Positions 1 through 55,007 of a DNA stretch of 55,007 bases are shown here, in pieces. The notes beneath the pieces were generated by a model. That model was not told where the DNA came from and ran no database searches. It saw only the letters and a list, made by a program, of their open reading frames with translations. The stretch lies in assembly GCA_020348885.1 (NCBI GenBank), contig CP070755.1:1730779-1785785 (forward strand), read 5' to 3'. Both the position numbers and the translations under genes were made by a program. Source of the DNA: Candidatus Coatesiibacteriota bacterium. Lineage in GTDB: Bacteria; RBG-13-66-14; B26-G2; WVWN01; G020348885. Numbering within the stretch: the stretch's first letter is position 1; each line of letters starts with the position of its first letter.

Positions 1-1023
1 GGTTCGAGTCCTGTATGGTCAGCCACGACTTACCGCGGCCCGAGTCCCGGCTCCGAGCCGGAGAATCAGGTAGTTATGGGCCTGGCCGAGTCGTACGGCT
101 TCATAAGCGCCATTTCCTTCCACTCTTACGGCGAATACATACTCAAACCCTGGTCGTACATCGACGATTACACGGACGACGACGAACTCTTCGACGATAT
201 GATGGCCGTAATGAACGAACAAATCTACGAACACTTGGGCCATTATTATACGACCGGCAATTCGATGGATACTCTTCACTACTTAATGAACGGCGAGTTT
301 TCCGACTATATGTACGGTGAGTTCACCACGCTCGCGGTTACTGTCGAACTAAACTCGAGCGGCCAGGGCGGTTTCTATCCGGACGAATACTGGATAGAAC
401 CAACGTGCGAAATGATGAACGACGTTTTAATCGCTTGGGCTTCCCATTTCTACGACGACGCGACCGGAACGGAAATCGTTTACTTCACCGGGGAGTGGAA
501 CGAGAGACTGGTCGAGCTCTCATGGGACGTATCCGAGAGGTCGACGTTCGCAGGTTTCAACCTATATCGAGAGCCGGGCGACGGTTCCGGTAAGACTTTG
601 ATTAATGAGGTGTTAATAACCGGCGAACCTCCTTTTAAATACCTGGACACCGAGTCGTCGCCGGCGCTCTCGTACGATTATTACCTGGAAGCGCTGGACG
701 AATCGGGGGCAACGACGTCATACGGCCCGGTCCACCTTGACGCCCTCGGAGGGACGAAGACCGTTTTCGCCCTTTACCCGACGAGGCCGAACCCGGCCCG
801 CGACGTAGTGGCCTTCGGTTTCACCGTGCCAGAAGCGACCGACGGCGAGTTAGCCGTTTACGACATAACCGGCCGCAAGGTCGAAACGGTGGCCGAAGGC
901 CCCTTCGACGAGGGATACAACGAATATACGGCCGACCTATCGGACCTGCCGTCGGGCATTTACGTATATCGGTTGGTCGCCGGAACGGATTCCGCGGCCA
1001 AGAAGATAGTCGTGAACCGGTAA
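1..1023 (+). CDS. Secreted M14 zinc carboxypeptidase, 5'-truncated by window edge
   Basis: The reading frame is open from base 1, so the N-terminal half (signal peptide and HxxE zinc motif) lies outside the window. The visible part has the third zinc-ligand His in the SFHSYGE motif and the catalytic Glu in TVELNSSGQGG, both typical of peptidase family M14. A fibronectin-like segment follows, then a type-A C-terminal domain: a PNP motif, VYDITGRKV, and an end in GIYVYRLVAG...KKIVVNR. This tail is known from FlgD-Ig/T9SS-type secreted proteins. The next gene is a close paralogue along the whole visible length, so this is a tandem duplication. It probably acts outside the cell on peptides. A clear terminator follows. 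Confidence 0.88.
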   Translation, partial: GSSPVWSATTYRGPSPGSEPENQVVMGLAESYGFISAISFHSYGEYILKPWSYIDDYTDDDELFDDMMAVMNEQIYEHLGHYYTTGNSMDTLHYLMNGEFSDYMYGEFTTLAVTVELNSSGQGGFYPDEYWIEPTCEMMNDVLIAWASHFYDDATGTEIVYFTGEWNERLVELSWDVSERSTFAGFNLYREPGDGSGKTLINEVLITGEPPFKYLDTESSPALSYDYYLEALDESGATTSYGPVHLDALGGTKTVFALYPTRPNPARDVVAFGFTVPEATDGELAVYDITGRKVETVAEGPFDEGYNEYTADLSDLPSGIYVYRLVAGTDSAAKKIVVNR

Positions 1024-1058
1024 GCTCGAAGGTTAAATAAGAATAACGTAAACGAGGA

Positions 1059-1085
1059 CCCCCGAGAAGCGTCGGGGGTTTTTCT
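1059..1085 (+). terminator. Rho-independent terminator after first M14 gene
   Basis: A 7-bp stem CCCCCGA/TCGGGGG with a 6-base loop is followed by TTTTT. It lies 36 bases after the stop codon. Confidence 0.85.
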
Positions 1086-1127
1086 TGTATTCGCGACGAT
1101 ACGGGCTCCTTATATTGACGAAAGTAT

Positions 1128-1156
1128 TTGACCGGCCACCCGAAATCGTGTAAACT
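1128..1156 (+). promoter_or_regulatory. Sigma70-type promoter of second M14 gene
   Basis: TTGACC at 1128-1133 and TAAACT at 1151-1156 are separated by exactly 17 bases. The predicted start of transcription is near 1163, about 45 bases before the ATG at 1209. The promoter shows that the second peptidase copy can be transcribed on its own. Confidence 0.6.
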
Positions 1157-1208
1157 ACGCTGGCGTTACACATAAAAACACGCAACCTTAAATACTCAGG
1201 AGAAAGCT

Positions 1209-2984
1209 ATGAAATCGATCACAGGCTTACTGATTATTACCCTCACACCATTAATATTCGCGTCGGCCGCATCCGACGTCGTAAGTTGGGCCCGGGTTTA
1301 TACCCCGACGGAAGACGCGTTCGAGTCTGTCGTGTACCGGCACGACCTGGACATAGCTTCGGGCCGGCGCGCCGAATACGTTGAAGTAATCGCGCCCCAA
1401 TCGAAGCTGGACGCCATTGGATACGCGTACGAATACCTCCAATACGATTGCCTTTCGCCCGAGTCCTTCGCCGGCCGCGGATACGCCGGGTACCACAACT
1501 ACGACGAACTTTTAACCGACCTGAACGCGCTGGCCGACAAGTACCCGGACATATGTACCCTTACTAATACGGGACAGGGCCACGTCGGTCTCGGCGACAT
1601 CTGGCTACTCAAGATATCCGACGACGTGGCCGAGGACGCCACCGACGAAGCGGACCTGCTGATAACCGGCGTACACCACGCCCGGGAACCGATGTCGCTA
1701 GAAGTCCCGCTGGCGTTCGCCCAGTATCTGTGCAACAACTACGACACCAAACAGGGCGTCCAGGACGTCGTGGATAAATTGGAATTCTACATAATGCCGT
1801 TGATGAACGTCGACGGTTACGTTTATGATGACGTGGAAGGCGAACGGAATTACTGGCGTAAAAACGGCTACGACTGGCCGGGCGAAGAACCGTACGACTT
1901 CGGTAGCGGTAGAGGTACCGGCGTGGACCCGAACCGGAATTATACGTATATGTGGGGTTACGACGACTACGGGTCGGACTCGGACCCGTACGGCCAGACT
2001 TACCGCGGCCCGAGCGCCGGGTCCGAACCGGAGAACCAGATAGTAATGGACCTGTCCTGTGAGAAGCGTTTCAAAGCCGCGATAAGTTATCACCAGCACG
2101 GCGAGTTAATCCTGAGACCCTGGGGTTACATCGACGCTTACACCGACGACGACGATAAATTCGTCGAGATGTCGGAGGTTATCAACGACGTTATAAACGA
2201 ACACGGCCGGGACTATGAAATTATCGCCGGTTGGGAGTTCTATAACACCAACGGCGACTTCGTCGACTACATGTACGGCGAACACGGCGTCCTGGGAATA
2301 ACGATAGAACTAAACTCGTCGGGTCAGGGCGGCTTCTACCCGGACGAGTCGTGGATTGAACCGACGTGTAATATGATGACGGACGCGATGATGGCCTGGG
2401 CCGAGTGGTGTATTAACGAGTTCACCGACGTGGAGCTCGATTACTTCACCGCCGAATGGAACGACGGGTCCGCCGAGCTATCGTGGGACGTATCCGACGG
2501 TTCGACGGCCGCCGGTTTCAATTTATACCGGGAGCCGGACGATGGGACCCGTAAAACCCTGGTAAACAGCGAGCTGATCTCCGGAGAACCTCCGTATAAA
2601 TACGTGGACGCCACCGCGTCGCCGGCGGTCTCGTACGATTACTATCTGGAAGCGTTGGACGGAACGGGGGCCGCGACCACCCACGGCCCGGTTCACCTGG
2701 AAGCGTCGGGAGGAACCAAAACCGCGTTCGCCCTGTACCAAACAACCCCGAACCCGACGGCGGGCGCGGCGATTTTCCGTTTCTCGGTCGCCGACGACTC
2801 GGACGTCGAGCTAACCATCTATGACATCTCCGGGCGTAAAGTACTAACGGTCGCCGACGGGCCGTTCGCAACCGGCGAGCACTCGGTTGCCGCCGACCTT
2901 TCGTCGATAGCTCCAGGCGTTTACGTATACAGGCTTATCGCTGGCGGCGAAAACGCGGCCAGAAAACTAGTCGTAACGCGGTAA
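1209..2984 (+). CDS. Secreted M14 zinc carboxypeptidase with type-A C-terminal sorting-like domain
   Basis: This 591-residue protein starts at an ATG preceded by AGGAGA and has a signal peptide (about residues 1-20). Zinc ligands are His157 and Glu160 (HARE) and His295 (SYHQHGE); the catalytic Glu367 lies in TIELNSSGQGG. All M14 catalytic landmarks are therefore present. A fibronectin-like segment (about 410-500) and a type-A C-terminal domain (about 505-591: PNP, IYDISGRKV, GVYVYRL, ending in LVVTR) follow. In Bacteroidota such tails direct type IX secretion; here that role is inferred. It is probably an exported carboxypeptidase that scavenges peptides. It is the intact copy of a tandem pair and has its own promoter and terminator. 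Confidence 0.93.
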   Translation: MKSITGLLIITLTPLIFASAASDVVSWARVYTPTEDAFESVVYRHDLDIASGRRAEYVEVIAPQSKLDAIGYAYEYLQYDCLSPESFAGRGYAGYHNYDELLTDLNALADKYPDICTLTNTGQGHVGLGDIWLLKISDDVAEDATDEADLLITGVHHAREPMSLEVPLAFAQYLCNNYDTKQGVQDVVDKLEFYIMPLMNVDGYVYDDVEGERNYWRKNGYDWPGEEPYDFGSGRGTGVDPNRNYTYMWGYDDYGSDSDPYGQTYRGPSAGSEPENQIVMDLSCEKRFKAAISYHQHGELILRPWGYIDAYTDDDDKFVEMSEVINDVINEHGRDYEIIAGWEFYNTNGDFVDYMYGEHGVLGITIELNSSGQGGFYPDESWIEPTCNMMTDAMMAWAEWCINEFTDVELDYFTAEWNDGSAELSWDVSDGSTAAGFNLYREPDDGTRKTLVNSELISGEPPYKYVDATASPAVSYDYYLEALDGTGAATTHGPVHLEASGGTKTAFALYQTTPNPTAGAAIFRFSVADDSDVELTIYDISGRKVLTVADGPFATGEHSVAADLSSIAPGVYVYRLIAGGENAARKLVVTR

Positions 2985-3002
2985 CTCGCTTCGGCCGACG
3001 GA

Positions 3003-3029
3003 AAAACGCCGGCTTCGGGCCGGCGTTTT
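3003..3029 (+). terminator. Rho-independent terminator after second M14 gene
   Basis: ACGCCGGC pairs with GCCGGCGT around a TTCGG loop. The hairpin is flanked by an A-run on the left and TTTT on the right, so it may work in both directions. Confidence 0.85.
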
Positions 3030-3054
3030 CACATACCGGCCGGGTAAAAACCGC

Positions 3055-3083
3055 TGGACATACGTATATGTATTCTTTAAAAT
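3055..3083 (+). promoter_or_regulatory. Promoter of TSUP-TolC operon
   Basis: TGGACA (3055-3060) and TAAAAT (3078-3083) are separated by 17 bases. Each hexamer matches the sigma70 consensus at 5 of 6 positions. The expected start near 3090 gives a leader of 90-140 bases depending on the start codon used. Confidence 0.55.
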
Positions 3084-3178
3084 AAACTAACCTTAAGCGG
3101 TCGCCGGCGCCGGCCCGGCAATAGGGGCAATAAGTACCCAGTCCTTAAAGCGCGGAACGGTACCATAACCGGTGGAGG

Positions 3179-4195
3179 ATGAGCGTTTACACGAATATAG
3201 CGCCTCGACCTAAAAAGGTTTCTGGGAAGATGGACCGATATCGACATCAACAGGACGACCCCTACCACCCGCACGACCCGAGCCTGGTCCGGAAGGAGCG
3301 GAAGCTCCGTTTTCTGAGCGTCCTGCGGCCCCTGTCCGTCACGGCGGTTATCGTAATAGTCCTTACGGTTATTTTCCTATTGTTTCCGTATGAACCGCCG
3401 GTAGGTGTAGAACCTGCGCACGAAGCAATGCCGCTTCTCTCCTGGTCGGCGCTACTCATTCTCGTCCTGGGGTTTTTATCCGGATACTTAGACTCAAGTA
3501 TCGGTATGGGTTACGGAACCACCTTGGCGCCCGTATTACTACTTATCGGTTATCATCCCATGCAGATAGTCCCGGCGATCCTCGTATCCGAACTGCTGGC
3601 GGCCGGTACCGCAACTTTCGCCCATCACAGCTTCGGTAATGCGGATTTCCGTCCCGGAACTCGCGACTTCAAAGTCGGTATAATTCTCGGGACGTGCTCG
3701 CTGGTAGGCGCGGTATCAGCGGTGATCGTCGCTATATCGGTACCGCCGATATTCTTAAAAACGTGGATCGCCGGTATGGTCCTTGTCGTAGGCATACTTA
3801 TCCTCACACACGCCGACCGGGTGATACCGTTCGGCTGGTGGAAAATGCTGGTATTCGGTTTGGGGGCGTCTTTCAATAAGGGGCTTACCGGCGGCGGCTA
3901 CGGCCCGCTCGTTACCGGCGCACAGCTCCTCAGCGGCGTCCGCAGTAAAACGGCCGTAGCGATAACGGCGCTTGCCGAGGGCATGACCTGCGTAGTGGGA
4001 GCGGTAATGTACTACCTTACGTGCAAATCCATCGACTGGTCGCTGACGCCGCCGCTAATCCTGGGAGTATTGTGCGCGGTTCCGTTCGCGGCACTCACTG
4101 TCCGTCTGCTGGAAGCGCGAACTCTAACTATTCTGATAGGTTTCGCAACGATAATCCTGGGTACGGTAACGCTTTTAAAAGTCTGGGTGTTTTAA
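3179..4195 (+). CDS. TSUP (TauE/SafE) family membrane transporter
   Basis: This is an integral membrane protein of up to 338 residues with about eight hydrophobic helices after a charged N-terminal tail of about 50 residues rich in His, Arg and Lys. The family motifs of TSUP permeases are visible: G-Y-L-D-S-S-I-G-M-G-Y-G-T in the first repeat and a related glycine-rich G-L-T-G-G-G-Y-G-P in the second. The family moves sulfite, sulfonates or other small anions; the substrate cannot be read here. The ATG at 3179 directly abuts its GGAGG, which is poor spacing, so the ATG at 3230 (MDRYRHQQ) is an alternative start. It ends 4 bases before a TolC-family gene, an unusual partner. Confidence 0.85.
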   Translation: MSVYTNIAPRPKKVSGKMDRYRHQQDDPYHPHDPSLVRKERKLRFLSVLRPLSVTAVIVIVLTVIFLLFPYEPPVGVEPAHEAMPLLSWSALLILVLGFLSGYLDSSIGMGYGTTLAPVLLLIGYHPMQIVPAILVSELLAAGTATFAHHSFGNADFRPGTRDFKVGIILGTCSLVGAVSAVIVAISVPPIFLKTWIAGMVLVVGILILTHADRVIPFGWWKMLVFGLGASFNKGLTGGGYGPLVTGAQLLSGVRSKTAVAITALAEGMTCVVGAVMYYLTCKSIDWSLTPPLILGVLCAVPFAALTVRLLEARTLTILIGFATIILGTVTLLKVWVF

Positions 4196-4199
4196 AGAT

Positions 4200-5504
4200 A
4201 TGCGCGTTTTAACAACGGTATTTATACTCGTACCGGCGGCGGCTTGCGCCGCTTCTTTTTCACTGGACGAAGCGGTAGTCCGCGCACTCGAAACGGACGA
4301 GGGTTATTCGGCGGCCCGTTTCGCCGTCGAAGCCGCCAGCGGCGGAGTTGAAGCGGCTCGGGGCGCCTACTTCCCGACGCTAACCCTGGATGCGGCGGTT
4401 GTAAAAACGGTCGGCGTTCCCGAACGAACTATTGATATTCCCCTCGGCCTCCCCGTCGAGTTCTCGGTCCCGATGGGTTTCGAAGAACAGATAACCGCAG
4501 GCGCAACAATCTCGCAGACCCTCTGGGCCGGCGGGCGCATTACCGGCGCTTACCGGAGCGCCAAGGAACGGCTCAGGTTGGCGGCCGCCGACGAAAGCCT
4601 CGCGCGGGCCGAAGTTATCTATGCTACGAAACGGGCGTATTACGACCTGATACTCGCCAGAGAAGTCGCAGCGGCCGAAGAAGCGTCTCTGGAAAACGCG
4701 CAGAGCCACCTGGCGGCCACCGAAAAGCGACTGGCCGCCGGTCTCGTGTCCCGCTACGAAACAATGCGGGCCGAAGTCGAGGTGGTCAACGTATCCGCCG
4801 CGGTTGACGACGCGTATGCCCGGGTCCGGGCCGCGGAACTGTCCCTCGCCGCTCGTTTGAACCTGCCGCTGGACGAGCCTTTGGACCTGACCGACGGTTT
4901 CGCCGCGGATCGCTACCCGCCGGACCTCGAGACGGCCCTAGCCACGTCGGCGGACCGGCCGGAGTTGGAAAAAATGACCGCCGAAATAAAGGCGAACGAG
5001 CGAAGCATCGAGCTGGCGCGGGCAGCCGACAACCCGTCGCTCGGGGTCAGCGCCCGCTTCGAAGAGTACGCCCTGGACTTCACGGGGGACCCGGACCTGT
5101 GGGACGAGAAGTGGACGTTCACCCTAGGATTCTCGTGGCCCCTTTTCGACGGGCTGGCGACCCGGGGTCGGGTCCGTAGCGCCCGGGCGGCGTTGGACGC
5201 TCTCCGGGAAACCGAAACCGCGACGGCCGAAGCCGTCGAGTTGGAGGTCCACGTAGCGTACGAGAACGCGCTGGCCGCCGGAAAGTCAGCCCGGGCCGGC
5301 GCCGAGAACGTGGCGCTGGCCGAAGAAGCCCTCAAGATAGCCGAAACGGGATACGCGGCCGGGACGATGAGCTACCTGGAGTTGCTGGATGCGCGAAACG
5401 CGCTGACGACCGCGCGGCTGGGTTACGCGACCGCCCTCTATAATTACAACGTCGCGCTCCTGGACTTGGAGCGCGCCAGCGGGACGCTGGTCGGGAAGTA
5501 TTAG
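4200..5504 (+). CDS. TolC-family outer membrane efflux protein
   Basis: This 434-residue protein has a signal peptide (about residues 1-19) followed by two OEP repeats rich in long alpha-helices. Recognisable landmarks are FSLDEAVVRAL at the mature N-terminus, the WAGGRI-type turn leading into the periplasmic helices, FSWPLFDG in the second half, and GTMSYLELLDARNAL near the end. TolC proteins form trimeric outer-membrane channels linked to inner-membrane exporters. The start codon lies 4 bases after the TSUP gene, so the two are probably co-transcribed. No adaptor (membrane fusion) gene lies beside them. MacB-type permeases are 22 kb away and may or may not be partners. Confidence 0.9.
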   Translation: MRVLTTVFILVPAAACAASFSLDEAVVRALETDEGYSAARFAVEAASGGVEAARGAYFPTLTLDAAVVKTVGVPERTIDIPLGLPVEFSVPMGFEEQITAGATISQTLWAGGRITGAYRSAKERLRLAAADESLARAEVIYATKRAYYDLILAREVAAAEEASLENAQSHLAATEKRLAAGLVSRYETMRAEVEVVNVSAAVDDAYARVRAAELSLAARLNLPLDEPLDLTDGFAADRYPPDLETALATSADRPELEKMTAEIKANERSIELARAADNPSLGVSARFEEYALDFTGDPDLWDEKWTFTLGFSWPLFDGLATRGRVRSARAALDALRETETATAEAVELEVHVAYENALAAGKSARAGAENVALAEEALKIAETGYAAGTMSYLELLDARNALTTARLGYATALYNYNVALLDLERASGTLVGKY

Positions 5505-5527
5505 ACCGGCGCCCCCCTTAAAAGCTT

Positions 5528-6079
5528 TTATTCAACCCATATCCTTTTGAATACCACAGACCCGCCGTTGACCTCGTTCGCGCCCCAGGAAGACGTATAT
5601 TCTCCCGACTCGCCCGGGCCGTCGGCGGTACCGGACGCGTATCCGAGTTCGAACCGGCCTTTCGCCGCCGGTTTTATCTTGACTTCTATGGTAAAGCCCA
5701 TGTTCGCGCTAGTCTTCGACGAGTATTTTTCGCGGCTTATAAAATACGTCCACGGGTAATTGCCTTCCCCGCCGTAGCCGGGCGCGTCAGTAATGTCCGT
5801 ATCGGGACACTCCACCCATTTCGGTTTGATATCCTTGCCCTTGACGGTCTTGACTTCCGTTATTTCCCACCCCTTCGGGACGGAGAACCCGAGTAAACCG
5901 TATAAGAACGTCTCGGGTTCCTCCTCGCCGCCGGATTCGGCAAGACGGAGTTCTACCGTCGTAGTAAACTCCTTACCAGCTTCGGCTTCGTACGGTTGGT
6001 CCAGAGAAACAATGGTTATACAACCGGATACGATAAACGCCGACAAACCTATTAACGCTGCCGTCCTTGCGAACCTCAT
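5528..6079 (-). CDS. Putative lipoprotein of unknown function
   Basis: This 183-residue protein has a signal peptide ending in a lipobox (V-S-G-C, Cys at about residue 19), so it is predicted to be lipid-anchored. The mature part is beta-rich. It opens with LDQPYEAEAGKEFTTTVEL, which resembles an Ig/CARDB-like domain for binding or scaffolding, but I do not recognise the family. It starts 16 bases downstream of hisS on the same strand with a GGAG ribosome site, so it is likely the second gene of that operon. It converges on the TolC gene with only 23 bases between; no clear terminator is seen there. Confidence 0.75.
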   Translation of the reverse strand: MRFARTAALIGLSAFIVSGCITIVSLDQPYEAEAGKEFTTTVELRLAESGGEEEPETFLYGLLGFSVPKGWEITEVKTVKGKDIKPKWVECPDTDITDAPGYGGEGNYPWTYFISREKYSSKTSANMGFTIEVKIKPAAKGRFELGYASGTADGPGESGEYTSSWGANEVNGGSVVFKRIWVE

Positions 6080-6095
6080 AGTAATCTCCGTTTCG

Positions 6096-7424
6096 TCAGC
6101 AACCGTGCTCGGTCAAAAGAACTTCCGCCAATTTCGTCTTCGGCACTTCCTTCTGTTCCCGTTTCGCCATGTCTTTAAGTTGGACGGCGCCGGCGGCCGC
6201 CTCGTCCGGGCCGACGACCACCACGAACGGTATCCCCCGCGCCTCGGCGTACGCAAGCTGCTTGCCCAGCTTCACGTCCGGCTTCATAAACGTATCGCAC
6301 GTGATGCCGGCGGCCCGCATGTCCCGCGCTACGGCTAACGACTCTCCCAGTGTACTCTCGTCGAAGACGGTTACCAATACCGAAACGCGGGTAGGCGCGG
6401 CCACCGACCGGCCCGTTATTTCCAGGACCGCTACGATACGCTCCAACCCTATGGTCGTCCCGGTGGCCGGAACGTCCTGTCCGGCGAGAAGCCCGACGAG
6501 CCCGTCGTACCGCCCTCCGCCGGATATGGACCCGACCTTCGGCTCGTCTATGTAGGTCTCGTATATCGGGCCGGTGTAATAGTCCAGGCCCCGGACCATC
6601 CACAGATTGAATTCGTAGTTGGCTTTATCGACACCCGATATCTCCAGGTATTTTAACAACTCGCGGGACTCGGCGACGCCTTCCGACCCTATATCGGAAT
6701 TTTCTAACAAACCCTCGACGTCGTCCAGTACCTGCGTAGGTTCGCCGGAGATTTCGAGTACCGAAAGGAGTTTGTTAGCCGCGCCCTTCGGGACGCCCCG
6801 GTCAGCGAGTTCCTTGCGGACGCCTTTCAGTCCCACCTTCTCGAGTTTGTCTATCGCCTGCATCGCCGTCGGGCCAAGCTCCGCCGGGACGCCGGCGTAC
6901 TCCTCCAACCCGGCCAGTATCTTCCGATGATTGACCATCACCCGGAACCGTTCGAAGCCGACGGCGTTCAGGCAGTCGCAAGTTATCGCGACCATCTCGG
7001 CATCGGCCAGCATCGACGCGCTCCCGACACAGTCCACGTCGCACTGGATGAACTCACGGAAGCGGTCCTTCTGCGGCTTATCGGCGCGCCAGCACGGCTG
7101 TATCTGGTACCGTTTGAACGGAAGCGGTAGGTCCCGGTTCGTCGCGACGACCCTGGCCAGCGGAAGGGTCAAGTCGTAGCGAAGCCCCAGGTCCACGGCG
7201 CCACGCTCGCCGGCCTCGCCGCGTTTGATTATCCGGAATATAAGCTTATCGGCCTCCTCGCCGTACTTACCGGTGAGGACGTCAATACGTTCGATGGCCG
7301 GCGTCTCCAGCGGCTCGTAACCGTACCGCTCGAAGACGCTTTTAATCGCCGCGGTTACTGATTCCCGCAGGGCCATATCGGCCGGCAGGTGGTCACGCGT
7401 GCCTTTTGCGATTTGGGGTTTCAT
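6096..7424 (-). CDS. hisS: Histidine--tRNA ligase
   Basis: This 442-residue class II synthetase charges tRNA-His. Motif 1 region begins with GTRDHLPADM. Motif 2 is the CWRADKPQKDRFREF segment. The histidine-binding motif is LDYYTGPIYE, the GGRYDGLV loop follows, and an anticodon-binding domain fills about residues 345-442. Length is usual for HisS. The start ATG lies about 55 bases after a good promoter whose leader can form a hairpin (see separate entries). The lipoprotein gene 16 bases downstream is probably co-transcribed. Confidence 0.96.
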   Translation of the reverse strand: MKPQIAKGTRDHLPADMALRESVTAAIKSVFERYGYEPLETPAIERIDVLTGKYGEEADKLIFRIIKRGEAGERGAVDLGLRYDLTLPLARVVATNRDLPLPFKRYQIQPCWRADKPQKDRFREFIQCDVDCVGSASMLADAEMVAITCDCLNAVGFERFRVMVNHRKILAGLEEYAGVPAELGPTAMQAIDKLEKVGLKGVRKELADRGVPKGAANKLLSVLEISGEPTQVLDDVEGLLENSDIGSEGVAESRELLKYLEISGVDKANYEFNLWMVRGLDYYTGPIYETYIDEPKVGSISGGGRYDGLVGLLAGQDVPATGTTIGLERIVAVLEITGRSVAAPTRVSVLVTVFDESTLGESLAVARDMRAAGITCDTFMKPDVKLGKQLAYAEARGIPFVVVVGPDEAAAGAVQLKDMAKREQKEVPKTKLAEVLLTEHGC

Positions 7425-7444
7425 AGCAATCTAATTTCGGGTAG

Positions 7445-7464
7445 CGGCGATTTTCGAATCGCCG
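7445..7464 (-). promoter_or_regulatory. Hairpin in hisS leader
   Basis: An 8-bp perfect stem (CGGCGATT with AATCGCCG) closes a 4-base loop, placed between the predicted transcription start and the hisS ATG. No run of T follows on the minus strand, so it is not a terminator. It could be an operator or RNA element for control of hisS. Its function is unknown. Confidence 0.4.
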
Positions 7465-7486
7465 TTCGGCGCTTTACCGAAAAGGG

Positions 7487-7515
7487 ATTATAAGGGAATG
7501 ACCCAGTTTATGCAA
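7487..7515 (-). promoter_or_regulatory. Promoter of hisS
   Basis: On the minus strand TTGCAT (7510-7515) and a perfect TATAAT (7487-7492) are separated by 17 bases. The predicted start is near 7480. Confidence 0.65.
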
Positions 7516-7530
7516 ATTAAAAGTCGGGTA

Positions 7531-7558
7531 AAAATAAAGCCGCCCGACGGGGCGGCTC
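7531..7558 (-). terminator. Terminator of glycan-binding lipoprotein gene
   Basis: The minus-strand stem AGCCGCCC/GGGCGGCT with a 4-base loop is followed by TTATTTTT. It starts about 20 bases after the stop codon. Confidence 0.85.
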
Positions 7559-7577
7559 TTCGCCCATATGGGTTAGT

Positions 7578-8621
7578 TTACCACACCTCGATCTCGCTTA
7601 TACAACAATCCTCCCACTTCGTCCCCGGTTTAACCTCCTCGATGGTCAGGCGGATGGTCTCGGCGCGGACAGTGGTTACGCGCGCGTCATCGTTAAACCA
7701 TTTCCCCAGGTAATCGCTGTGTAGGGTTTTGGACGGCGGCGGGAAAACAACGTATCCGGCTTCGTTGTCGCCATCCAATATCACCGACATCTTTATCGGG
7801 TGGGCGTTCCCGGCCATAGTCGCTTCGCTTTCGGCATACCCGCCCCAGACCCGTATCCCGCGTACGCTGATAGGGGCGTTTGCCGTAAGTTCGACCCACT
7901 CGCCAACGCCTAAACCGTCGACCCCCTCGGCCCAGGCGGTGGAGCGATCGCCATCTATCAGCTTGCCGGGACCGAAGTAGTCGGCCGGATTGCCCGTTTC
8001 GGTGAGAGTACTGGACGCAGTAACCGTGAAAAGGTGCTTCACTTCGCCCGGATACTGCATATAAACGTACGACCCCAATGGCGGATTAGCCAGGTGCACC
8101 GGCTCCCCTTCCCCGTAATGTTCGATATACATAGAACATGCTCCCCAGTCCTCGCCCGGGTTGAGGTCGTGGCTCAGGTCGTGCATCTTGTTATAAGCTA
8201 TCCAGGCTCCCTCGTAGGAACGGTCGATTAGATTAACGCAATGCTCAATCCGCTTGACCGTTTCAGCGGCCAACGATACCTCCAACAGGTCGCCGTAGCT
8301 CATTCCGGCCGAGGTAAGTACGTATATATAATCCGGTTTCTCTAAACGAAACGCCTCTTTGGGCGTAGAGAACCCATAGGCGATAGGGCCGTAGCGGTTA
8401 TCTCTTTCCGGTAGGGTGTAGACGTAAAGCTCCTCGGTATCGTGATTGACCACCAGCTCGTATTCGCCGGCGAAGGTGGTCAGGGAGACCTCACCGGCGT
8501 TATCTTGCGGCGCCCCGCCTCCGGCGGCGATAGAGCCGCTTCTATCGTCACGGTTACCGCCGGCGCAACCGACGGCTATAACTAAAGCAAACAACGAGGC
8601 CGTCTTAATTAACGTCTTCAC
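7578..8621 (-). CDS. Lipoprotein with C-terminal NADase-type glycan-binding (discoidin-like) domain
   Basis: This 347-residue protein starts at GTG with a GAGGGG ribosome site. The signal peptide ends in a lipobox (A-V-G-C, Cys about 19), so it is membrane-anchored. The middle part (about 45-200) is an unrecognised domain with several Tyr and His residues. The last about 150 residues match the NADase-type glycan-binding module of the discoidin/F5-8C fold: ASSTL near its start, LIDGDRSTAWAEGVDGLG, GIRVWGGYAES and a closing DCCISEIEV. Such modules bind sugars. The protein is probably a surface lipoprotein that binds glycans or recognises its own envelope. It has its own promoter and terminator. 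Confidence 0.82.
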   Translation of the reverse strand: MKTLIKTASLFALVIAVGCAGGNRDDRSGSIAAGGGAPQDNAGEVSLTTFAGEYELVVNHDTEELYVYTLPERDNRYGPIAYGFSTPKEAFRLEKPDYIYVLTSAGMSYGDLLEVSLAAETVKRIEHCVNLIDRSYEGAWIAYNKMHDLSHDLNPGEDWGACSMYIEHYGEGEPVHLANPPLGSYVYMQYPGEVKHLFTVTASSTLTETGNPADYFGPGKLIDGDRSTAWAEGVDGLGVGEWVELTANAPISVRGIRVWGGYAESEATMAGNAHPIKMSVILDGDNEAGYVVFPPPSKTLHSDYLGKWFNDDARVTTVRAETIRLTIEEVKPGTKWEDCCISEIEVW

Positions 8622-8680
8622 GGTTTCTCATCCCCTCTTCTTCCTCGTTTACCTTTTATTTTAGATAGTACCATTTCGGG

Positions 8681-8709
8681 ATTATACGGAAACGAGCAGG
8701 ACTATTCAA
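8681..8709 (-). promoter_or_regulatory. Promoter of glycan-binding lipoprotein gene
   Basis: On the minus strand TTGAAT (8704-8709) and a perfect TATAAT (8681-8686) are separated by 17 bases. The predicted start is near 8674, giving a leader of about 50 bases. Confidence 0.65.
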
Positions 8710-8724
8710 AGAAAAAGTCGGGTA

Positions 8725-8753
8725 AGAAAAAACCGCCTGACTTGGGCGGTTTC
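8725..8753 (-). terminator. Terminator of ammonia-lyase gene
   Basis: The minus-strand stem AAACCGCC/GGCGGTTT with a 7-base loop is followed by TTTC. It lies about 23 bases after the ammonia-lyase stop codon. Confidence 0.85.
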
Positions 8754-8775
8754 TCTTAACCTATATACGATAGAT

Positions 8776-10308
8776 TTACTCCAACTCCCCTACTACTTTC
8801 TCGGCGACCTCGAGCACCCTGCCCGACCGTACCAACTCCGCGGTCCAGTTGACGTCGTACTGGGTAGGACGGTCCTCCTCCATGAAGTCCACGCCTTCCC
8901 GGACGAGCCCGTATATCGCCTCGGCGACGGGACTGCCCTTGAGCGGGCGCCGGTGGTCCATCGCCTGGCACGCGGCGATGAGCTCTATCGCGATTATGTA
9001 CCACGCGTTGCGGATAATCTGCTTACTCTTTATCGCCGTGGTCATGCCCATCGAGACGAAGTCCTCCTGGTCGGCCGCGGCGGGAATCGACCCGGTGGCC
9101 GCCGGATGGCTAAGGACCCGGTTCTCGGCGCAGAGCATCCCGGCGGTGTACTGGGTCAACATCAGGCCGCTGAACATCCCGGCGCCGCGGATGAGGAAAG
9201 CCGGCAGGCCCTCGCTCAGGTTCGGGTTCATCATACGGTTGATACGCCGCTCGGACAGTACGCCGACGGTCGTTACGGCCGTCCCCATCAGCTCCAACGC
9301 GAAGGCGAGGGGCGTCCCCTGGAAGTTAGCGCCCGTAACGACCTCGTCGTCGTCGGGGAAAAAGAGCGGGTTGTCTCCGGCGCCGTTGAGCTCTATCTCG
9401 AATATATACCTGCCCCAGTCGAAGGCGTCCCTGGCCGAACCGACCACCTGGGGTGTGGACCGGAGGCTGTACGCGTTCTGAACCTTCTTCTTGCCTATTT
9501 TACCCGGTTCGAGCATCTCGGAATCTTCGATAAGGCGTCGGAGGTTACTCGCGCACTTGACGGCGCCCGGGTACCCGCGCCCTTTATGGAGCCGTTCGTC
9601 CAAGCACTTGGTTGTCAGGTTGAGCACCTCGAAGGTCATCGCCGCGATTACTTCCTGGGTCTTGAGCCACCTATACGCGTCGTAGAGTTGCAGGCTACCC
9701 ATCCCGGCGATGACGTTGGAGCCGTTGATAGTCGCGAGGCCGTCGCGGGCCTCGAAGGCGATTGTCGGAACCCCGGCGGCGTCCATCGCTTCCTTGCCGC
9801 CCATTCGTTCGCCTTTATAAAACGCTTCGCCCTCGCCGATGAGCACGAGCGCTATCTGGCTCATGGGCGAGAGGTCGCCGCAAGCGCCCACGGACCCGTG
9901 GCGGAAGACGACAGGCGTGACGCCCTTGTTGAGCATCTCGACGAGGGTCTCGACCACCTTCGCCCGGATGCCCGAGAAGCCGATGCACAGGACGTTTATG
10001 CGGCTTGCCATCGCGGCGCGGGACTCTTCAACGTCGATAGGGTCGCCGCAGCCCGCCGAGTGGGAATAAACCAAATAGCGTTGGAAGTCCTTCAACTGGT
10101 CGGCGGTAAGCGCGACCTCGGAGAGTTCGCCGATGCCGGTGTTGACGCCGTACATAACCTCCATTGTCTCGACTTTCTTGTCGAGCATAGCCCGGCACTT
10201 ATCGATACGCTTCCACGCGGCGTCGGCGACCTCGACCGATTCATCGTCGCGCGCGACCTTTACGACGCTTTCTATATCGAGGGATTTGCCATCGAGCTTG
10301 ACAGTCAT
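8776..10308 (-). CDS. Aromatic amino acid (histidine) ammonia-lyase family protein with Ala-Cys-Gly triad
   Basis: This 510-residue protein is a full-length member of the HAL/PAL/TAL family, which removes ammonia from an aromatic amino acid through an MIO cofactor built from Ala-Ser-Gly. Here the triad is Ala142-Cys143-Gly144; the codon at 9880-9882 is TGC. Other catalytic residues known from HAL are present: Tyr53, His83, Asn195, Gln277, Tyr280, Arg283, Phe329 and Glu415. Two substrate-side positions differ from classic HAL: NFHG is NFQG (Gln330) and QEDH is QEDF (Phe417). No hut genes are adjacent, so the substrate may not be histidine. It has an AGGAGG ribosome site, its own promoter and its own terminator, so it is a single-gene unit. 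Confidence 0.88.
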   Translation of the reverse strand: MTVKLDGKSLDIESVVKVARDDESVEVADAAWKRIDKCRAMLDKKVETMEVMYGVNTGIGELSEVALTADQLKDFQRYLVYSHSAGCGDPIDVEESRAAMASRINVLCIGFSGIRAKVVETLVEMLNKGVTPVVFRHGSVGACGDLSPMSQIALVLIGEGEAFYKGERMGGKEAMDAAGVPTIAFEARDGLATINGSNVIAGMGSLQLYDAYRWLKTQEVIAAMTFEVLNLTTKCLDERLHKGRGYPGAVKCASNLRRLIEDSEMLEPGKIGKKKVQNAYSLRSTPQVVGSARDAFDWGRYIFEIELNGAGDNPLFFPDDDEVVTGANFQGTPLAFALELMGTAVTTVGVLSERRINRMMNPNLSEGLPAFLIRGAGMFSGLMLTQYTAGMLCAENRVLSHPAATGSIPAAADQEDFVSMGMTTAIKSKQIIRNAWYIIAIELIAACQAMDHRRPLKGSPVAEAIYGLVREGVDFMEEDRPTQYDVNWTAELVRSGRVLEVAEKVVGELE

Positions 10309-10345
10309 TTAAAGTGCCTCCTGAATACGAAACGGGTTTTTTCGG

Positions 10346-10361
10346 CGCCGCTCTCGCGGCG
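10346..10361 (-). promoter_or_regulatory. Hairpin in ammonia-lyase leader
   Basis: CGCCGC and GCGGCG pair around a 4-base loop within the about 80-base leader between the predicted transcription start and the ATG. No T-run follows on the minus strand. Function is unknown. Confidence 0.35.
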
Positions 10362-10393
10362 AACTACCGTTTAAACTCGTCCAAAGGGCCGCT

Positions 10394-10421
10394 ATTATAG
10401 CAAGACGCCCGGCAGGGGCAA
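10394..10421 (-). promoter_or_regulatory. Promoter of ammonia-lyase gene
   Basis: On the minus strand a perfect TATAAT (10394-10399) is preceded by TGC (extended -10). TTGCCC (10416-10421) lies 16 bases upstream. The predicted start is near 10387. Confidence 0.6.
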
Positions 10422-10454
10422 GGGAAAAGTAACCGTTCATATAAGCAACGGCAT

Positions 10455-10480
10455 AAGAAAAGGGGCCTTTCGGCCCTTTT
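10455..10480 (-). terminator. Terminator after amber-interrupted secreted protein gene
   Basis: The minus-strand stem AAAAGGGCC/GGCCCCTTTT (one bulged base) ends in a T-run and lies about 20 bases after the stop codon of the gene at 10501-11391. Confidence 0.8.
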
Positions 10481-10500
10481 AACTACCGTTCAGCTTACGG

Positions 10501-11391
10501 CTACTTGAAGCTGGCCTTGATGCCCCCCAGGGACATAGGCTGGATGCCGGTGTCAGGCGAAATCCCATCGAGGGCCAATTTATACACGTAGTCAGCGTTG
10601 AGTTCATAGACCCAAAGGTAATCGCCGTCCCACTCGCATCCGTCTAAATCCCCGTCTATCACGTCCGTTACGTCGTACGAAAAGGCCGGGGCGGAAACGT
10701 CGGGAACGCCTGAGGTCGTGTTATAAACGTATATCGTTTGTGTAGGAGTACCGCGAGCGCATACGAATAAGTAATCGTCTTCATAATAACCGAGACCCGG
10801 TATCGACCCATCGGAAACTACCACGCCTAAATCAGTCCAAGTTACGTCCGACGTGAGATCCGTCATAGTCGCGTACGCAATTTGCCCGTCGGTATTCGAG
10901 ACATACACGATCGAATCGTCGTTGTCGTAGGCGACGCCGAAAATCACTTCCGTCGTCCAGGTGGAGGGACCTTCGACAGCCCCGACTATACCGGCGGCTT
11001 CGGTGTAAGTTTCTAAGTAGTTCGAGACGTAATCGCCTACGATAAAGCCTTCCTGAGCTTCGAAGTATCCTATGTCGTCGGTCGCGTCCCCGTCGGTAGT
11101 TTGTATATAACCCGTACCTAACGTCCCGTCTTGGCCGAATTCGTATAAACCGTAATTGGAAGTACCCCAATCGGATAGCTACAGGTTGAAGTCACTACCG
11201 TTGAATACGATTCCGATACCGAATCCTTGGTTAGGGCCCACATACGGCCAGCTGGTCATAACACCAACGTCCGACCGCGAGTAAAAAGACCCCACGTCGT
11301 ACGTCTCGACTACGCGGGCGGATAAATTACCGGCGCCGGCCGCCGACACGATCAACAAAACCGCTGCTATTAAGACCAATGCTTTCCCCAT
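10501..11391 (-). pseudogene. Secreted beta-propeller-like protein interrupted by one in-frame amber codon
   Basis: A signal peptide (MGKALVLIAAVLLIVSAAGAG) begins at the ATG at 11391, preceded by AGGAGG. The frame meets TAG at 11179-11181 (codon 71) and then stays open for 225 more codons to 10501. The neighbour at 11525-12430 is a paralogue that aligns across the break: its N-L-W-I-S-D-W-G corresponds to N-L-stop-L-S-D-W-G here. The stop thus replaces a conserved Trp by one base change (TGG to TAG). The rest of the frame shows no decay. It ends in MSLGGIKASFK, a tail shared with two other secreted proteins in this window. It may be a recent pseudogene, a readthrough gene or a sequencing error. 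Function unknown. Confidence 0.8.
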
Positions 11392-11479
11392 CGTTTTCCT
11401 CCTGTTTACCGGTTAAAGCGGACTATAAATGTTCGCCAACATTAACAAAGCACTTGGCACAAATCAAACGTTTCATAAC

Positions 11480-11503
11480 GAAAAGGGGCCTCTCGGCCCC
11501 TTC
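11480..11503 (-). terminator. Terminator after intact paralogue
   Basis: The minus-strand stem AAGGGGCC/GGCCCCTT with a 4-base loop is followed by TTC. It lies about 20 bases after the stop codon at 11525 and separates the two paralogues. Confidence 0.8.
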
Positions 11504-11524
11504 AACTACCGTTATCGATGGTGT

Positions 11525-12430
11525 TTACTTGAAGCTGGCTTTGATGTTACCCAGAGACGCCGGCGTTATGTTCGTATCGTCAAGCCCGAGGTCGAATTCG
11601 ATAACGTAGTCGGGTTCGCTCTGGTCGAGTAACCAAAGGTGTTCGCCGTCCCATTCGCAACCGGCGATACTGCCGTCAGGATCCAAGAAGCTGTTTAAAT
11701 CGAATGTGTACGCAGGATTAACGACATCCGGTACACCGACGTCATTGACGTTAAAGACATACAGGGTATTGGTCCACGGGTCGCTTAATCTGGCAACACC
11801 GAAAAGGTATCTACCTTCGGCTGTACGGCTTGGTGCGTAATACCCCAAACCGGTAAAGTTACCTACTCCGTCGCCCACGTGGAGTTCCGTCCACGTTACG
11901 TCAGTCCCGTAGTCGACATAAGCCCCGTACGCGATATAGTCGGACTGGCCTACGTATATCAAGTTATTATCTTCGTTGCTGTAGGCTACACCCCAGGGCT
12001 CACCCCAACCCGGAGGGCCGACCGACGAACCAACTATACCGGCATCATCGTAGAAGTCTATACGGTTGTCGTAATAATAACCGACCACCCACAGCTCGTC
12101 GTCGATCATATACGCGCAGTCCTGGGTCGAACCGTCGTCTATCGCTGGTATAAATCCAGAAAGCACGGTACCATCGCGGTCGTGTTCATAAAAACCGTAT
12201 GAGGCACCCCAGTCGGATATCCAGAGATTACCCGCTCCTATGCCCTCGTAAGCGATAGCGACACCAAAGCCGTAATCCGAAACAAGATAGTCCCATCTCT
12301 GGATTTCCGTAACAACGCGGCCACTATACTCCGGTTTGTCGCCGCCTACCGTGAATTCCGAGCGCGTTTGAGCAAACGCGACGGAAGTAGCGATTACGAA
12401 AAGGACCGCTAACGTGATTACCTTCCTCAT
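11525..12430 (-). CDS. Secreted beta-propeller-like protein with SLGxIKAxF tail
   Basis: This 301-residue protein has a signal peptide (about residues 1-20, ending VAFA-Q) and an AGGAGG ribosome site. The mature protein contains repeated blocks in the style of 'G-x-Y-x-x-D-x-V-W-V-x-G-Y', 'W-G-V-A-Y-S-N-E-D-N' and 'A-G-C-E-W-D-G-E-H-L-W', suggesting a six- or seven-bladed beta-propeller of the kind found in secreted binding proteins. I do not recognise a named family. It ends in ASLGNIKASFK, shared with 10501-11391 and 22083-22916. It is the intact copy of a tandem pair and has a good promoter. Confidence 0.78.
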   Translation of the reverse strand: MRKVITLAVLFVIATSVAFAQTRSEFTVGGDKPEYSGRVVTEIQRWDYLVSDYGFGVAIAYEGIGAGNLWISDWGASYGFYEHDRDGTVLSGFIPAIDDGSTQDCAYMIDDELWVVGYYYDNRIDFYDDAGIVGSSVGPPGWGEPWGVAYSNEDNNLIYVGQSDYIAYGAYVDYGTDVTWTELHVGDGVGNFTGLGYYAPSRTAEGRYLFGVARLSDPWTNTLYVFNVNDVGVPDVVNPAYTFDLNSFLDPDGSIAGCEWDGEHLWLLDQSEPDYVIEFDLGLDDTNITPASLGNIKASFK

Positions 12431-12476
12431 GGTAAACCTCCTATCCTTCGGTTAACGTTACGTGTAACTACGGAGT

Positions 12477-12505
12477 ATTCTAACAACGCCGGAGGGATAA
12501 ATCAA
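12477..12505 (-). promoter_or_regulatory. Promoter of intact propeller paralogue
   Basis: On the minus strand TTGATT (12500-12505) and TAGAAT (12477-12482) are separated by 17 bases. The predicted start is near 12470, about 40 bases before the ATG. Confidence 0.6.
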
Positions 12506-12565
12506 CCCAAAAAACGGAAAAAGGTTTTTAAAAACGATCATTGCAACCGACAGCTGATTTCCCCT

Positions 12566-12595
12566 TTGCCGGTTTACCGTTTGATATGATATACT
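12566..12595 (+). promoter_or_regulatory. Promoter of tamB-like gene
   Basis: TTGCCG (12566-12571) and TATACT (12590-12595) are separated by 18 bases, with TGA directly before the -10 (extended -10). The predicted start near 12602 is about 50 bases before the GTG at 12654. Confidence 0.55.
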
Positions 12596-12653
12596 CCCGC
12601 CGGTACACGTTAAACCTTAAGGGCTGTAAAGCCGTTTAATCGACGAGACATTT

Positions 12654-15600
12654 GTGTTCAGGACTGTAAAAAAAGTAGCCGGCGCCGTTTGGCGCGGCGT
12701 TAAAGCCGCACTTTACTTCGTCCTTCACCTGTCGAAGTGGACGTTCCTCTTCATTTTCCTCGGTGTCGTGTCCATCGTAGTAATCTTCTGGGCCTTCTAC
12801 AGCCGGGGTTACTTCCACGAGTTGGTCGAGTTCGCCATCGAGAAGTACTTAGGCAACTTCACGCAAACCCAGGTCCGGGTTGACCGGGTCGAAGGTCCGC
12901 TCTTCACCGGGATAGATATCTACGGTTTCGCCATCGGCAACGGCCCGTCCATCGAAGACGACGGCTGCGCCGTCACTGTGGACGAGATTCACGTGAAGTA
13001 TAATCCGCTCCCCTTCTTCGTTCGCGACTTCACCATCGATGAAGTCTATCTGGTACACCCCCAGTGTATGCTTCGCCGCGACGACGACACGGGACGCCTG
13101 AACCTGGCGCGAATCTTCGGTCCGAAGGAGGAAAAGAAGAAGGGCCGAGGTAGTTACTTCACCATCGAGCACGTCGAGATGGACGACGCGTTCTTCATAA
13201 TGTTCCTGAACAGCCCCATATACAGGTTCGAGGACGCTCACATCGAAACGAAGTTCACGAAAGCCAGGGGCGCCGTGTTCCTGGAACTGGGCGATTGTTC
13301 AGTATATCTCCCCCACTTCGACCAGTGGATACCGACCTTCGGCAACGGCGACATGGCGATAAACGCTCGGCGCATACGTATGGATATGTTGGAAGTCGAA
13401 ACGCCCACCACCACGATAATCACCGACGGTTTGATAAAGATGCCGAAAGGCGGGCGAACTCATCTCGACCTGACCTTCGACGCCGACACCATCGACCTGG
13501 GCGAGGTGGACCAGGGGACATTCGACGACCCGCTCCCGACCTTCGGAACCGGTTCGTACTACGGCCGCTTATACGGCCCGACTAATGATTTAACCCAGGA
13601 AGGTGTACTGAACCTCCCAGAGGGGTACCTTTACGGTTTCGATTGGGAAAACTTATCAGCAGATTATACGTTCCACATCTCAGATAGATACCTATCCGTT
13701 AACGAGGTGTCCGGAACAATGGACGGTATGCCGGTAAGGTTCCAGATGGATATGTACTTCCCCGACGGCGGGCCTCCCGAATATTATGGCATCGCCGCGC
13801 TTTCGGGTGCGGACCTGGGCAAATACGTACGTAGCGGTTTCCTCGACTCAGACATAAACGTTTTCGCCGAGATAACCGGCCGGGGTCTGTCGGCAAGCGA
13901 GCACGACCTTTACTGCTTCGCTGAATTCGAAGCGGGGCGAATAGGCCCGTTAATCGTTGACGGCGGCCGGGCCGACTTCCGGTATAGCCTTGGCAAGATA
14001 GAGCTCCACGACGTCAACTTCGAGATGGGCGACGGGGGCATCACAATTCTTGGGGAAGCCGATGCCAAAACGGTGGACATTGCCGTAAACGCCGTGGACG
14101 TACCGCTGGAACGGATACGAACGGGTGACACCGCGTCGGCCCCGGCGGGGACGTTTTCCTTTGAAGGCGTAATTCAGGGCGATAACAGGTACCCGTCGTT
14201 CGACGGCGGACTTTTACTCAAGGACTTCGAGTACGGGCCGGTCCGGTTCGATCTGGCCCGGTTCGACGGAGTCTGGGAGGAGTACGGACGCGCTAACGAA
14301 GGTGAACTCCACGCGATGTTCTGGGGCGGCGCCCTGAGCGGTTTTGAATTGAGCGCCGGACGGGTGGATATAACCGTCGACGAGGACCGGCTAACCGCCC
14401 GGCGCGGCCGTATAAACGTAGACGAAACCAACTACGTAGACTTCAAGCTGGACTATCTCCTCAACGAAAAACTCCTGGGGATCAATCGGCTGGACGTAAC
14501 GTACTCCGGTGGAACAGCATCGCTGGACGGACCCCTATATCTTGACATGGCCGGCGGCCGTTACAGTCTGACCGGCGGCGACTTGATTTCCGGTGACAGC
14601 TACCTATCGTTCGAGGGGACGTATATACCGACCGGTAGGAAATACGAATTCGAAGCGCGGGCCGGCGAGATACGCTTGGGCGACGTTATACCGTACCGGG
14701 AGGGACTGGCCGTCGACGGTCGTCTGACGGAACTCGCGGTCTCGGGCGACGGAACGATGGCCGACCCGCGCCTGGAAGGGCGCATCCGGGTAGACGACTT
14801 GGCCGTCAATAACGAATACTTCGAATACGTCGATGGGACGATACATTTTACCGACGGGTCTTTTTTCGTGGAAAAGCTCGCGGCTTCCACGTACGACGGA
14901 GAACTGACAGTCGACGGCATACTGCCGGTCAGCGTCTTGCGGGGCGAGGGAAAAGACGTCGTGAGTTTAAACATAGTCTTTTCCGACTTCGACGCGCGTA
15001 TGATAAACGCGGCCGTGGACACCGAAGTAGTGGACAGCGGCTTAATCGACGGGACCGTAACCATAACGGGGACGGCGGGCGATATGACCGCTGGCGGCGC
15101 CCTCGTATTCAACGACCTCGTCCGGGACGACGCGGAGTTCGCCCGGGGGCGCCTCGACTTCGCTTACGCCGACCGCGAGTTTACGATAAAGGAATTCTCT
15201 CTGTCCGAAACTACTAACGCGAACCTTGTTGCGACCGGAACAATACCCTTCGACCTATCCGTACGCGACGGTGGGAGTCCTTTCGGCGGCGAAATCGAGC
15301 TGGAGTTCGTATTGAACGACCTGGGGCTCGCCCTTGCTAACCTATTTACAGACGAAATACTCGTTACCGGCGGCACCACCGACGGCAGGGCGTCCATAGA
15401 CGGGACGTTTGAAAAGCCAAATATCCACGCCGAGTTCACTTTGACAGACGGCGCCGGGTTCGTGCGGACTTTGCGCAACAACCTGTCGGGGCTGGAAGGG
15501 GATGTAATCTGGGACGAAACCGGCCTCCGGTTCGGTTCGGTTGCCGAACCCCTCAATTGTGCCCTCGACGAAGGTTCCGCCGTCGCGTACGGACGCATAT

Positions 15601-16613
15601 ATATGAATGGCATGAAAGCCGAATCTATAGAAGTTCACGCGGAATTGGACAACTACGTTATTAAAGCGTTGGGCGGCATACAGGCTAAAGGCGACATCAG
15701 CGTGGACGTAACCGGGCCGGCTTCGAAGCCGCTGATAATCGCGGAAGTGGACGTGGACAACGCGCTGATAGCGATACCTTTCGGCGGCCCGAGCGGCGGC
15801 GAGACTTACGGCGCGGGCGAAGAAGCCGTTGACTTCGTCGCGACGATTACGGCTGACCGGGGCGTATGGCTCCGCAATAGCAGCGCCGATATAGAGTTCT
15901 CAGTCGATATGGTCGTTAAAAGGGAAAACGGGCGGACCGTTTACGTAGGTGAACTGGAAGCCGTCCGCGGTAAGTACTACTTCCTGCAGCGCCGCTTCGA
16001 AATAGAACACGCATACGTCAAGTTCGTAGGAGCCGAGAAGATGAACCCGCGGCTCGACATTCTCGGGTCGATAATCATAAGGGGCGAACGTGACGAAACG
16101 CCGGACGCGACGGTTTACATTGAGATTAAAGGTACGTTGGAGGAACCGGAATTGGCTCTTAGGTCGCCGGAATATCCCGGTTTAACGCAAGACGAGTTGA
16201 TGTTGATGCTCGCGCTTAACGTAACCTGGGACGATTACCAGAAGATGGGCGGAAGCGACATAGCGAGTAAAGAAACGAGAGAGTACCTGGAGAAGTACGC
16301 GTCCAACGAAGTGTCGAGGCTCCTCCAGCGCGAGACCGGGATAGACGTCTTCAAAATCGAGACGACCGGCCTTACGGGGACCGGCACCGAGACCGGCGTA
16401 GAGGCGACGGTCGGCAAATACGTAACTTCCGATTTGTACCTTACTTATACCGGCCGTTACTCGGAATCGGAACAATACGGAACGAAAGAGTACGCCCAGG
16501 CGGTGGGCGTCGAATACCGACTACATCCGGGGATATACCTATACGGCGAGACCGAGCAAGAGGAAGAAGAGAGGAAATACGGAATCGGTTTGAAGTTTAT
16601 CCATAAATATTAA
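12654..16613 (+). CDS. tamB: TamB-like translocation/assembly or lipid-transport protein (DUF490)
   Basis: This 1319-residue protein starts at GTG. A single membrane anchor lies at about residues 28-50, then a very long region of repeating beta-strands (AsmA/TamB type) up to the C-terminal TamB/DUF490 domain (about 970-1319). That domain carries [15 protein letters not shown], a [14 protein letters not shown]-like segment and a final beta-barrel-like stretch ending IGLKFIHKY. TamB proteins span the periplasm as a hydrophobic groove and are linked to outer-membrane protein assembly or phospholipid transport. The length matches the family. No BamA/TamA-type partner is found in this window. A Trm112-like small gene follows 20 bases downstream. 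Confidence 0.88.
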
Positions 16614-16633
16614 CGAAAGGAACGGGGAGAGAA

Positions 16634-16795
16634 ATGTTGGATAAGGAACTATTAGATATACTCGTGTGCCCCGACTGTAAGGGTGAGTTGGACTATCGGG
16701 AAGACGAAGAGCGGTTGATATGTAAAAAATGCGGCTTGAAGTACCCTGTCCGTGACGGTATTCCCGTGATGTTAATAGAAGAAGCGGAGAAGTAA
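16634..16795 (+). CDS. Trm112 family small zinc-ribbon protein
   Basis: A 53-residue protein starts at ATG 16634 after GGGGAGAG. It begins [19 protein letters not shown], has a second Cys pair (CKKC) at about residues 30-33 and continues [13 protein letters not shown], which is the hallmark of the Trm112/UPF0434 (YcaR-like) family. The four Cys probably bind zinc. In bacteria these proteins are small partners of unclear role, often beside LPS genes such as lpxK/kdsB. Here it sits between tamB and the heptose genes gmhA-rfaE1, 20 bases after tamB, in agreement with an envelope context. Confidence 0.9.
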
Positions 16796-16862
16796 ACGGT
16801 AATCTACGACGCTTTACAGGTCACAATAAACGGTTCGTTCGCCATAGTCCCCGCTTTTCCTT

Positions 16863-16891
16863 TTGCAAATCGCGCTTAAGTACTTTATAAT
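16863..16891 (+). promoter_or_regulatory. Promoter of gmhA-rfaE1-pyrF operon
   Basis: TTGCAA (16863-16868) and a perfect TATAAT (16886-16891) are separated by 17 bases. The predicted start is near 16898, which lies at or after the upstream ATG at 16897 and so favours ATG 16924 as gmhA start. Confidence 0.7.
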
Positions 16892-16923
16892 CGCGCATGT
16901 CTTTCCGAAGCAATCGGGGGACT

Positions 16924-17502
16924 ATGGACCCTACCGATAGAATCAGATCCGAACTGGAAACCACAGCGAAAGTGATAGCCGATTCGGCCCCGGCCGTCGC
17001 CGGGCCACTTGCCGAACTGGCCCGGGTCGTCGCCGAGCGCCTACGGGCCGGCGGGAAACTCCTCGCGTTCGGTAACGGCGGGTCCGCCGCCGACGCTCAA
17101 CACCTGGCCGCCGAATTCGTCGTTCGGCTCGGGCGGGACAGACCCGCGATGGCGGCCGTCGCCCTCACCACCGACACGTCGATTCTTACCGCTAGCGCCA
17201 ACGATTACGGTTACGAAGAAGTGTTCGCGCGCCAGATGGAAGCGCTGGGTCGGGCGGGCGACGTAGCACTCGGGTTATCCACGAGCGGTAACTCGGAGAA
17301 CGTACGTCGGGCGCTGGTACGTGCTCGCGAACTTGAGCTTTATACCGCCGCGTTCCTCGGTGCCGGCGGCGGTACAATAGCCCCCGTCGTCGACCTAGCG
17401 GTCGTTGTCCCGTCGGACGACACGCAGCGAATACAAGAAGTACATATCGCAATGTGCCACGCCCTCACGTCATTCGTTGAAGACATTACCGAAACGGATT
17501 AA
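16924..17502 (+). CDS. gmhA: D-sedoheptulose-7-phosphate isomerase
   Basis: A 192-residue SIS-domain protein that makes D-glycero-D-manno-heptose 7-phosphate, the first step of LPS core heptose synthesis. Family motifs: GNGGSAADAQHLAAEFV (phosphosugar loop and catalytic Glu), LSTSGNSENV, and RIQEVHIAMCH with the catalytic His. I chose ATG 16924, which has a GGGGG ribosome site 3 bases upstream and gives the usual family length. An earlier in-frame ATG at 16897 falls on the predicted transcription start. It is followed by the heptose kinase gene in the same operon. Confidence 0.93.
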   Translation: MDPTDRIRSELETTAKVIADSAPAVAGPLAELARVVAERLRAGGKLLAFGNGGSAADAQHLAAEFVVRLGRDRPAMAAVALTTDTSILTASANDYGYEEVFARQMEALGRAGDVALGLSTSGNSENVRRALVRARELELYTAAFLGAGGGTIAPVVDLAVVVPSDDTQRIQEVHIAMCHALTSFVEDITETD

Positions 17503-17539
17503 TTACATCCCCGCGGTCCCGGACCGGCTGGAGGTTACT

Positions 17540-18541
17540 TTGAAAGAGGAAATACTCGAAACCTTGGGGAAAATACCGTCGGTAAACGTCCTAGTTTTCG
17601 GCGATTTAATGTTGGACCACTTCGTGCACGGCGACGCGGCGCGACTCTCGCCGGAAGCGCCGGTTCCGATAGTCCAGGTGAGAGACGACGTCTGGCGCCC
17701 CGGCGGCGCAGCCAACGCCGCCGTGAACGTAATAACACTTGGTGCGTCGGTCGGCCTCGTGGGCGTAGTCGGCGAAGATATGTACGGCGAACAACTACGC
17801 GCGATAATCGAAAAACAAGGTATAGAAACGTCCGGTATTCTATCGATACCGGCTCGCGATACCACGTACAAGGCGCGGGTCCTCGCGTCCCGGCAGCAGG
17901 TCGTCCGGATCGACCGGGAAACGGCCGACGATATAACGACAGACGTAGCAGGCGAAGCTATAAACGTCTTTGCTGAAATACTCGATGGAGCCGACGCGGT
18001 TATACTCTCCGATTATGGTAAGGGATTAATTACCGCTTCTACCGCCGGTAAGGTAATCGAACTGGCACGGGGTAAAAACAAAATAATAACAGTTGATCCG
18101 AAGGACCAGCACTTCACGCTATACAGCTATGTGACGTCGCTTACGCCGAACCACCACGAAGCGGCCAGGGCCGTGGGCGCTAACGACGCTTACACGGGCC
18201 GCGAAGAGTCACTCGATAAAATAGGCAGACGTCTCCTCGATATGGTGGAAAGCGACTCGGTCCTTATAACGTGCGGCGAACGCGGAATGGTACTATACGG
18301 CTCCGACGGTTCGACGGAACGGGTACCCACCCGGGCCCGCGAGGTTTTCGACGTGGCCGGCGCCGGCGATACGGTAATCGCCGCGTTCACCGCCGCGTTG
18401 GCCGCCGGCGCGACCCATGAGACGGCGGCCCATCTCGCCAACTTCGCCGCGTCGGTCGTAGTCGGTAAGGTCGGTACCGCCGCTGCAGCGCCCGACGAGA
18501 TAACCCGCGCCGTAAACCTGTTCTACGAGGAAAACGAATAA
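17540..18541 (+). CDS. rfaE1: D-glycero-beta-D-manno-heptose-7-phosphate kinase (RfaE1/HldE kinase domain)
   Basis: A 333-residue PfkB/ribokinase-family protein that phosphorylates heptose 7-phosphate at C1. Signatures: VFGDLMLDHFVHGDAARLSPEAPVP at the N-terminus, the PGGAANAAVNV block, SDYGKG, VDPK, LTPNHHEA, and the GAGDTVIAAFTAAL anion hole with catalytic Asp. It corresponds to the kinase half of HldE; no nucleotidyltransferase domain is fused. The best start is TTG 17540, 5 bases after GGAGG. A frame extends further upstream into gmhA but has no ribosome site and no homologous residues. It follows gmhA, so the two consecutive heptose steps are in one operon. Confidence 0.9.
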   Translation: MKEEILETLGKIPSVNVLVFGDLMLDHFVHGDAARLSPEAPVPIVQVRDDVWRPGGAANAAVNVITLGASVGLVGVVGEDMYGEQLRAIIEKQGIETSGILSIPARDTTYKARVLASRQQVVRIDRETADDITTDVAGEAINVFAEILDGADAVILSDYGKGLITASTAGKVIELARGKNKIITVDPKDQHFTLYSYVTSLTPNHHEAARAVGANDAYTGREESLDKIGRRLLDMVESDSVLITCGERGMVLYGSDGSTERVPTRAREVFDVAGAGDTVIAAFTAALAAGATHETAAHLANFAASVVVGKVGTAAAAPDEITRAVNLFYEENE

Positions 18542-18543
18542 CT

Positions 18544-19425
18544 ATGCCCGTTCACTTCGCCGACGAACTGAAAGAAACGGTTGACGCCAAGGACAGCCGT
18601 TTGGTAGTAGGGATAGACCCGGACCCGGATTTACTTCCGCCCGAAGTCGAAGGGACGACGCCGATAGAACGCGTTGACGAATTCGGCCGCCGCATTCTCG
18701 AAAGCATAGCTACCGAAGCGGCCGCCGTTAAATTCCAATCGGCGTTCTACGAAAGGTTCGGGCCGCCGGGCGCCGAAACGCTAGCCGCGCATCTCGAAAC
18801 GGCTCGCGGCCTGGGGCTTATTACCATCCTGGACGCAAAGCGGAACGACATCGGCAATACTGCAGGGGCGTACGCCGCGGCATACCTTGGACAGGACACG
18901 CCGACGCCGTTCGACGCGCTCACGGTATCCCCGTACCTAGGCGCCGACAGCCTCGAACCCTTTGTCAAGGCGGCCGCGGATACGGGCCGGGGCGTATTCG
19001 TACTCGTTAAGACCTCGAATCCGGGGTCCGGTGACTTCCAGGACGTAGAAACCGTGGGCGGCGGGCCCCTGTATTTACGCGTCGCAGAAACCGTCGCTAA
19101 ACTTGGGAAATCCGGCGTAGGCGAATGCGGTTATTCGTCGGTCGGCGCGGTCTGCGGCGCCACCTACCCGGAGTTGTTGACGGGACTCCGCGAAGCGATG
19201 CCGGAGCAGGTTTTCCTCGTCCCCGGCGTCGGCGCCCAGGGCGGCTCACCCGACGAACTGGCGCCGGCGTTCGACCAAGATGGGTTCGGCGCTCTGGTAG
19301 CAGCGGCCCGAAGCGTTATCTACGGGTACCGGGAACACGGCGGCGATTACGCCGTAGCGGCCCGAGAAGCGGCCGCCACCCTCCGAATTCGAATTAACGA
19401 AGCGACCGCAGCCGGACATAAGTGA
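18544..19425 (+). CDS. pyrF: Orotidine 5'-phosphate decarboxylase
   Basis: A 293-residue protein that makes UMP, the last step of de novo pyrimidine synthesis. The type 2 subfamily signature is present: VVGIDPDPDLLP at the start, FQSAFYERFG, and the catalytic DAKRNDIGNT block (Asp-Lys-Asp triad). Its length fits type 2 (about 270-310 residues). The ATG lies 2 bases after the rfaE1 stop and the stop codon overlaps the next gene (GTGA), so translation is probably coupled across the operon. Confidence 0.94.
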   Translation: MPVHFADELKETVDAKDSRLVVGIDPDPDLLPPEVEGTTPIERVDEFGRRILESIATEAAAVKFQSAFYERFGPPGAETLAAHLETARGLGLITILDAKRNDIGNTAGAYAAAYLGQDTPTPFDALTVSPYLGADSLEPFVKAAADTGRGVFVLVKTSNPGSGDFQDVETVGGGPLYLRVAETVAKLGKSGVGECGYSSVGAVCGATYPELLTGLREAMPEQVFLVPGVGAQGGSPDELAPAFDQDGFGALVAAARSVIYGYREHGGDYAVAAREAAATLRIRINEATAAGHK

Positions 19426-20114
19426 TCTATTCTATCTTCGAATACATCTGCCACCAACTCGCGGATCGGGCTCTGGTCGTCGGCGGGTATTATATGCCTT
19501 GTTGCGCCCGGTGCGCCGGAATCTATTGCGGTTTCGCCGCCACCGCGGCGTATTATCTCTTCGTTTACAGGCGCGGGTTCAAGCTGTGGCCGGACCGATG
19601 GCTAGCCTCGGTTACTGCCGTCGTTTTAGTAGTTAACTTCGTCGAGTACGCGGCAACGTGGTGGTTCGGCTTTTTCGACGGACTAGCCGACTACCCCCGG
19701 TTCGTATTAAGCCTTTCGCTGGGATGGGCCGGGTTCGTTCTCCTCGCGGCCACGGTTACCTTTCTGCAGTTCCCGAAAGAAGACCGTCCGAGGGATACCC
19801 TGACCGGCATCTTACCCGGTCTCGTCCTTTGCCTGGCAGTCGGCCTTCTCCCGTTAACAAACTCGAAACCGGCGTGGTATCTCCTCTCCTGGGCTGCGGC
19901 CGCCGGGATGGTAACGTTCTACGGATTCTTCAACTACTTCCCGGTCGCGCTACTCGTTCGGGTTATGGGATGGAAACCGCGAACGGTCGGTTATTTAGCC
20001 ATCCTGACCGTAATCGCAGCAGTCCTCGTCGGCGAATGGTTTTTACATCGGGCGTTGTACGACGACATTACGAGCATAGTACATGTAATCTACGAACTGA
20101 CCGGGTTAGCTTGA
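19422..20114 (+). CDS. DUF2085 family membrane protein
   Basis: A 230-residue membrane protein with about six hydrophobic helices. The N-terminus carries the DUF2085 signature: F-E-Y-I-C-H-Q-L-A-D-R, then the Cys-rich C-C-A-R-C-A-G-I-Y-C-G. The conserved His and Cys residues suggest a metal or redox site at the membrane, but the family function is unknown. Its GTG start overlaps the pyrF stop codon by 4 bases. It is the last gene of the gmhA operon before the rpoD promoter. Confidence 0.85.
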   Translation: MIYSIFEYICHQLADRALVVGGYYMPCCARCAGIYCGFAATAAYYLFVYRRGFKLWPDRWLASVTAVVLVVNFVEYAATWWFGFFDGLADYPRFVLSLSLGWAGFVLLAATVTFLQFPKEDRPRDTLTGILPGLVLCLAVGLLPLTNSKPAWYLLSWAAAAGMVTFYGFFNYFPVALLVRVMGWKPRTVGYLAILTVIAAVLVGEWFLHRALYDDITSIVHVIYELTGLA

Positions 20115-20131
20115 CGTAAACGGGGGGGAGT

Positions 20132-20160
20132 TTGACTTTTCTCGGCCTGTATGCTAAATT
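20132..20160 (+). promoter_or_regulatory. Promoter of rpoD
   Basis: TTGACT (20132-20137) and TAAATT (20155-20160) are separated by 17 bases, with TGC directly before the -10 (extended -10). The predicted start near 20167 lies downstream of an ATG at 20164, supporting the start at 20197. Confidence 0.6.
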
Positions 20161-20196
20161 AATATGATATTTAAGCGGCGGGTTTTAAGGGGGTTT

Positions 20197-21981
20197 ATGG
20201 CCGTTAAATCCGGCGAATTGAAGCATAAAAAAGAGTCCCTTAAAGCTGTGAAAGGCCTTATCGAAAAGGGTAAGGAGAAGGGACATATAACTTACGAAGA
20301 GCTCAACGAAGCACTTCCGGAGGACGTTATTCTCAGCGACCAGATAGACGATATTATGGTGATGTTCGACGAAATGGATATAGAGGTCGTCGACGGGTCC
20401 AAGGTCGCCGTAAAAGAATCCGGTGAGAACTCGGAGAAAGCGGAGGAAGGCGGAGCTCCCGGTTGGGAAAAACGATCACAACCGTCCGTCGGGCGGTTGG
20501 ACGACCCCGTACGTCTTTACCTTCGGGAGATGGGACGCGTTCCGCTTCTTTCGCGGGAAGGGGAAGTCGCCCTAGCCAAGAAGATTGAACGCGGACACCG
20601 CAAAGCCCGTCGCGGTGTCTTCAGTATATATCTCGTGTTCGACGAAATGGGAATTCTATCCCAAACCGTAAAAGAGGGCCGGGTTAAAATCGAAGATGTA
20701 CTCGTAGTAAATACCGAGGGCCGGCTTCCGCTATGGAAACAACGCGAATTGTCGGCGAAAATACTCGAAACCACCGATAAAGCCAACGAACTCCGTCAGG
20801 AACTGGACAAAAACTACGATATTACAAAGTCGTCACCCAAAGGGTCTAAAGCCGCTATAAAAGCCCGGGAGCGAATCGGCGAGATAACGGCCGAGGTCGT
20901 CGATCTATTCGAAGGCTGCGGGTTCAGTACGAATCAGATGGACGTTTTCGTCAACAATATCGACGTCGTACGGCAGCGCATTCTCGAGAACCTTAAAGAG
21001 GTGGAGATAATACAGCGGCGGCTCGGCCTGGATAAGCGGGAACTAGGCGGCCTCGCGAGGAAGATAAAGGCGGGCGAGAAAGTGGATTTATCCGCCGTAT
21101 CGGGCAAAGACGTTAAGCCGGAAGATATAGTAAACGCGGATCGCGAAATTAAAAACGCGTTCCGCCGCAATCATAGGATCGAACAAAAGGTCCAGATGCC
21201 GTACAGGGAGTTTCTCCAGATAATGCGGCGGGTAAAGGCCGGGCAACGCGAAGCTTACGACGCGAAAATGTCGTTGGTGAAAGCGAACGTACGGCTCGTC
21301 GTCAGCATAGCGAAGAAGTATACGAACGGCGGTTTGCAGTTCCTGGACTTAATCCAGGAGGGCAATATCGGGTTGATGCGGGCAGTCGATAAGTTCGATT
21401 ATAAGAAAGGTTATAAGTTCAGTACTTACGCGACGTGGTGGATAAGGCAGGCGATAACGCGGGCCATCGCCGACCAGGCTCGCACTATACGTATCCCGGT
21501 TCATATGATCGAAGCTATCGGGAAAGTAGTACGCGCATCCCGACAGCTTATACAGGAAAACGGCCGGGAACCGCTGCCCGAGGAAATAGCCTCCCGGATG
21601 GGGATGAGCGTAGAGAAGGTACGGCGGGTTTTGAAAATCGCGCAGGAGCCTATCAGCCTCGAAACGCCTATCGGCGACGAGGAGGATACGCATCTCGGCG
21701 ATTTCATAGAGGATAAATCCGTTATCAGCCCGGCGAAAGCCGCCGCGTACGCTTTACTCCGCGAACAGATGGAATCCGTACTGGGTACCTTAACCAAACG
21801 AGAAGAGCGGGTTCTGCGATACCGTTTCGGGCTGGGCGACGGGATAACCCGGACATTGGACGAAGTCGGCGCCGTGTTTAACGTAACCCGAGAGCGCGTC
21901 CGCCAGATAGAAGCGAAAGCGCTACGGAAACTCAGACACCCTACGAGATCGCGTAAAGTTAAGTCGTTTCTCGATTTATAA
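20197..21981 (+). CDS. rpoD: RNA polymerase primary sigma factor (sigma70 family)
   Basis: The housekeeping sigma factor, 594 residues from ATG 20197, which follows AAGGGGG. Region 1.1 is visible in residues 10-70 ([13 protein letters not shown]). Region 1.2 is [22 protein letters not shown]. Region 2 has [17 protein letters not shown], which opens and contacts the -10 element. Region 3 follows, and region 4.2 contains [20 protein letters not shown], the -35-binding helix-turn-helix. All RpoD parts are present. It explains why many promoters here match TTGACx-N17-TAxxxT. It has its own promoter and a strong terminator. Confidence 0.96.
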
Positions 21982-21997
21982 TCGGTCGGTTTACGTT

Positions 21998-22029
21998 AAA
22001 AAACGGGGTTGCGGCCCCGTTTTTTTTTA
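21998..22029 (+). terminator. Terminator of rpoD
   Basis: A stem ACGGGG/CCCCGT extended by an A-run/T-run pairing surrounds a TTGCGG loop. It is followed by nine T. Confidence 0.88.
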
Positions 22030-22037
22030 TGTATAAT
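22009..22037 (+). promoter_or_regulatory. Promoter overlapping rpoD terminator, for PD40 propeller gene
   Basis: A perfect TATAAT (22032-22037) lies 17 bases after TTGCGG (22009-22014), which is the terminator loop. The -35 match is weak (3 of 6). The predicted start is near 22044, about 40 bases before the GTG. Confidence 0.45.
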
Positions 22038-22082
22038 CCGGTTGTTAGGTTATCGGAAAGCGTTTAAATCTAGGAGGTAAAA

Positions 22083-22916
22083 GTGAAGATGCGTTTATTC
22101 TTAATCGCGTCGGTATTGATTATAGCCGCCGGCGCTTACGCCGACTGGGCGTACGTGGAGAACCTAGGGGCGCCGCCTAACACGGCGGCTGCGGAGAAGC
22201 AACCGGGGATAAACGGGAGCGGGACACTACTCGTTTATAATTCGGGAGGCAACCTTTACTTGACGCAGTGGAGTGGCGGAGCCTGGTCCGCGCCGTCGGC
22301 GTTGCCGGCTTCTATCAATAACGGTTCGTCGAACGCAACGCCCTGCTGGAACGGCAATATGCTTTACTACTCGTCCGACCGGGCCGACGGCGAAGGCGGT
22401 TGGGATTTATGGTCGTCCGAGTGGAACGGCACTACGTTCGCGGCGCCGACGAATCTAGGCCCGGGTTTGAACACCACCGCCAACGAAACTTCGCCGGCCT
22501 TAAACCCCGCTGGCGATACGCTTTACTTCAGGAAAGGCACGGACATATTTTACGCCACCAAGTCAGGCGGTCCCTGGAGCAACGTCCAGGGTACGGGCAT
22601 CGGGACCGGAAGGCCCGCCGGTTATATTGACGGAACCCTTTACTTCTCCGACGACAGAGCTGGCGGAGAAGGCGGATTGGATATATGGCTGGCCGTCGGC
22701 AGCGGCAGTTCGTTTTCCGCCGCCGTAAACCTGGGTACTGATATTAACACGTCTAACGATGAACTGGGCGGCTCGTGGACCACGGATAAACGGTGGATGC
22801 ACTTTTCATCGGACCGGCCGGGCGGCGAAGGCGGCTATGACCTCTACCGCGGCCGGTTCACTATGACCGCCGTGAAAGCCGCTTCGTTAGGTAAAATCAA
22901 AGCGACGTTCGAATAA
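22083..22916 (+). CDS. Secreted PD40 (WD40-like) beta-propeller protein with SLGxIKAxF tail
   Basis: A 277-residue protein starting at GTG 22083, 5 bases after AGGAGG (the ATG at 22089 is possible). A signal peptide covers about residues 1-20. Three clear PD40/TolB-like repeats are visible: YYSSDRADGEGGWDLW, YFSDDRAGGEGGLDIW and HFSSDRPGGEGGYDLY, with weaker ones in between. It is probably a secreted beta-propeller that binds another protein or a glycan. The C-terminus ends in ASLGKIKATFE, shared with two other secreted proteins here, while the propeller repeats themselves are of a different type. Confidence 0.88.
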   Translation: MKMRLFLIASVLIIAAGAYADWAYVENLGAPPNTAAAEKQPGINGSGTLLVYNSGGNLYLTQWSGGAWSAPSALPASINNGSSNATPCWNGNMLYYSSDRADGEGGWDLWSSEWNGTTFAAPTNLGPGLNTTANETSPALNPAGDTLYFRKGTDIFYATKSGGPWSNVQGTGIGTGRPAGYIDGTLYFSDDRAGGEGGLDIWLAVGSGSSFSAAVNLGTDINTSNDELGGSWTTDKRWMHFSSDRPGGEGGYDLYRGRFTMTAVKAASLGKIKATFE

Positions 22917-22974
22917 GGTACGAGGGATAAAACCCGTACCTACAGAAAAAGAGAACATCTAAGCTTATCCGGAG
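22917..22974 (+). other. Unexplained hairpin-forming stretch after PD40 gene
   Basis: Bases 22917-22940 form a hairpin, GGTACG(A)GG with CCCGTACC, starting right at the stop codon. The following bases hold no gene and feed into the region 22970-23058. It has no T-run, so it is not a typical terminator. Confidence 0.3.
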
Positions 22975-23058
22975 TCCAACTCCAGCCCATCTCGGTTGGG
23001 AGTTTCAGGTGGGATTTTAACTATAGACCCGAGGCGAGGGTTTTAACCCTCGCCTTTT
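22970..23058 (+). ncRNA. Possible small RNA or structured 3' region
   Basis: The stretch contains the hairpin GGAGT-CCA-ACTCC (22971-22983), then CCCA...TGGG pairing and several GGA-type motifs, and closes with a strong terminator. No start or ribosome site was found. I cannot name a family and no promoter was seen just upstream. It may be only the 3' end of the PD40 transcript. Confidence 0.2.
23031..23058 (+). terminator. Terminator before aminotransferase gene
   Basis: An 8-bp stem GGCGAGGG/CCCTCGCC with a TTTTAA loop is followed by TTTT. Confidence 0.85.
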
Positions 23059-23074
23059 CGCGCGTAAAATGTAA

Positions 23075-23103
23075 TTGCCGTGGTAAGGCGCTTTTGGTAA
23101 TAT
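23075..23103 (+). promoter_or_regulatory. Promoter of aminotransferase gene
   Basis: TTGCCG (23075-23080) and TAATAT (23098-23103) are separated by 17 bases. The predicted start is near 23110, close to the ATG at 23128. Confidence 0.5.
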
Positions 23104-23127
23104 CCTCGCCGGAAAGGTTTTGTTTCT

Positions 23128-24330
23128 ATGTCCGCTAAACCGGCAATAGAAGGGGGCCGTCCGGAGTTAAGCGAATACGTACCGTATTCGCGGCCGTCGC
23201 TGAGGAAAGAAGATATCGAAGCGGCCGTTGGGGTCCTTCGAAGCCAATGGCTTACGACGGGGCCGAAGATACGCGAACTCGAGGAGATATTCGCCAAGCT
23301 GGTAGGCGCCCGAGAAGCGGCGGCGGTGAACAGCGGAACGGCCGCTTTACACCTCGCGTACGACGCCCTCGGTTTGAACCCGGGAGACGAAGTCCTCGTT
23401 CCCTCGTTGACCTTTTCCGCCACCGCGAGTTCGGTGATAATGGCCGGCGGAACACCCGTCGCCGTCGACGTCGAGGGAGAATCACTTAACATATCCCTCG
23501 ACGACGCGGCCCGCTACGCGACTAACCGCACCCGCGCCATATCGCCGGTCCATATCGGCGGGCTTCCCTGCGACATGGATGGGATTCTCGATTTCACCAG
23601 TGACAATATCGCAGTCGTACAGGACGCATGCCACGCCATAGGCGCCGAGTACAAAGGGCGTCCGCTGGGCGGTTTCGGTTTCGCAGCTGCATATAGTTTT
23701 CACGCGGTTAAGCAGGTTGCCGCCGGCGAGGGCGGCGCTTTGGCTTTGAACGACGAAGAAGCCGCCGAAAAAGTGCGGCGTACGCGGCACCACGGCCTTT
23801 CCACCAGCCCCGGCGAACGCCACGGCGCCGGCGCATCCTACTATTATGAAATCACCGGATTAGGGTATAACTACCGCTTGTCCGATGTTCAGGCCGCGTT
23901 GGTAATATCTCAACTGGAACGTGCCGACAAGGATTTGGTGAAACGCGAAGAACTCGCGACGGAATACGACTCTCTTTTGGAACCGTTGGTGGAGAGGGAG
24001 CTGTTGGAAACTATCCCAACGCCGCCGGAAGTCCGGCACGCGCGCCACCTCTATATAATCAAGCTCAATTTGGGCAAACTCAGCGTCGGAAGGGACCGGG
24101 TCTTCGCGGCGCTACGCGCGGAGAACGTCGGCGTAAACGTACATTACATACCGCTGTACCGTCACCCGTTCTACCGGGACCGCTTCGGGTGGGACGCCGC
24201 CGACTTCCCGGTTACCGAAAGCGTTTTCGAGAGGATACTATCTCTGCCTATGTTCACGGAGCTTGAAACGGAGACAGTCGGCGCCGTCGTTCGTGCCGTC
24301 GGCAAGGTCCTTACGTACTACAAACGTTAG
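23128..24330 (+). CDS. DegT/DnrJ/EryC1/StrS family sugar aminotransferase
   Basis: A 400-residue PLP-dependent aminotransferase of nucleotide sugars. Landmarks are SQWLTTGPKIRELEE near the N-terminus, AVNSGTAALHLAYDALGL, the QDACHAIGA block with the PLP-ring Asp, and the Schiff-base Lys in SFHAVKQVAAGEGG. Later GLGYNYRLSDVQAAL and HLYIIKL close the fold. The SFHxVKxxxxGEGG and NYRLSDxQAAL motifs resemble PseC-type 4-aminotransferases, but the exact sugar cannot be read. An acetyltransferase-like gene follows 15 bases later, as in WecE/WecD-like pairs that make 4-acetamido sugars. Confidence 0.92.
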   Translation: MSAKPAIEGGRPELSEYVPYSRPSLRKEDIEAAVGVLRSQWLTTGPKIRELEEIFAKLVGAREAAAVNSGTAALHLAYDALGLNPGDEVLVPSLTFSATASSVIMAGGTPVAVDVEGESLNISLDDAARYATNRTRAISPVHIGGLPCDMDGILDFTSDNIAVVQDACHAIGAEYKGRPLGGFGFAAAYSFHAVKQVAAGEGGALALNDEEAAEKVRRTRHHGLSTSPGERHGAGASYYYEITGLGYNYRLSDVQAALVISQLERADKDLVKREELATEYDSLLEPLVERELLETIPTPPEVRHARHLYIIKLNLGKLSVGRDRVFAALRAENVGVNVHYIPLYRHPFYRDRFGWDAADFPVTESVFERILSLPMFTELETETVGAVVRAVGKVLTYYKR

Positions 24331-24345
24331 TCGGCGCTTCGTTCT

Positions 24346-25230
24346 ATGGAGATTACCCGCGTCAACGCCGAGGAAATCGCGGCAGCCGTTCGTTCCGGAA
24401 TAGCTGAAGACCATCCGGCTCCGTTCGAGGGGCTGTTCGGCGACCGGACGGCCGCATACGAATCATATGTCGTAGGCTTAAGCGAGTTCGGCGTTCCGCC
24501 GGTCGGGTTAGCGTGTTCGGATGACGGCGACGTTAAGGCGATCGTCGCTTGGGTGGACCCAGCGCCCGAAGCCGGGACTTTAGAGGTAGCCGCCGTCAGG
24601 ATTATCGGCCTTTTCGCGGCGGCGCCTGACGAGGATAAAGCATACTACATCGTGAAGGTGTTGGACGCGTTAACGGCGCGTCTAAGGCAACAGCAGCGCG
24701 AATACCTCATTATCGAAATCAACCCCGACGACGATTTCGTAATCCATATACTCGAAGGATCTAACTTCGTACTGGTAAACGCCGCAGATGTTTTAGTCGC
24801 CGGCGGCCGCGGTTTAAGCGAGACCGGGCCTGCGCTGGAATCCACCGAACACGGCGGCGCTTTCGAAGATTTTGTTGCCGAGCCCGCCGCGCCGGCGGTC
24901 GACCCGTATCTGGGCGACTTCGCCGTACGCGCTCGGCGGAGGGAGTTCGTCCGGGCGGCGGAGCAGGGGCGCGCTTATTACGTCGTAGAAAGCGAAACGC
25001 GTATAGGCGCGTTAACCGTCGGGGACGAACCGGGGCTTCCAAACGGCACGGTTTCCGTGAGTTTAGTTCACCCGTGGCACGACGCGCGGGTCTTCGCCGC
25101 CGCGCTTACGATAGATGCGGAACGGTTCGTCGTCAGGGTACCATTAGCGGCGACTGTTCTACGGGCCGAACTGGCCGACCGCGGTTTTCGGCCGTGCGAC
25201 GTACGGTTGACTTACCGTAAGCTTCTCTAA
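24346..25230 (+). CDS. Uncharacterised protein, possibly GNAT-like acetyltransferase
   Basis: A 294-residue protein without a signal peptide. I do not recognise a family with certainty. Two halves can be seen: residues about 1-150 contain a hydrophobic strand then AVRIIGLFAAAPDEDKAYYIVKVLDALTARL and YLIIEINPDDDFVIHILEGSNFVLV, which resembles the core of GNAT acetyltransferases (acetyl-CoA loop, helix, then 'LE-x-x-x-F'). Residues about 180-294 look like a degenerate second copy ending GFRPCDVRLTYRKLL. It follows the sugar aminotransferase by 15 bases, so acetylation of the new amino group is a reasonable guess. A 10-bp hairpin without a T-run follows. Confidence 0.6.
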   Translation: MEITRVNAEEIAAAVRSGIAEDHPAPFEGLFGDRTAAYESYVVGLSEFGVPPVGLACSDDGDVKAIVAWVDPAPEAGTLEVAAVRIIGLFAAAPDEDKAYYIVKVLDALTARLRQQQREYLIIEINPDDDFVIHILEGSNFVLVNAADVLVAGGRGLSETGPALESTEHGGAFEDFVAEPAAPAVDPYLGDFAVRARRREFVRAAEQGRAYYVVESETRIGALTVGDEPGLPNGTVSVSLVHPWHDARVFAAALTIDAERFVVRVPLAATVLRAELADRGFRPCDVRLTYRKLL

Positions 25231-25250
25231 TACGATTCGCATCAAACTAA

Positions 25251-25276
25251 TACCGCCGGCCTTGACGCCGGCGGTA
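25251..25276 (+). terminator. Hairpin after acetyltransferase-like gene
   Basis: A perfect 10-bp stem TACCGCCGGC/GCCGGCGGTA encloses a 6-base loop. No T-run follows, so termination is less certain. Confidence 0.55.
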
Positions 25277-25344
25277 ATTCGTAAACGGTTTATTCGAAAC
25301 ACGTTATATGGACAGTCTTTCAAATTATTCTTATTAGTATAAAA

Positions 25345-25418
25345 AGCGGGCGACGGGACTCGAACCCGCGGCGATCGGCTTGGAAGGCCGATGCTCTACC
25401 AGACTGAGCTACGCCCGC
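25345..25418 (-). tRNA. tRNA-Gly (anticodon TCC)
   Basis: A full cloverleaf: acceptor stem GCGGGCG/CGCCCGC, D-arm GCTCAGTCTGGTAGAGC, anticodon loop CTTCCAA, TTCGAGT in the T-loop, and discriminator U. CCA is not encoded. It is the third of a Thr-Tyr-Gly cluster. Confidence 0.95.
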
Positions 25419-25434
25419 GCTAAATCGTTACTTT

Positions 25435-25517
25435 TGGAGGGAGGAGGATTTGAACCCCCGAAGGCTAATGCCAGCAGGTTTACAGCCTGCCCCCTTTGGC
25501 CGCTTGGGTATCCCTCC
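25435..25517 (-). tRNA. tRNA-Tyr (anticodon GTA)
   Basis: Acceptor stem GGAGGGA/TCCCTCC, anticodon loop with GTA, a long variable arm (type II tRNA), TTCAAAT in the T-loop, and discriminator A. CCA is not encoded. It is the second of the cluster. Confidence 0.95.
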
Positions 25518-25530
25518 TGACGTATCTTTA

Positions 25531-25604
25531 AGCCCGGGAGGGGATTCGAACCCCTGACCTGCTGATTACAAATCAGCTGCTCTGGCCGGCTGAGCTACCC
25601 GGGC
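25531..25604 (-). tRNA. tRNA-Thr (anticodon TGT)
   Basis: Acceptor stem GCCCGGG/CCCGGGC, anticodon loop TTTGTAA, TTCGAAT in the T-loop. CCA is not encoded. It is the first of the cluster, 4 bases after the predicted transcription start. Confidence 0.95.
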
Positions 25605-25614
25605 GGCGGGCTAT

Positions 25615-25643
25615 CTTATACACCAAAAGGCCTAAGGTGTCAA
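25615..25643 (-). promoter_or_regulatory. Promoter of tRNA-Thr-Tyr-Gly cluster
   Basis: On the minus strand a perfect TTGACA (25638-25643) and TATAAG (25615-25620) are separated by 17 bases. The bases after the -10 are GC-rich, as in stringently controlled stable-RNA promoters. Confidence 0.75.
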
Positions 25644-25793
25644 TATAAAACCACGTTACACGGGTACCGACGGCGTACTGCCCGGAGACAGTTGCCGGCA
25701 TACTTGATGACTTCACTACCCCATCTTATCTGTTAACCCGAAGGACCGTAATAACCGGTATCGGAACCTCTATTTAGGGTTACTAACCGATTT

Positions 25794-26577
25794 CTACTCG
25801 AATACTTGAAACCGCCTGATGGACAGGGCGGACCCGGTCTCGTCGTCAATAATCAGAAAAACGCCGTCGCAGCGGCACGGACCTTTCTGGACCTCGAAGC
25901 GTGCGGGGAGCTTCCCCACGACGCGGGTTAGAACCGGTTCGAGCCGGGTCCCGATTACGCCGCCGACTGGCCCGCACATCCCGATATCGGTGATGAACGC
26001 GGTGCCCCCGGGTAGTATCGTTTCATCGGCGGTCGGCACGTGGGTATGGGTTCCGATGACCGCGGCGCAACGACCGTCGACGTACCGGGCGAAGGCCTCC
26101 TTTTCGGCGGTCGCTTCGGCGTGGAAGTCAACGATTACGGCGTCGCACTCGCTGGCCAGTCCTTCGAGTATATCGTCGGCCCGGCGGAACGGGCAGTCGA
26201 AGGCGTCCATGTAGATCCGACCGCACAGGTTGACTACCCCGAGGCGCTGGCCTCGGGGCAGGGGGAATACCGCGTAACCGCGGCCGGGGGTTCCCGGTGG
26301 GTAGTTGGCCGGGCGCAGGAGCCGGGGGTACTCGTCGATTACCGGCAGTATCTCCTTCTTATCGAAGACGTGGTTGCCGGACGTGCCGACGTCGACGCCC
26401 CAGCGGAAGACGTCGCCGAGGAGCTCCGGCGTCACGCCGGTCCCGCCGGCGATGTTCTCGAGATTGGCGACGGTTACGTCCGCGCGCCAGTCCCGGGCCA
26501 TACCGCCGAGCCGCTCCCGGAGGAAGGTGCGGCCGGGGCGCCCCACACACGTCGCCAATGAAGAGGATGCGTATCAT
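25794..26577 (-). CDS. YmdB-family metallophosphoesterase (TIGR00282) with frameshift near N-terminus
   Basis: This is a YmdB-like calcineurin-type phosphoesterase (cyclic-nucleotide or RNA-linked in other bacteria). Conserved metal motifs are ANLENIAGG, SGNHVFDKKE, DFHAEATAEK and GTHTHVPTAD. The N-terminus is split: from ATG 26577 the frame reads MIRILFIGDVCG, the expected start of the family. The remainder (PGRTFLRERLGG onward) is in another frame. The break falls on a run of four G at 26541-26544 (plus-strand C); removing one G restores GDVCGRPGRT. The main frame alone is open from 26558 to 25794 (254 residues). It could be a sequencing error, a pseudogene or a slippage site. It follows the two permeases in orientation but has no shared operon signal. 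Confidence 0.8.
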
Positions 26578-26652
26578 TATATAGCGGATTAAGCGGCAGG
26601 GAATATAGCATATATGGGAAGGTTCGGAAACGGTAAAAGGTTATATCGGATG

Positions 26653-26678
26653 AGAAAAACCCCTCCGGAAGAGAGGTA
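26653..26678 (-). terminator. Terminator of MacB-type permease genes
   Basis: The minus-strand stem ACCTCTC/GAGGGGT (one mismatch) is followed by TTTTT, about 35 bases after the second permease stop codon. Confidence 0.65.
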
Positions 26679-26712
26679 TCTTACTAACACTTGCGGTTAT
26701 TGAGATTAATAC

Positions 26713-27957
26713 TTATTCGTACCTCAATGCCTCTATCGGGTCGAGGCGCGACGCCTTTACGGCCGGCCAGATGCCGAAGAAGAGCCCGACGGCCACCGAG
26801 AAGGAAAAGCCTAGGAATATAGACGGGATAGACGTCGTAGCCGGCATAGGGCTGACCCAGCCGACGAACTGGCCCAGGAAACTTCCCAGCATGATGCCGA
26901 AAATCCCGCCGGTAACAGAGATGACCACCGCTTCTACTACGAATTGGGCCATTATATCCCGCCGGGTCGCGCCGATGGCCTTCCGGACGCCTATCTCCCG
27001 CGTCCGTTCGGTTACCGAGACGAGCATTATGTTCATTATGCCGATCCCGCCGACCAAGAGCGATATCCCGGCGATGCCTATCATCGCGCCGAAGGCGGCG
27101 CCGGTTATCTGCTTCCATATGGTCATCAACTGTTCCGGCGTGATTATCTCGAAGTCGTTGTCCTCGTCGGGTTTGACGCCCCGGCGCCTGCGCAAGAGCG
27201 ACTCCACCTGGTCCACCGCCCGGTCCATACTGGCCGTGTCCTCGGCTCGGACGCTGAGCCAGTTATCGCCCCTGTTCTTGCCGAAGAACTTCTCGAAAGT
27301 CGTCTGGGGGACGACGACGTAATTGTCCCAGCTATTGCCAAAGACCTCGCCTTTCACCTCGAAGACGCCGATTACTTCGACCCTGTTACCGTCGATTTTA
27401 ATATCGCGGCCGACCGGGTCGACGCCGGGGAAGACCGCTTCGACTACCTCCGGGCCTATGACGGCGACCGCCCGGGCGTGGCGCACGTCGCTCTTGTTTA
27501 TCATCCGTCCCTCTTCGACGTACTGGTCGTTTAGCATATCGAAAAAGTCCGAGACGGTCGAAGTTATACCGAGGGGCCTGGACCTTTCACCCTCGTATTC
27601 GACGGTTACGTAGGTCCAACTGCTGACGTCGGCGGCGGCGACGGCGGGACAGAGTTCTTCGATCGCTATAGCGTCGTCGATCGTGAAGTCCTTGCGCTCT
27701 TCCTGGAACCAGTCCGGCCCGAAGCTCACGGCGGGGTATTTCTGGACGTAGAAGGTGTGGGTACCGAGCTCACCGACGCTCCCCTCGAAGGACGCGTTCA
27801 ATCCGTCGATTATCGACATCATCGCGATGACGGTCATGACGCCGATGAGGATACCGAGTATCGTGAGGAACGACCTGAGCTTGTTGGTCCTGAGGGCGTC
27901 GATCGCCATCAGCGCCGCGTCGGAGTACTTGGAGACGAATGTGGTGAACCAACGCAT
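26713..27957 (-). CDS. MacB-type ABC transporter permease
   Basis: A 414-residue protein with one N-terminal membrane helix (about 25-45, with the cytosolic ALRTNKLRSFLTILGILIGV motif), a large periplasmic MacB_PCD domain, and a C-terminal FtsX domain of three helices with ERTREIGVRKAIGATRRDI, the coupling motif that contacts the ATPase. The final region has VASRLDPIEALRYE, usual for the family. MacB-type permeases drive export or mechanotransmission with a separate or fused ATPase. No ATPase or membrane fusion gene is present in this window. It is the second of a tandem pair. Confidence 0.92.
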   Translation of the reverse strand: MRWFTTFVSKYSDAALMAIDALRTNKLRSFLTILGILIGVMTVIAMMSIIDGLNASFEGSVGELGTHTFYVQKYPAVSFGPDWFQEERKDFTIDDAIAIEELCPAVAAADVSSWTYVTVEYEGERSRPLGITSTVSDFFDMLNDQYVEEGRMINKSDVRHARAVAVIGPEVVEAVFPGVDPVGRDIKIDGNRVEVIGVFEVKGEVFGNSWDNYVVVPQTTFEKFFGKNRGDNWLSVRAEDTASMDRAVDQVESLLRRRRGVKPDEDNDFEIITPEQLMTIWKQITGAAFGAMIGIAGISLLVGGIGIMNIMLVSVTERTREIGVRKAIGATRRDIMAQFVVEAVVISVTGGIFGIMLGSFLGQFVGWVSPMPATTSIPSIFLGFSFSVAVGLFFGIWPAVKASRLDPIEALRYE

Positions 27958-28035
27958 ACGTGCTTTATCGTTTTTTTTCCCGACCGTGAAATGCGGTTAA
28001 CGCCCGATGTGCCTCGGGCCGTACCCGTCCTCTTC

Positions 28036-29304
28036 CTATTCGGCCCTCAACGCCGCTATCGGGTCCAGTGCGGCGGCTTTCCGGGCGGGGTAGATGCCGA
28101 AGAAGACGCCGACGCCCGTCGCAAAGGAGACGCCCAGCACCACGGCGACCGGATTTATCGAGACCGGTAGTGGAGTTATCATCCCGACGAGTTGGGCCAG
28201 TACGAAGCCGAGCGCAACGCCCGCGGCGCCGCCGGAGACCGATAGGATGACGGACTCTAGCAGGAACTGGACTATGATGTCCCGGCGCCGCGCGCCCACC
28301 GCTTTCCGAAGGCCGATCTCTTTGGTGCGTTCGGTTACGGAGACTAGCATTATGTTCATAATCCCGACGCCGCCGACCAACAGCGATATCCCGCCGACGG
28401 CGATTATGACAATAAACAGGACGCCGGTCAAGTTCTCGTACGCCTCGACGAAAGCCGATTGGGGGACTACGTCGAAGTCGTTCTCGTCGTTGGCTTTCAG
28501 GCTGTGGCGTCGGCGCATTACGTTGATGACCTCGTCCTGAGCCTTCGATTGGAGTTCCGAAGACTTCGGCCGGACCATTATTATGGCGGTCTCTTTGACC
28601 TCGTCTGTCATAAAGTACTTTTCGAAGGTCGTAACGGGCATGATAACCATGTTGTCCCTGTCCTGGCCCAGGAACGACCCCAGCGGCGACGCGGCCCCTA
28701 CGACCGTGAAGGTATGCCCGTTCACCTTGACCCGTTCGCCCGCGCATTTGTCGTTCCCGAAGAGTACTTCCCGGGTCGTCGCGCCCAGCCCGACGACGTT
28801 CCGGCTGCGAGCGACGTCGGCGTTGGTCATTATACGTCCCTCGACTACTTCCAAACCCTGGACGTTTTGCAGCTCTTCGGTCGTACCGACTATGTATACG
28901 TCGTCGGCTTCGTATTTCTTGTAAGTGACCTCGCCGACATTGATGAACCTAGGGGCGGCGTACTCCACCGACGGGCATTCGTCCCGTATCGCCCAAGTGT
29001 CTTCTACGGTGATGTACGGGCGGTTACGCGCCTCGATGTATTCTTCATACGATGACGTCAAGAAGCTGAAACGCATGACGTAGAACGTGTCGGTCCCCGC
29101 CACGCTGAACGCGCTGATGACGTAATCGTTGAGTCCGATCACGAGCGAAATCAACCCCACCACGGTTCCGACGCCGATAATTATGCCCGTAACCGTCAGG
29201 CCGGACCTGAGTTTGTTGGAGACGAGGGAGCGCGCGGCCGCCCGCAGCGCTTCCCGTACCAAGATACGCCAATCGATCCAGCGTCTTTTCAGTCGCTCAA
29301 GCAT
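28036..29304 (-). CDS. MacB-type ABC transporter permease
   Basis: A 422-residue paralogue of the downstream gene with the same layout: N-terminal helix with VSNKLRSGLTVTGIIIGVG, a MacB_PCD periplasmic domain with the long GLEVVEGR-type stretch, and an FtsX domain with ERTKEIGLRKAVGARRRDI and AAALDPIAALRAE at the end. Both start at ATG. A tandem pair of such permeases may work as a heterodimer with a shared ATPase encoded elsewhere. It lies divergent from the TIGR02757 gene at 29581 with a 276-base spacer that holds the latter's promoter. Confidence 0.92.
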   Translation of the reverse strand: MLERLKRRWIDWRILVREALRAAARSLVSNKLRSGLTVTGIIIGVGTVVGLISLVIGLNDYVISAFSVAGTDTFYVMRFSFLTSSYEEYIEARNRPYITVEDTWAIRDECPSVEYAAPRFINVGEVTYKKYEADDVYIVGTTEELQNVQGLEVVEGRIMTNADVARSRNVVGLGATTREVLFGNDKCAGERVKVNGHTFTVVGAASPLGSFLGQDRDNMVIMPVTTFEKYFMTDEVKETAIIMVRPKSSELQSKAQDEVINVMRRRHSLKANDENDFDVVPQSAFVEAYENLTGVLFIVIIAVGGISLLVGGVGIMNIMLVSVTERTKEIGLRKAVGARRRDIIVQFLLESVILSVSGGAAGVALGFVLAQLVGMITPLPVSINPVAVVLGVSFATGVGVFFGIYPARKAAALDPIAALRAE

Positions 29305-29499
29305 AGAAGCAACAGTTCCCGAGTTTAACGTTGCCCTTTACGCGTTAGTACGTTATACCTATGGAAATGTTTCGGCGGTGATTTGACGCTTTTCGGTAAA
29401 CATACCATAAAACCGCGTCGGTAGTTAATAAGAACCGAACGAAAAAACGCGTCTTGAAGGTGGAATTCGCGACGAATACGCGATTTCGCCAAAAAAGGC

Positions 29500-29528
29500 T
29501 TGACTTAGGAGAACAGATAGTTTATTAT
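29500..29528 (+). promoter_or_regulatory. Promoter of TIGR02757 gene
   Basis: TTGACT (29500-29505) and TATTAT (29523-29528) are separated by 17 bases. The predicted start is near 29535. Confidence 0.7.
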
Positions 29529-29548
29529 CGGTAATAATAATCATTCCT
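29522..29548 (+). promoter_or_regulatory. Fur/PerR-like operator candidate over the -10 element
   Basis: TTATTA-TCGG-TAATAA (29522-29537) is a perfect inverted repeat overlapping the -10. The adjoining GGTAATAATAATCATTCCT (29530-29548) matches the classic 19-base Fur box at 14 of 19 positions by my count. A repressor bound here would block transcription. Which metal or peroxide regulator acts is unknown. Confidence 0.45.
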
Positions 29549-29580
29549 AGCTATATTGGCAAATCTATCCGGAGGGGATT

Positions 29581-30461
29581 TTGCGTAGTGAGGATCTTTC
29601 GAAAGCTTTGAAAAACCGGTTGGACAGGTTGTACGATACGTATAACCGCCGGAAGTATGTCACCCGGACCCCCTAGAATTATTGTACGGTTACGACGACT
29701 TACGAGACAGAGAAATCGTGGGTCTGGTCGCGTCTTCCCTCGCGTACGGGCGGGTCGTCCAGATACTCAGGAGCGTTTCGTCGGTCCTCGGCGCGATGGG
29801 GCCTTCGCCGGCGGCTTTCCTCGGGCGGTCGTCTCTGAGGTCTCTCGAAAGGACGTACGCCGGCTTCAAGCACAGGTTCACTACGGGGGTAGAGTTAGCC
29901 AGAGTACTATACGGCGGGAAGAGGGCGATAGAACGGCACGGTTCGATAAACGCTTGTTTTACGGCGTCCCTGAATGATCGAGACGATACGGTTGTTCCTG
30001 CCCTAACCGCTTTCGTCGAGGAGCTGCGTAACGTCGGTAGGTTCGGGTGTAACAGTCTGCTTCCGTCGCCAGCCGACGGGAGCGCGTGTAAGCGCCTCCA
30101 CCTGTACCTCCGTTGGATGGTCCGTCGCGACGCGATCGACCCGGGCGGATGGGACGGGGTAACGCCGTCGAAGCTGGTGGTACCGTTGGATACTCATATG
30201 TACAGGATATCCAGGTTACTCGGTTTCACCGGTAGACGTTGCGCTGACGGCAAGACGGCGCTGGAAGTTACGGCCGCATTCCGTGAACTCGCACCCGACG
30301 ACCCGGTTCGCTACGACTTCGCCCTGACGAGGCTCGGGATTAGAGACGACGCCGATATCGAACCGTTCATCTCCGAGTGTGCGGGCGATAATCGAGTGAT
30401 TAACCGCCGGTCGGCGGAAACGCGGGCGAGTTACGAGAATATACGTCGGTCTAGAGCGTAA
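29581..30461 (+). CDS. TIGR02757 family protein, with one frameshift
   Basis: A conserved protein of unknown function (DUF2400). From TTG 29581 (5 bases after GGAGG) the frame reads SKALKNRLDRLYDTYNRRKYV then shifts. The rest continues in another frame as HPDPLELLYGYDDLRDREIVGLVASSLAYGRV, which is the family core. Inserting one base near 29660 would restore KYVHPDPL, so one base appears to be missing. The C-terminal half has VVPLDTHMYRISRLLGF and DPVRYDFALTRLGI, which resemble the DTH region of HhH-GPD DNA glycosylases (inference). It sits under a Fur-like box ahead of the oxygen-defence genes. The main open frame begins at 29682. Confidence 0.75.
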
Positions 30462-30467
30462 GAGCGG

Positions 30468-30496
30468 TTGACTTTTACGGCGCTAGTTCTTATATT
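30468..30496 (+). promoter_or_regulatory. Promoter of rubrerythrin gene
   Basis: TTGACT (30468-30473) and TATATT (30491-30496) are separated by 17 bases. The predicted start is near 30503, about 55 bases before the ATG. Confidence 0.7.
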
Positions 30497-30557
30497 AAGC
30501 GTGCGAGTAGTAATAGTTGGACTATCTTTCTATTAAAGGTATAAGGTGGAGAGGAAA

Positions 30558-31130
30558 ATGGGACTTAAAGGAACGGTGACCGAACGAAACCTACTCACAG
30601 CGTTCGCCGGCGAGTCGCAGGCCCGAAACAGGTACACTTACTTCGCTAGTAAGGCCAAGAAAGACGGGTTCGTCCAGATATCGAAGGTATTCGAGGAGAC
30701 GGCGAATCAGGAGAAAGAACACGCGGAGCGATTGTTTAAGTATCTGGAAGGCGGAGAAGTCGAGGTAGCCGCGTCGTTCCCGGCCGGGGGAATCGGTACG
30801 ACGGGCGAGAACCTGAAGGCCGCCGCGGCCGGTGAGAACTATGAGTGGACCGAAATGTATCCTTCGTTCGCGAAAACCGCTCGCGAAGAAGGTTTCGACG
30901 AAATCGCCGGCGTCTTCGAGGCCATAGCAGTGGCCGAAAAGCAGCACGAGAAGCGGTATCTCGGGTTGTTGGCTAACGTGGAGGCCGGGACCGTTTTCAA
31001 AAAGGAAAAGCCGGTCGTCTGGCGGTGTATCAATTGCGGTTATTTGCACGAAGGCGCCGAAGCGCCGGACCCCTGCCCCGCTTGCGATCACCCTCTGGCG
31101 TACTACGAGCTGTTGTGCGAAAACTGGTAG
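30558..31130 (+). CDS. rbr: Rubrerythrin
   Basis: A 190-residue diiron peroxidase that reduces hydrogen peroxide to water in anaerobes. I chose ATG 30558 (after GGAGAGG) over GTG 30546, since the product then starts like other rubrerythrins. Diiron ligands are in [20 protein letters not shown] and AEKQHEKRY. The C-terminal rubredoxin-like iron site is C-I-N-C-G-Y near residue 158 and C-P-A-C. It has its own promoter. It leads a set with a ferritin-like protein and desulfoferrodoxin, all for oxygen defence. Confidence 0.95.
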
Positions 31131-31156
31131 CGGCGACTCGGGTCGCTTAAACGGAC

Positions 31157-31172
31157 GGTTAAACGTTTAACC
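31157..31172 (+). promoter_or_regulatory. Perfect palindrome, operator candidate
   Basis: GGTTAAACGTTTAACC is a 16-base perfect palindrome between rubrerythrin and the ferritin-like gene, 26 bases before its ATG. A near copy lies upstream of the desulfoferrodoxin gene at 31700-31715. Confidence 0.4.
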
Positions 31173-31197
31173 CGAAAACGACACAGGGAGAGGAATT

Positions 31198-31653
31198 ATG
31201 AGTGAGTTGAACACTATCGACGAGATTCTAGATTTCGCTATAGGCGAGGAGGAGAAAGCCCACGACTTCTACACTGGGTTAGCCTCCAAGATGGATAAAC
31301 CCTGGATGAAGAAAGCGTTCGAAGACTTCGCGAAAGAGGAACTCGGGCACAAGGCCAGACTAAAGAAGGTAAAAGAGGAGGGTTTTAAAGCCCACACCCA
31401 CGACAAGGTCCCTGATTTGAAACTGGCCGATTACGTCATCGACGTCCAGCCCAGCCCCGATATGGATTACCAGGACGCCCTTATAGTCGCGATGAAAGCC
31501 GAGAAAGCGGCGTATAAACTCTACACCGACCTGGCGAACAAGGCCGGCGACGAAAACGTACGCCAACTCTTTTTGGATCTAGCTCAGGAGGAAGCTAACC
31601 ACAAACTCAGGTTCGAGACCGAGTACGACGACCATTATCTGGCCGAAGATTAG
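31198..31653 (+). CDS. Ferritin-like (rubrerythrin-family) diiron protein
   Basis: A 151-residue four-helix protein without a rubredoxin domain. Probable iron ligands are in AIGEEEKAHDFY, AKEELGHKARL, MKAEKAAYKLY and AQEEANHKLRF (two ExxH motifs). Such rubrerythrin-like ferritin-family proteins occur in anaerobes and are thought to act in peroxide defence or iron handling. It starts at ATG after GGGAGAGG, 67 bases after rubrerythrin, with the palindrome at 31157-31172 in the gap. It is probably co-regulated with its neighbours. Confidence 0.88.
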   Translation: MSELNTIDEILDFAIGEEEKAHDFYTGLASKMDKPWMKKAFEDFAKEELGHKARLKKVKEEGFKAHTHDKVPDLKLADYVIDVQPSPDMDYQDALIVAMKAEKAAYKLYTDLANKAGDENVRQLFLDLAQEEANHKLRFETEYDDHYLAED

Positions 31654-31699
31654 GAAAGCGAACCGCGGAAGAAAAAAAAAGGGGATAACAACCTTACGC

Positions 31700-31715
31700 G
31701 GTAACATGTTTAACC
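31700..31715 (+). promoter_or_regulatory. Second copy of the palindromic operator candidate
   Basis: GGTAACATGTTTAACC matches the palindrome at 31157-31172 at 13 of 16 positions. It lies 38 bases before the desulfoferrodoxin ATG at 31754. Confidence 0.35.
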
Positions 31716-31753
31716 GTTCGGCATGACCGAAGTGGAACCAAGGGAGCCCTAAA

Positions 31754-32128
31754 ATGGCCGAGACATTAGAAGTTTACAAGTGCGAAATATGCGGCAATAT
31801 CGTCGAGGTACTCCATGGCGGGGTTGGCGATCTCGTCTGTTGCGGCCAGAATATGGTCCTGCAAAAGGAGAACACGACCGACGCGGCGCAGGAGAAGCAC
31901 GTGCCCGTAGTCGAGAAGACCGCCGACGGGTTCAAGGTAAAGGTGGGGAGCGTCGCCCACCCGATGGTACCGGAACACTATATCGAGTGGATCGAAATAA
32001 TCGCCGACGGGACCGCTTATCGCAAGTTCCTGAACCCAGGGGACGCGCCCGAAGCCGAGTTCGCGCTCGACGCTGCCGAGGTAATCGCCCGTGAGTATTG
32101 TAATGTACACGGGCATTGGAAGGCGTAA
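31754..32128 (+). CDS. dfx: Desulfoferrodoxin (superoxide reductase)
   Basis: A 124-residue protein that reduces superoxide to peroxide without making oxygen. The N-terminal desulforedoxin iron site uses CEICG and the CC pair in LVCCGQNM. The C-terminal superoxide reductase site has His residues in EKHVP, GSVAHPM and EHYIEW, plus C-N-V-H near the end. It is the standard two-iron type. Together with rubrerythrin it forms a superoxide-to-water route. It ends 88 bases before a strong terminator shared with the convergent glycosyltransferase gene. Confidence 0.95.
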
Positions 32129-32216
32129 TTGATAACGGTTTGACCGGGGAGTAGGACGCGAAAAGAAAACCGGCCTTACCGCTAGACCCGATAATTGAAC
32201 AACCTCCCCTCAATAA

Positions 32217-32243
32217 GACGCCGCCGGCTTTTTCGGCGGCGTC
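32217..32243 (+). terminator. Bidirectional terminator, desulfoferrodoxin/glycosyltransferase
   Basis: A perfect 10-bp stem GACGCCGCCG/CGGCGGCGTC with a GCTTTTT loop lies between convergent genes. T-rich bases follow on the plus side. Confidence 0.7.
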
Positions 32244-32244
32244 G

Positions 32245-33519
32245 CTATTTATACTTAAGCCAGCGCCAGCTCCGTACAGTCTTTACCAGAAAAGCGTCCA
32301 GTTTGTCGGCGAGTTTCTCCCGCTCCAGGTATTCGCACGCGTACACGCGGCCCCGTTCGCCCATCGCTTTTAGTTCACCAGGGTCGTCGGCCAAGCACCG
32401 GAGCGTTTCGGCGACCTCAGCCGGGTTCTCCTTGTCGGCGTATACGCCGGCGCCGGCTTCCTCCACGATAATCCTGCGCGGTTCGCCCTTAGCGAGGATA
32501 AGAATCGGCAACCCCGCGGCCAGGTACTCGGCTATTCTCGACGGAAACGACCTGTTCAGCGGCGGGCTGTCTTCCAGCGAACACACGGCCACGTCCGAGA
32601 CGTTTAGGAAGTAAGGTACTTCCTCCCTAGGTTGTTTCTCTACCAAAGCGACATTGGTTAAGCCCTCCCGCCGGGCTATCTCTTCGAGTACGTGGCGCGT
32701 TACGCCGAAACCGACGAATACAAACCGGAACCGGTCGTCGTCGGACAACAGTTTGGCCGCTTGTAAGAATTTATCGAGACCCTGGGTAAGCCCGAAGTTG
32801 CCGACGCAGGAAACGACGAACTTCCCTTCCAGGCCATAATCGGCCCTTATCCTGGCTTCTTTTTCCGGGTCGGATACGGCGAACATATCGGTTACTACGC
32901 CGTTCTCGACTACTTTGGTTCTTTCGGCGGTTAAACCCCGCGTTTGTTCGAGAACGTAACGTCTATCGGGTTCGGTGGTTACTACGACGGCGTCGGACCG
33001 TTCAAAGATGAACCGATCGTATCCGAGCGCCAACCGGGCTTTTAATCGTCCGCTGGTTTGCCCGACCGCGAACGCCCGTTCGATAACGAAGTCCTCGATC
33101 TCGGCGGCGAACGGGACGCCCTGGAGTTTAGCGACGACTTCGCCGGTTAAAAACGTAAATACGTACGTTTGCCAACCAATTACGGCGTCGAAACGTAGGG
33201 CGGTTGAAATAAAGAACAGGTTTGACAACGCGAGTACAAAGTAACCCGCGAGGCGGAACAAAAAACGTTTCCTCGGGTTAGGGAAAGTCAACGTACGGTA
33301 AACCGTTATTCCGTTCACTTCTTCCCGGGCGAAAAACGCGTTCTTGTAACCCGAATATATCTTCCCGTCGGGGTAGTTCGGGAAGCCGGTAAGAATTGTA
33401 ATATCATGCCCGCGTTTTTGAAGCGCTTTCGCGTATTCGGAAGCTCGTACCGCCGCCGCTCCGATCTCCGGCGGGTACATATTAGCTATAAACAACAGTT
33501 TTAACTTACGGTCGAGCAT
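32245..33519 (-). CDS. Glycosyltransferase family 4 (WbuB/WcaI-like)
   Basis: A 424-residue GT-B-fold enzyme that transfers a sugar from a nucleotide sugar. The N-terminal domain opens with LLFIANMYPPEIGAAAVRASEYAKAL and LTGFPNYPDGKIYSGY, typical of WbuB-like GT4. The C-terminal Rossmann domain has GNFGLTQGLDKFLQAAKLL, the RFVFVGFG strand and a donor-binding SFPSRIAEYLAAGLPIL with the catalytic Glu. It closes a long minus-strand run with genes for surface polysaccharide. The acceptor is unknown. Confidence 0.9.
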   Translation of the reverse strand: MLDRKLKLLFIANMYPPEIGAAAVRASEYAKALQKRGHDITILTGFPNYPDGKIYSGYKNAFFAREEVNGITVYRTLTFPNPRKRFLFRLAGYFVLALSNLFFISTALRFDAVIGWQTYVFTFLTGEVVAKLQGVPFAAEIEDFVIERAFAVGQTSGRLKARLALGYDRFIFERSDAVVVTTEPDRRYVLEQTRGLTAERTKVVENGVVTDMFAVSDPEKEARIRADYGLEGKFVVSCVGNFGLTQGLDKFLQAAKLLSDDDRFRFVFVGFGVTRHVLEEIARREGLTNVALVEKQPREEVPYFLNVSDVAVCSLEDSPPLNRSFPSRIAEYLAAGLPILILAKGEPRRIIVEEAGAGVYADKENPAEVAETLRCLADDPGELKAMGERGRVYACEYLEREKLADKLDAFLVKTVRSWRWLKYK

Positions 33520-33572
33520 AGGGAAAACCCTTAATAATCGAGGAGCGGTATCCGAAAAGCGGAACCTAGAGC

Positions 33573-34382
33573 CTAAACGAGCCGCCGACCGGTCTTACGG
33601 AACGCCTTCGCGTCGGTTCGCCCCGGGAAAGAGAACCGTCTCGCGAGAGCCGGATCGTTAGGGCTGGTTGTTACGTCGCCGGATACGTACATATCGAGTA
33701 CTGTAACCAATAAACGCGCCGCGCATATTTTCGTTTTTACGGTCGCTTCGTAGAGCGAATCGCTTTTCTCCAACGGACACCTCGCCGACGCGACGATAGG
33801 GCCCGCATCGAGTTTCTCGTTCATCACGTGGACTGTAGGAACCGAACAATCGCATCCCTCGTAAAGCTGCCAGAAGACCGATAGCATCCCACGGTAACGC
33901 GGCAACGCGCCCGAATGCACGTTAAGGCAAGCGAGTCGGGGAAGCTCCAGTACAGCCCGGCCGAATATCTGTGACGCGCTCATCGATACGATTAAATCGG
34001 GCCCGAGCGCCCGGAGTTCAGATATACTCTCTTCCGAGTTTATATCTCCCAGTTCGACGACGGTTACGTTCTCGCGCTTCAAAACCTGGCGTAAAGTATA
34101 ATCGCCGCCTTTACCGCCTCTGAACGCGGCCGAGAAAAAACCAGCGGTACCAAGTAATACCGAAATACAAACTAGTTTAAAGGTGTTCCAGAATCCAAAA
34201 AACGAATAGGCTCTCTTAAAAGCACCCCAGCGTGAACGCCCTAACGGTTCCTGTATAGCTACTCCCGATATGTTAACCTTAACCGAATCGTAACGTCGAA
34301 GAAACTCCGCAAAAAAGTGGCGCCCATAGAACGGGTCTTCTTGAGTAACGAACAATACCTCTATAGGTTTACGGGTAATCAT
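33573..34382 (-). CDS. Formyltransferase-family protein
   Basis: A 269-residue member of the formyl transferase N-terminal family (purN/fmt/ArnA type). The catalytic Asn-His-Asp set is visible: L-N-V-H-S-G-A-L-P-R-Y-R-G carries Asn and His, and MNEKLDAGPIV carries Asp. Such stand-alone enzymes often formylate the 4-amino group of a nucleotide sugar for O-antigen. A long hydrophobic stretch (about residues 60-85) precedes the core, which is unusual. It sits between a glycosyltransferase and a methyltransferase, so glycan modification is likely, but the substrate is not seen. Confidence 0.82.
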   Translation of the reverse strand: MITRKPIEVLFVTQEDPFYGRHFFAEFLRRYDSVKVNISGVAIQEPLGRSRWGAFKRAYSFFGFWNTFKLVCISVLLGTAGFFSAAFRGGKGGDYTLRQVLKRENVTVVELGDINSEESISELRALGPDLIVSMSASQIFGRAVLELPRLACLNVHSGALPRYRGMLSVFWQLYEGCDCSVPTVHVMNEKLDAGPIVASARCPLEKSDSLYEATVKTKICAARLLVTVLDMYVSGDVTTSPNDPALARRFSFPGRTDAKAFRKTGRRLV

Positions 34383-34418
34383 TATCCGCTTACCGCTATT
34401 TACGTTGGAATAACCGTA

Positions 34419-35072
34419 CTAATAGACGCCTTTATTCATCCGTACGTAATACTCGCGCCCGATGTCTATGACGTCGGCTTCGGCGTAGTCGGTAGTAGCA
34501 ATATAGCCGTTAACGTTACTTAGCGAGTAAAATCGGACAGGGCATCGGTTAAGCGTGTATCTTATTTTCCTTTGGATCGTGAGCGGATGCCAGCGTTTCG
34601 GGAACGTGGCCAATAGAATACCGCGGCATAAATCGTTCATCCGACGGAAATGAGCGGCGGGTTCGAAAACGTAGTCGAAGTATCCAAAGGCTAGTATGAG
34701 GTCGAATTCTTCGCCGAAATCCACGTTCAGAAAATCGCCGGCTAAAAGTTCGAGTTTATCCGTATAACCTTCCAACTCGGCCCGGGCCCGGGCGGGTCCG
34801 AGCATACCGTCGCTCAAGTCAACGCCTACCAAACGGCCCGCTTTTGGAGCCATCAACGACAAGTAACGCCCCGGCCCGGTGCCTACGTCGAGAACTGAAA
34901 ACCCTTCGCATAGCCGTTCGGCGTCCGTAGCCGCGAGACGAAACCTTTCGTAAACGCTGGCTCGGAATATCCGGTTAAAAAGGTTAGCACGGACGTCCTC
35001 GCCATAAAGAGCATCGAACTTCGCCGCGTATTCGTCGAAGAATTTTCTAACCTTTTCGTTCTGCTTCTTCAA
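34419..35072 (-). CDS. Class I SAM-dependent methyltransferase
   Basis: A 217-residue Rossmann-fold methyltransferase. The SAM-binding motif is VLDVGTGPGRYLSLMA (motif I), followed by VGVDLSDGMLGPARA (motif II), and EEFDLILAFGYFDYVFE (motif III-IV). The substrate is unknown. It starts with TTG and overlaps the deacetylase gene by 26 bases, which shows translational coupling within the polysaccharide part of the operon. Confidence 0.85.
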   Translation of the reverse strand: MKKQNEKVRKFFDEYAAKFDALYGEDVRANLFNRIFRASVYERFRLAATDAERLCEGFSVLDVGTGPGRYLSLMAPKAGRLVGVDLSDGMLGPARARAELEGYTDKLELLAGDFLNVDFGEEFDLILAFGYFDYVFEPAAHFRRMNDLCRGILLATFPKRWHPLTIQRKIRYTLNRCPVRFYSLSNVNGYIATTDYAEADVIDIGREYYVRMNKGVY

Positions 35073-35886
35073 TAGCGTCCAACATCGTAGTGAAACTAAA
35101 ACAACGAAGTACGGTTTTTAACTTGGTTAACGTCGAGCCAGTGCGTAACTTCTGGCGTAGTATGCCATATACGTTCCGTGTCGTGACCGGTGCCGCCGGG
35201 TCTACGTCTTTAGGGTGCACCATAAACACGACGGGAACACCGGCGCTTTCTAGACGCTTCAGGTTCGTTACGATAGTTTTCGTCGGGAAAAGCCGTAAAT
35301 ACCCGCCCGCCGAAAAGACCGTCTTAAACGGCCCTATTCGCCCGAGCGAGACCGGAACTTCCCAAAAATCGCGACCGTCCAGTGGGCGGTACGGACGCGA
35401 CGGTGCGCCGGGCCATCCGCCGTCGTGGCGCCGTTGGGGGAAAACGCTAGCATCATACCTAAAACCTTTATCTGCGAGAACTCCCCAAGCCCACGACGTT
35501 TCCGCCGTGAGCGAGTAACTCGGGGCTCTGTATCCTACTACCCGCTTATTAACGCCGGTGGATTCGATAGCTTCCAAAGCGAGATCTATGTCTCGGCCGA
35601 ACGTCTCCGCCGTAAACGACGATAGTAAGTCGTGTTTGTATCCGTGGGTCCCGATTTCGTGACCTCTCGCGGATATTTCGACGACCAAACTCGGGTGTTT
35701 TTCAGCGACCCAACCCAACACGAAAAACGTCGCCCTTGCGCCGCATTTATCGAGTAGGTTTAGTAACTTTGACGTTTGACTTTCAATACGTGACTCGAGC
35801 CGGTCCCAGTCGGTTTCTGCGGGCGCGCCCGTTACCGTAGCGTGGAACCAGTCTTCCAGATCCACCGTGAAGATGTGCTTTACCAA
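35047..35886 (-). CDS. Polysaccharide deacetylase (XrtA/PEP-CTERM-type, DUF3473)
   Basis: A 279-residue NodB-fold deacetylase that removes acetyl groups from an N-acetylated glycan. Metal-binding motifs: VDLEDWF (Asp), GHEIGTHGYKH (two His), and GYRAPSYSL with the RAP motif. The C-terminal part has FMVHPKDVDP, the equivalent of the HPWE-DP motif of DUF3473. It resembles the deacetylase linked to exosortase-type polysaccharide clusters, but no exosortase is visible here. Its TTG start overlaps the rodA end by 7 bases. Confidence 0.88.
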   Translation of the reverse strand: MVKHIFTVDLEDWFHATVTGAPAETDWDRLESRIESQTSKLLNLLDKCGARATFFVLGWVAEKHPSLVVEISARGHEIGTHGYKHDLLSSFTAETFGRDIDLALEAIESTGVNKRVVGYRAPSYSLTAETSWAWGVLADKGFRYDASVFPQRRHDGGWPGAPSRPYRPLDGRDFWEVPVSLGRIGPFKTVFSAGGYLRLFPTKTIVTNLKRLESAGVPVVFMVHPKDVDPAAPVTTRNVYGILRQKLRTGSTLTKLKTVLRCFSFTTMLDAIEEAERKG

Positions 35887-37106
35887 CGCGTAATCGTCCT
35901 CGATCTGTACGCTATGTCCACCAACAACCCGACCATTACAAACGACGCTACCGTTATGCTACCCCCGTACGACAGAAACGGCAAAGGCAGACCTACAACC
36001 GGTAAAAAACCGACGGCCATACCCAAGTTTACGACGATGTGGGTCAGGAAATAAACGAACACCCCGGCGGCGAGTACTCCGCCCGGGCCCGGCCCCGCGT
36101 CGCGGCAGACCGCTATCGCACGGTACAGTATAACAAAAAACAACACCAGAATAAATACCGAACCGACGAACCCGAACTCCTCGGCTATTACCGGATAGAT
36201 AAAGTCCGTGTGGGGTTCGGGTAAAAACCTGAGGTGTACTTGAGTGCCGTCGAGATAACCTTTCCCAAATAACTGCCCCGAACCGACGGCTATCTTCGCC
36301 TGGATTATCGAGTATCCCGCGCCCCTTGGATCCACTTCGGGGCTTATGAACGTCAATAACCTTTGTTTCTGGTATTCCTTAAGCATATTCCAAAAAAACG
36401 GCGCGGAGAACCCGATTAAAGCACACAGCCCCGCCGCGGAAAACCCCAACGTCTTCTCGCCAAAGCGCCATCTGTTTATATAGACGACGACTGCCGACGC
36501 TGCGATGAATAAACCAAGTAGCCATATATTAAACGAAAGAACGAGGGCGATGAACGGCGATACGAGTATAAATAACCTCGTATAGGAAACCCCGGCGGCG
36601 AACAACATCCCGAACAGTAGCGGTATAAATACTACGGCCGTCCCAAGGTCCGGTTCGGCTATTACGAGCAGCGCCGGTACAGCCGCGAGGACCACCGGCA
36701 CTAATAACCCCCCTAACGACTCCGTTACCCTTTTATATGAAAGCAGCCCAGCGAGGGATAGAATTAACGCCACTTTCGCGAACTCCGACGGCTGAAACGA
36801 GAAAGGGCCTACGGCAAGCCAACGCCGAGCGCCGGAACCGGTAAATAATACTAATACCAGTAGGACTACGGCGAACGCGTACAAGAAAGGCGCGACCTTT
36901 AATATATACCGATACGGTACGGCCGCCGCGGGTATAAAAGCCAAAACCCCGAGACCTACCCAACCGAGCTGACGCCGCGCGAATGCCGGGACGCCGGTCC
37001 CATCGTAAGTCGCTGAACCGACGGCAAAGACACCGATAACCGCCAGAAGGAGAACCGATACCAGCAACAGTAAATCGACGCGGCGTATTATCGCACGCCG
37101 GTTCAC
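35880..37106 (-). CDS. rodA: Rod-shape peptidoglycan polymerase RodA (SEDS family)
   Basis: A 408-residue SEDS-family membrane glycosyltransferase with about ten helices, which polymerises lipid II during cell elongation. Typical features are the RQLGWVGLG region after helix 1, LTGSGARRWLAVGPFSFQPSEFAKVALIL in the first third with the catalytic Asp region further on, and LPEPHTDFIYPVIAEEFGFVG. It starts at GTG overlapping the PBP2 stop (GTGA). RodA and PBP2 act as a pair. Confidence 0.95.
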   Translation of the reverse strand: MNRRAIIRRVDLLLLVSVLLLAVIGVFAVGSATYDGTGVPAFARRQLGWVGLGVLAFIPAAAVPYRYILKVAPFLYAFAVVLLVLVLFTGSGARRWLAVGPFSFQPSEFAKVALILSLAGLLSYKRVTESLGGLLVPVVLAAVPALLVIAEPDLGTAVVFIPLLFGMLFAAGVSYTRLFILVSPFIALVLSFNIWLLGLFIAASAVVVYINRWRFGEKTLGFSAAGLCALIGFSAPFFWNMLKEYQKQRLLTFISPEVDPRGAGYSIIQAKIAVGSGQLFGKGYLDGTQVHLRFLPEPHTDFIYPVIAEEFGFVGSVFILVLFFVILYRAIAVCRDAGPGPGGVLAAGVFVYFLTHIVVNLGMAVGFLPVVGLPLPFLSYGGSITVASFVMVGLLVDIAYRSRTITRW

Positions 37107-38932
37107 GGATTTTCGTCCGTCCTAACCAGGAGTTCCGGCGAATTCTCGTAGTCCTTGGGCGTAACGCCGGGCGGTGCTTCGGGCCAGTCCGTTTCGCTTA
37201 CTATGTTCTCCCTGCAATATCCTACAATAGCTTTACCCCATTTGATATAACTTTCGCCATAGCCGCCGTTCTCGATGAAGATACATAATGTTACCTGGGG
37301 GTCATAAACCGGCGCCAAACCTACGAACCATGCATGAGTTTTTCCGTGGGGGTTCTCGGCCGAGCCGGTCTTGCCGGCCAAGTAATGTTCGTTCGCGCCG
37401 AAGCGGCCCACAGCCCCCATCATACCTTGCAAGATAATCGCCCGGTGTTCGCGGGACAGGGGCGAGACGGCCCTTATTTCCGGCGGGTAGCTTTTGACGG
37501 TTGAACCGTCGCGGCCGGCCGCGTAACATACGAGCCGCGGTCGGTAGATGTACCCGCCGTTAGCCACCGTCGTTACGACCGATAGCTCCTGGATGGGCGA
37601 AAGCAGGACCTGCCCCTGGCCAATAGCGTTGTTAAGCACCTCGCCCCGGGGCCATTTATCGCCCCAGCGCTTCTCCAGACGAGAACGTTCCGGTATCATA
37701 CCGCTTGTCTCGCCCGGTAGATCAATGCCCGTCGGTTCGCCGAGTAGGTAAGCGCGGGCGTATTTCTCCAGATTATCTATCCCTACCTTGTGTCCGACCT
37801 GGAAGAAGAAGACGTTGCACGAGTTTTTCAACCCGCCGGCGATAGTAAGCGGGCCGTGACCCGACGGATTCCAGCAGTGGAACAGCCACCTCCCGTACCG
37901 GTAGGCTCCATAGCACGCCACCGGCATCCTTTCGTTGGGTTCCACGATGCCCGTTTCGAGGGCCGCGGTTGCCGTAACTATCTTGAACGTCGAACCGGGC
38001 GGGTACCCACTTTGAACAGCCCTGTTCAACAGGGGGAAGTCCGGGTCCGTCGCCAACTCGACCCATTTCGACGGTTCTATACCGCCGACGAAATCGCGCG
38101 GATCATACCCGGGGCTGGACGCGAGCGCCCACACGTCACCGTTGCCCGGGTCCATCACGATAATCGCGCCGTTCAACCCTTCCAGGTAAGGTTCTACGAA
38201 CGTCTGAAGACCCACGTCAACAGTCGTGTATACGTCCAGACCCGGCACTGTCGGATGGATGCCTTCGTAGTCCACGACACCCAGTTTCGTCTCGAGCGAA
38301 TTAACCTCGACCAACCCGGCGCCGTCGACGCCGTGCAGGTGCGTCTCCATCATAAGCTCGAGGCCGTTCTGGCCGATTATATCGCCCATCTTGTAACCAT
38401 CGTCGCGCATTATCTCAAGTTGGGCCGGCGAGATTTCGCCGAGACACCCCAATATATGGCACGCTAACTTACCTTCCGGATACATCCTTATCGGTACGGA
38501 TATGACGGCCAGCTCCGGGTAATCGGCCCGCTTTTCCTCGAAGAATAGTACATCGTCGCCACTAAGACCACTAGCGATTACCGCCGGCTCGTAATTATAA
38601 ACCCGCCCTTCTGAAATCCGTTGCTCCAATTCCTCCTCGGCAATCGCCAGTAACTTCGCGGTACGTTCTAGCGCTTCCGGCGGTATCGCATCGGTCGCCG
38701 GTAACATCCACAGCAATCGGTACTCGGCCCCGTTGTCGGCAAGCGGTTTCCCGGTACGGTCGAATATGCGTCCCCGGAGCGCCGGAATGGGTATGTTACG
38801 GATTCGGTTTATCCGGCTTAGCTCCGCGTATTCGGCGCCGTAAGTTATTTGCAATACCCATAATCGGACGAAAATCGCGCCGAAGAGTATTACGGCGAAC
38901 CCCAACATTACGTATCGTCTATATACGTTCAT
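37103..38932 (-). CDS. mrdA: Penicillin-binding protein 2 (peptidoglycan transpeptidase)
   Basis: A 609-residue class B PBP from ATG 38932. An N-terminal membrane anchor covers about residues 7-27, then a dimerisation domain beginning RNIPIPALRGRIFDR. The transpeptidase domain has the SxxK Ser in GSTFKIVTA, SxN as SCN in LKNSCNVFF, and KTG in AGKTGSAE. It cross-links new wall during elongation with RodA. The start codon overlaps the stop of pgeF (TAATG), so the start is chosen there rather than at an upstream in-frame ATG. Confidence 0.95.
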   Translation of the reverse strand: MNVYRRYVMLGFAVILFGAIFVRLWVLQITYGAEYAELSRINRIRNIPIPALRGRIFDRTGKPLADNGAEYRLLWMLPATDAIPPEALERTAKLLAIAEEELEQRISEGRVYNYEPAVIASGLSGDDVLFFEEKRADYPELAVISVPIRMYPEGKLACHILGCLGEISPAQLEIMRDDGYKMGDIIGQNGLELMMETHLHGVDGAGLVEVNSLETKLGVVDYEGIHPTVPGLDVYTTVDVGLQTFVEPYLEGLNGAIIVMDPGNGDVWALASSPGYDPRDFVGGIEPSKWVELATDPDFPLLNRAVQSGYPPGSTFKIVTATAALETGIVEPNERMPVACYGAYRYGRWLFHCWNPSGHGPLTIAGGLKNSCNVFFFQVGHKVGIDNLEKYARAYLLGEPTGIDLPGETSGMIPERSRLEKRWGDKWPRGEVLNNAIGQGQVLLSPIQELSVVTTVANGGYIYRPRLVCYAAGRDGSTVKSYPPEIRAVSPLSREHRAIILQGMMGAVGRFGANEHYLAGKTGSAENPHGKTHAWFVGLAPVYDPQVTLCIFIENGGYGESYIKWGKAIVGYCRENIVSETDWPEAPPGVTPKDYENSPELLVRTDENP

Positions 38933-39735
38933 TACTGCGTTTCCGGTAAGTAAACGATGGCCGTGACCCGTCCGGCGCGTACTCCTTCGCGCCTGTATGA
39001 ATAGAATATCCCGGTGTCCCGGTACGTACAAGCGTTAACCGCATATACAGTATGGTCTTCTACGCCGGTTCCAATAAGGTTGAGCCGATTGCATTCCCTT
39101 ATGTCCAAATAGACTTTATCGTTTCTTACGACAAGAACTTCTCCGCCCGGGAAAGCCGCCGCCGCTTCCGCGGCGACCTCGGGGCCTACCTCGTAGTTTT
39201 CCACCGATATCGCCGGGCCTAGAAACGCTGCGATTTCTTCAGGCGCGCTTCCAGAGGTTTTGCGCATTTCCCTCACTGCCGCCGCGGCAATCCCGGCGAT
39301 TGCCCCACGCCAGCCGGCAGGGATGACGGCCGCAACCTTCCGTACGGCTTCCCATAGCATGACAGCCTGGCAATCGGCTGTGAAGACCGCCGCGCAGCCG
39401 TCGGATTTCGATATTATCAGGCCGTCCGTCGCCGCGTTGTGTCGTCTCTCTGCGTTTTCTGCCCCGATGATGCGAGTGCCGTGGACTTGGGCGCCGGTCT
39501 CCAGTGCGTCGTACGGCAGCGAGAACGCTTCACATAACGCTTTGACGTATTCCTCATTAATGCGCCCGTCCGAGATTTGGGCGGCAGGGTTCTCGTAATA
39601 TGGGCGTAGAACTTCGGAACGTTCCAACGAAGATACCGTCGTGAAAAACGCCGTTAACCCGGAGAAGGCGTCCATTTTACTAACGTCCAGCGCGCCGTCC
39701 GGCCGCGATAAATCCCCTATCTCCACCAGGTTCAA
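38932..39735 (-). CDS. pgeF: PgeF/YfiH family protein with altered zinc site
   Basis: A 267-residue laccase-domain protein of the YfiH/PgeF family, which in other bacteria edits peptidoglycan precursors. Zinc ligands His85 (QVHG) and Cys122 (TADC) are present. The third, normally His in HAGWRG, is Pro139 (IPAGWRG; codon 39319-39321 is CCT). The C-terminal motif TYRDTGIFYSYRREG is kept. The change should weaken zinc binding or alter activity. It starts at TTG after GGAG and overlaps mrdA, within the wall-growth operon, which agrees with the family's role. Confidence 0.9.
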   Translation of the reverse strand: MNLVEIGDLSRPDGALDVSKMDAFSGLTAFFTTVSSLERSEVLRPYYENPAAQISDGRINEEYVKALCEAFSLPYDALETGAQVHGTRIIGAENAERRHNAATDGLIISKSDGCAAVFTADCQAVMLWEAVRKVAAVIPAGWRGAIAGIAAAAVREMRKTSGSAPEEIAAFLGPAISVENYEVGPEVAAEAAAAFPGGEVLVVRNDKVYLDIRECNRLNLIGTGVEDHTVYAVNACTYRDTGIFYSYRREGVRAGRVTAIVYLPETQ

Positions 39736-39745
39736 GCTATCTCCG

Positions 39746-41800
39746 TTAGTTTATAACCTCGGCTCGTAAGATTGCCGAGTTCCGATCTAATCCTTTTTTA
39801 ACCGATTTGAGCCTTTCTTTCGAAGCCGTCCGCAGGGAAACGACGGCCGTAGCTTCGTCATCAGGTTCCGGAGAGACGACTATCAGTTTTACGCCCCCGC
39901 GGTCGAGGGACCGGACGACTTCGGCTAGTTCGTCCCGCCCTCCCCGGACGGTTATCCGCAGCGATATCTCGCGTGAAAGGGTATCGTCCACGGCCCAGGC
40001 TGCGGGGTGAATCCGTTCCCGCGCGCGCCGCGAAAGCGACGAACACCCGACCCGGTGAACTGAAACGTACCCGGTCGCAGTCACGTAGCCGACTATCGGG
40101 ACCAGCGGCATAGGCCGGCAACAGCCGGCCATACGAAGTTCGAGGCCACCGAAACCGGCGACAGATACGTATCCCGAGTAGTCCGGCATTTCGACCGGTA
40201 TCGGTTTCGCCGGTTCGGGCCGTGGATACAACGCCGAGATTACCGACGACGCCGCGACGGCCCCTTCGCCCAAACGCGCAAGTATGTTTCCGACGGTCGA
40301 GTACCCGTGCTCCGCCGCGTAATCGGCAAGTAACGGGTCCGATAGCACGTCCAAAACATTATATCCGGCTCGTTCACATTCCCTCGCGAGAGCTTCGCGC
40401 CCGACCTCTGCCAGCTCGTCCCGGTCTTTTTTCCGGAAAAAAGCCCGTATCTTACCGCGAGCCGAGCTGGAAACGGCGAAGTCGAGCCAATCGCGGCTAG
40501 GCTCCGCTTTCGCCGAAGTAACGATTTCGACCCGATCGCCGGTGCGTAGTTTCTTTCGAAGCGGGGCTAAAACGCCGTTGACCTTCGCGCCGGAACAACG
40601 TTGCCCCACCATCGTATGTACTGCGTACGCGAAGTCAACGGCCGTTGCGCCCTCGGGAAGCCGTTTTATATCGCCGGCCGGCGTAAAGACGAATATGTCG
40701 TTTTTTACGAGGTCAACGAAAAAAGCTTCCATCAGTTCCGGAATAGGCCCGTCCGCCAAGTTTTCGATCGCGTCGCCTATCCACTCCAAGGCCAGCGGCT
40801 TTAACGTCGGCAAACCGTCTTCCGCCCGTTTATATAACCAGTGGGCTGCGACCCCGTACTCGGCGACCGCGTGCATTTCCGCCGTTCTTATTTGTACTTC
40901 CAACAGGTCGCCGGTCCCTATCAAAACGGTAGTATGGAGGGATTGGTACATGTTGGGTTTGGGCCGCGCGATATAGTCCCTGTACCGTTCTTCCACGTAA
41001 TCGTACGCCGAATGTATCGCGTCCAACGCCCGATAACAGTCGGCGACGCTTTCGACGATTACCCGGGCCCCTAGAAGGTCGTATATTTCGTCGAACTGGC
41101 GCCCGTCGCGTTCCATCTTGCGCCGGATACTATACAGATGCTTGGGACGGCCCGATACCCTTATGCCAACGCCGGCGGCGCTCAAAGTGCCTTCCAGCTC
41201 TACGACGGCGGCCGCCGCCCGCGCTTCCCGCTCCGAACGCCGCTCCGCCACCTTAGCCGCCAGCTCTTTATAGGTCTCCGGTTCGAGATGCCGGAACGCG
41301 ATGTCCTCGATTTCCCACCGCAGTTGCCCCAACCCGAGCCGGTCGGCTAACGGGGCGAAGAGATACAACGATTCCCGGGCTATTTCGTACCGCCTGTCGG
41401 TCGGCAGATAGCCGAGGGACCGCAAGTTATCAAGCCGGTCGGCGAGTTTTATGAAGACAACCCGTAGGTCGCCGGCCATCGCGACGAACATCCGCTGTAA
41501 ATTCGCGTCGCGGTATGCCTTCTCGGACGCATATCCGATTTCACCGAATTTCGTGACCGAGCGGACGAGCCCAGCCGCGTCAACCCCAAACTCGCGGGTT
41601 AAATCATCGTAACCTACGTCGGTATCCTCTAGAACATCGTGAAGGTAACCTGCAGCGACCGTCGTCTCATCAAGGCCAAGACTTTCGAGTATCCGTCCAA
41701 CGGCGTCCGGATGTTCGGCGTACGGGCGCCCGGAAAGGCGCGTCTGGCCCTCGTGTAAGCGTCTAGCGAAGGTGGAAGCTTTCTCTGCAAGCATACCCAC
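39746..41800 (-). CDS. RelA/SpoT-family (p)ppGpp synthetase/hydrolase
   Basis: A 684-residue bifunctional-type stringent-response enzyme. The HD hydrolase domain has GRPYAEHPDAVGRIL and the HD in YLHDVLEDT. The synthetase domain carries GRPKHLYSIRRKM, RDYIARPKPNMYQSLHTTV and the substrate residues around IRTAEMHAVAEYGVAAHW. A TGS domain (VFTPAGDIKRLPEGATAVDFAYAVHT) and a C-terminal ACT domain follow. It starts at GTG 41800 (ATG 41794 also possible). It leads a long operon with pgeF, mrdA and rodA. Confidence 0.94.
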   Translation of the reverse strand: MGMLAEKASTFARRLHEGQTRLSGRPYAEHPDAVGRILESLGLDETTVAAGYLHDVLEDTDVGYDDLTREFGVDAAGLVRSVTKFGEIGYASEKAYRDANLQRMFVAMAGDLRVVFIKLADRLDNLRSLGYLPTDRRYEIARESLYLFAPLADRLGLGQLRWEIEDIAFRHLEPETYKELAAKVAERRSEREARAAAAVVELEGTLSAAGVGIRVSGRPKHLYSIRRKMERDGRQFDEIYDLLGARVIVESVADCYRALDAIHSAYDYVEERYRDYIARPKPNMYQSLHTTVLIGTGDLLEVQIRTAEMHAVAEYGVAAHWLYKRAEDGLPTLKPLALEWIGDAIENLADGPIPELMEAFFVDLVKNDIFVFTPAGDIKRLPEGATAVDFAYAVHTMVGQRCSGAKVNGVLAPLRKKLRTGDRVEIVTSAKAEPSRDWLDFAVSSSARGKIRAFFRKKDRDELAEVGREALARECERAGYNVLDVLSDPLLADYAAEHGYSTVGNILARLGEGAVAASSVISALYPRPEPAKPIPVEMPDYSGYVSVAGFGGLELRMAGCCRPMPLVPIVGYVTATGYVSVHRVGCSSLSRRARERIHPAAWAVDDTLSREISLRITVRGGRDELAEVVRSLDRGGVKLIVVSPEPDDEATAVVSLRTASKERLKSVKKGLDRNSAILRAEVIN

Positions 41801-41806
41801 AATCGG

Positions 41807-41815
41807 ATAATACCA
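41807..41815 (-). promoter_or_regulatory. Extended -10 element upstream of relA/spoT gene
   Basis: On the minus strand TGG directly precedes TATTAT. No good -35 was found. The predicted start falls on the GTG codon, which would make a leaderless message. Confidence 0.3.
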
Positions 41816-41981
41816 TAAAAAACAACCGTTTCATAACTCAACTGGCGTCATTCGTATACGGTTACAAAAGAACAGACGTAATGAACAAGGTCACGCTTAC
41901 CGACTCCGGTTTAACATTACGGCGGTTACTCCGTCGTACCGCTTTTTACGTAATCGATTCGGGCGAGGGGGCATTTTTCCC

Positions 41982-42010
41982 TTCACTTTACCCTTACGAA
42001 CGGTTAGAAT
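41982..42010 (+). promoter_or_regulatory. Promoter of CDF-dnaX-ebfC operon
   Basis: TTCACT (41982-41987) and TAGAAT (42005-42010) are separated by 17 bases. The predicted start near 42017 is 19 bases before the TTG start. Confidence 0.45.
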
Positions 42011-42035
42011 AACGTCCTTCCCATACGGAGGATTA

Positions 42036-43007
42036 TTGGAGACGGACCCTTCGAAAGAGAACCACGAGACCAATATACGCGTAACCCGGATTTCGATTTT
42101 TTCGAATGTCGGGTTAACCGCATTGAAACTCGTAACGGGCTTATTAACGATGTCCACGGCCGTCTTGGCCGAAGCCGTTCACTCCGCCGTGGACCTTGTA
42201 GCGGCGCTAATCGCGTACTTGTCCGTTAGAAAGGCGGCCCAACCTGCCGATAAATCGCACCCTTACGGCCACGGTAAATTCGACAGCTTCAGCGGTATGG
42301 TCGAGGGTTTACTAATCTTCGCGGCGGCAGGTTATATAATATACGAAGCGCTCCGGAAGATTATAGTCGGCGCCGAGTTGGAGCGGCTCGGCCTCGGTTT
42401 CGGTGTTATGGTCTTTTCAGCGATATTGAACTCGGTCGTTTCGGCGATATTGTTTAGGGCGGCGCGCAAAACCGAGTCCGAAGCCGTCGAAGCGGACGCC
42501 TTACACCTCAGGACGGACGTAATAACGTCCGCGGGCGTCGCGGGGGGCCTCGTACTTATATGGATTACGGGGGTGACCGTTCTAGACCCGATTGCAGCAT
42601 TGATAGTCGCGGTTTTAATAATCAGGGCGGCTTGGGGGATAACCCGCCGGTCTGTCGGGGGATTTCTGGACGAGAGTTTACCGAAAAGCGAAGTGGAAAC
42701 GATTGAAACGATTATCCGGAATAAGCGTCGATTGTTCGCGGGTTTCCACAAATTACGCACCAGGCGTTCGGGCGGAAAACGGCACGCCGACCTTCACCTG
42801 GTAACCTGTCCAGATATGACCGTCGCGCAAGCCCACGAGATCGCCGACGGGTTGGAATCCGAGATAACCGGAACTTTCCCCGAAGCCGACGTAGTCGTAC
42901 ACGTCGAACCATGCGACGGCGACCTACCGGCGTGCAAAACTACTTGTCCGGTCACAGAGGAAAAGCGGAAAGCTGAGGACGGAACGCCCGTTAGAAAACA
43001 CCCGTAA
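42036..43007 (+). CDS. Cation diffusion facilitator family transporter
   Basis: A 323-residue zinc/iron/manganese-type exporter with six helices, starting at TTG 4 bases after GGAGG. Metal-site residues are in AEAVHSAVD (helix 2) and HPYGHGKFDSFSG (loop 2-3); helix 5 contains DALHLRTDVITSAG. A cytosolic C-terminal domain (about 210-290) follows. The tail has a Cys-rich C-D-G-D-L-P-A-C-K-T-T-C-P segment that may bind metal. It starts an operon with dnaX 21 bases downstream. Confidence 0.92.
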   Translation: METDPSKENHETNIRVTRISIFSNVGLTALKLVTGLLTMSTAVLAEAVHSAVDLVAALIAYLSVRKAAQPADKSHPYGHGKFDSFSGMVEGLLIFAAAGYIIYEALRKIIVGAELERLGLGFGVMVFSAILNSVVSAILFRAARKTESEAVEADALHLRTDVITSAGVAGGLVLIWITGVTVLDPIAALIVAVLIIRAAWGITRRSVGGFLDESLPKSEVETIETIIRNKRRLFAGFHKLRTRRSGGKRHADLHLVTCPDMTVAQAHEIADGLESEITGTFPEADVVVHVEPCDGDLPACKTTCPVTEEKRKAEDGTPVRKHP

Positions 43008-43028
43008 ACGAAAGGCCCGTGTCACCCC

Positions 43029-44747
43029 ATGGCCAACGAAGCATATAGGATATTCGCCCGGCGGTTCCGACCGACTACCTTCGACGAGGTCATCGGCCAG
43101 AACCACGTAACCAAAACTCTAGCGAGCGCCGTCGAAACCGGGCGATTAGCGCAGGCGTATCTCTTCAGCGGGCCCCGGGGGGTCGGCAAAACGTCGGTCG
43201 CGAGGATACTCGCGAAGTCGCTCAATTGCGAGAACGGTCCTACCGTTCAACCCTGCGGCGAATGCATCTCTTGCGCCGCAATCGCCGAGGGCGAGGACAC
43301 CGACGTTCTGGAAATAGACGGCGCTTCCAACCGGGGTATCGATGAAATACGCGAGTTACGAGAGAAAGTCCGTTATGCGCCCACGCACGGCCGCTACAAG
43401 ATATATATTATCGACGAAGTCCATATGTTGACCGACCCGGCGTTCAACGCGCTGTTGAAGACGCTGGAGGAACCGCCGCCGAAGGTCGTTTTTATATTCG
43501 CGACCACACGGGTGGAGAAAGTCCCTACAACTATACTGAGCCGGTGCCAGCGTTTCGCTTTTCGGCGGGTACCGGCGGACCTTATATACAATAAACTGAA
43601 AAATATCGCTGCGATAGAAAACATCGAAGCCGAAGACGAAGCGTTGACGCTCATCGCAAGACGGGCTTCCGGGAGCGTACGGGACGCCGAGTCCTTGTTC
43701 GATCAGGTAATCGCGTTTTCGGGCGGCGGCGCCGGTGCACACGATGTCGAGTTGGCCCTGGGGCTCGTCGCCGGCGAATCGGTGGAGAATCTGTCCCTGG
43801 CAGTCCTCGACGGCGACGCCCGTTCAGCCGTACTCACGATTAACGACCTGGCGAACGAAGGCGCCGACCTGGTGCAAGTCGGGCACCAGGTGATAGACTA
43901 TCTCCGCAACTTGATGGTACTCGTTACGGCGCCCCATGCCGACGAATTAGTGGACCTCTCCGGCGAAGAAATAGAGAAGCTGAAAGGCGTGGCCGAGACG
44001 GCGAACGCCACCCGCGTACTCGCGGTACTGAACACGTTCGTGGAGTCCACATCCCGGCCGTCCAGGGCGTTCCCCCCGCGTTTATCGTTGGAGATGGCCG
44101 CGGTCCGCGCCGCCAACGTCGCGAAGATACTACCCGTCGAGGACTTCATCACCGCCATCAACGACCCGTCAAAGATCGATATACTAGAGGACGGCGGGAA
44201 CGAACCGGCCGAAAAAACCGCCCCTGCGAGCGGCGAGAAACGGGGCAAAACCGAGGACCTGATTTCCGGGGCGAGCGCACCGGACGAACGCCGGGACGTG
44301 GTCGATAAGCCGAACGGAGAAACGGGCACCGAGAAACCGCCGCGGTTTTCGGGCGCGAGCGCCGTCGAGTTGTGGGACGGTCTGATGGACGAGTTAAAAA
44401 AAGCCAACAGCCCTCTATACGGCATTTTATCGACGGGCCGGGTGAAATCTATAGACGACGATATACTTACGGTGGCTTTCCCCGAACCAAAGAAGGTAAT
44501 GGCCGATATGGTGAACGAACCGGCGCGCCGCGCCGAGGTCGAGAAGTTATTAAAAGAGTTAACGGGACGCCCATTCGTGATCGCGGCGGAAGCGGAAGAA
44601 GCGCCGGAAGGGGAAACCTTACCGGCCGGCGACCTCTTCGACGACCCGGCCGTGAAGCTAGTTCAGGAAAAGCTGGGCGCCGAGATAGAGGAAGTTATCG
44701 AAGACGGTTCGGGCGGCGAACCGCAGGAGGACAGCGATGTTCCGTAA
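43029..44747 (+). CDS. dnaX: DNA polymerase III subunits gamma/tau
   Basis: A 572-residue AAA+ clamp-loader protein. Walker A is GPRGVGKTSVA; a zinc module has CGECISC; Walker B-like IIDEVHML and sensor motifs follow in ATTRVEKVPTTILSRCQRF. A flexible linker (about 380-450) rich in Glu and Pro leads to a C-terminal domain. The A-run TTAAAAAAAG at codons 456-458 could allow slippage (separate finding). The ebfC start overlaps the end by 11 bases, a very common gene order. Confidence 0.95.
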   Translation: MANEAYRIFARRFRPTTFDEVIGQNHVTKTLASAVETGRLAQAYLFSGPRGVGKTSVARILAKSLNCENGPTVQPCGECISCAAIAEGEDTDVLEIDGASNRGIDEIRELREKVRYAPTHGRYKIYIIDEVHMLTDPAFNALLKTLEEPPPKVVFIFATTRVEKVPTTILSRCQRFAFRRVPADLIYNKLKNIAAIENIEAEDEALTLIARRASGSVRDAESLFDQVIAFSGGGAGAHDVELALGLVAGESVENLSLAVLDGDARSAVLTINDLANEGADLVQVGHQVIDYLRNLMVLVTAPHADELVDLSGEEIEKLKGVAETANATRVLAVLNTFVESTSRPSRAFPPRLSLEMAAVRAANVAKILPVEDFITAINDPSKIDILEDGGNEPAEKTAPASGEKRGKTEDLISGASAPDERRDVVDKPNGETGTEKPPRFSGASAVELWDGLMDELKKANSPLYGILSTGRVKSIDDDILTVAFPEPKKVMADMVNEPARRAEVEKLLKELTGRPFVIAAEAEEAPEGETLPAGDLFDDPAVKLVQEKLGAEIEEVIEDGSGGEPQEDSDVP

Positions 44748-45084
44748 CCTGGGCGATATGGCGGGCTTGCTTACGCAGGCGAAGAAGTTCGAGAAGGAAA
44801 TGAAGGACCTGAACGAACGTCTCGGGTGGGCCCGAGTAGAAGGCGACGCCGGCGGTGGTATGGTACGCGTCGTTTGCAACGGGCGCCAGGACGTGCTTTC
44901 GGTCGAGATAGACCCGGCGATAGTGGACCCGAGCGAAACGGCGATGCTGGAAGAACTCATACTCGCCGCCGTTAACACGGCCAGGCGCAAGGCCCAGGAG
45001 TTGGCGAAAGAGGAGATGGAGAAGCTGGCCCGGGATATGGGCGTCCCGCCCGGGCTCTTAACCCGGGGCGCGATGGGAGCGTAA
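44737..45084 (+). CDS. ebfC: YbaB/EbfC family nucleoid-associated protein
   Basis: A 115-residue protein that binds DNA as a tweezer-like dimer. Family features: an N-terminal helix with LLTQAKKFEKEMKDL, the central VEGDAGGGMVRVVCNGRQDVLSVEIDP sheet, and a helical tail with AVNTARRKAQELAKEEM. It starts at ATG after AGGAGG within the end of dnaX. No recR follows. Confidence 0.94.
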   Translation: MFRNLGDMAGLLTQAKKFEKEMKDLNERLGWARVEGDAGGGMVRVVCNGRQDVLSVEIDPAIVDPSETAMLEELILAAVNTARRKAQELAKEEMEKLARDMGVPPGLLTRGAMGA

Positions 45085-45108
45085 AAAAGGCGGCCGAACG
45101 GCCGCCTT
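45082..45108 (-). terminator. Terminator between ebfC and beta-barrel gene (convergent)
   Basis: A 9-bp stem AAGGCGGCC/GGCCGCCTT with a GAAC loop. The T-run is on the minus strand (AAAAAA on plus), so it best ends the minus-strand operon; it may also work for ebfC. Confidence 0.75.
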
Positions 45109-45129
45109 CGATATATAACTTTCAATTGC

Positions 45130-45828
45130 TTAAAACGGCGATACGCCGGCGAAGCCCACCACGTACGGACCGCCGTAGCGGTAGTCCGGTTCGTTCCCTG
45201 CACCGGTACTCTCGAAGTACCAGTCCGACGCCCAGGGCATATAGACGTACCCGCCGCGGGTTCCAAAAACCAGCGAGAAGCCGCGGTCGGTCAACGGTAC
45301 GCGGACCTCGAAACCGCCGCCGGCTTTCATCGCAACACCCAACCTGAACAACGTCGCCGTATGGAACGTCCCGTCTAAGTAGTCATTGAAGTCGTCGGGC
45401 GGGTCGTTGTCGGTCAAGGTAAGTCGCGCGCCGCCGATACCCAGTCCACCGAACGGGTACGCGACGAAATAGCGCTTGCGGAGGAACGCATACCCTGCGT
45501 CAAAGGTTAAGTGCGCGGCGTACAGGCGGGTCTTATAGTCGTCGGTTTCCGCCGCCGGAATGACCCCGCCACCGGAACCGCCTAGTAGTAGGTTGTTGTC
45601 GAGTAGGAAGTATCCGCCGGCGCCGAGATAAAGGTTTTTATCGCCGAACCGGCCGAAACCGGAGTTCCGGAGCGAAGTCCCGAGGTCGCCCTTCTCGTTT
45701 TTAGTAAAGCCCATCGTAAAGAATATCGCGCCGGACAAATCACGTTCGCCGACTACCGCGTCCTCGCCGGTCGCCGGTAACGATACTACGGCCAGGAACG
45801 CGGCTATAATAATTACTCGTCGCTGCAT
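45130..45828 (-). CDS. Putative outer-membrane beta-barrel protein
   Basis: A 232-residue protein from ATG 45828, 9 bases after GGAGG (a GTG at 45837 is too close to the site). A signal peptide covers about residues 1-22 (AVVSLPATGE). The rest shows alternating hydrophobic and polar residues with aromatic and glycine-rich strands (LGAGGYFLLDNNLLLGGSGGGV, AYPFGGLGIGGARLTL), as in eight-stranded outer-membrane barrels. I do not recognise a family. It ends a minus-strand series after the transglycosylase-like and TPR genes. Confidence 0.68.
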   Translation of the reverse strand: MQRRVIIIAAFLAVVSLPATGEDAVVGERDLSGAIFFTMGFTKNEKGDLGTSLRNSGFGRFGDKNLYLGAGGYFLLDNNLLLGGSGGGVIPAAETDDYKTRLYAAHLTFDAGYAFLRKRYFVAYPFGGLGIGGARLTLTDNDPPDDFNDYLDGTFHTATLFRLGVAMKAGGGFEVRVPLTDRGFSLVFGTRGGYVYMPWASDWYFESTGAGNEPDYRYGGPYVVGFAGVSPF

Positions 45829-45855
45829 ACCGTTCACCCTCCCATTTTAACCTTA

Positions 45856-48420
45856 TCAATCCCCGTTAAGGAACACGTACCTCAGGCCGCGCCACGGCCG
45901 GACGACCTCTTCCGGCGCGGCTTTTTTCTTAGGCCGATGCCATAGCCCGCTGAAATCGTAGGTCTTGAAATAATAATCGTCGTTTTTCCTGAACTTCTTG
46001 AAGTTCGTCGAAAGCCCCTGGACGTACGGGATGACCTCTACGTCCAATTTCATCAACGCCGCCTCGTCCCAGGTTACGGGCGCCTTCTTTTTGTACCAGT
46101 ACGGCCCGAGCCAGTGCACCAACTTCCTCAAACGTTCTTCCCCGGCGGCGCCCCGCTCCTGTATAGGGAAAGTATATAACCCCTTCCTGTATCTATCAAG
46201 GTCTTCCCGGAATCGTTCGAGGAACGGCTCGACGTCGCCTTCGCAATCGTTAAGGAAGTACGCGACGCCTTCGTTCGTCGTCGTACCGGGTTCGTCGTAG
46301 ACCTCGTTGAGGATAACCTTCATGGTGGCGGGCCCGGCGTTGTACATCGCGCCGGTCAGTTTCACACGGTTAATCGTGCCGGTCCTCGACCCGAAGGACA
46401 GAACGCCGGACCCGCTCATCTCGGACCGGATGGCTGAGTGCCAGGTGGACGCGGCCGGCTGGTTCAGCATCTCCCGAAGGAAAGCCGCGCCTATCTCTAT
46501 GTTGAACCTCGCGACGTTCCTTACCGCGTACTTCGAGTTCGTCGGCAGTTGGTTTAACCTTACGCTCGCGAGCCCGTTGTCGGTCGGCAACGTTATCTTA
46601 TACCTGGTACCCTTAATCAAATCCGCCGTACATTGCATGTAGCCGGTCGCCGAGCCGCGCCCCTTCCCGGCTCTGTAGATAAGGCCGCTCTGGGTCCGGT
46701 GGACGAACCCGCATTCCTGATAACATACCGCCATCATTAGCGCTACGAAGTCGGCGTCGTTAATGTCGTAGCGTTTGCCTTCGATGATTGCTTTCAGGTT
46801 TGCCGGCGCCGGCGTGAATTGCCGATATTCGGCGTTAACCCGTTTTCCGACCTCGTGAAAAGTGTGGTAAGCGCTGCGGTACGGATCTTCCGGGTCATAA
46901 CCCTTCATATTATCGAAGTAGCTTATCGGTACGGGCGCCGGAACCCCGCGGATTTCGATAGTAGTATTTAGCAGGTGTTCCACGGTTGGCTTTCCGACGA
47001 TACGTCCCAGTTCATCCTCGGTCGCCGCGATACCGTACGCCGGCGGCAGGTTATCTAGCTCCCATAACAGGTTTTCCTCGGCGGACGTATCGTAGGGAAG
47101 CCGGGTTCGGAGTTCCGCGAGTTTCTCAACGAGTTCGTCGTCGAAGACCGCGTTCAGCGGAGTCATCGGTTCGTACGTATAACTTGGATCCGCCTCATCG
47201 AGAGAGGACAACGCGACGTTTATCATCCTCTTAACGTAAAACACCGCCGGCGAGTTCACCGGGCGCCCTTCCCTGTCGGCCGGGCAGTAGTATATAAAAT
47301 TCGGTTCGGCCGGCTCTTCTTCGCCGGTAACGTAAACCCCGTCGACGCCCAGGACTGGACCGTAAATAGGGTGGGCGGCCCGGGGGCTGTAATAGGGGAA
47401 ATACGGTTTCCCCTTCTCGTTCTCGGGCAGGACGACTTGGACGTTGTAGCGCGGGTCCTGGGCTCCCGGGAGGACGGCGATACGCAGGAATTCCTTCCTG
47501 AGGTCCGGAGGAAAGGCCGTGAACTTATCCTCCCCCGATTCGACGGTTAATTTGGCATCGTATATTCCGGGGACGACGGCCCGGTACGCGTACGAACCTA
47601 CGTTGCCGTATCCGAACCATTCGAAGGTGTTCTCGCGGTATTTAGTCAACCGCTGGGGGAAACCGACGGCGCCGTCTATGAACCGGTCGCTGTCTACCCT
47701 GAATACCAGTTCCCGGCCGCGTCCGCCGACGTGGTATATCTCCAGTACGACGATGTCGCCGCTCCGCGGTATCGGGTCGAGGGTATAGTGAAAAGTGGCT
47801 CCGCCGGCGACCGCAGTTTCGTTGTCGTCGGCCCAGCACCTGAACTCGGCTTCACTTAGTTCGACCTCTAAAGCACCTCGGTTATCGAAGTAGCCGCCGT
47901 CGACCCCCGGCGCTATCTCGTCGCGAAAGCGTAGGCTTACCTTACGGCCGCGGCCGGGGACGTAGTATGTATAGACGTGGTCTTCCGGGTCCATCAAATC
48001 GGCGTGTACGGGTTCGCCGTCGATAACGATAGAATCCCGGGGCGTATCGAACGGGTCGTCCTTCGTAAAGAACTGAGCGTCGAAGCGGCGCCCATCGGCG
48101 GCCCCGACCACGGTCCCGGAGACTTTGAGTTTATACAATCGGCTCTCGGCCAATACCGTACTCGGTCGAACTTCCTCGCCATTGGCGGGCAGCTGGAGTA
48201 TCTCCGTACCACCCTGGACCGAAGGCGTTCCGACGAGGACTACCACCGCGATTATTACGGCTACGACCTTAATCTTCGTACGCGTCGGCCGGCGCCAGAG
48301 GTAAACGGCGAAACCGGCGACGCGTTTCGCCGCCGCGGAAGCGGCTCCGGCGAAAAGGCGTCCGGTACTCGCGGCGAAGCTTCGTATATAACGAGAGGTC
48401 GTTTTCAAAAACGCTTTCAC
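45856..48420 (-). CDS. Large membrane-anchored protein with C-terminal lytic-transglycosylase-like (SLT) domain
   Basis: An 854-residue protein starting at GTG. A membrane anchor lies at about residues 49-66. The following 480 residues are beta-rich and unrecognised, with at least two Ig-like parts. Residues about 550-710 resemble a Slt-type lysozyme fold: catalytic Glu569 in YQECGF (usual E-S replaced by E-C), GYMQ at 593-596, and AMYNAGP at 691-697. Such enzymes cut peptidoglycan glycan strands to release anhydro-muropeptides. The enzyme is probably periplasmic. It lies between four TPR genes and a beta-barrel gene, so a wall-spanning machine is possible. Confidence 0.72.
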   Translation of the reverse strand: MKAFLKTTSRYIRSFAASTGRLFAGAASAAAKRVAGFAVYLWRRPTRTKIKVVAVIIAVVVLVGTPSVQGGTEILQLPANGEEVRPSTVLAESRLYKLKVSGTVVGAADGRRFDAQFFTKDDPFDTPRDSIVIDGEPVHADLMDPEDHVYTYYVPGRGRKVSLRFRDEIAPGVDGGYFDNRGALEVELSEAEFRCWADDNETAVAGGATFHYTLDPIPRSGDIVVLEIYHVGGRGRELVFRVDSDRFIDGAVGFPQRLTKYRENTFEWFGYGNVGSYAYRAVVPGIYDAKLTVESGEDKFTAFPPDLRKEFLRIAVLPGAQDPRYNVQVVLPENEKGKPYFPYYSPRAAHPIYGPVLGVDGVYVTGEEEPAEPNFIYYCPADREGRPVNSPAVFYVKRMINVALSSLDEADPSYTYEPMTPLNAVFDDELVEKLAELRTRLPYDTSAEENLLWELDNLPPAYGIAATEDELGRIVGKPTVEHLLNTTIEIRGVPAPVPISYFDNMKGYDPEDPYRSAYHTFHEVGKRVNAEYRQFTPAPANLKAIIEGKRYDINDADFVALMMAVCYQECGFVHRTQSGLIYRAGKGRGSATGYMQCTADLIKGTRYKITLPTDNGLASVRLNQLPTNSKYAVRNVARFNIEIGAAFLREMLNQPAASTWHSAIRSEMSGSGVLSFGSRTGTINRVKLTGAMYNAGPATMKVILNEVYDEPGTTTNEGVAYFLNDCEGDVEPFLERFREDLDRYRKGLYTFPIQERGAAGEERLRKLVHWLGPYWYKKKAPVTWDEAALMKLDVEVIPYVQGLSTNFKKFRKNDDYYFKTYDFSGLWHRPKKKAAPEEVVRPWRGLRYVFLNGD

Positions 48421-48439
48421 GACGGTCGTATAAAATTCT

Positions 48440-48462
48440 CCGGCCCGGTGAAGGCGGGCCGG
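48440..48462 (-). terminator. GC-rich hairpin after TPR operon
   Basis: An 8-bp all-GC stem CCGGCCCG/CGGGCCGG with a 7-base loop. On the minus strand it is followed by AGAATTTTAT. It may end the TPR transcript or lie in the leader of the next gene. Confidence 0.4.
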
Positions 48463-48482
48463 CGGCGAATCTCGGACGTTTT

Positions 48483-48502
48483 CGCGGCCAGGCCGCGTTT
48501 TT
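48483..48502 (+). terminator. Plus-strand hairpin with T-run between TPR and SLT genes
   Basis: CGCGG and CCGCG pair around CCAGG and are followed by TTTTT on the plus strand, where no gene is read. It may stop antisense transcripts. Confidence 0.35.
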
Positions 48503-48523
48503 AAATCAGGCCATAAACAACCC

Positions 48524-49498
48524 TTACAAAGTTTCCACTTTTTTCATCGCGTTGGCCACCCTGACGGCCTCGCCCGGGTCGCCCGAGTACAGTTCGATAA
48601 ACTCCTGCCACTTCATCCGGGCAACCGACCGGTCCACTTTTTCATATACGGTAGCTAGGTTATAAAGCGCGTCGGCGTCGCCCGGGTTATCGGCCAGAAC
48701 CTTGTTGTAACCTTGGATCGAAACGCCATAGTCCTTTTCCAGATACGCTATATAAGCGAGGTTCGCTCTGGCCCTGGTACAACGCCCGTCTAATTCCAGG
48801 GCTTTTTCGTAGTGTTCGGCCGCTTTATCGAGGTCCCCTAACCCCTGGCACGCTTCGCCTAACGCCGCGTAGCCGACCGATAGTTCGGGGTTCGCTTCCA
48901 CGAAACCGCGGAAGTGATACGCGGCTTCGGTGTGCCGTCCGGCGGAAAGTAGCGCTTCGCCCAGGAAGTAGTCGGCGCCCGGTACGCCGTTCACGTTAGC
49001 GTCCTTCAGTTCTTTTATCGCCCTCGGGATATTGCCCTGTTTGTAATACGCCCGGCCGCGGACGAACGAAGCTTCGGGTGTCTCGTTTTTCGCCAGGAGG
49101 TCCAGGGCCCCCTCGTAGTCGCCCTGGCGGCACATCAGTTCGGCCAGCTTCGCCGACACGGCGGGCGGCGGGCCACCGGCCGCGGTAGACCTCCCCAGTA
49201 CGAAGTCATAGGCACGCGCTTCGTCGAGGGCCGACAGGGCCGCCGCGTATCCTTCGACCGCGTGTTCGTTTTCGGGTTCTACGCCCAGAACGTTCTCGTA
49301 AAGCGCGGACGCTTCAGCGTACCTACCCTCCTCCAAAGCCGCGTCGGCCTCGTCCAATATATCCGCGACGTTTCGTTCGCCTTCGTCCTGGCCGTTGACC
49401 GCGATGGCGAGGACGACGGCCACCGTCAAGGCAGACAACGTTTTATTGCCCGGGCGTAAGTTCACGCAATCGCTCCGTCCGCCTGACGGCCGCTTCAT
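48524..49498 (-). CDS. TPR-repeat protein (periplasmic)
   Basis: A 324-residue protein with an N-terminal signal or anchor (about 18-38, LSALTVAVVLAIAVNG) and about seven TPR units, e.g. ALEEGRYAEASALYENVLGVEP and LGDLDKAAEHYEKALELDG. TPR repeats serve protein binding. The C-terminus has MKWQEFIEL, shared in form with the neighbouring TPR genes. The frame overlaps the upstream TPR gene; GTG 49465 may be the true start. It is the last of four TPR genes and precedes the SLT-like gene. Confidence 0.8.
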   Translation of the reverse strand: MKRPSGGRSDCVNLRPGNKTLSALTVAVVLAIAVNGQDEGERNVADILDEADAALEEGRYAEASALYENVLGVEPENEHAVEGYAAALSALDEARAYDFVLGRSTAAGGPPPAVSAKLAELMCRQGDYEGALDLLAKNETPEASFVRGRAYYKQGNIPRAIKELKDANVNGVPGADYFLGEALLSAGRHTEAAYHFRGFVEANPELSVGYAALGEACQGLGDLDKAAEHYEKALELDGRCTRARANLAYIAYLEKDYGVSIQGYNKVLADNPGDADALYNLATVYEKVDRSVARMKWQEFIELYSGDPGEAVRVANAMKKVETL

Positions 49499-50123
49499 AA
49501 TAGGGACCCGCAGTCTCGTCGTCCGCAGCCGCCTCGATATAGTTTTCCCACATCCTCAAAGCGACGACCGGGTCCAACTCCTCGTACGCCATCGCTAAAT
49601 TGAAACCTATGTCGAACGCGTCCGGCTCTAGTTTTTGCGCTTCCTTGTACATCTTTATAGCCTCGACGAAATCCCCCATATAGTAGTAGGAGATTCCGCA
49701 GTTATACATCGCGTCGACGTAACCAGGATCAAGCAACAATGCTTCTCGGAACTCCCTCGCCGCTTCCTCGTACTCGCCCAGGCCGTTAAGGGCGGTGCCG
49801 AGGTTGTAGTGCACGTCCGGTAAGTCAGGGTTAATCTCCAGGCAGTTCCGTAACTCAGCCGCAGCTTCCTTGTACATCCTCAGTTCGCCGTATATGTACC
49901 CCAAATAGAACGGCGGCTCGACCGCTTCCGGGCGCGCCGCCTTCTCGCTTTTTAAGCCGGTTATCGCTTCCTCTACGAACCCTTTTTCGTAAAGGACGAG
50001 GTAATCTTCGACCTTGGACGTTTCCGCCTCCTCCGGCGCGGAGTACGTCGACACGGCCCCAATAAATAAAATAAGCGCTGCCGAAACGTTAAGCAGCTCC
50101 CTGTTCCAACGGATAGTTCGCAT
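49443..50123 (-). CDS. TPR-repeat protein
   Basis: A 226-residue protein from ATG 50123 (an open frame extends upstream to 50261 but that part is Arg-rich and overlaps the previous gene). A signal or anchor lies at about residues 9-27. About four TPR units follow (FYLGYIYGELRMYKEAAAEL, YNLGTALNGLGEYEEAAREF, YNCGISYYYMGDFVEAIKMY). It ends in the shared form LRMWENYIEAA plus a short tail. It lies 14 bases after the previous TPR gene. Confidence 0.8.
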   Translation of the reverse strand: MRTIRWNRELLNVSAALILFIGAVSTYSAPEEAETSKVEDYLVLYEKGFVEEAITGLKSEKAARPEAVEPPFYLGYIYGELRMYKEAAAELRNCLEINPDLPDVHYNLGTALNGLGEYEEAAREFREALLLDPGYVDAMYNCGISYYYMGDFVEAIKMYKEAQKLEPDAFDIGFNLAMAYEELDPVVALRMWENYIEAAADDETAGPYYEAAVRRTERLRELTPGQ

Positions 50124-50137
50124 CTGTACCGCCGGGT

Positions 50138-50737
50138 TTATTCGCTTCCTTCTTCGACAGTTCCCTCCACGTCTTTCAACGCCGCCAAGTACTCTTTCGC
50201 GCGTTCGTGCCACTCTGTTTCGTCTGGGTCGCCTTCGGTTAACGCAAGGTAACGTTCCCACGTTTCTATCGCTCCGGCCGCGTCACCGGCGCCGCTTTTA
50301 GCCAACGCGAGATTATAGAGTACGTCCGGCGCATACGGGTCGTTGGCTAGCGCTTTCTCGTACTGCCTTATCGCGGTTTCGTAGTCGTGTCGGACGTGGA
50401 ACAGCCGTCCAACGTTATAGTACGCGTCCGAATACGTTTCGTCTATCTCCAGGGCCGCCCGGAAAGCGTTCAGGGCCTCGTCGTCCTCGCCCATGTCCAA
50501 GTGGCAGATACCGATATTGTATTGAGCATCTACGTTGGTCGGGTCTTTGCTCAGGCATTTCTCGAACATCTTTACCGCAGCTTCGTAATCGCCCCGCCGA
50601 TACTCCTCTTCGCCCTGCTTGAAATACTCGTTGGCTTCCCTTTTTGCGTCCAACTCGTCGGCGCGCGAAACGAGCGGCGCCGTCGCCGGAACCGCCAGAG
50701 CGATTAAAAAGAAAACCATTAAGGAACGGTTCAACAA
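50138..50737 (-). CDS. TPR-repeat protein
   Basis: A 199-residue protein starting at TTG 50737 (ATG 50719 also possible), with a signal peptide (about 1-25). Four TPR units follow: YFKQGEEEYRRGDYEAAVKMF, YNIGICHLDMGEDDEALNAF, YNVGRLFHVRHDYETAIRQY and YNLALAKSGAGDAAGAIETW. The end has WERYLALTEGD, again the shared W-x-x-[YF] tail. It starts 4 bases after the first TPR gene. Confidence 0.8.
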   Translation of the reverse strand: MLNRSLMVFFLIALAVPATAPLVSRADELDAKREANEYFKQGEEEYRRGDYEAAVKMFEKCLSKDPTNVDAQYNIGICHLDMGEDDEALNAFRAALEIDETYSDAYYNVGRLFHVRHDYETAIRQYEKALANDPYAPDVLYNLALAKSGAGDAAGAIETWERYLALTEGDPDETEWHERAKEYLAALKDVEGTVEEGSE

Positions 50738-50741
50738 CTCG

Positions 50742-51809
50742 CTATTCTTCCCCGGGTTCTATTTGGGTCAACCGTTTTTTAACGATTATCGCTTCGTCGC
50801 CGAGGTCGGGCCTGTTCGCGGATAGTTCTAAAAAGCCACCGTAGTACTCTTTCGCCGCCTCGAAATCGCCGCGTTCGTCCAGTATCACCGCGAGGTTATA
50901 CACCGCTTCCGGCAGGGGGTCGGGTTTTTCGGCCAACTCCCGGTAGACTACCTCCGCCCGTTCCTCGTCGCCGGACAGATGGAGCGCGAGGGCTCTATTA
51001 TAACGATAAACGCACTCGCTCGGGTCGGCTTCGGCCGAGAGCGTAAACGCCCGGCCGGCCGCGTCGTACTCCTCAATGTCGAGTAACCAAAGTCCTATAC
51101 CATTTACCGTCGCCGCTTCGCCGGCGGTCAAACCGTCGACCTCAGCCCACGCCGCGAATGCTTCTTCGTACTGGCCGGCTTCAGTCAGAGTAGCAGCGAT
51201 TTCCCTGTTAACGTCCGCCGAGACGTTACCCGCCTCGGCAGCCAGCCGATAATATTGCACCGCCGCGTCGGGCTCTCCGCGCCGCCGCTCTACTCTTGCC
51301 ATCTCCAAGTATATATCGCCGGTAGGCGGGCGGCGTTTCAGGTACTCTACGTACGCGGCGTATGCCGTTTCGCCGTCGCCCGTCTTGGCGGCGGCCTTAC
51401 CGATTAAAAGCCACGCGTCAGCGTAATCGGGGTCGGTCGTAGTCGCAGCCCTGGCGTAATCCAACGCCGAGTTCAAATCGCCTTCTCCGGCGGCCAACAC
51501 CGCCAGGCCGTAGTTCGCGTCGGCTTGCCCCGGGTCGAGCGAGACGATGGTCAGGTATTCTTCCCGCGCGGCCGCCTCGTCGCCGGCCCGAAGGTACGCT
51601 TGCGCCATTATCAACCGCGCGTTGATGTCAGTTGGGTTCTCGGTTACGAGAACCTCGGCGTACTCTATCGCTTCGGCGTACGCGCCGGCCGCGAGTGCTA
51701 TCCGGGCTTTTTCCCGGTCGCCGGCCGCGCCCCGTACGGCGTTACTTGCGAGGAACAGCCCGGCGCCAAGTATCAAAAAAAGCCGCGGCGGCCTTTTGAA
51801 TATTATCAA
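50742..51809 (-). CDS. TPR-repeat protein, first of four
   Basis: A 355-residue protein starting at TTG 51809 with a signal peptide or anchor (about 8-28). At least eight TPR units fill the rest (e.g. ALAAGAYAEAIEYAEVLVTENP, YLRAGDEAAAREEYLTIVSLDP). It ends with the shared tail form EYYGGFLELS. The four TPR genes are probably one transcript from the promoter at 51844-51872, and together they may form a periplasmic scaffold. The exact role is unknown. Confidence 0.8.
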   Translation of the reverse strand: MIIFKRPPRLFLILGAGLFLASNAVRGAAGDREKARIALAAGAYAEAIEYAEVLVTENPTDINARLIMAQAYLRAGDEAAAREEYLTIVSLDPGQADANYGLAVLAAGEGDLNSALDYARAATTTDPDYADAWLLIGKAAAKTGDGETAYAAYVEYLKRRPPTGDIYLEMARVERRRGEPDAAVQYYRLAAEAGNVSADVNREIAATLTEAGQYEEAFAAWAEVDGLTAGEAATVNGIGLWLLDIEEYDAAGRAFTLSAEADPSECVYRYNRALALHLSGDEERAEVVYRELAEKPDPLPEAVYNLAVILDERGDFEAAKEYYGGFLELSANRPDLGDEAIIVKKRLTQIEPGEE

Positions 51810-51843
51810 ACGCTCAAACCCCGGTCAAGGTAAATCCTTTTAT

Positions 51844-51872
51844 ATTATAACACGCGGCCGGTCCTTATCCAA
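51844..51872 (-). promoter_or_regulatory. Promoter of the TPR operon
   Basis: On the minus strand a perfect TATAAT (51844-51849) is preceded by TGT (extended -10), with TTGGAT (51867-51872) 17 bases upstream. The predicted start is near 51837. Confidence 0.6.
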
Positions 51873-51902
51873 ATTAAGCAGTTGTTTTTCCAGGGTTAAG
51901 CT

Positions 51903-51922
51903 TTACCCGCGCGCCGGGTAAG
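51903..51922. repeat. Inverted repeat between TPR operon and glyS end
   Basis: TTACCCG and CGGGTAA form a 7-bp stem around CGCGC. It lies just after the glyS stop codon on the minus strand, but no T-run follows it there. It may still mark the end of the glyQS transcript. Confidence 0.4.
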
Positions 51923-51934
51923 TAAAAAACGTAC

Positions 51935-54094
51935 CTACTCGTACTCCTCCTCGCCCCGCAGTTTCGTGAAGTCCGCGAACGAAAGGAACAGGTCGGCCAT
52001 ATCTTGCATCAACGCCAAGCGGTTCGACCGAAGCACCGCGTCGTCGCACATTACCAGTACCTCGTCGAAGAACGCGTCCACGGCCGGGCGCATGGCGGCG
52101 ATTTCGTCCAGCGCGTCCCGGTGTTCGCCGTCGGCGATAAGCTCCACGACGGAGTCACGCCCTGTGGCGTACGTCTCGTACAACGCGCGCTCCTCGGGTT
52201 GTTCTATTAGCTCCGGGTCAAAGTCTGTCCATTCCAGGTTCCGTTCCCGGCCCTGCCGCAATATGTTTATCGGACGCTTGAACGCGATAACGAAGTCGAT
52301 GTAATCCGCCCGGTCTTTCGCCCTCAGCTCCGCCAACGCATCCAACCGCCCAGCCAGGTCGCGGGGCCGCAACGGACGGACTTCGAGTACAGCGTTTATC
52401 ACATCGGCGGGATAACCCGCGTCTGAGAATATCCGCCGGAGACGAGCCAGCACGTACCGGACCAGGTCGTCGAGCCACGGCTCCTCGTCGGGCTTCGCGT
52501 CGAAGCCGTACCCTTCCACCGCCCGCCAGAGTAACCGCTCCAACTCGACGGCCGCGAACCAACCTTCGTCGTCCTCCAGCAGTAACCGGCACAGGCCAAT
52601 GGCGCCCCGCCGGAGCCCGAACGGGTCTTTCGACGCGGTCGGCGCCATATCCGCGCCGAAGCACCCGGCCAGCGTATCGGCCCGGTTGAGAATCGAAAGC
52701 GCGCGCCCTAACTTAGTGTCGGGTAACGAATCCTCGGCTCCCACGGGCCGGTAGTGCTCACGGACCACCGCCGCGACCTCCGTCGGTTCGTCGGCCGCAC
52801 CGGCGTACAACCCGCCCATAACGCCCTGCAAGTGGGCAAACTCCTTCTCCCGGACCATTTCGGACGCGAGGTCGGCCTTGCATATCTCGGCGGCCCGGAC
52901 CAGGTCCGCCCGTTCTTCCGCGTCGAAGTCGCACCACTCGCCCAATTCGCCGGCGAGTGCAGCGAGCCGTTCCGCCTTATCGCCCAGCGTCCCCAACCCC
53001 TCGGCGAAGAGGACGGAGTCGAGGCGCCCGGCCATCTCGTCCAGCGGCGTCTTCCGGTCTATGTCCCAGAAGAACGACGCGTCCGCCAGCCGAGCCGCTA
53101 ACACCCGCTCCAGACCGGCGCGGACGTTCCTCGCCGCTTTCGGTGCGCCGTTGTGTACGCCGACGAACTCCGCTATCGGCCTATCCGTCGCGCCGTGGAC
53201 CGGGAACAGCTTCAAGTACCCCAGCATCGCCGCCTCTAGTACCACGGCCGGAAGCTCCAGGTACCGTTCGTAGAAGACGCCGGCTACGACCCTGGGGTAC
53301 TCGACCGAGTTCACAACTGCGTCCAGGGCGTACTCCGTCCGGTAGTCGTCTACCACCTGTGGTTTGCCGTCCAGCTTCAACCGGGTCGCGCCGGACAGTA
53401 TCATTTTACGCCGATCCGCCGGGTCCAGAACCACGCTCATCTCTTTCTTGTAGAAGCGTTTAACGTCGGCGAGATGCAGCTTCCCGCCGTCGAAGAGGGC
53501 CGGAAGGTCGTGCGGGCCGTATCCGGTTACGCGATGACCGAAGCTCTTCTTCCCGGCCTTGAGTTTCGCGTACTCGAACCCGACGACCCGGCCGCCGAGT
53601 AGCGCGACGAGCCACCGTATCGGTCTGGGGAAGACCGTCGGCCCCGCCAGCCACCGCATAGTACGTGGATAGTCGAGGGACTCGATTAGCCGGGGTAGCA
53701 ACCCCGTCAGAACGTCGGCCGTCTTACGCCGCTCCGCCTCAACCTCGGCGGCCAGATAAAGCCCCTTTTCGGTCTCGACGGTCTTGAGGTCTCCCGTTTT
53801 TAAACCCCACTTCTTCCGAAAGCCTTCGCCGGCTTTTGTGAGATTCCCGTCGGCGTCGTACGCCGCCGAAGCCGACGGGCCGGTCTCGGTCGTCGTTTTC
53901 CGAACTTGCTTGGCCGGAAGACCGAACGCCAGTAGAACGACGCGCCGCGGCGTACCATACGCGATCACCCGGGACGCCGGAACGCGCGAATCAGCGAAAA
54001 CCTTTGACGCGTTCGTTTCTAACTGCTCTGCGAGAGACGACACGGCCGCCGGCGGCAACTCCTCGCACCCTATTTCGAACAGCAGGTCCGGCAC
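51935..54094 (-). CDS. glyS: Glycine--tRNA ligase beta subunit
   Basis: A 719-residue protein, the beta subunit of the bacterial heterotetrameric glycyl-tRNA synthetase. It opens with LLFEIGCEELPPAAV and has SLDYPRTMRW, HDYRTEYALDAVVNSVEYP-like stretches, an HD-type region, and a C-terminal anticodon-binding DALR-like part. Length is normal. Its GTG start directly abuts the glyQ stop codon (TAG-GTG). It needs GlyQ for activity. Confidence 0.95.
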   Translation of the reverse strand: MPDLLFEIGCEELPPAAVSSLAEQLETNASKVFADSRVPASRVIAYGTPRRVVLLAFGLPAKQVRKTTTETGPSASAAYDADGNLTKAGEGFRKKWGLKTGDLKTVETEKGLYLAAEVEAERRKTADVLTGLLPRLIESLDYPRTMRWLAGPTVFPRPIRWLVALLGGRVVGFEYAKLKAGKKSFGHRVTGYGPHDLPALFDGGKLHLADVKRFYKKEMSVVLDPADRRKMILSGATRLKLDGKPQVVDDYRTEYALDAVVNSVEYPRVVAGVFYERYLELPAVVLEAAMLGYLKLFPVHGATDRPIAEFVGVHNGAPKAARNVRAGLERVLAARLADASFFWDIDRKTPLDEMAGRLDSVLFAEGLGTLGDKAERLAALAGELGEWCDFDAEERADLVRAAEICKADLASEMVREKEFAHLQGVMGGLYAGAADEPTEVAAVVREHYRPVGAEDSLPDTKLGRALSILNRADTLAGCFGADMAPTASKDPFGLRRGAIGLCRLLLEDDEGWFAAVELERLLWRAVEGYGFDAKPDEEPWLDDLVRYVLARLRRIFSDAGYPADVINAVLEVRPLRPRDLAGRLDALAELRAKDRADYIDFVIAFKRPINILRQGRERNLEWTDFDPELIEQPEERALYETYATGRDSVVELIADGEHRDALDEIAAMRPAVDAFFDEVLVMCDDAVLRSNRLALMQDMADLFLSFADFTKLRGEEEYE

Positions 54095-54979
54095 CTAGCC
54101 GCTCTCCTCCTCGCCTTCGAAACGCGCAAGCCACCGGCCGGCGACGCCCCGTGAGAGCGCCCGTACACGGCCTATATATGCGGCGCGTTCGGTAACGCCG
54201 ACCAGTCCCCGACTGTCAAGAAGGTTGAACGCGTGACTGGACTTGAGTAGGTAATCGTGGGCCGGCCTTATAAGGTCCGCTTCGATCAACCGTTTACATT
54301 CGGTCTCGTACATATCGAAGAGGGCGAAGAGCATATCCGGGTCCGCCGCGTCCATCGCGTAAACGGACTGTTCGTACTCATCCTCCCGCCGTAACGCGCC
54401 GTAGTCCATCGGTCCCAGCGGTCCTTCGCCGAAGGGTACGTCAAAAATACTGTCCACGCCCGCCAGATACATCGCGATGCGTTCGAAACCGTACGTTAAT
54501 TCGGCGGTAATGAGTTCTAAATCGTAGCCGCCCATTTGTTGGAAGTAGGTGAACTGGGTTATCTCCTGTCCGTCGAGTAGCACCTGCCAACCGAGGCCCC
54601 AGGCGCCCAGCGTGGGCGATTCCCAGTCGTCCTCGTCGAAGCGAAGGTCGTGTTCGGCAGGGTTTATGCCGATCGCTTCCAGGCTACCAACGTACTGTTC
54701 GAGCACGTCGTTGGGCGACGGTTTCAGGACGACCTGGAACTGATAATGCATGTAGAGCCTGTGGGGGTTTTCGCCGTAGCGGCCGTCGCGGGGACGGCGG
54801 GCCGGCGAAACGAAGGCCGCTCGCCACGGGTCCGGCGAAAGAGCGCCCAGGAACGTCCCGACGTGGAACGTACCGGCGCCGGACTCGACGTCGCCGGGTT
54901 GCAACAGCAGGCAACCCCGGTCAACCCAGTATCGGGACAGGGCGAATATGAGGTCCTGTAAAGTTGTTTTTGACGCCAT
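54095..54979 (-). CDS. glyQ: Glycine--tRNA ligase alpha subunit
   Basis: A 294-residue class II catalytic subunit. It has the family signatures [52 protein letters not shown], and [18 protein letters not shown] followed by [17 protein letters not shown]. It starts at ATG 54979, 28 bases from the window edge, so its promoter and any leader control element lie mostly outside. It forms an operon with glyS. Confidence 0.96.
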
Positions 54980-55007
54980 TATAGGGTTGTAACTTGCGAC
55001 GATAAGG

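Follow-up and report, generated by a model that had tools for sequence, protein, structure and literature searches.

Cargo of the type IX secretion system (T9SS) is known to carry C-terminal domains (CTDs), of which reviews recognize only types A, B and C and which they confine to Bacteroidota (PMC10202324). The type A CTD (TIGR04183/PF18962) is an Ig-like domain of about 70–80 residues with motifs A–E, is read by PorV and is usually cleaved by PorU. Alternative T9SS signals exist beside it: the type B and C CTDs, of about 100 residues (PMC10202324), and the short CTDs of Prevotella intermedia, which retain motifs B, D and E in 43–55 residues (PMC11969387). Type B cargo is linked to dedicated PorP/SprF shuttles (PMC12618676).

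Here we describe a tail that resembles the type A CTD in being C-terminal and modular and in occurring many times per genome, in the same genomes, on Sec-exported carriers. Unlike that domain it has only 10–16 residues, gives no sequence match to it and was never seen with it on one protein. It has none of the anatomy of the type B, type C or short CTDs either. PEP-CTERM, GlyGly-CTERM, MYXO-CTERM and LPXTG are short C-terminal sorting signals that, like the tail, are associated with choice-of-anchor bodies, but they are tripartite (motif, transmembrane helix and basic end), whereas no transmembrane helix precedes the C terminus here and a soluble propeller or jelly-roll body runs straight into a polar 16-residue motif. 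Encapsulin and dockerin cargo peptides offer a looser comparison, as modular C-terminal peptides with possibly one receptor; encapsulin cargo, however, is cytosolic and dockerins are whole domains, whereas the tail carriers have Sec signal peptides. The tail resembles an address label for sorting proteins that has not been described before and is probably used by, or alongside, the T9SS.

Three tailed genes in one window

The window, by which we mean the whole 55,007-nucleotide stretch of DNA analysed, comes from a 2.6-Mb Coatesbacteria genome and contains three copies of the tail and no others (Table 1). An earlier note on this DNA had described three secreted proteins ending in MSLGGIKASFK, ASLGNIKASFK and ASLGKIKATFE. 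We recover all three endings and signal peptides, but an in-frame TAG at codon 71 breaks the first gene, whose signal peptide and tail can still be read. The paralogue of this gene, which is also on the minus strand, has tryptophan at this codon. A Pfam scan of the paralogue gave no match, and Foldseek aligned its predicted structure with NHL/WD-type propellers. The third gene most likely starts at ATG 22089 rather than at GTG 22083. As the note had also proposed, two M14 peptidase genes of the window carry the type A CTD, with PF18962 matching both.

Table 1 Tail-bearing genes of the window, with two type A CTD genes for contrast
Feature	Position in window	Strand	Basis
Intact exported beta-propeller protein, 301 aa, ends ITPASLGNIKASFK	11525..12430	-	Propeller residues ~53-280 in AF2 model
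Sec signal peptide MRKVITLAVLFVIATSVAFA of 11525..12430 protein	12371..12430	-	Sequence
16-residue tail motif NITPASLGNIKASFK region; core SLGNIKASFK at 11528-11557	11528..11575	-	
Broken paralogue, same propeller family as 11525..12430, ends IQPMSLGGIKASFK	10501..11391	-	TAG 11179-11181
Tail motif of broken copy; core SLGGIKASFK at 10504-10533	10504..10551	-	
Exported PD40 beta-propeller protein, 275 aa from ATG 22089 (most likely start), ends VKAASLGKIKATFE	22083..22916	+	PF07676, AF2 model
Sec signal peptide MRLFLIASVLIIAAGAYA of 22083..22916 protein	22089..22142	+	Sequence
Tail motif of PD40 protein; core SLGKIKATFE at 22884-22913	22866..22913	+	
Contrast: M14 peptidase, partial in frame, T9SS type A CTD ~787-1014	76..1023	+	PF18962 E 9e-11; TIGR04183
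Contrast: M14 carboxypeptidase, T9SS type A CTD ~2748-2975	1209..2984	+	PF18962 E 1.4e-7

A strictly C-terminal motif of about 16 residues

We searched the DNA of the same genome for the pattern [ST][LFW]Gx[hydrophobic]Kxx[FY]x followed by a stop codon, using the reversed pattern as a control. The tail was found at 67 places and the control at none. In its short form the tail comprises ten residues, [ST][LFW]Gx[IV]KAx[FY][RK], and the 64 distinct tails of usable length yield the longer consensus [TS][SN][IV]xP[AT]S[LF]Gx[IV]KAx[FY][RK]. Because positions that the search left free, or nearly so, are also conserved (I/V at −14 in 61/64, P at −12 in 51/64, A at −4 in 49/64 and R/K at −1 in 50/64), the motif is about 16 residues long.

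The position of the tail is strictly C-terminal. We counted 201 copies of the core [ST][LFW]Gx[IV]K[AS] within 14 residues of the end of an open frame and none at any other position, over 659,132 residues in all; most loci read had been fetched for their tail, which inflates the first of these numbers and leaves the zero unaffected. No family covering the tail was present among the 25 most frequent families listed in Pfam and NCBIfam scans of the tail proteins. A literature search, thin on subscription papers and preprints, found nothing on the motif or on C-terminal signals in these phyla.

Distribution across phyla

That other exported proteins of the group would share the tail, as the earlier note implied, is borne out. 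All 14 Coatesbacteria genomes examined carry it, in 1–128 copies. Genomes of the order to which the window's genome belongs have 67–128 copies and those elsewhere in the phylum fewer by the strict pattern, which undercounts the other Coatesbacteria class, where the core SWGxIKA is kept and the last residues vary. Scanning named genomes with a stricter pattern that allowed tryptophan located the tail in Candidatus Eisenbacteria, Krumholzibacteriia, Effluviviaceae, Zixiibacteriota, a Gemmatimonadota metagenome-assembled genome (MAG), Coatesbacteria (CP070633.1) and other bacteria, with the consensus PVExx[ST]WGxIKALYR.

This tryptophan form (SWGxIKALYR) is present in 70 of 72 genomes of three other phyla, Eisenbacteria included, with 20/20, 5/5 and 45/47 by phylum against 0–2 reversed controls per genome; many of the genomes used in this analysis are incomplete MAGs, and counts from related genomes are not independent of one another. 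The 5/5 refers to the phylum that includes the Gemmatimonadota-named MAG. The pattern spans at least five phylum-level groups. Within the Eisenbacteria phylum, one group (G082–G091) has only 0–5 tails, and the rest mostly have 5–44.

One tail on many unrelated bodies

Nearly all intact, unmasked tail proteins of the window's own genome start with a Sec signal peptide. The exceptions comprise fragments, the interrupted gene of the window and loci with an N-masked 5′ part. Sec-type N termini were called, by a rough heuristic of hydrophobicity and start codon, in 167 of 206 strict-tail open reading frames compared with 443 of 3,087 others (odds ratio, 26).

The bodies between signal peptide and tail are mutually unrelated folds. 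Among 61 tail proteins of this genome we found 13 with PD40 repeats, 9 with CBM96/DNRLRE and 5 with Big_5 Ig domains, as well as a GDSL lipase, a cleaved-adhesin domain and others; the bodies of 93 tail proteins from other phyla include beta-helices, NHL and FG-GAP propellers, CBM_20 and LTD. The tail is therefore conserved apart from the rest of the protein, as had been suspected from the three window genes, and is found on propellers, jelly rolls, Ig domains, beta-helices and a lipase. Several bodies carry NCBIfam names such as choice-of-anchor J or V, DNRLRE and relatives of MYXO-CTERM/PEP-CTERM proteins, and in other organisms the choice-of-anchor J and V and the MYXO-CTERM/PEP-CTERM-related bodies bear other C-terminal sorting domains.

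The earlier note had itself offered a simpler explanation, that the tail is the final strand of a beta-propeller. Some tails do directly adjoin the last PD40 strand. Both the range of other folds and two AlphaFold models refute this explanation, to which we give practically no chance. In the model of 11528–12430 (mean pLDDT, 72), residues 285–301 score below 50, with a short helix at 293–299; in that of 22089–22913 (mean pLDDT, 87; blades above 90), residues 261–275 score below 50; in both, the tail lies outside the propeller. We also rejected the C-terminal beta-signal of outer-membrane beta-barrels, which is the last barrel strand: the bodies here are soluble propellers, jelly rolls and Ig domains.

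Gene duplication might alternatively have spread a non-functional remnant of an ancestral gene. Part of the tail genes are indeed clustered paralogues, with 35 of 67 lying less than 3 kb from another tail gene (9.4 expected). Against such a remnant, the near-invariant residues persist despite unrelated bodies and differing codon choice, and across at least five phylum-level groups. All 30 CBM96 proteins fetched by their domain rather than their tail, from 13 of the 14 Coatesbacteria genomes, have the core or a close variant at their end, with no tail swap among them. We consider the remnant very improbable.

Co-occurrence with the T9SS

The note had suggested asking which transport genes co-occur with the tail; those of the T9SS do. 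Each Coatesbacteria genome has 23–67 type A CTDs together with SprA-like, PorU-like and PorV-family genes, with several of the SprA and most of the PorU matches falling below curated cut-offs. SprA is matched in 14/14 of these genomes, 12 of them over the cut-off. Among genomes selected for the tail alone, SprA is matched in 32/32 (29 over the curated cut-off) compared with 0/14 control genomes, a co-occurrence that is non-independent across related genomes and lacks a T9SS-negative comparison group. In the two tail-selected genomes where SprA matched only weakly, PorV-family genes exceed the cut-off. Tail proteins share with T9SS substrates a Sec signal peptide and the presence of the translocon SprA in the same genome. 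From this co-occurrence across related phyla we conclude with moderate confidence that the T9SS is involved. A further point against the link is that tail numbers range from 1 to 128 per Coatesbacteria genome, whereas the T9SS parts are constant.

Tail and CTD were kept apart on all proteins compared: none of 225 tail and 103 CTD proteins carries both, with CTDs called by TIGR04183/PF18962 or by a home-made HMM of the genome's own CTDs. The family lists from scans of 61 and of 93 tail proteins did not include Por_Secre_tail, and the type B family was absent among the 25 most frequent families listed in the NCBIfam scans. In place of the conserved domain of about 100 residues that defines types B and C, the tail proteins have a conserved region of 10–16 residues. 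The tail proteins are also shorter (median, 279 aa) than the CTD proteins (median, 647 aa), and peptidases are commoner among CTD bodies than among tail bodies. The two sets meet in the choice-of-anchor J body, which occurs with the tail and with the type A CTD in the same genomes, and in a Krumholzibacteriia tail protein whose whole body aligns at 48% identity with the N-terminal portion of a CTD protein from Eisenbacteria.

Gene neighbourhoods gave no link between the two. In the window's own genome the nearest PorV-family gene lies at least 8.6 kb from any tail gene; tail genes thus differ from type B cargo, for which such linkage is typical; linkage of this kind is not typical of type A. 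Tail genes and CTD genes were close in 5 of 33 cases (4.0 expected; not significant), and 20 regions of this genome with CTD genes showed no tail swap between paralogues beyond adjacency. The genome has about 12 PorV-family genes: one sits next to the PorU gene, and three are no more than 2.4 kb from a type A CTD gene. A CTD gene and the CBM96 tail gene that follows it are present in two near-identical copies in this genome (G000:C1:510857-511743 and G000:C1:1395021-1395907); their CBM96 tail proteins are 99% identical, and the pair is a recent duplication or an assembly repeat.

A putative sorting signal

The earlier note had raised a sorting or anchoring signal, and the strict C-terminal position, the Sec signal peptides, the choice-of-anchor bodies and the breadth of occurrence support it; the function itself we infer, as we do receptor recognition, T9SS dependence and final location. 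We hypothesize that the tail serves as a sorting signal, short, modular and C-terminal, with a receptor that most probably belongs to the T9SS or is coupled to it; to this reading we assign slightly better than even probability. The cargo would be Sec-exported, mostly non-enzymatic, beta-rich proteins. The N-terminal signal peptide would carry the protein across the inner membrane, where an envelope receptor may read the last 10–16 residues, [IV]xPxS[LFW]Gx[IV]KAx[FY][RK], outside the folded body and then bring the protein to or across the outer membrane. This receptor would most likely be in, or coupled to, the T9SS of the same genomes, and the tail would then add a second, minimal class of cargo signal to the type A domain of about 75 residues. 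At ten residues, however, the tail is far below the length of any described T9SS signal (43–55 aa for the short CTDs, PMC11969387), which counts against this reading.

The main rival is a docking or anchoring peptide that is independent of the T9SS and bound by a receptor in the outer membrane, the S-layer or elsewhere on the surface, on proteins that arrive there by other means; dockerins and encapsulin cargo peptides are bound in a comparable way. The tail is short, modular, unstructured alone and carried by many small beta-rich bodies; the near-invariance of its S/T, G and K suggests a receptor that binds this peptide specifically, and tail genes are not linked to T9SS shuttle genes. Such a receptor is hypothetical and has no candidate, however, and SprA in 32/32 tail-selected genomes would then be explained by shared ancestry only. 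We regard the docking peptide as rather unlikely, while according it a real share of the probability.

Alternatively, instead of signalling location, the tail could mark proteins for handling by periplasmic quality control, by a chaperone or by a protease that processes C termini. PDZ-type envelope proteases and chaperones typically act on short, exposed C-terminal peptides. Yet the PDZ domains of the Prc/DegS type read nonpolar ends, unlike the positive end of the tail, and the tail marks a defined subset of exported proteins that includes 0/103 type A CTD proteins. We therefore view a handling tag as improbable.

If the tail is a sorting signal, it would name the address of dozens to more than 100 proteins per genome in phyla without genetics, and the surface or exported proteome of Eisenbacteria, Krumholzibacteria, Coatesbacteria and their relatives could be predicted from sequence. 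In some genomes it would serve more cargo than type A (for example, 128 tails versus 33 CTDs). How the T9SS recognizes different signals is an open question (PMC10202324), for which the tail may provide a minimal test peptide; a 16-residue module found on unrelated bodies should be easy to test by fusion. If the tail instead proves independent of the T9SS, it would point to an undiscovered receptor or export route common to several phyla.

Other features of tail loci

The window's own genome (G000) has a good tail motif at G000:C1:77702-77734 (+) that closes an open frame of 34 aa in which no body is visible. A full tail gene lies opposite, at 77896, and the short frame is possibly a gene remnant. 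At G000:C1:1080355-1088875 (L116), five Big_5-type tail genes are clustered, of which that at 1086677 is apparently a degenerate fragment.

One Coatesbacteria family of CBM96 tail proteins contains an in-frame TGA (L282 in G008, L283 in G007 and L289 in G013; also in G010, G011 and G012). The site is identical in the three sequences read (..GG-TGA-GN..GL[VI]EFDL..). It looks like conserved UGA recoding in an exported protein, possibly as selenocysteine.
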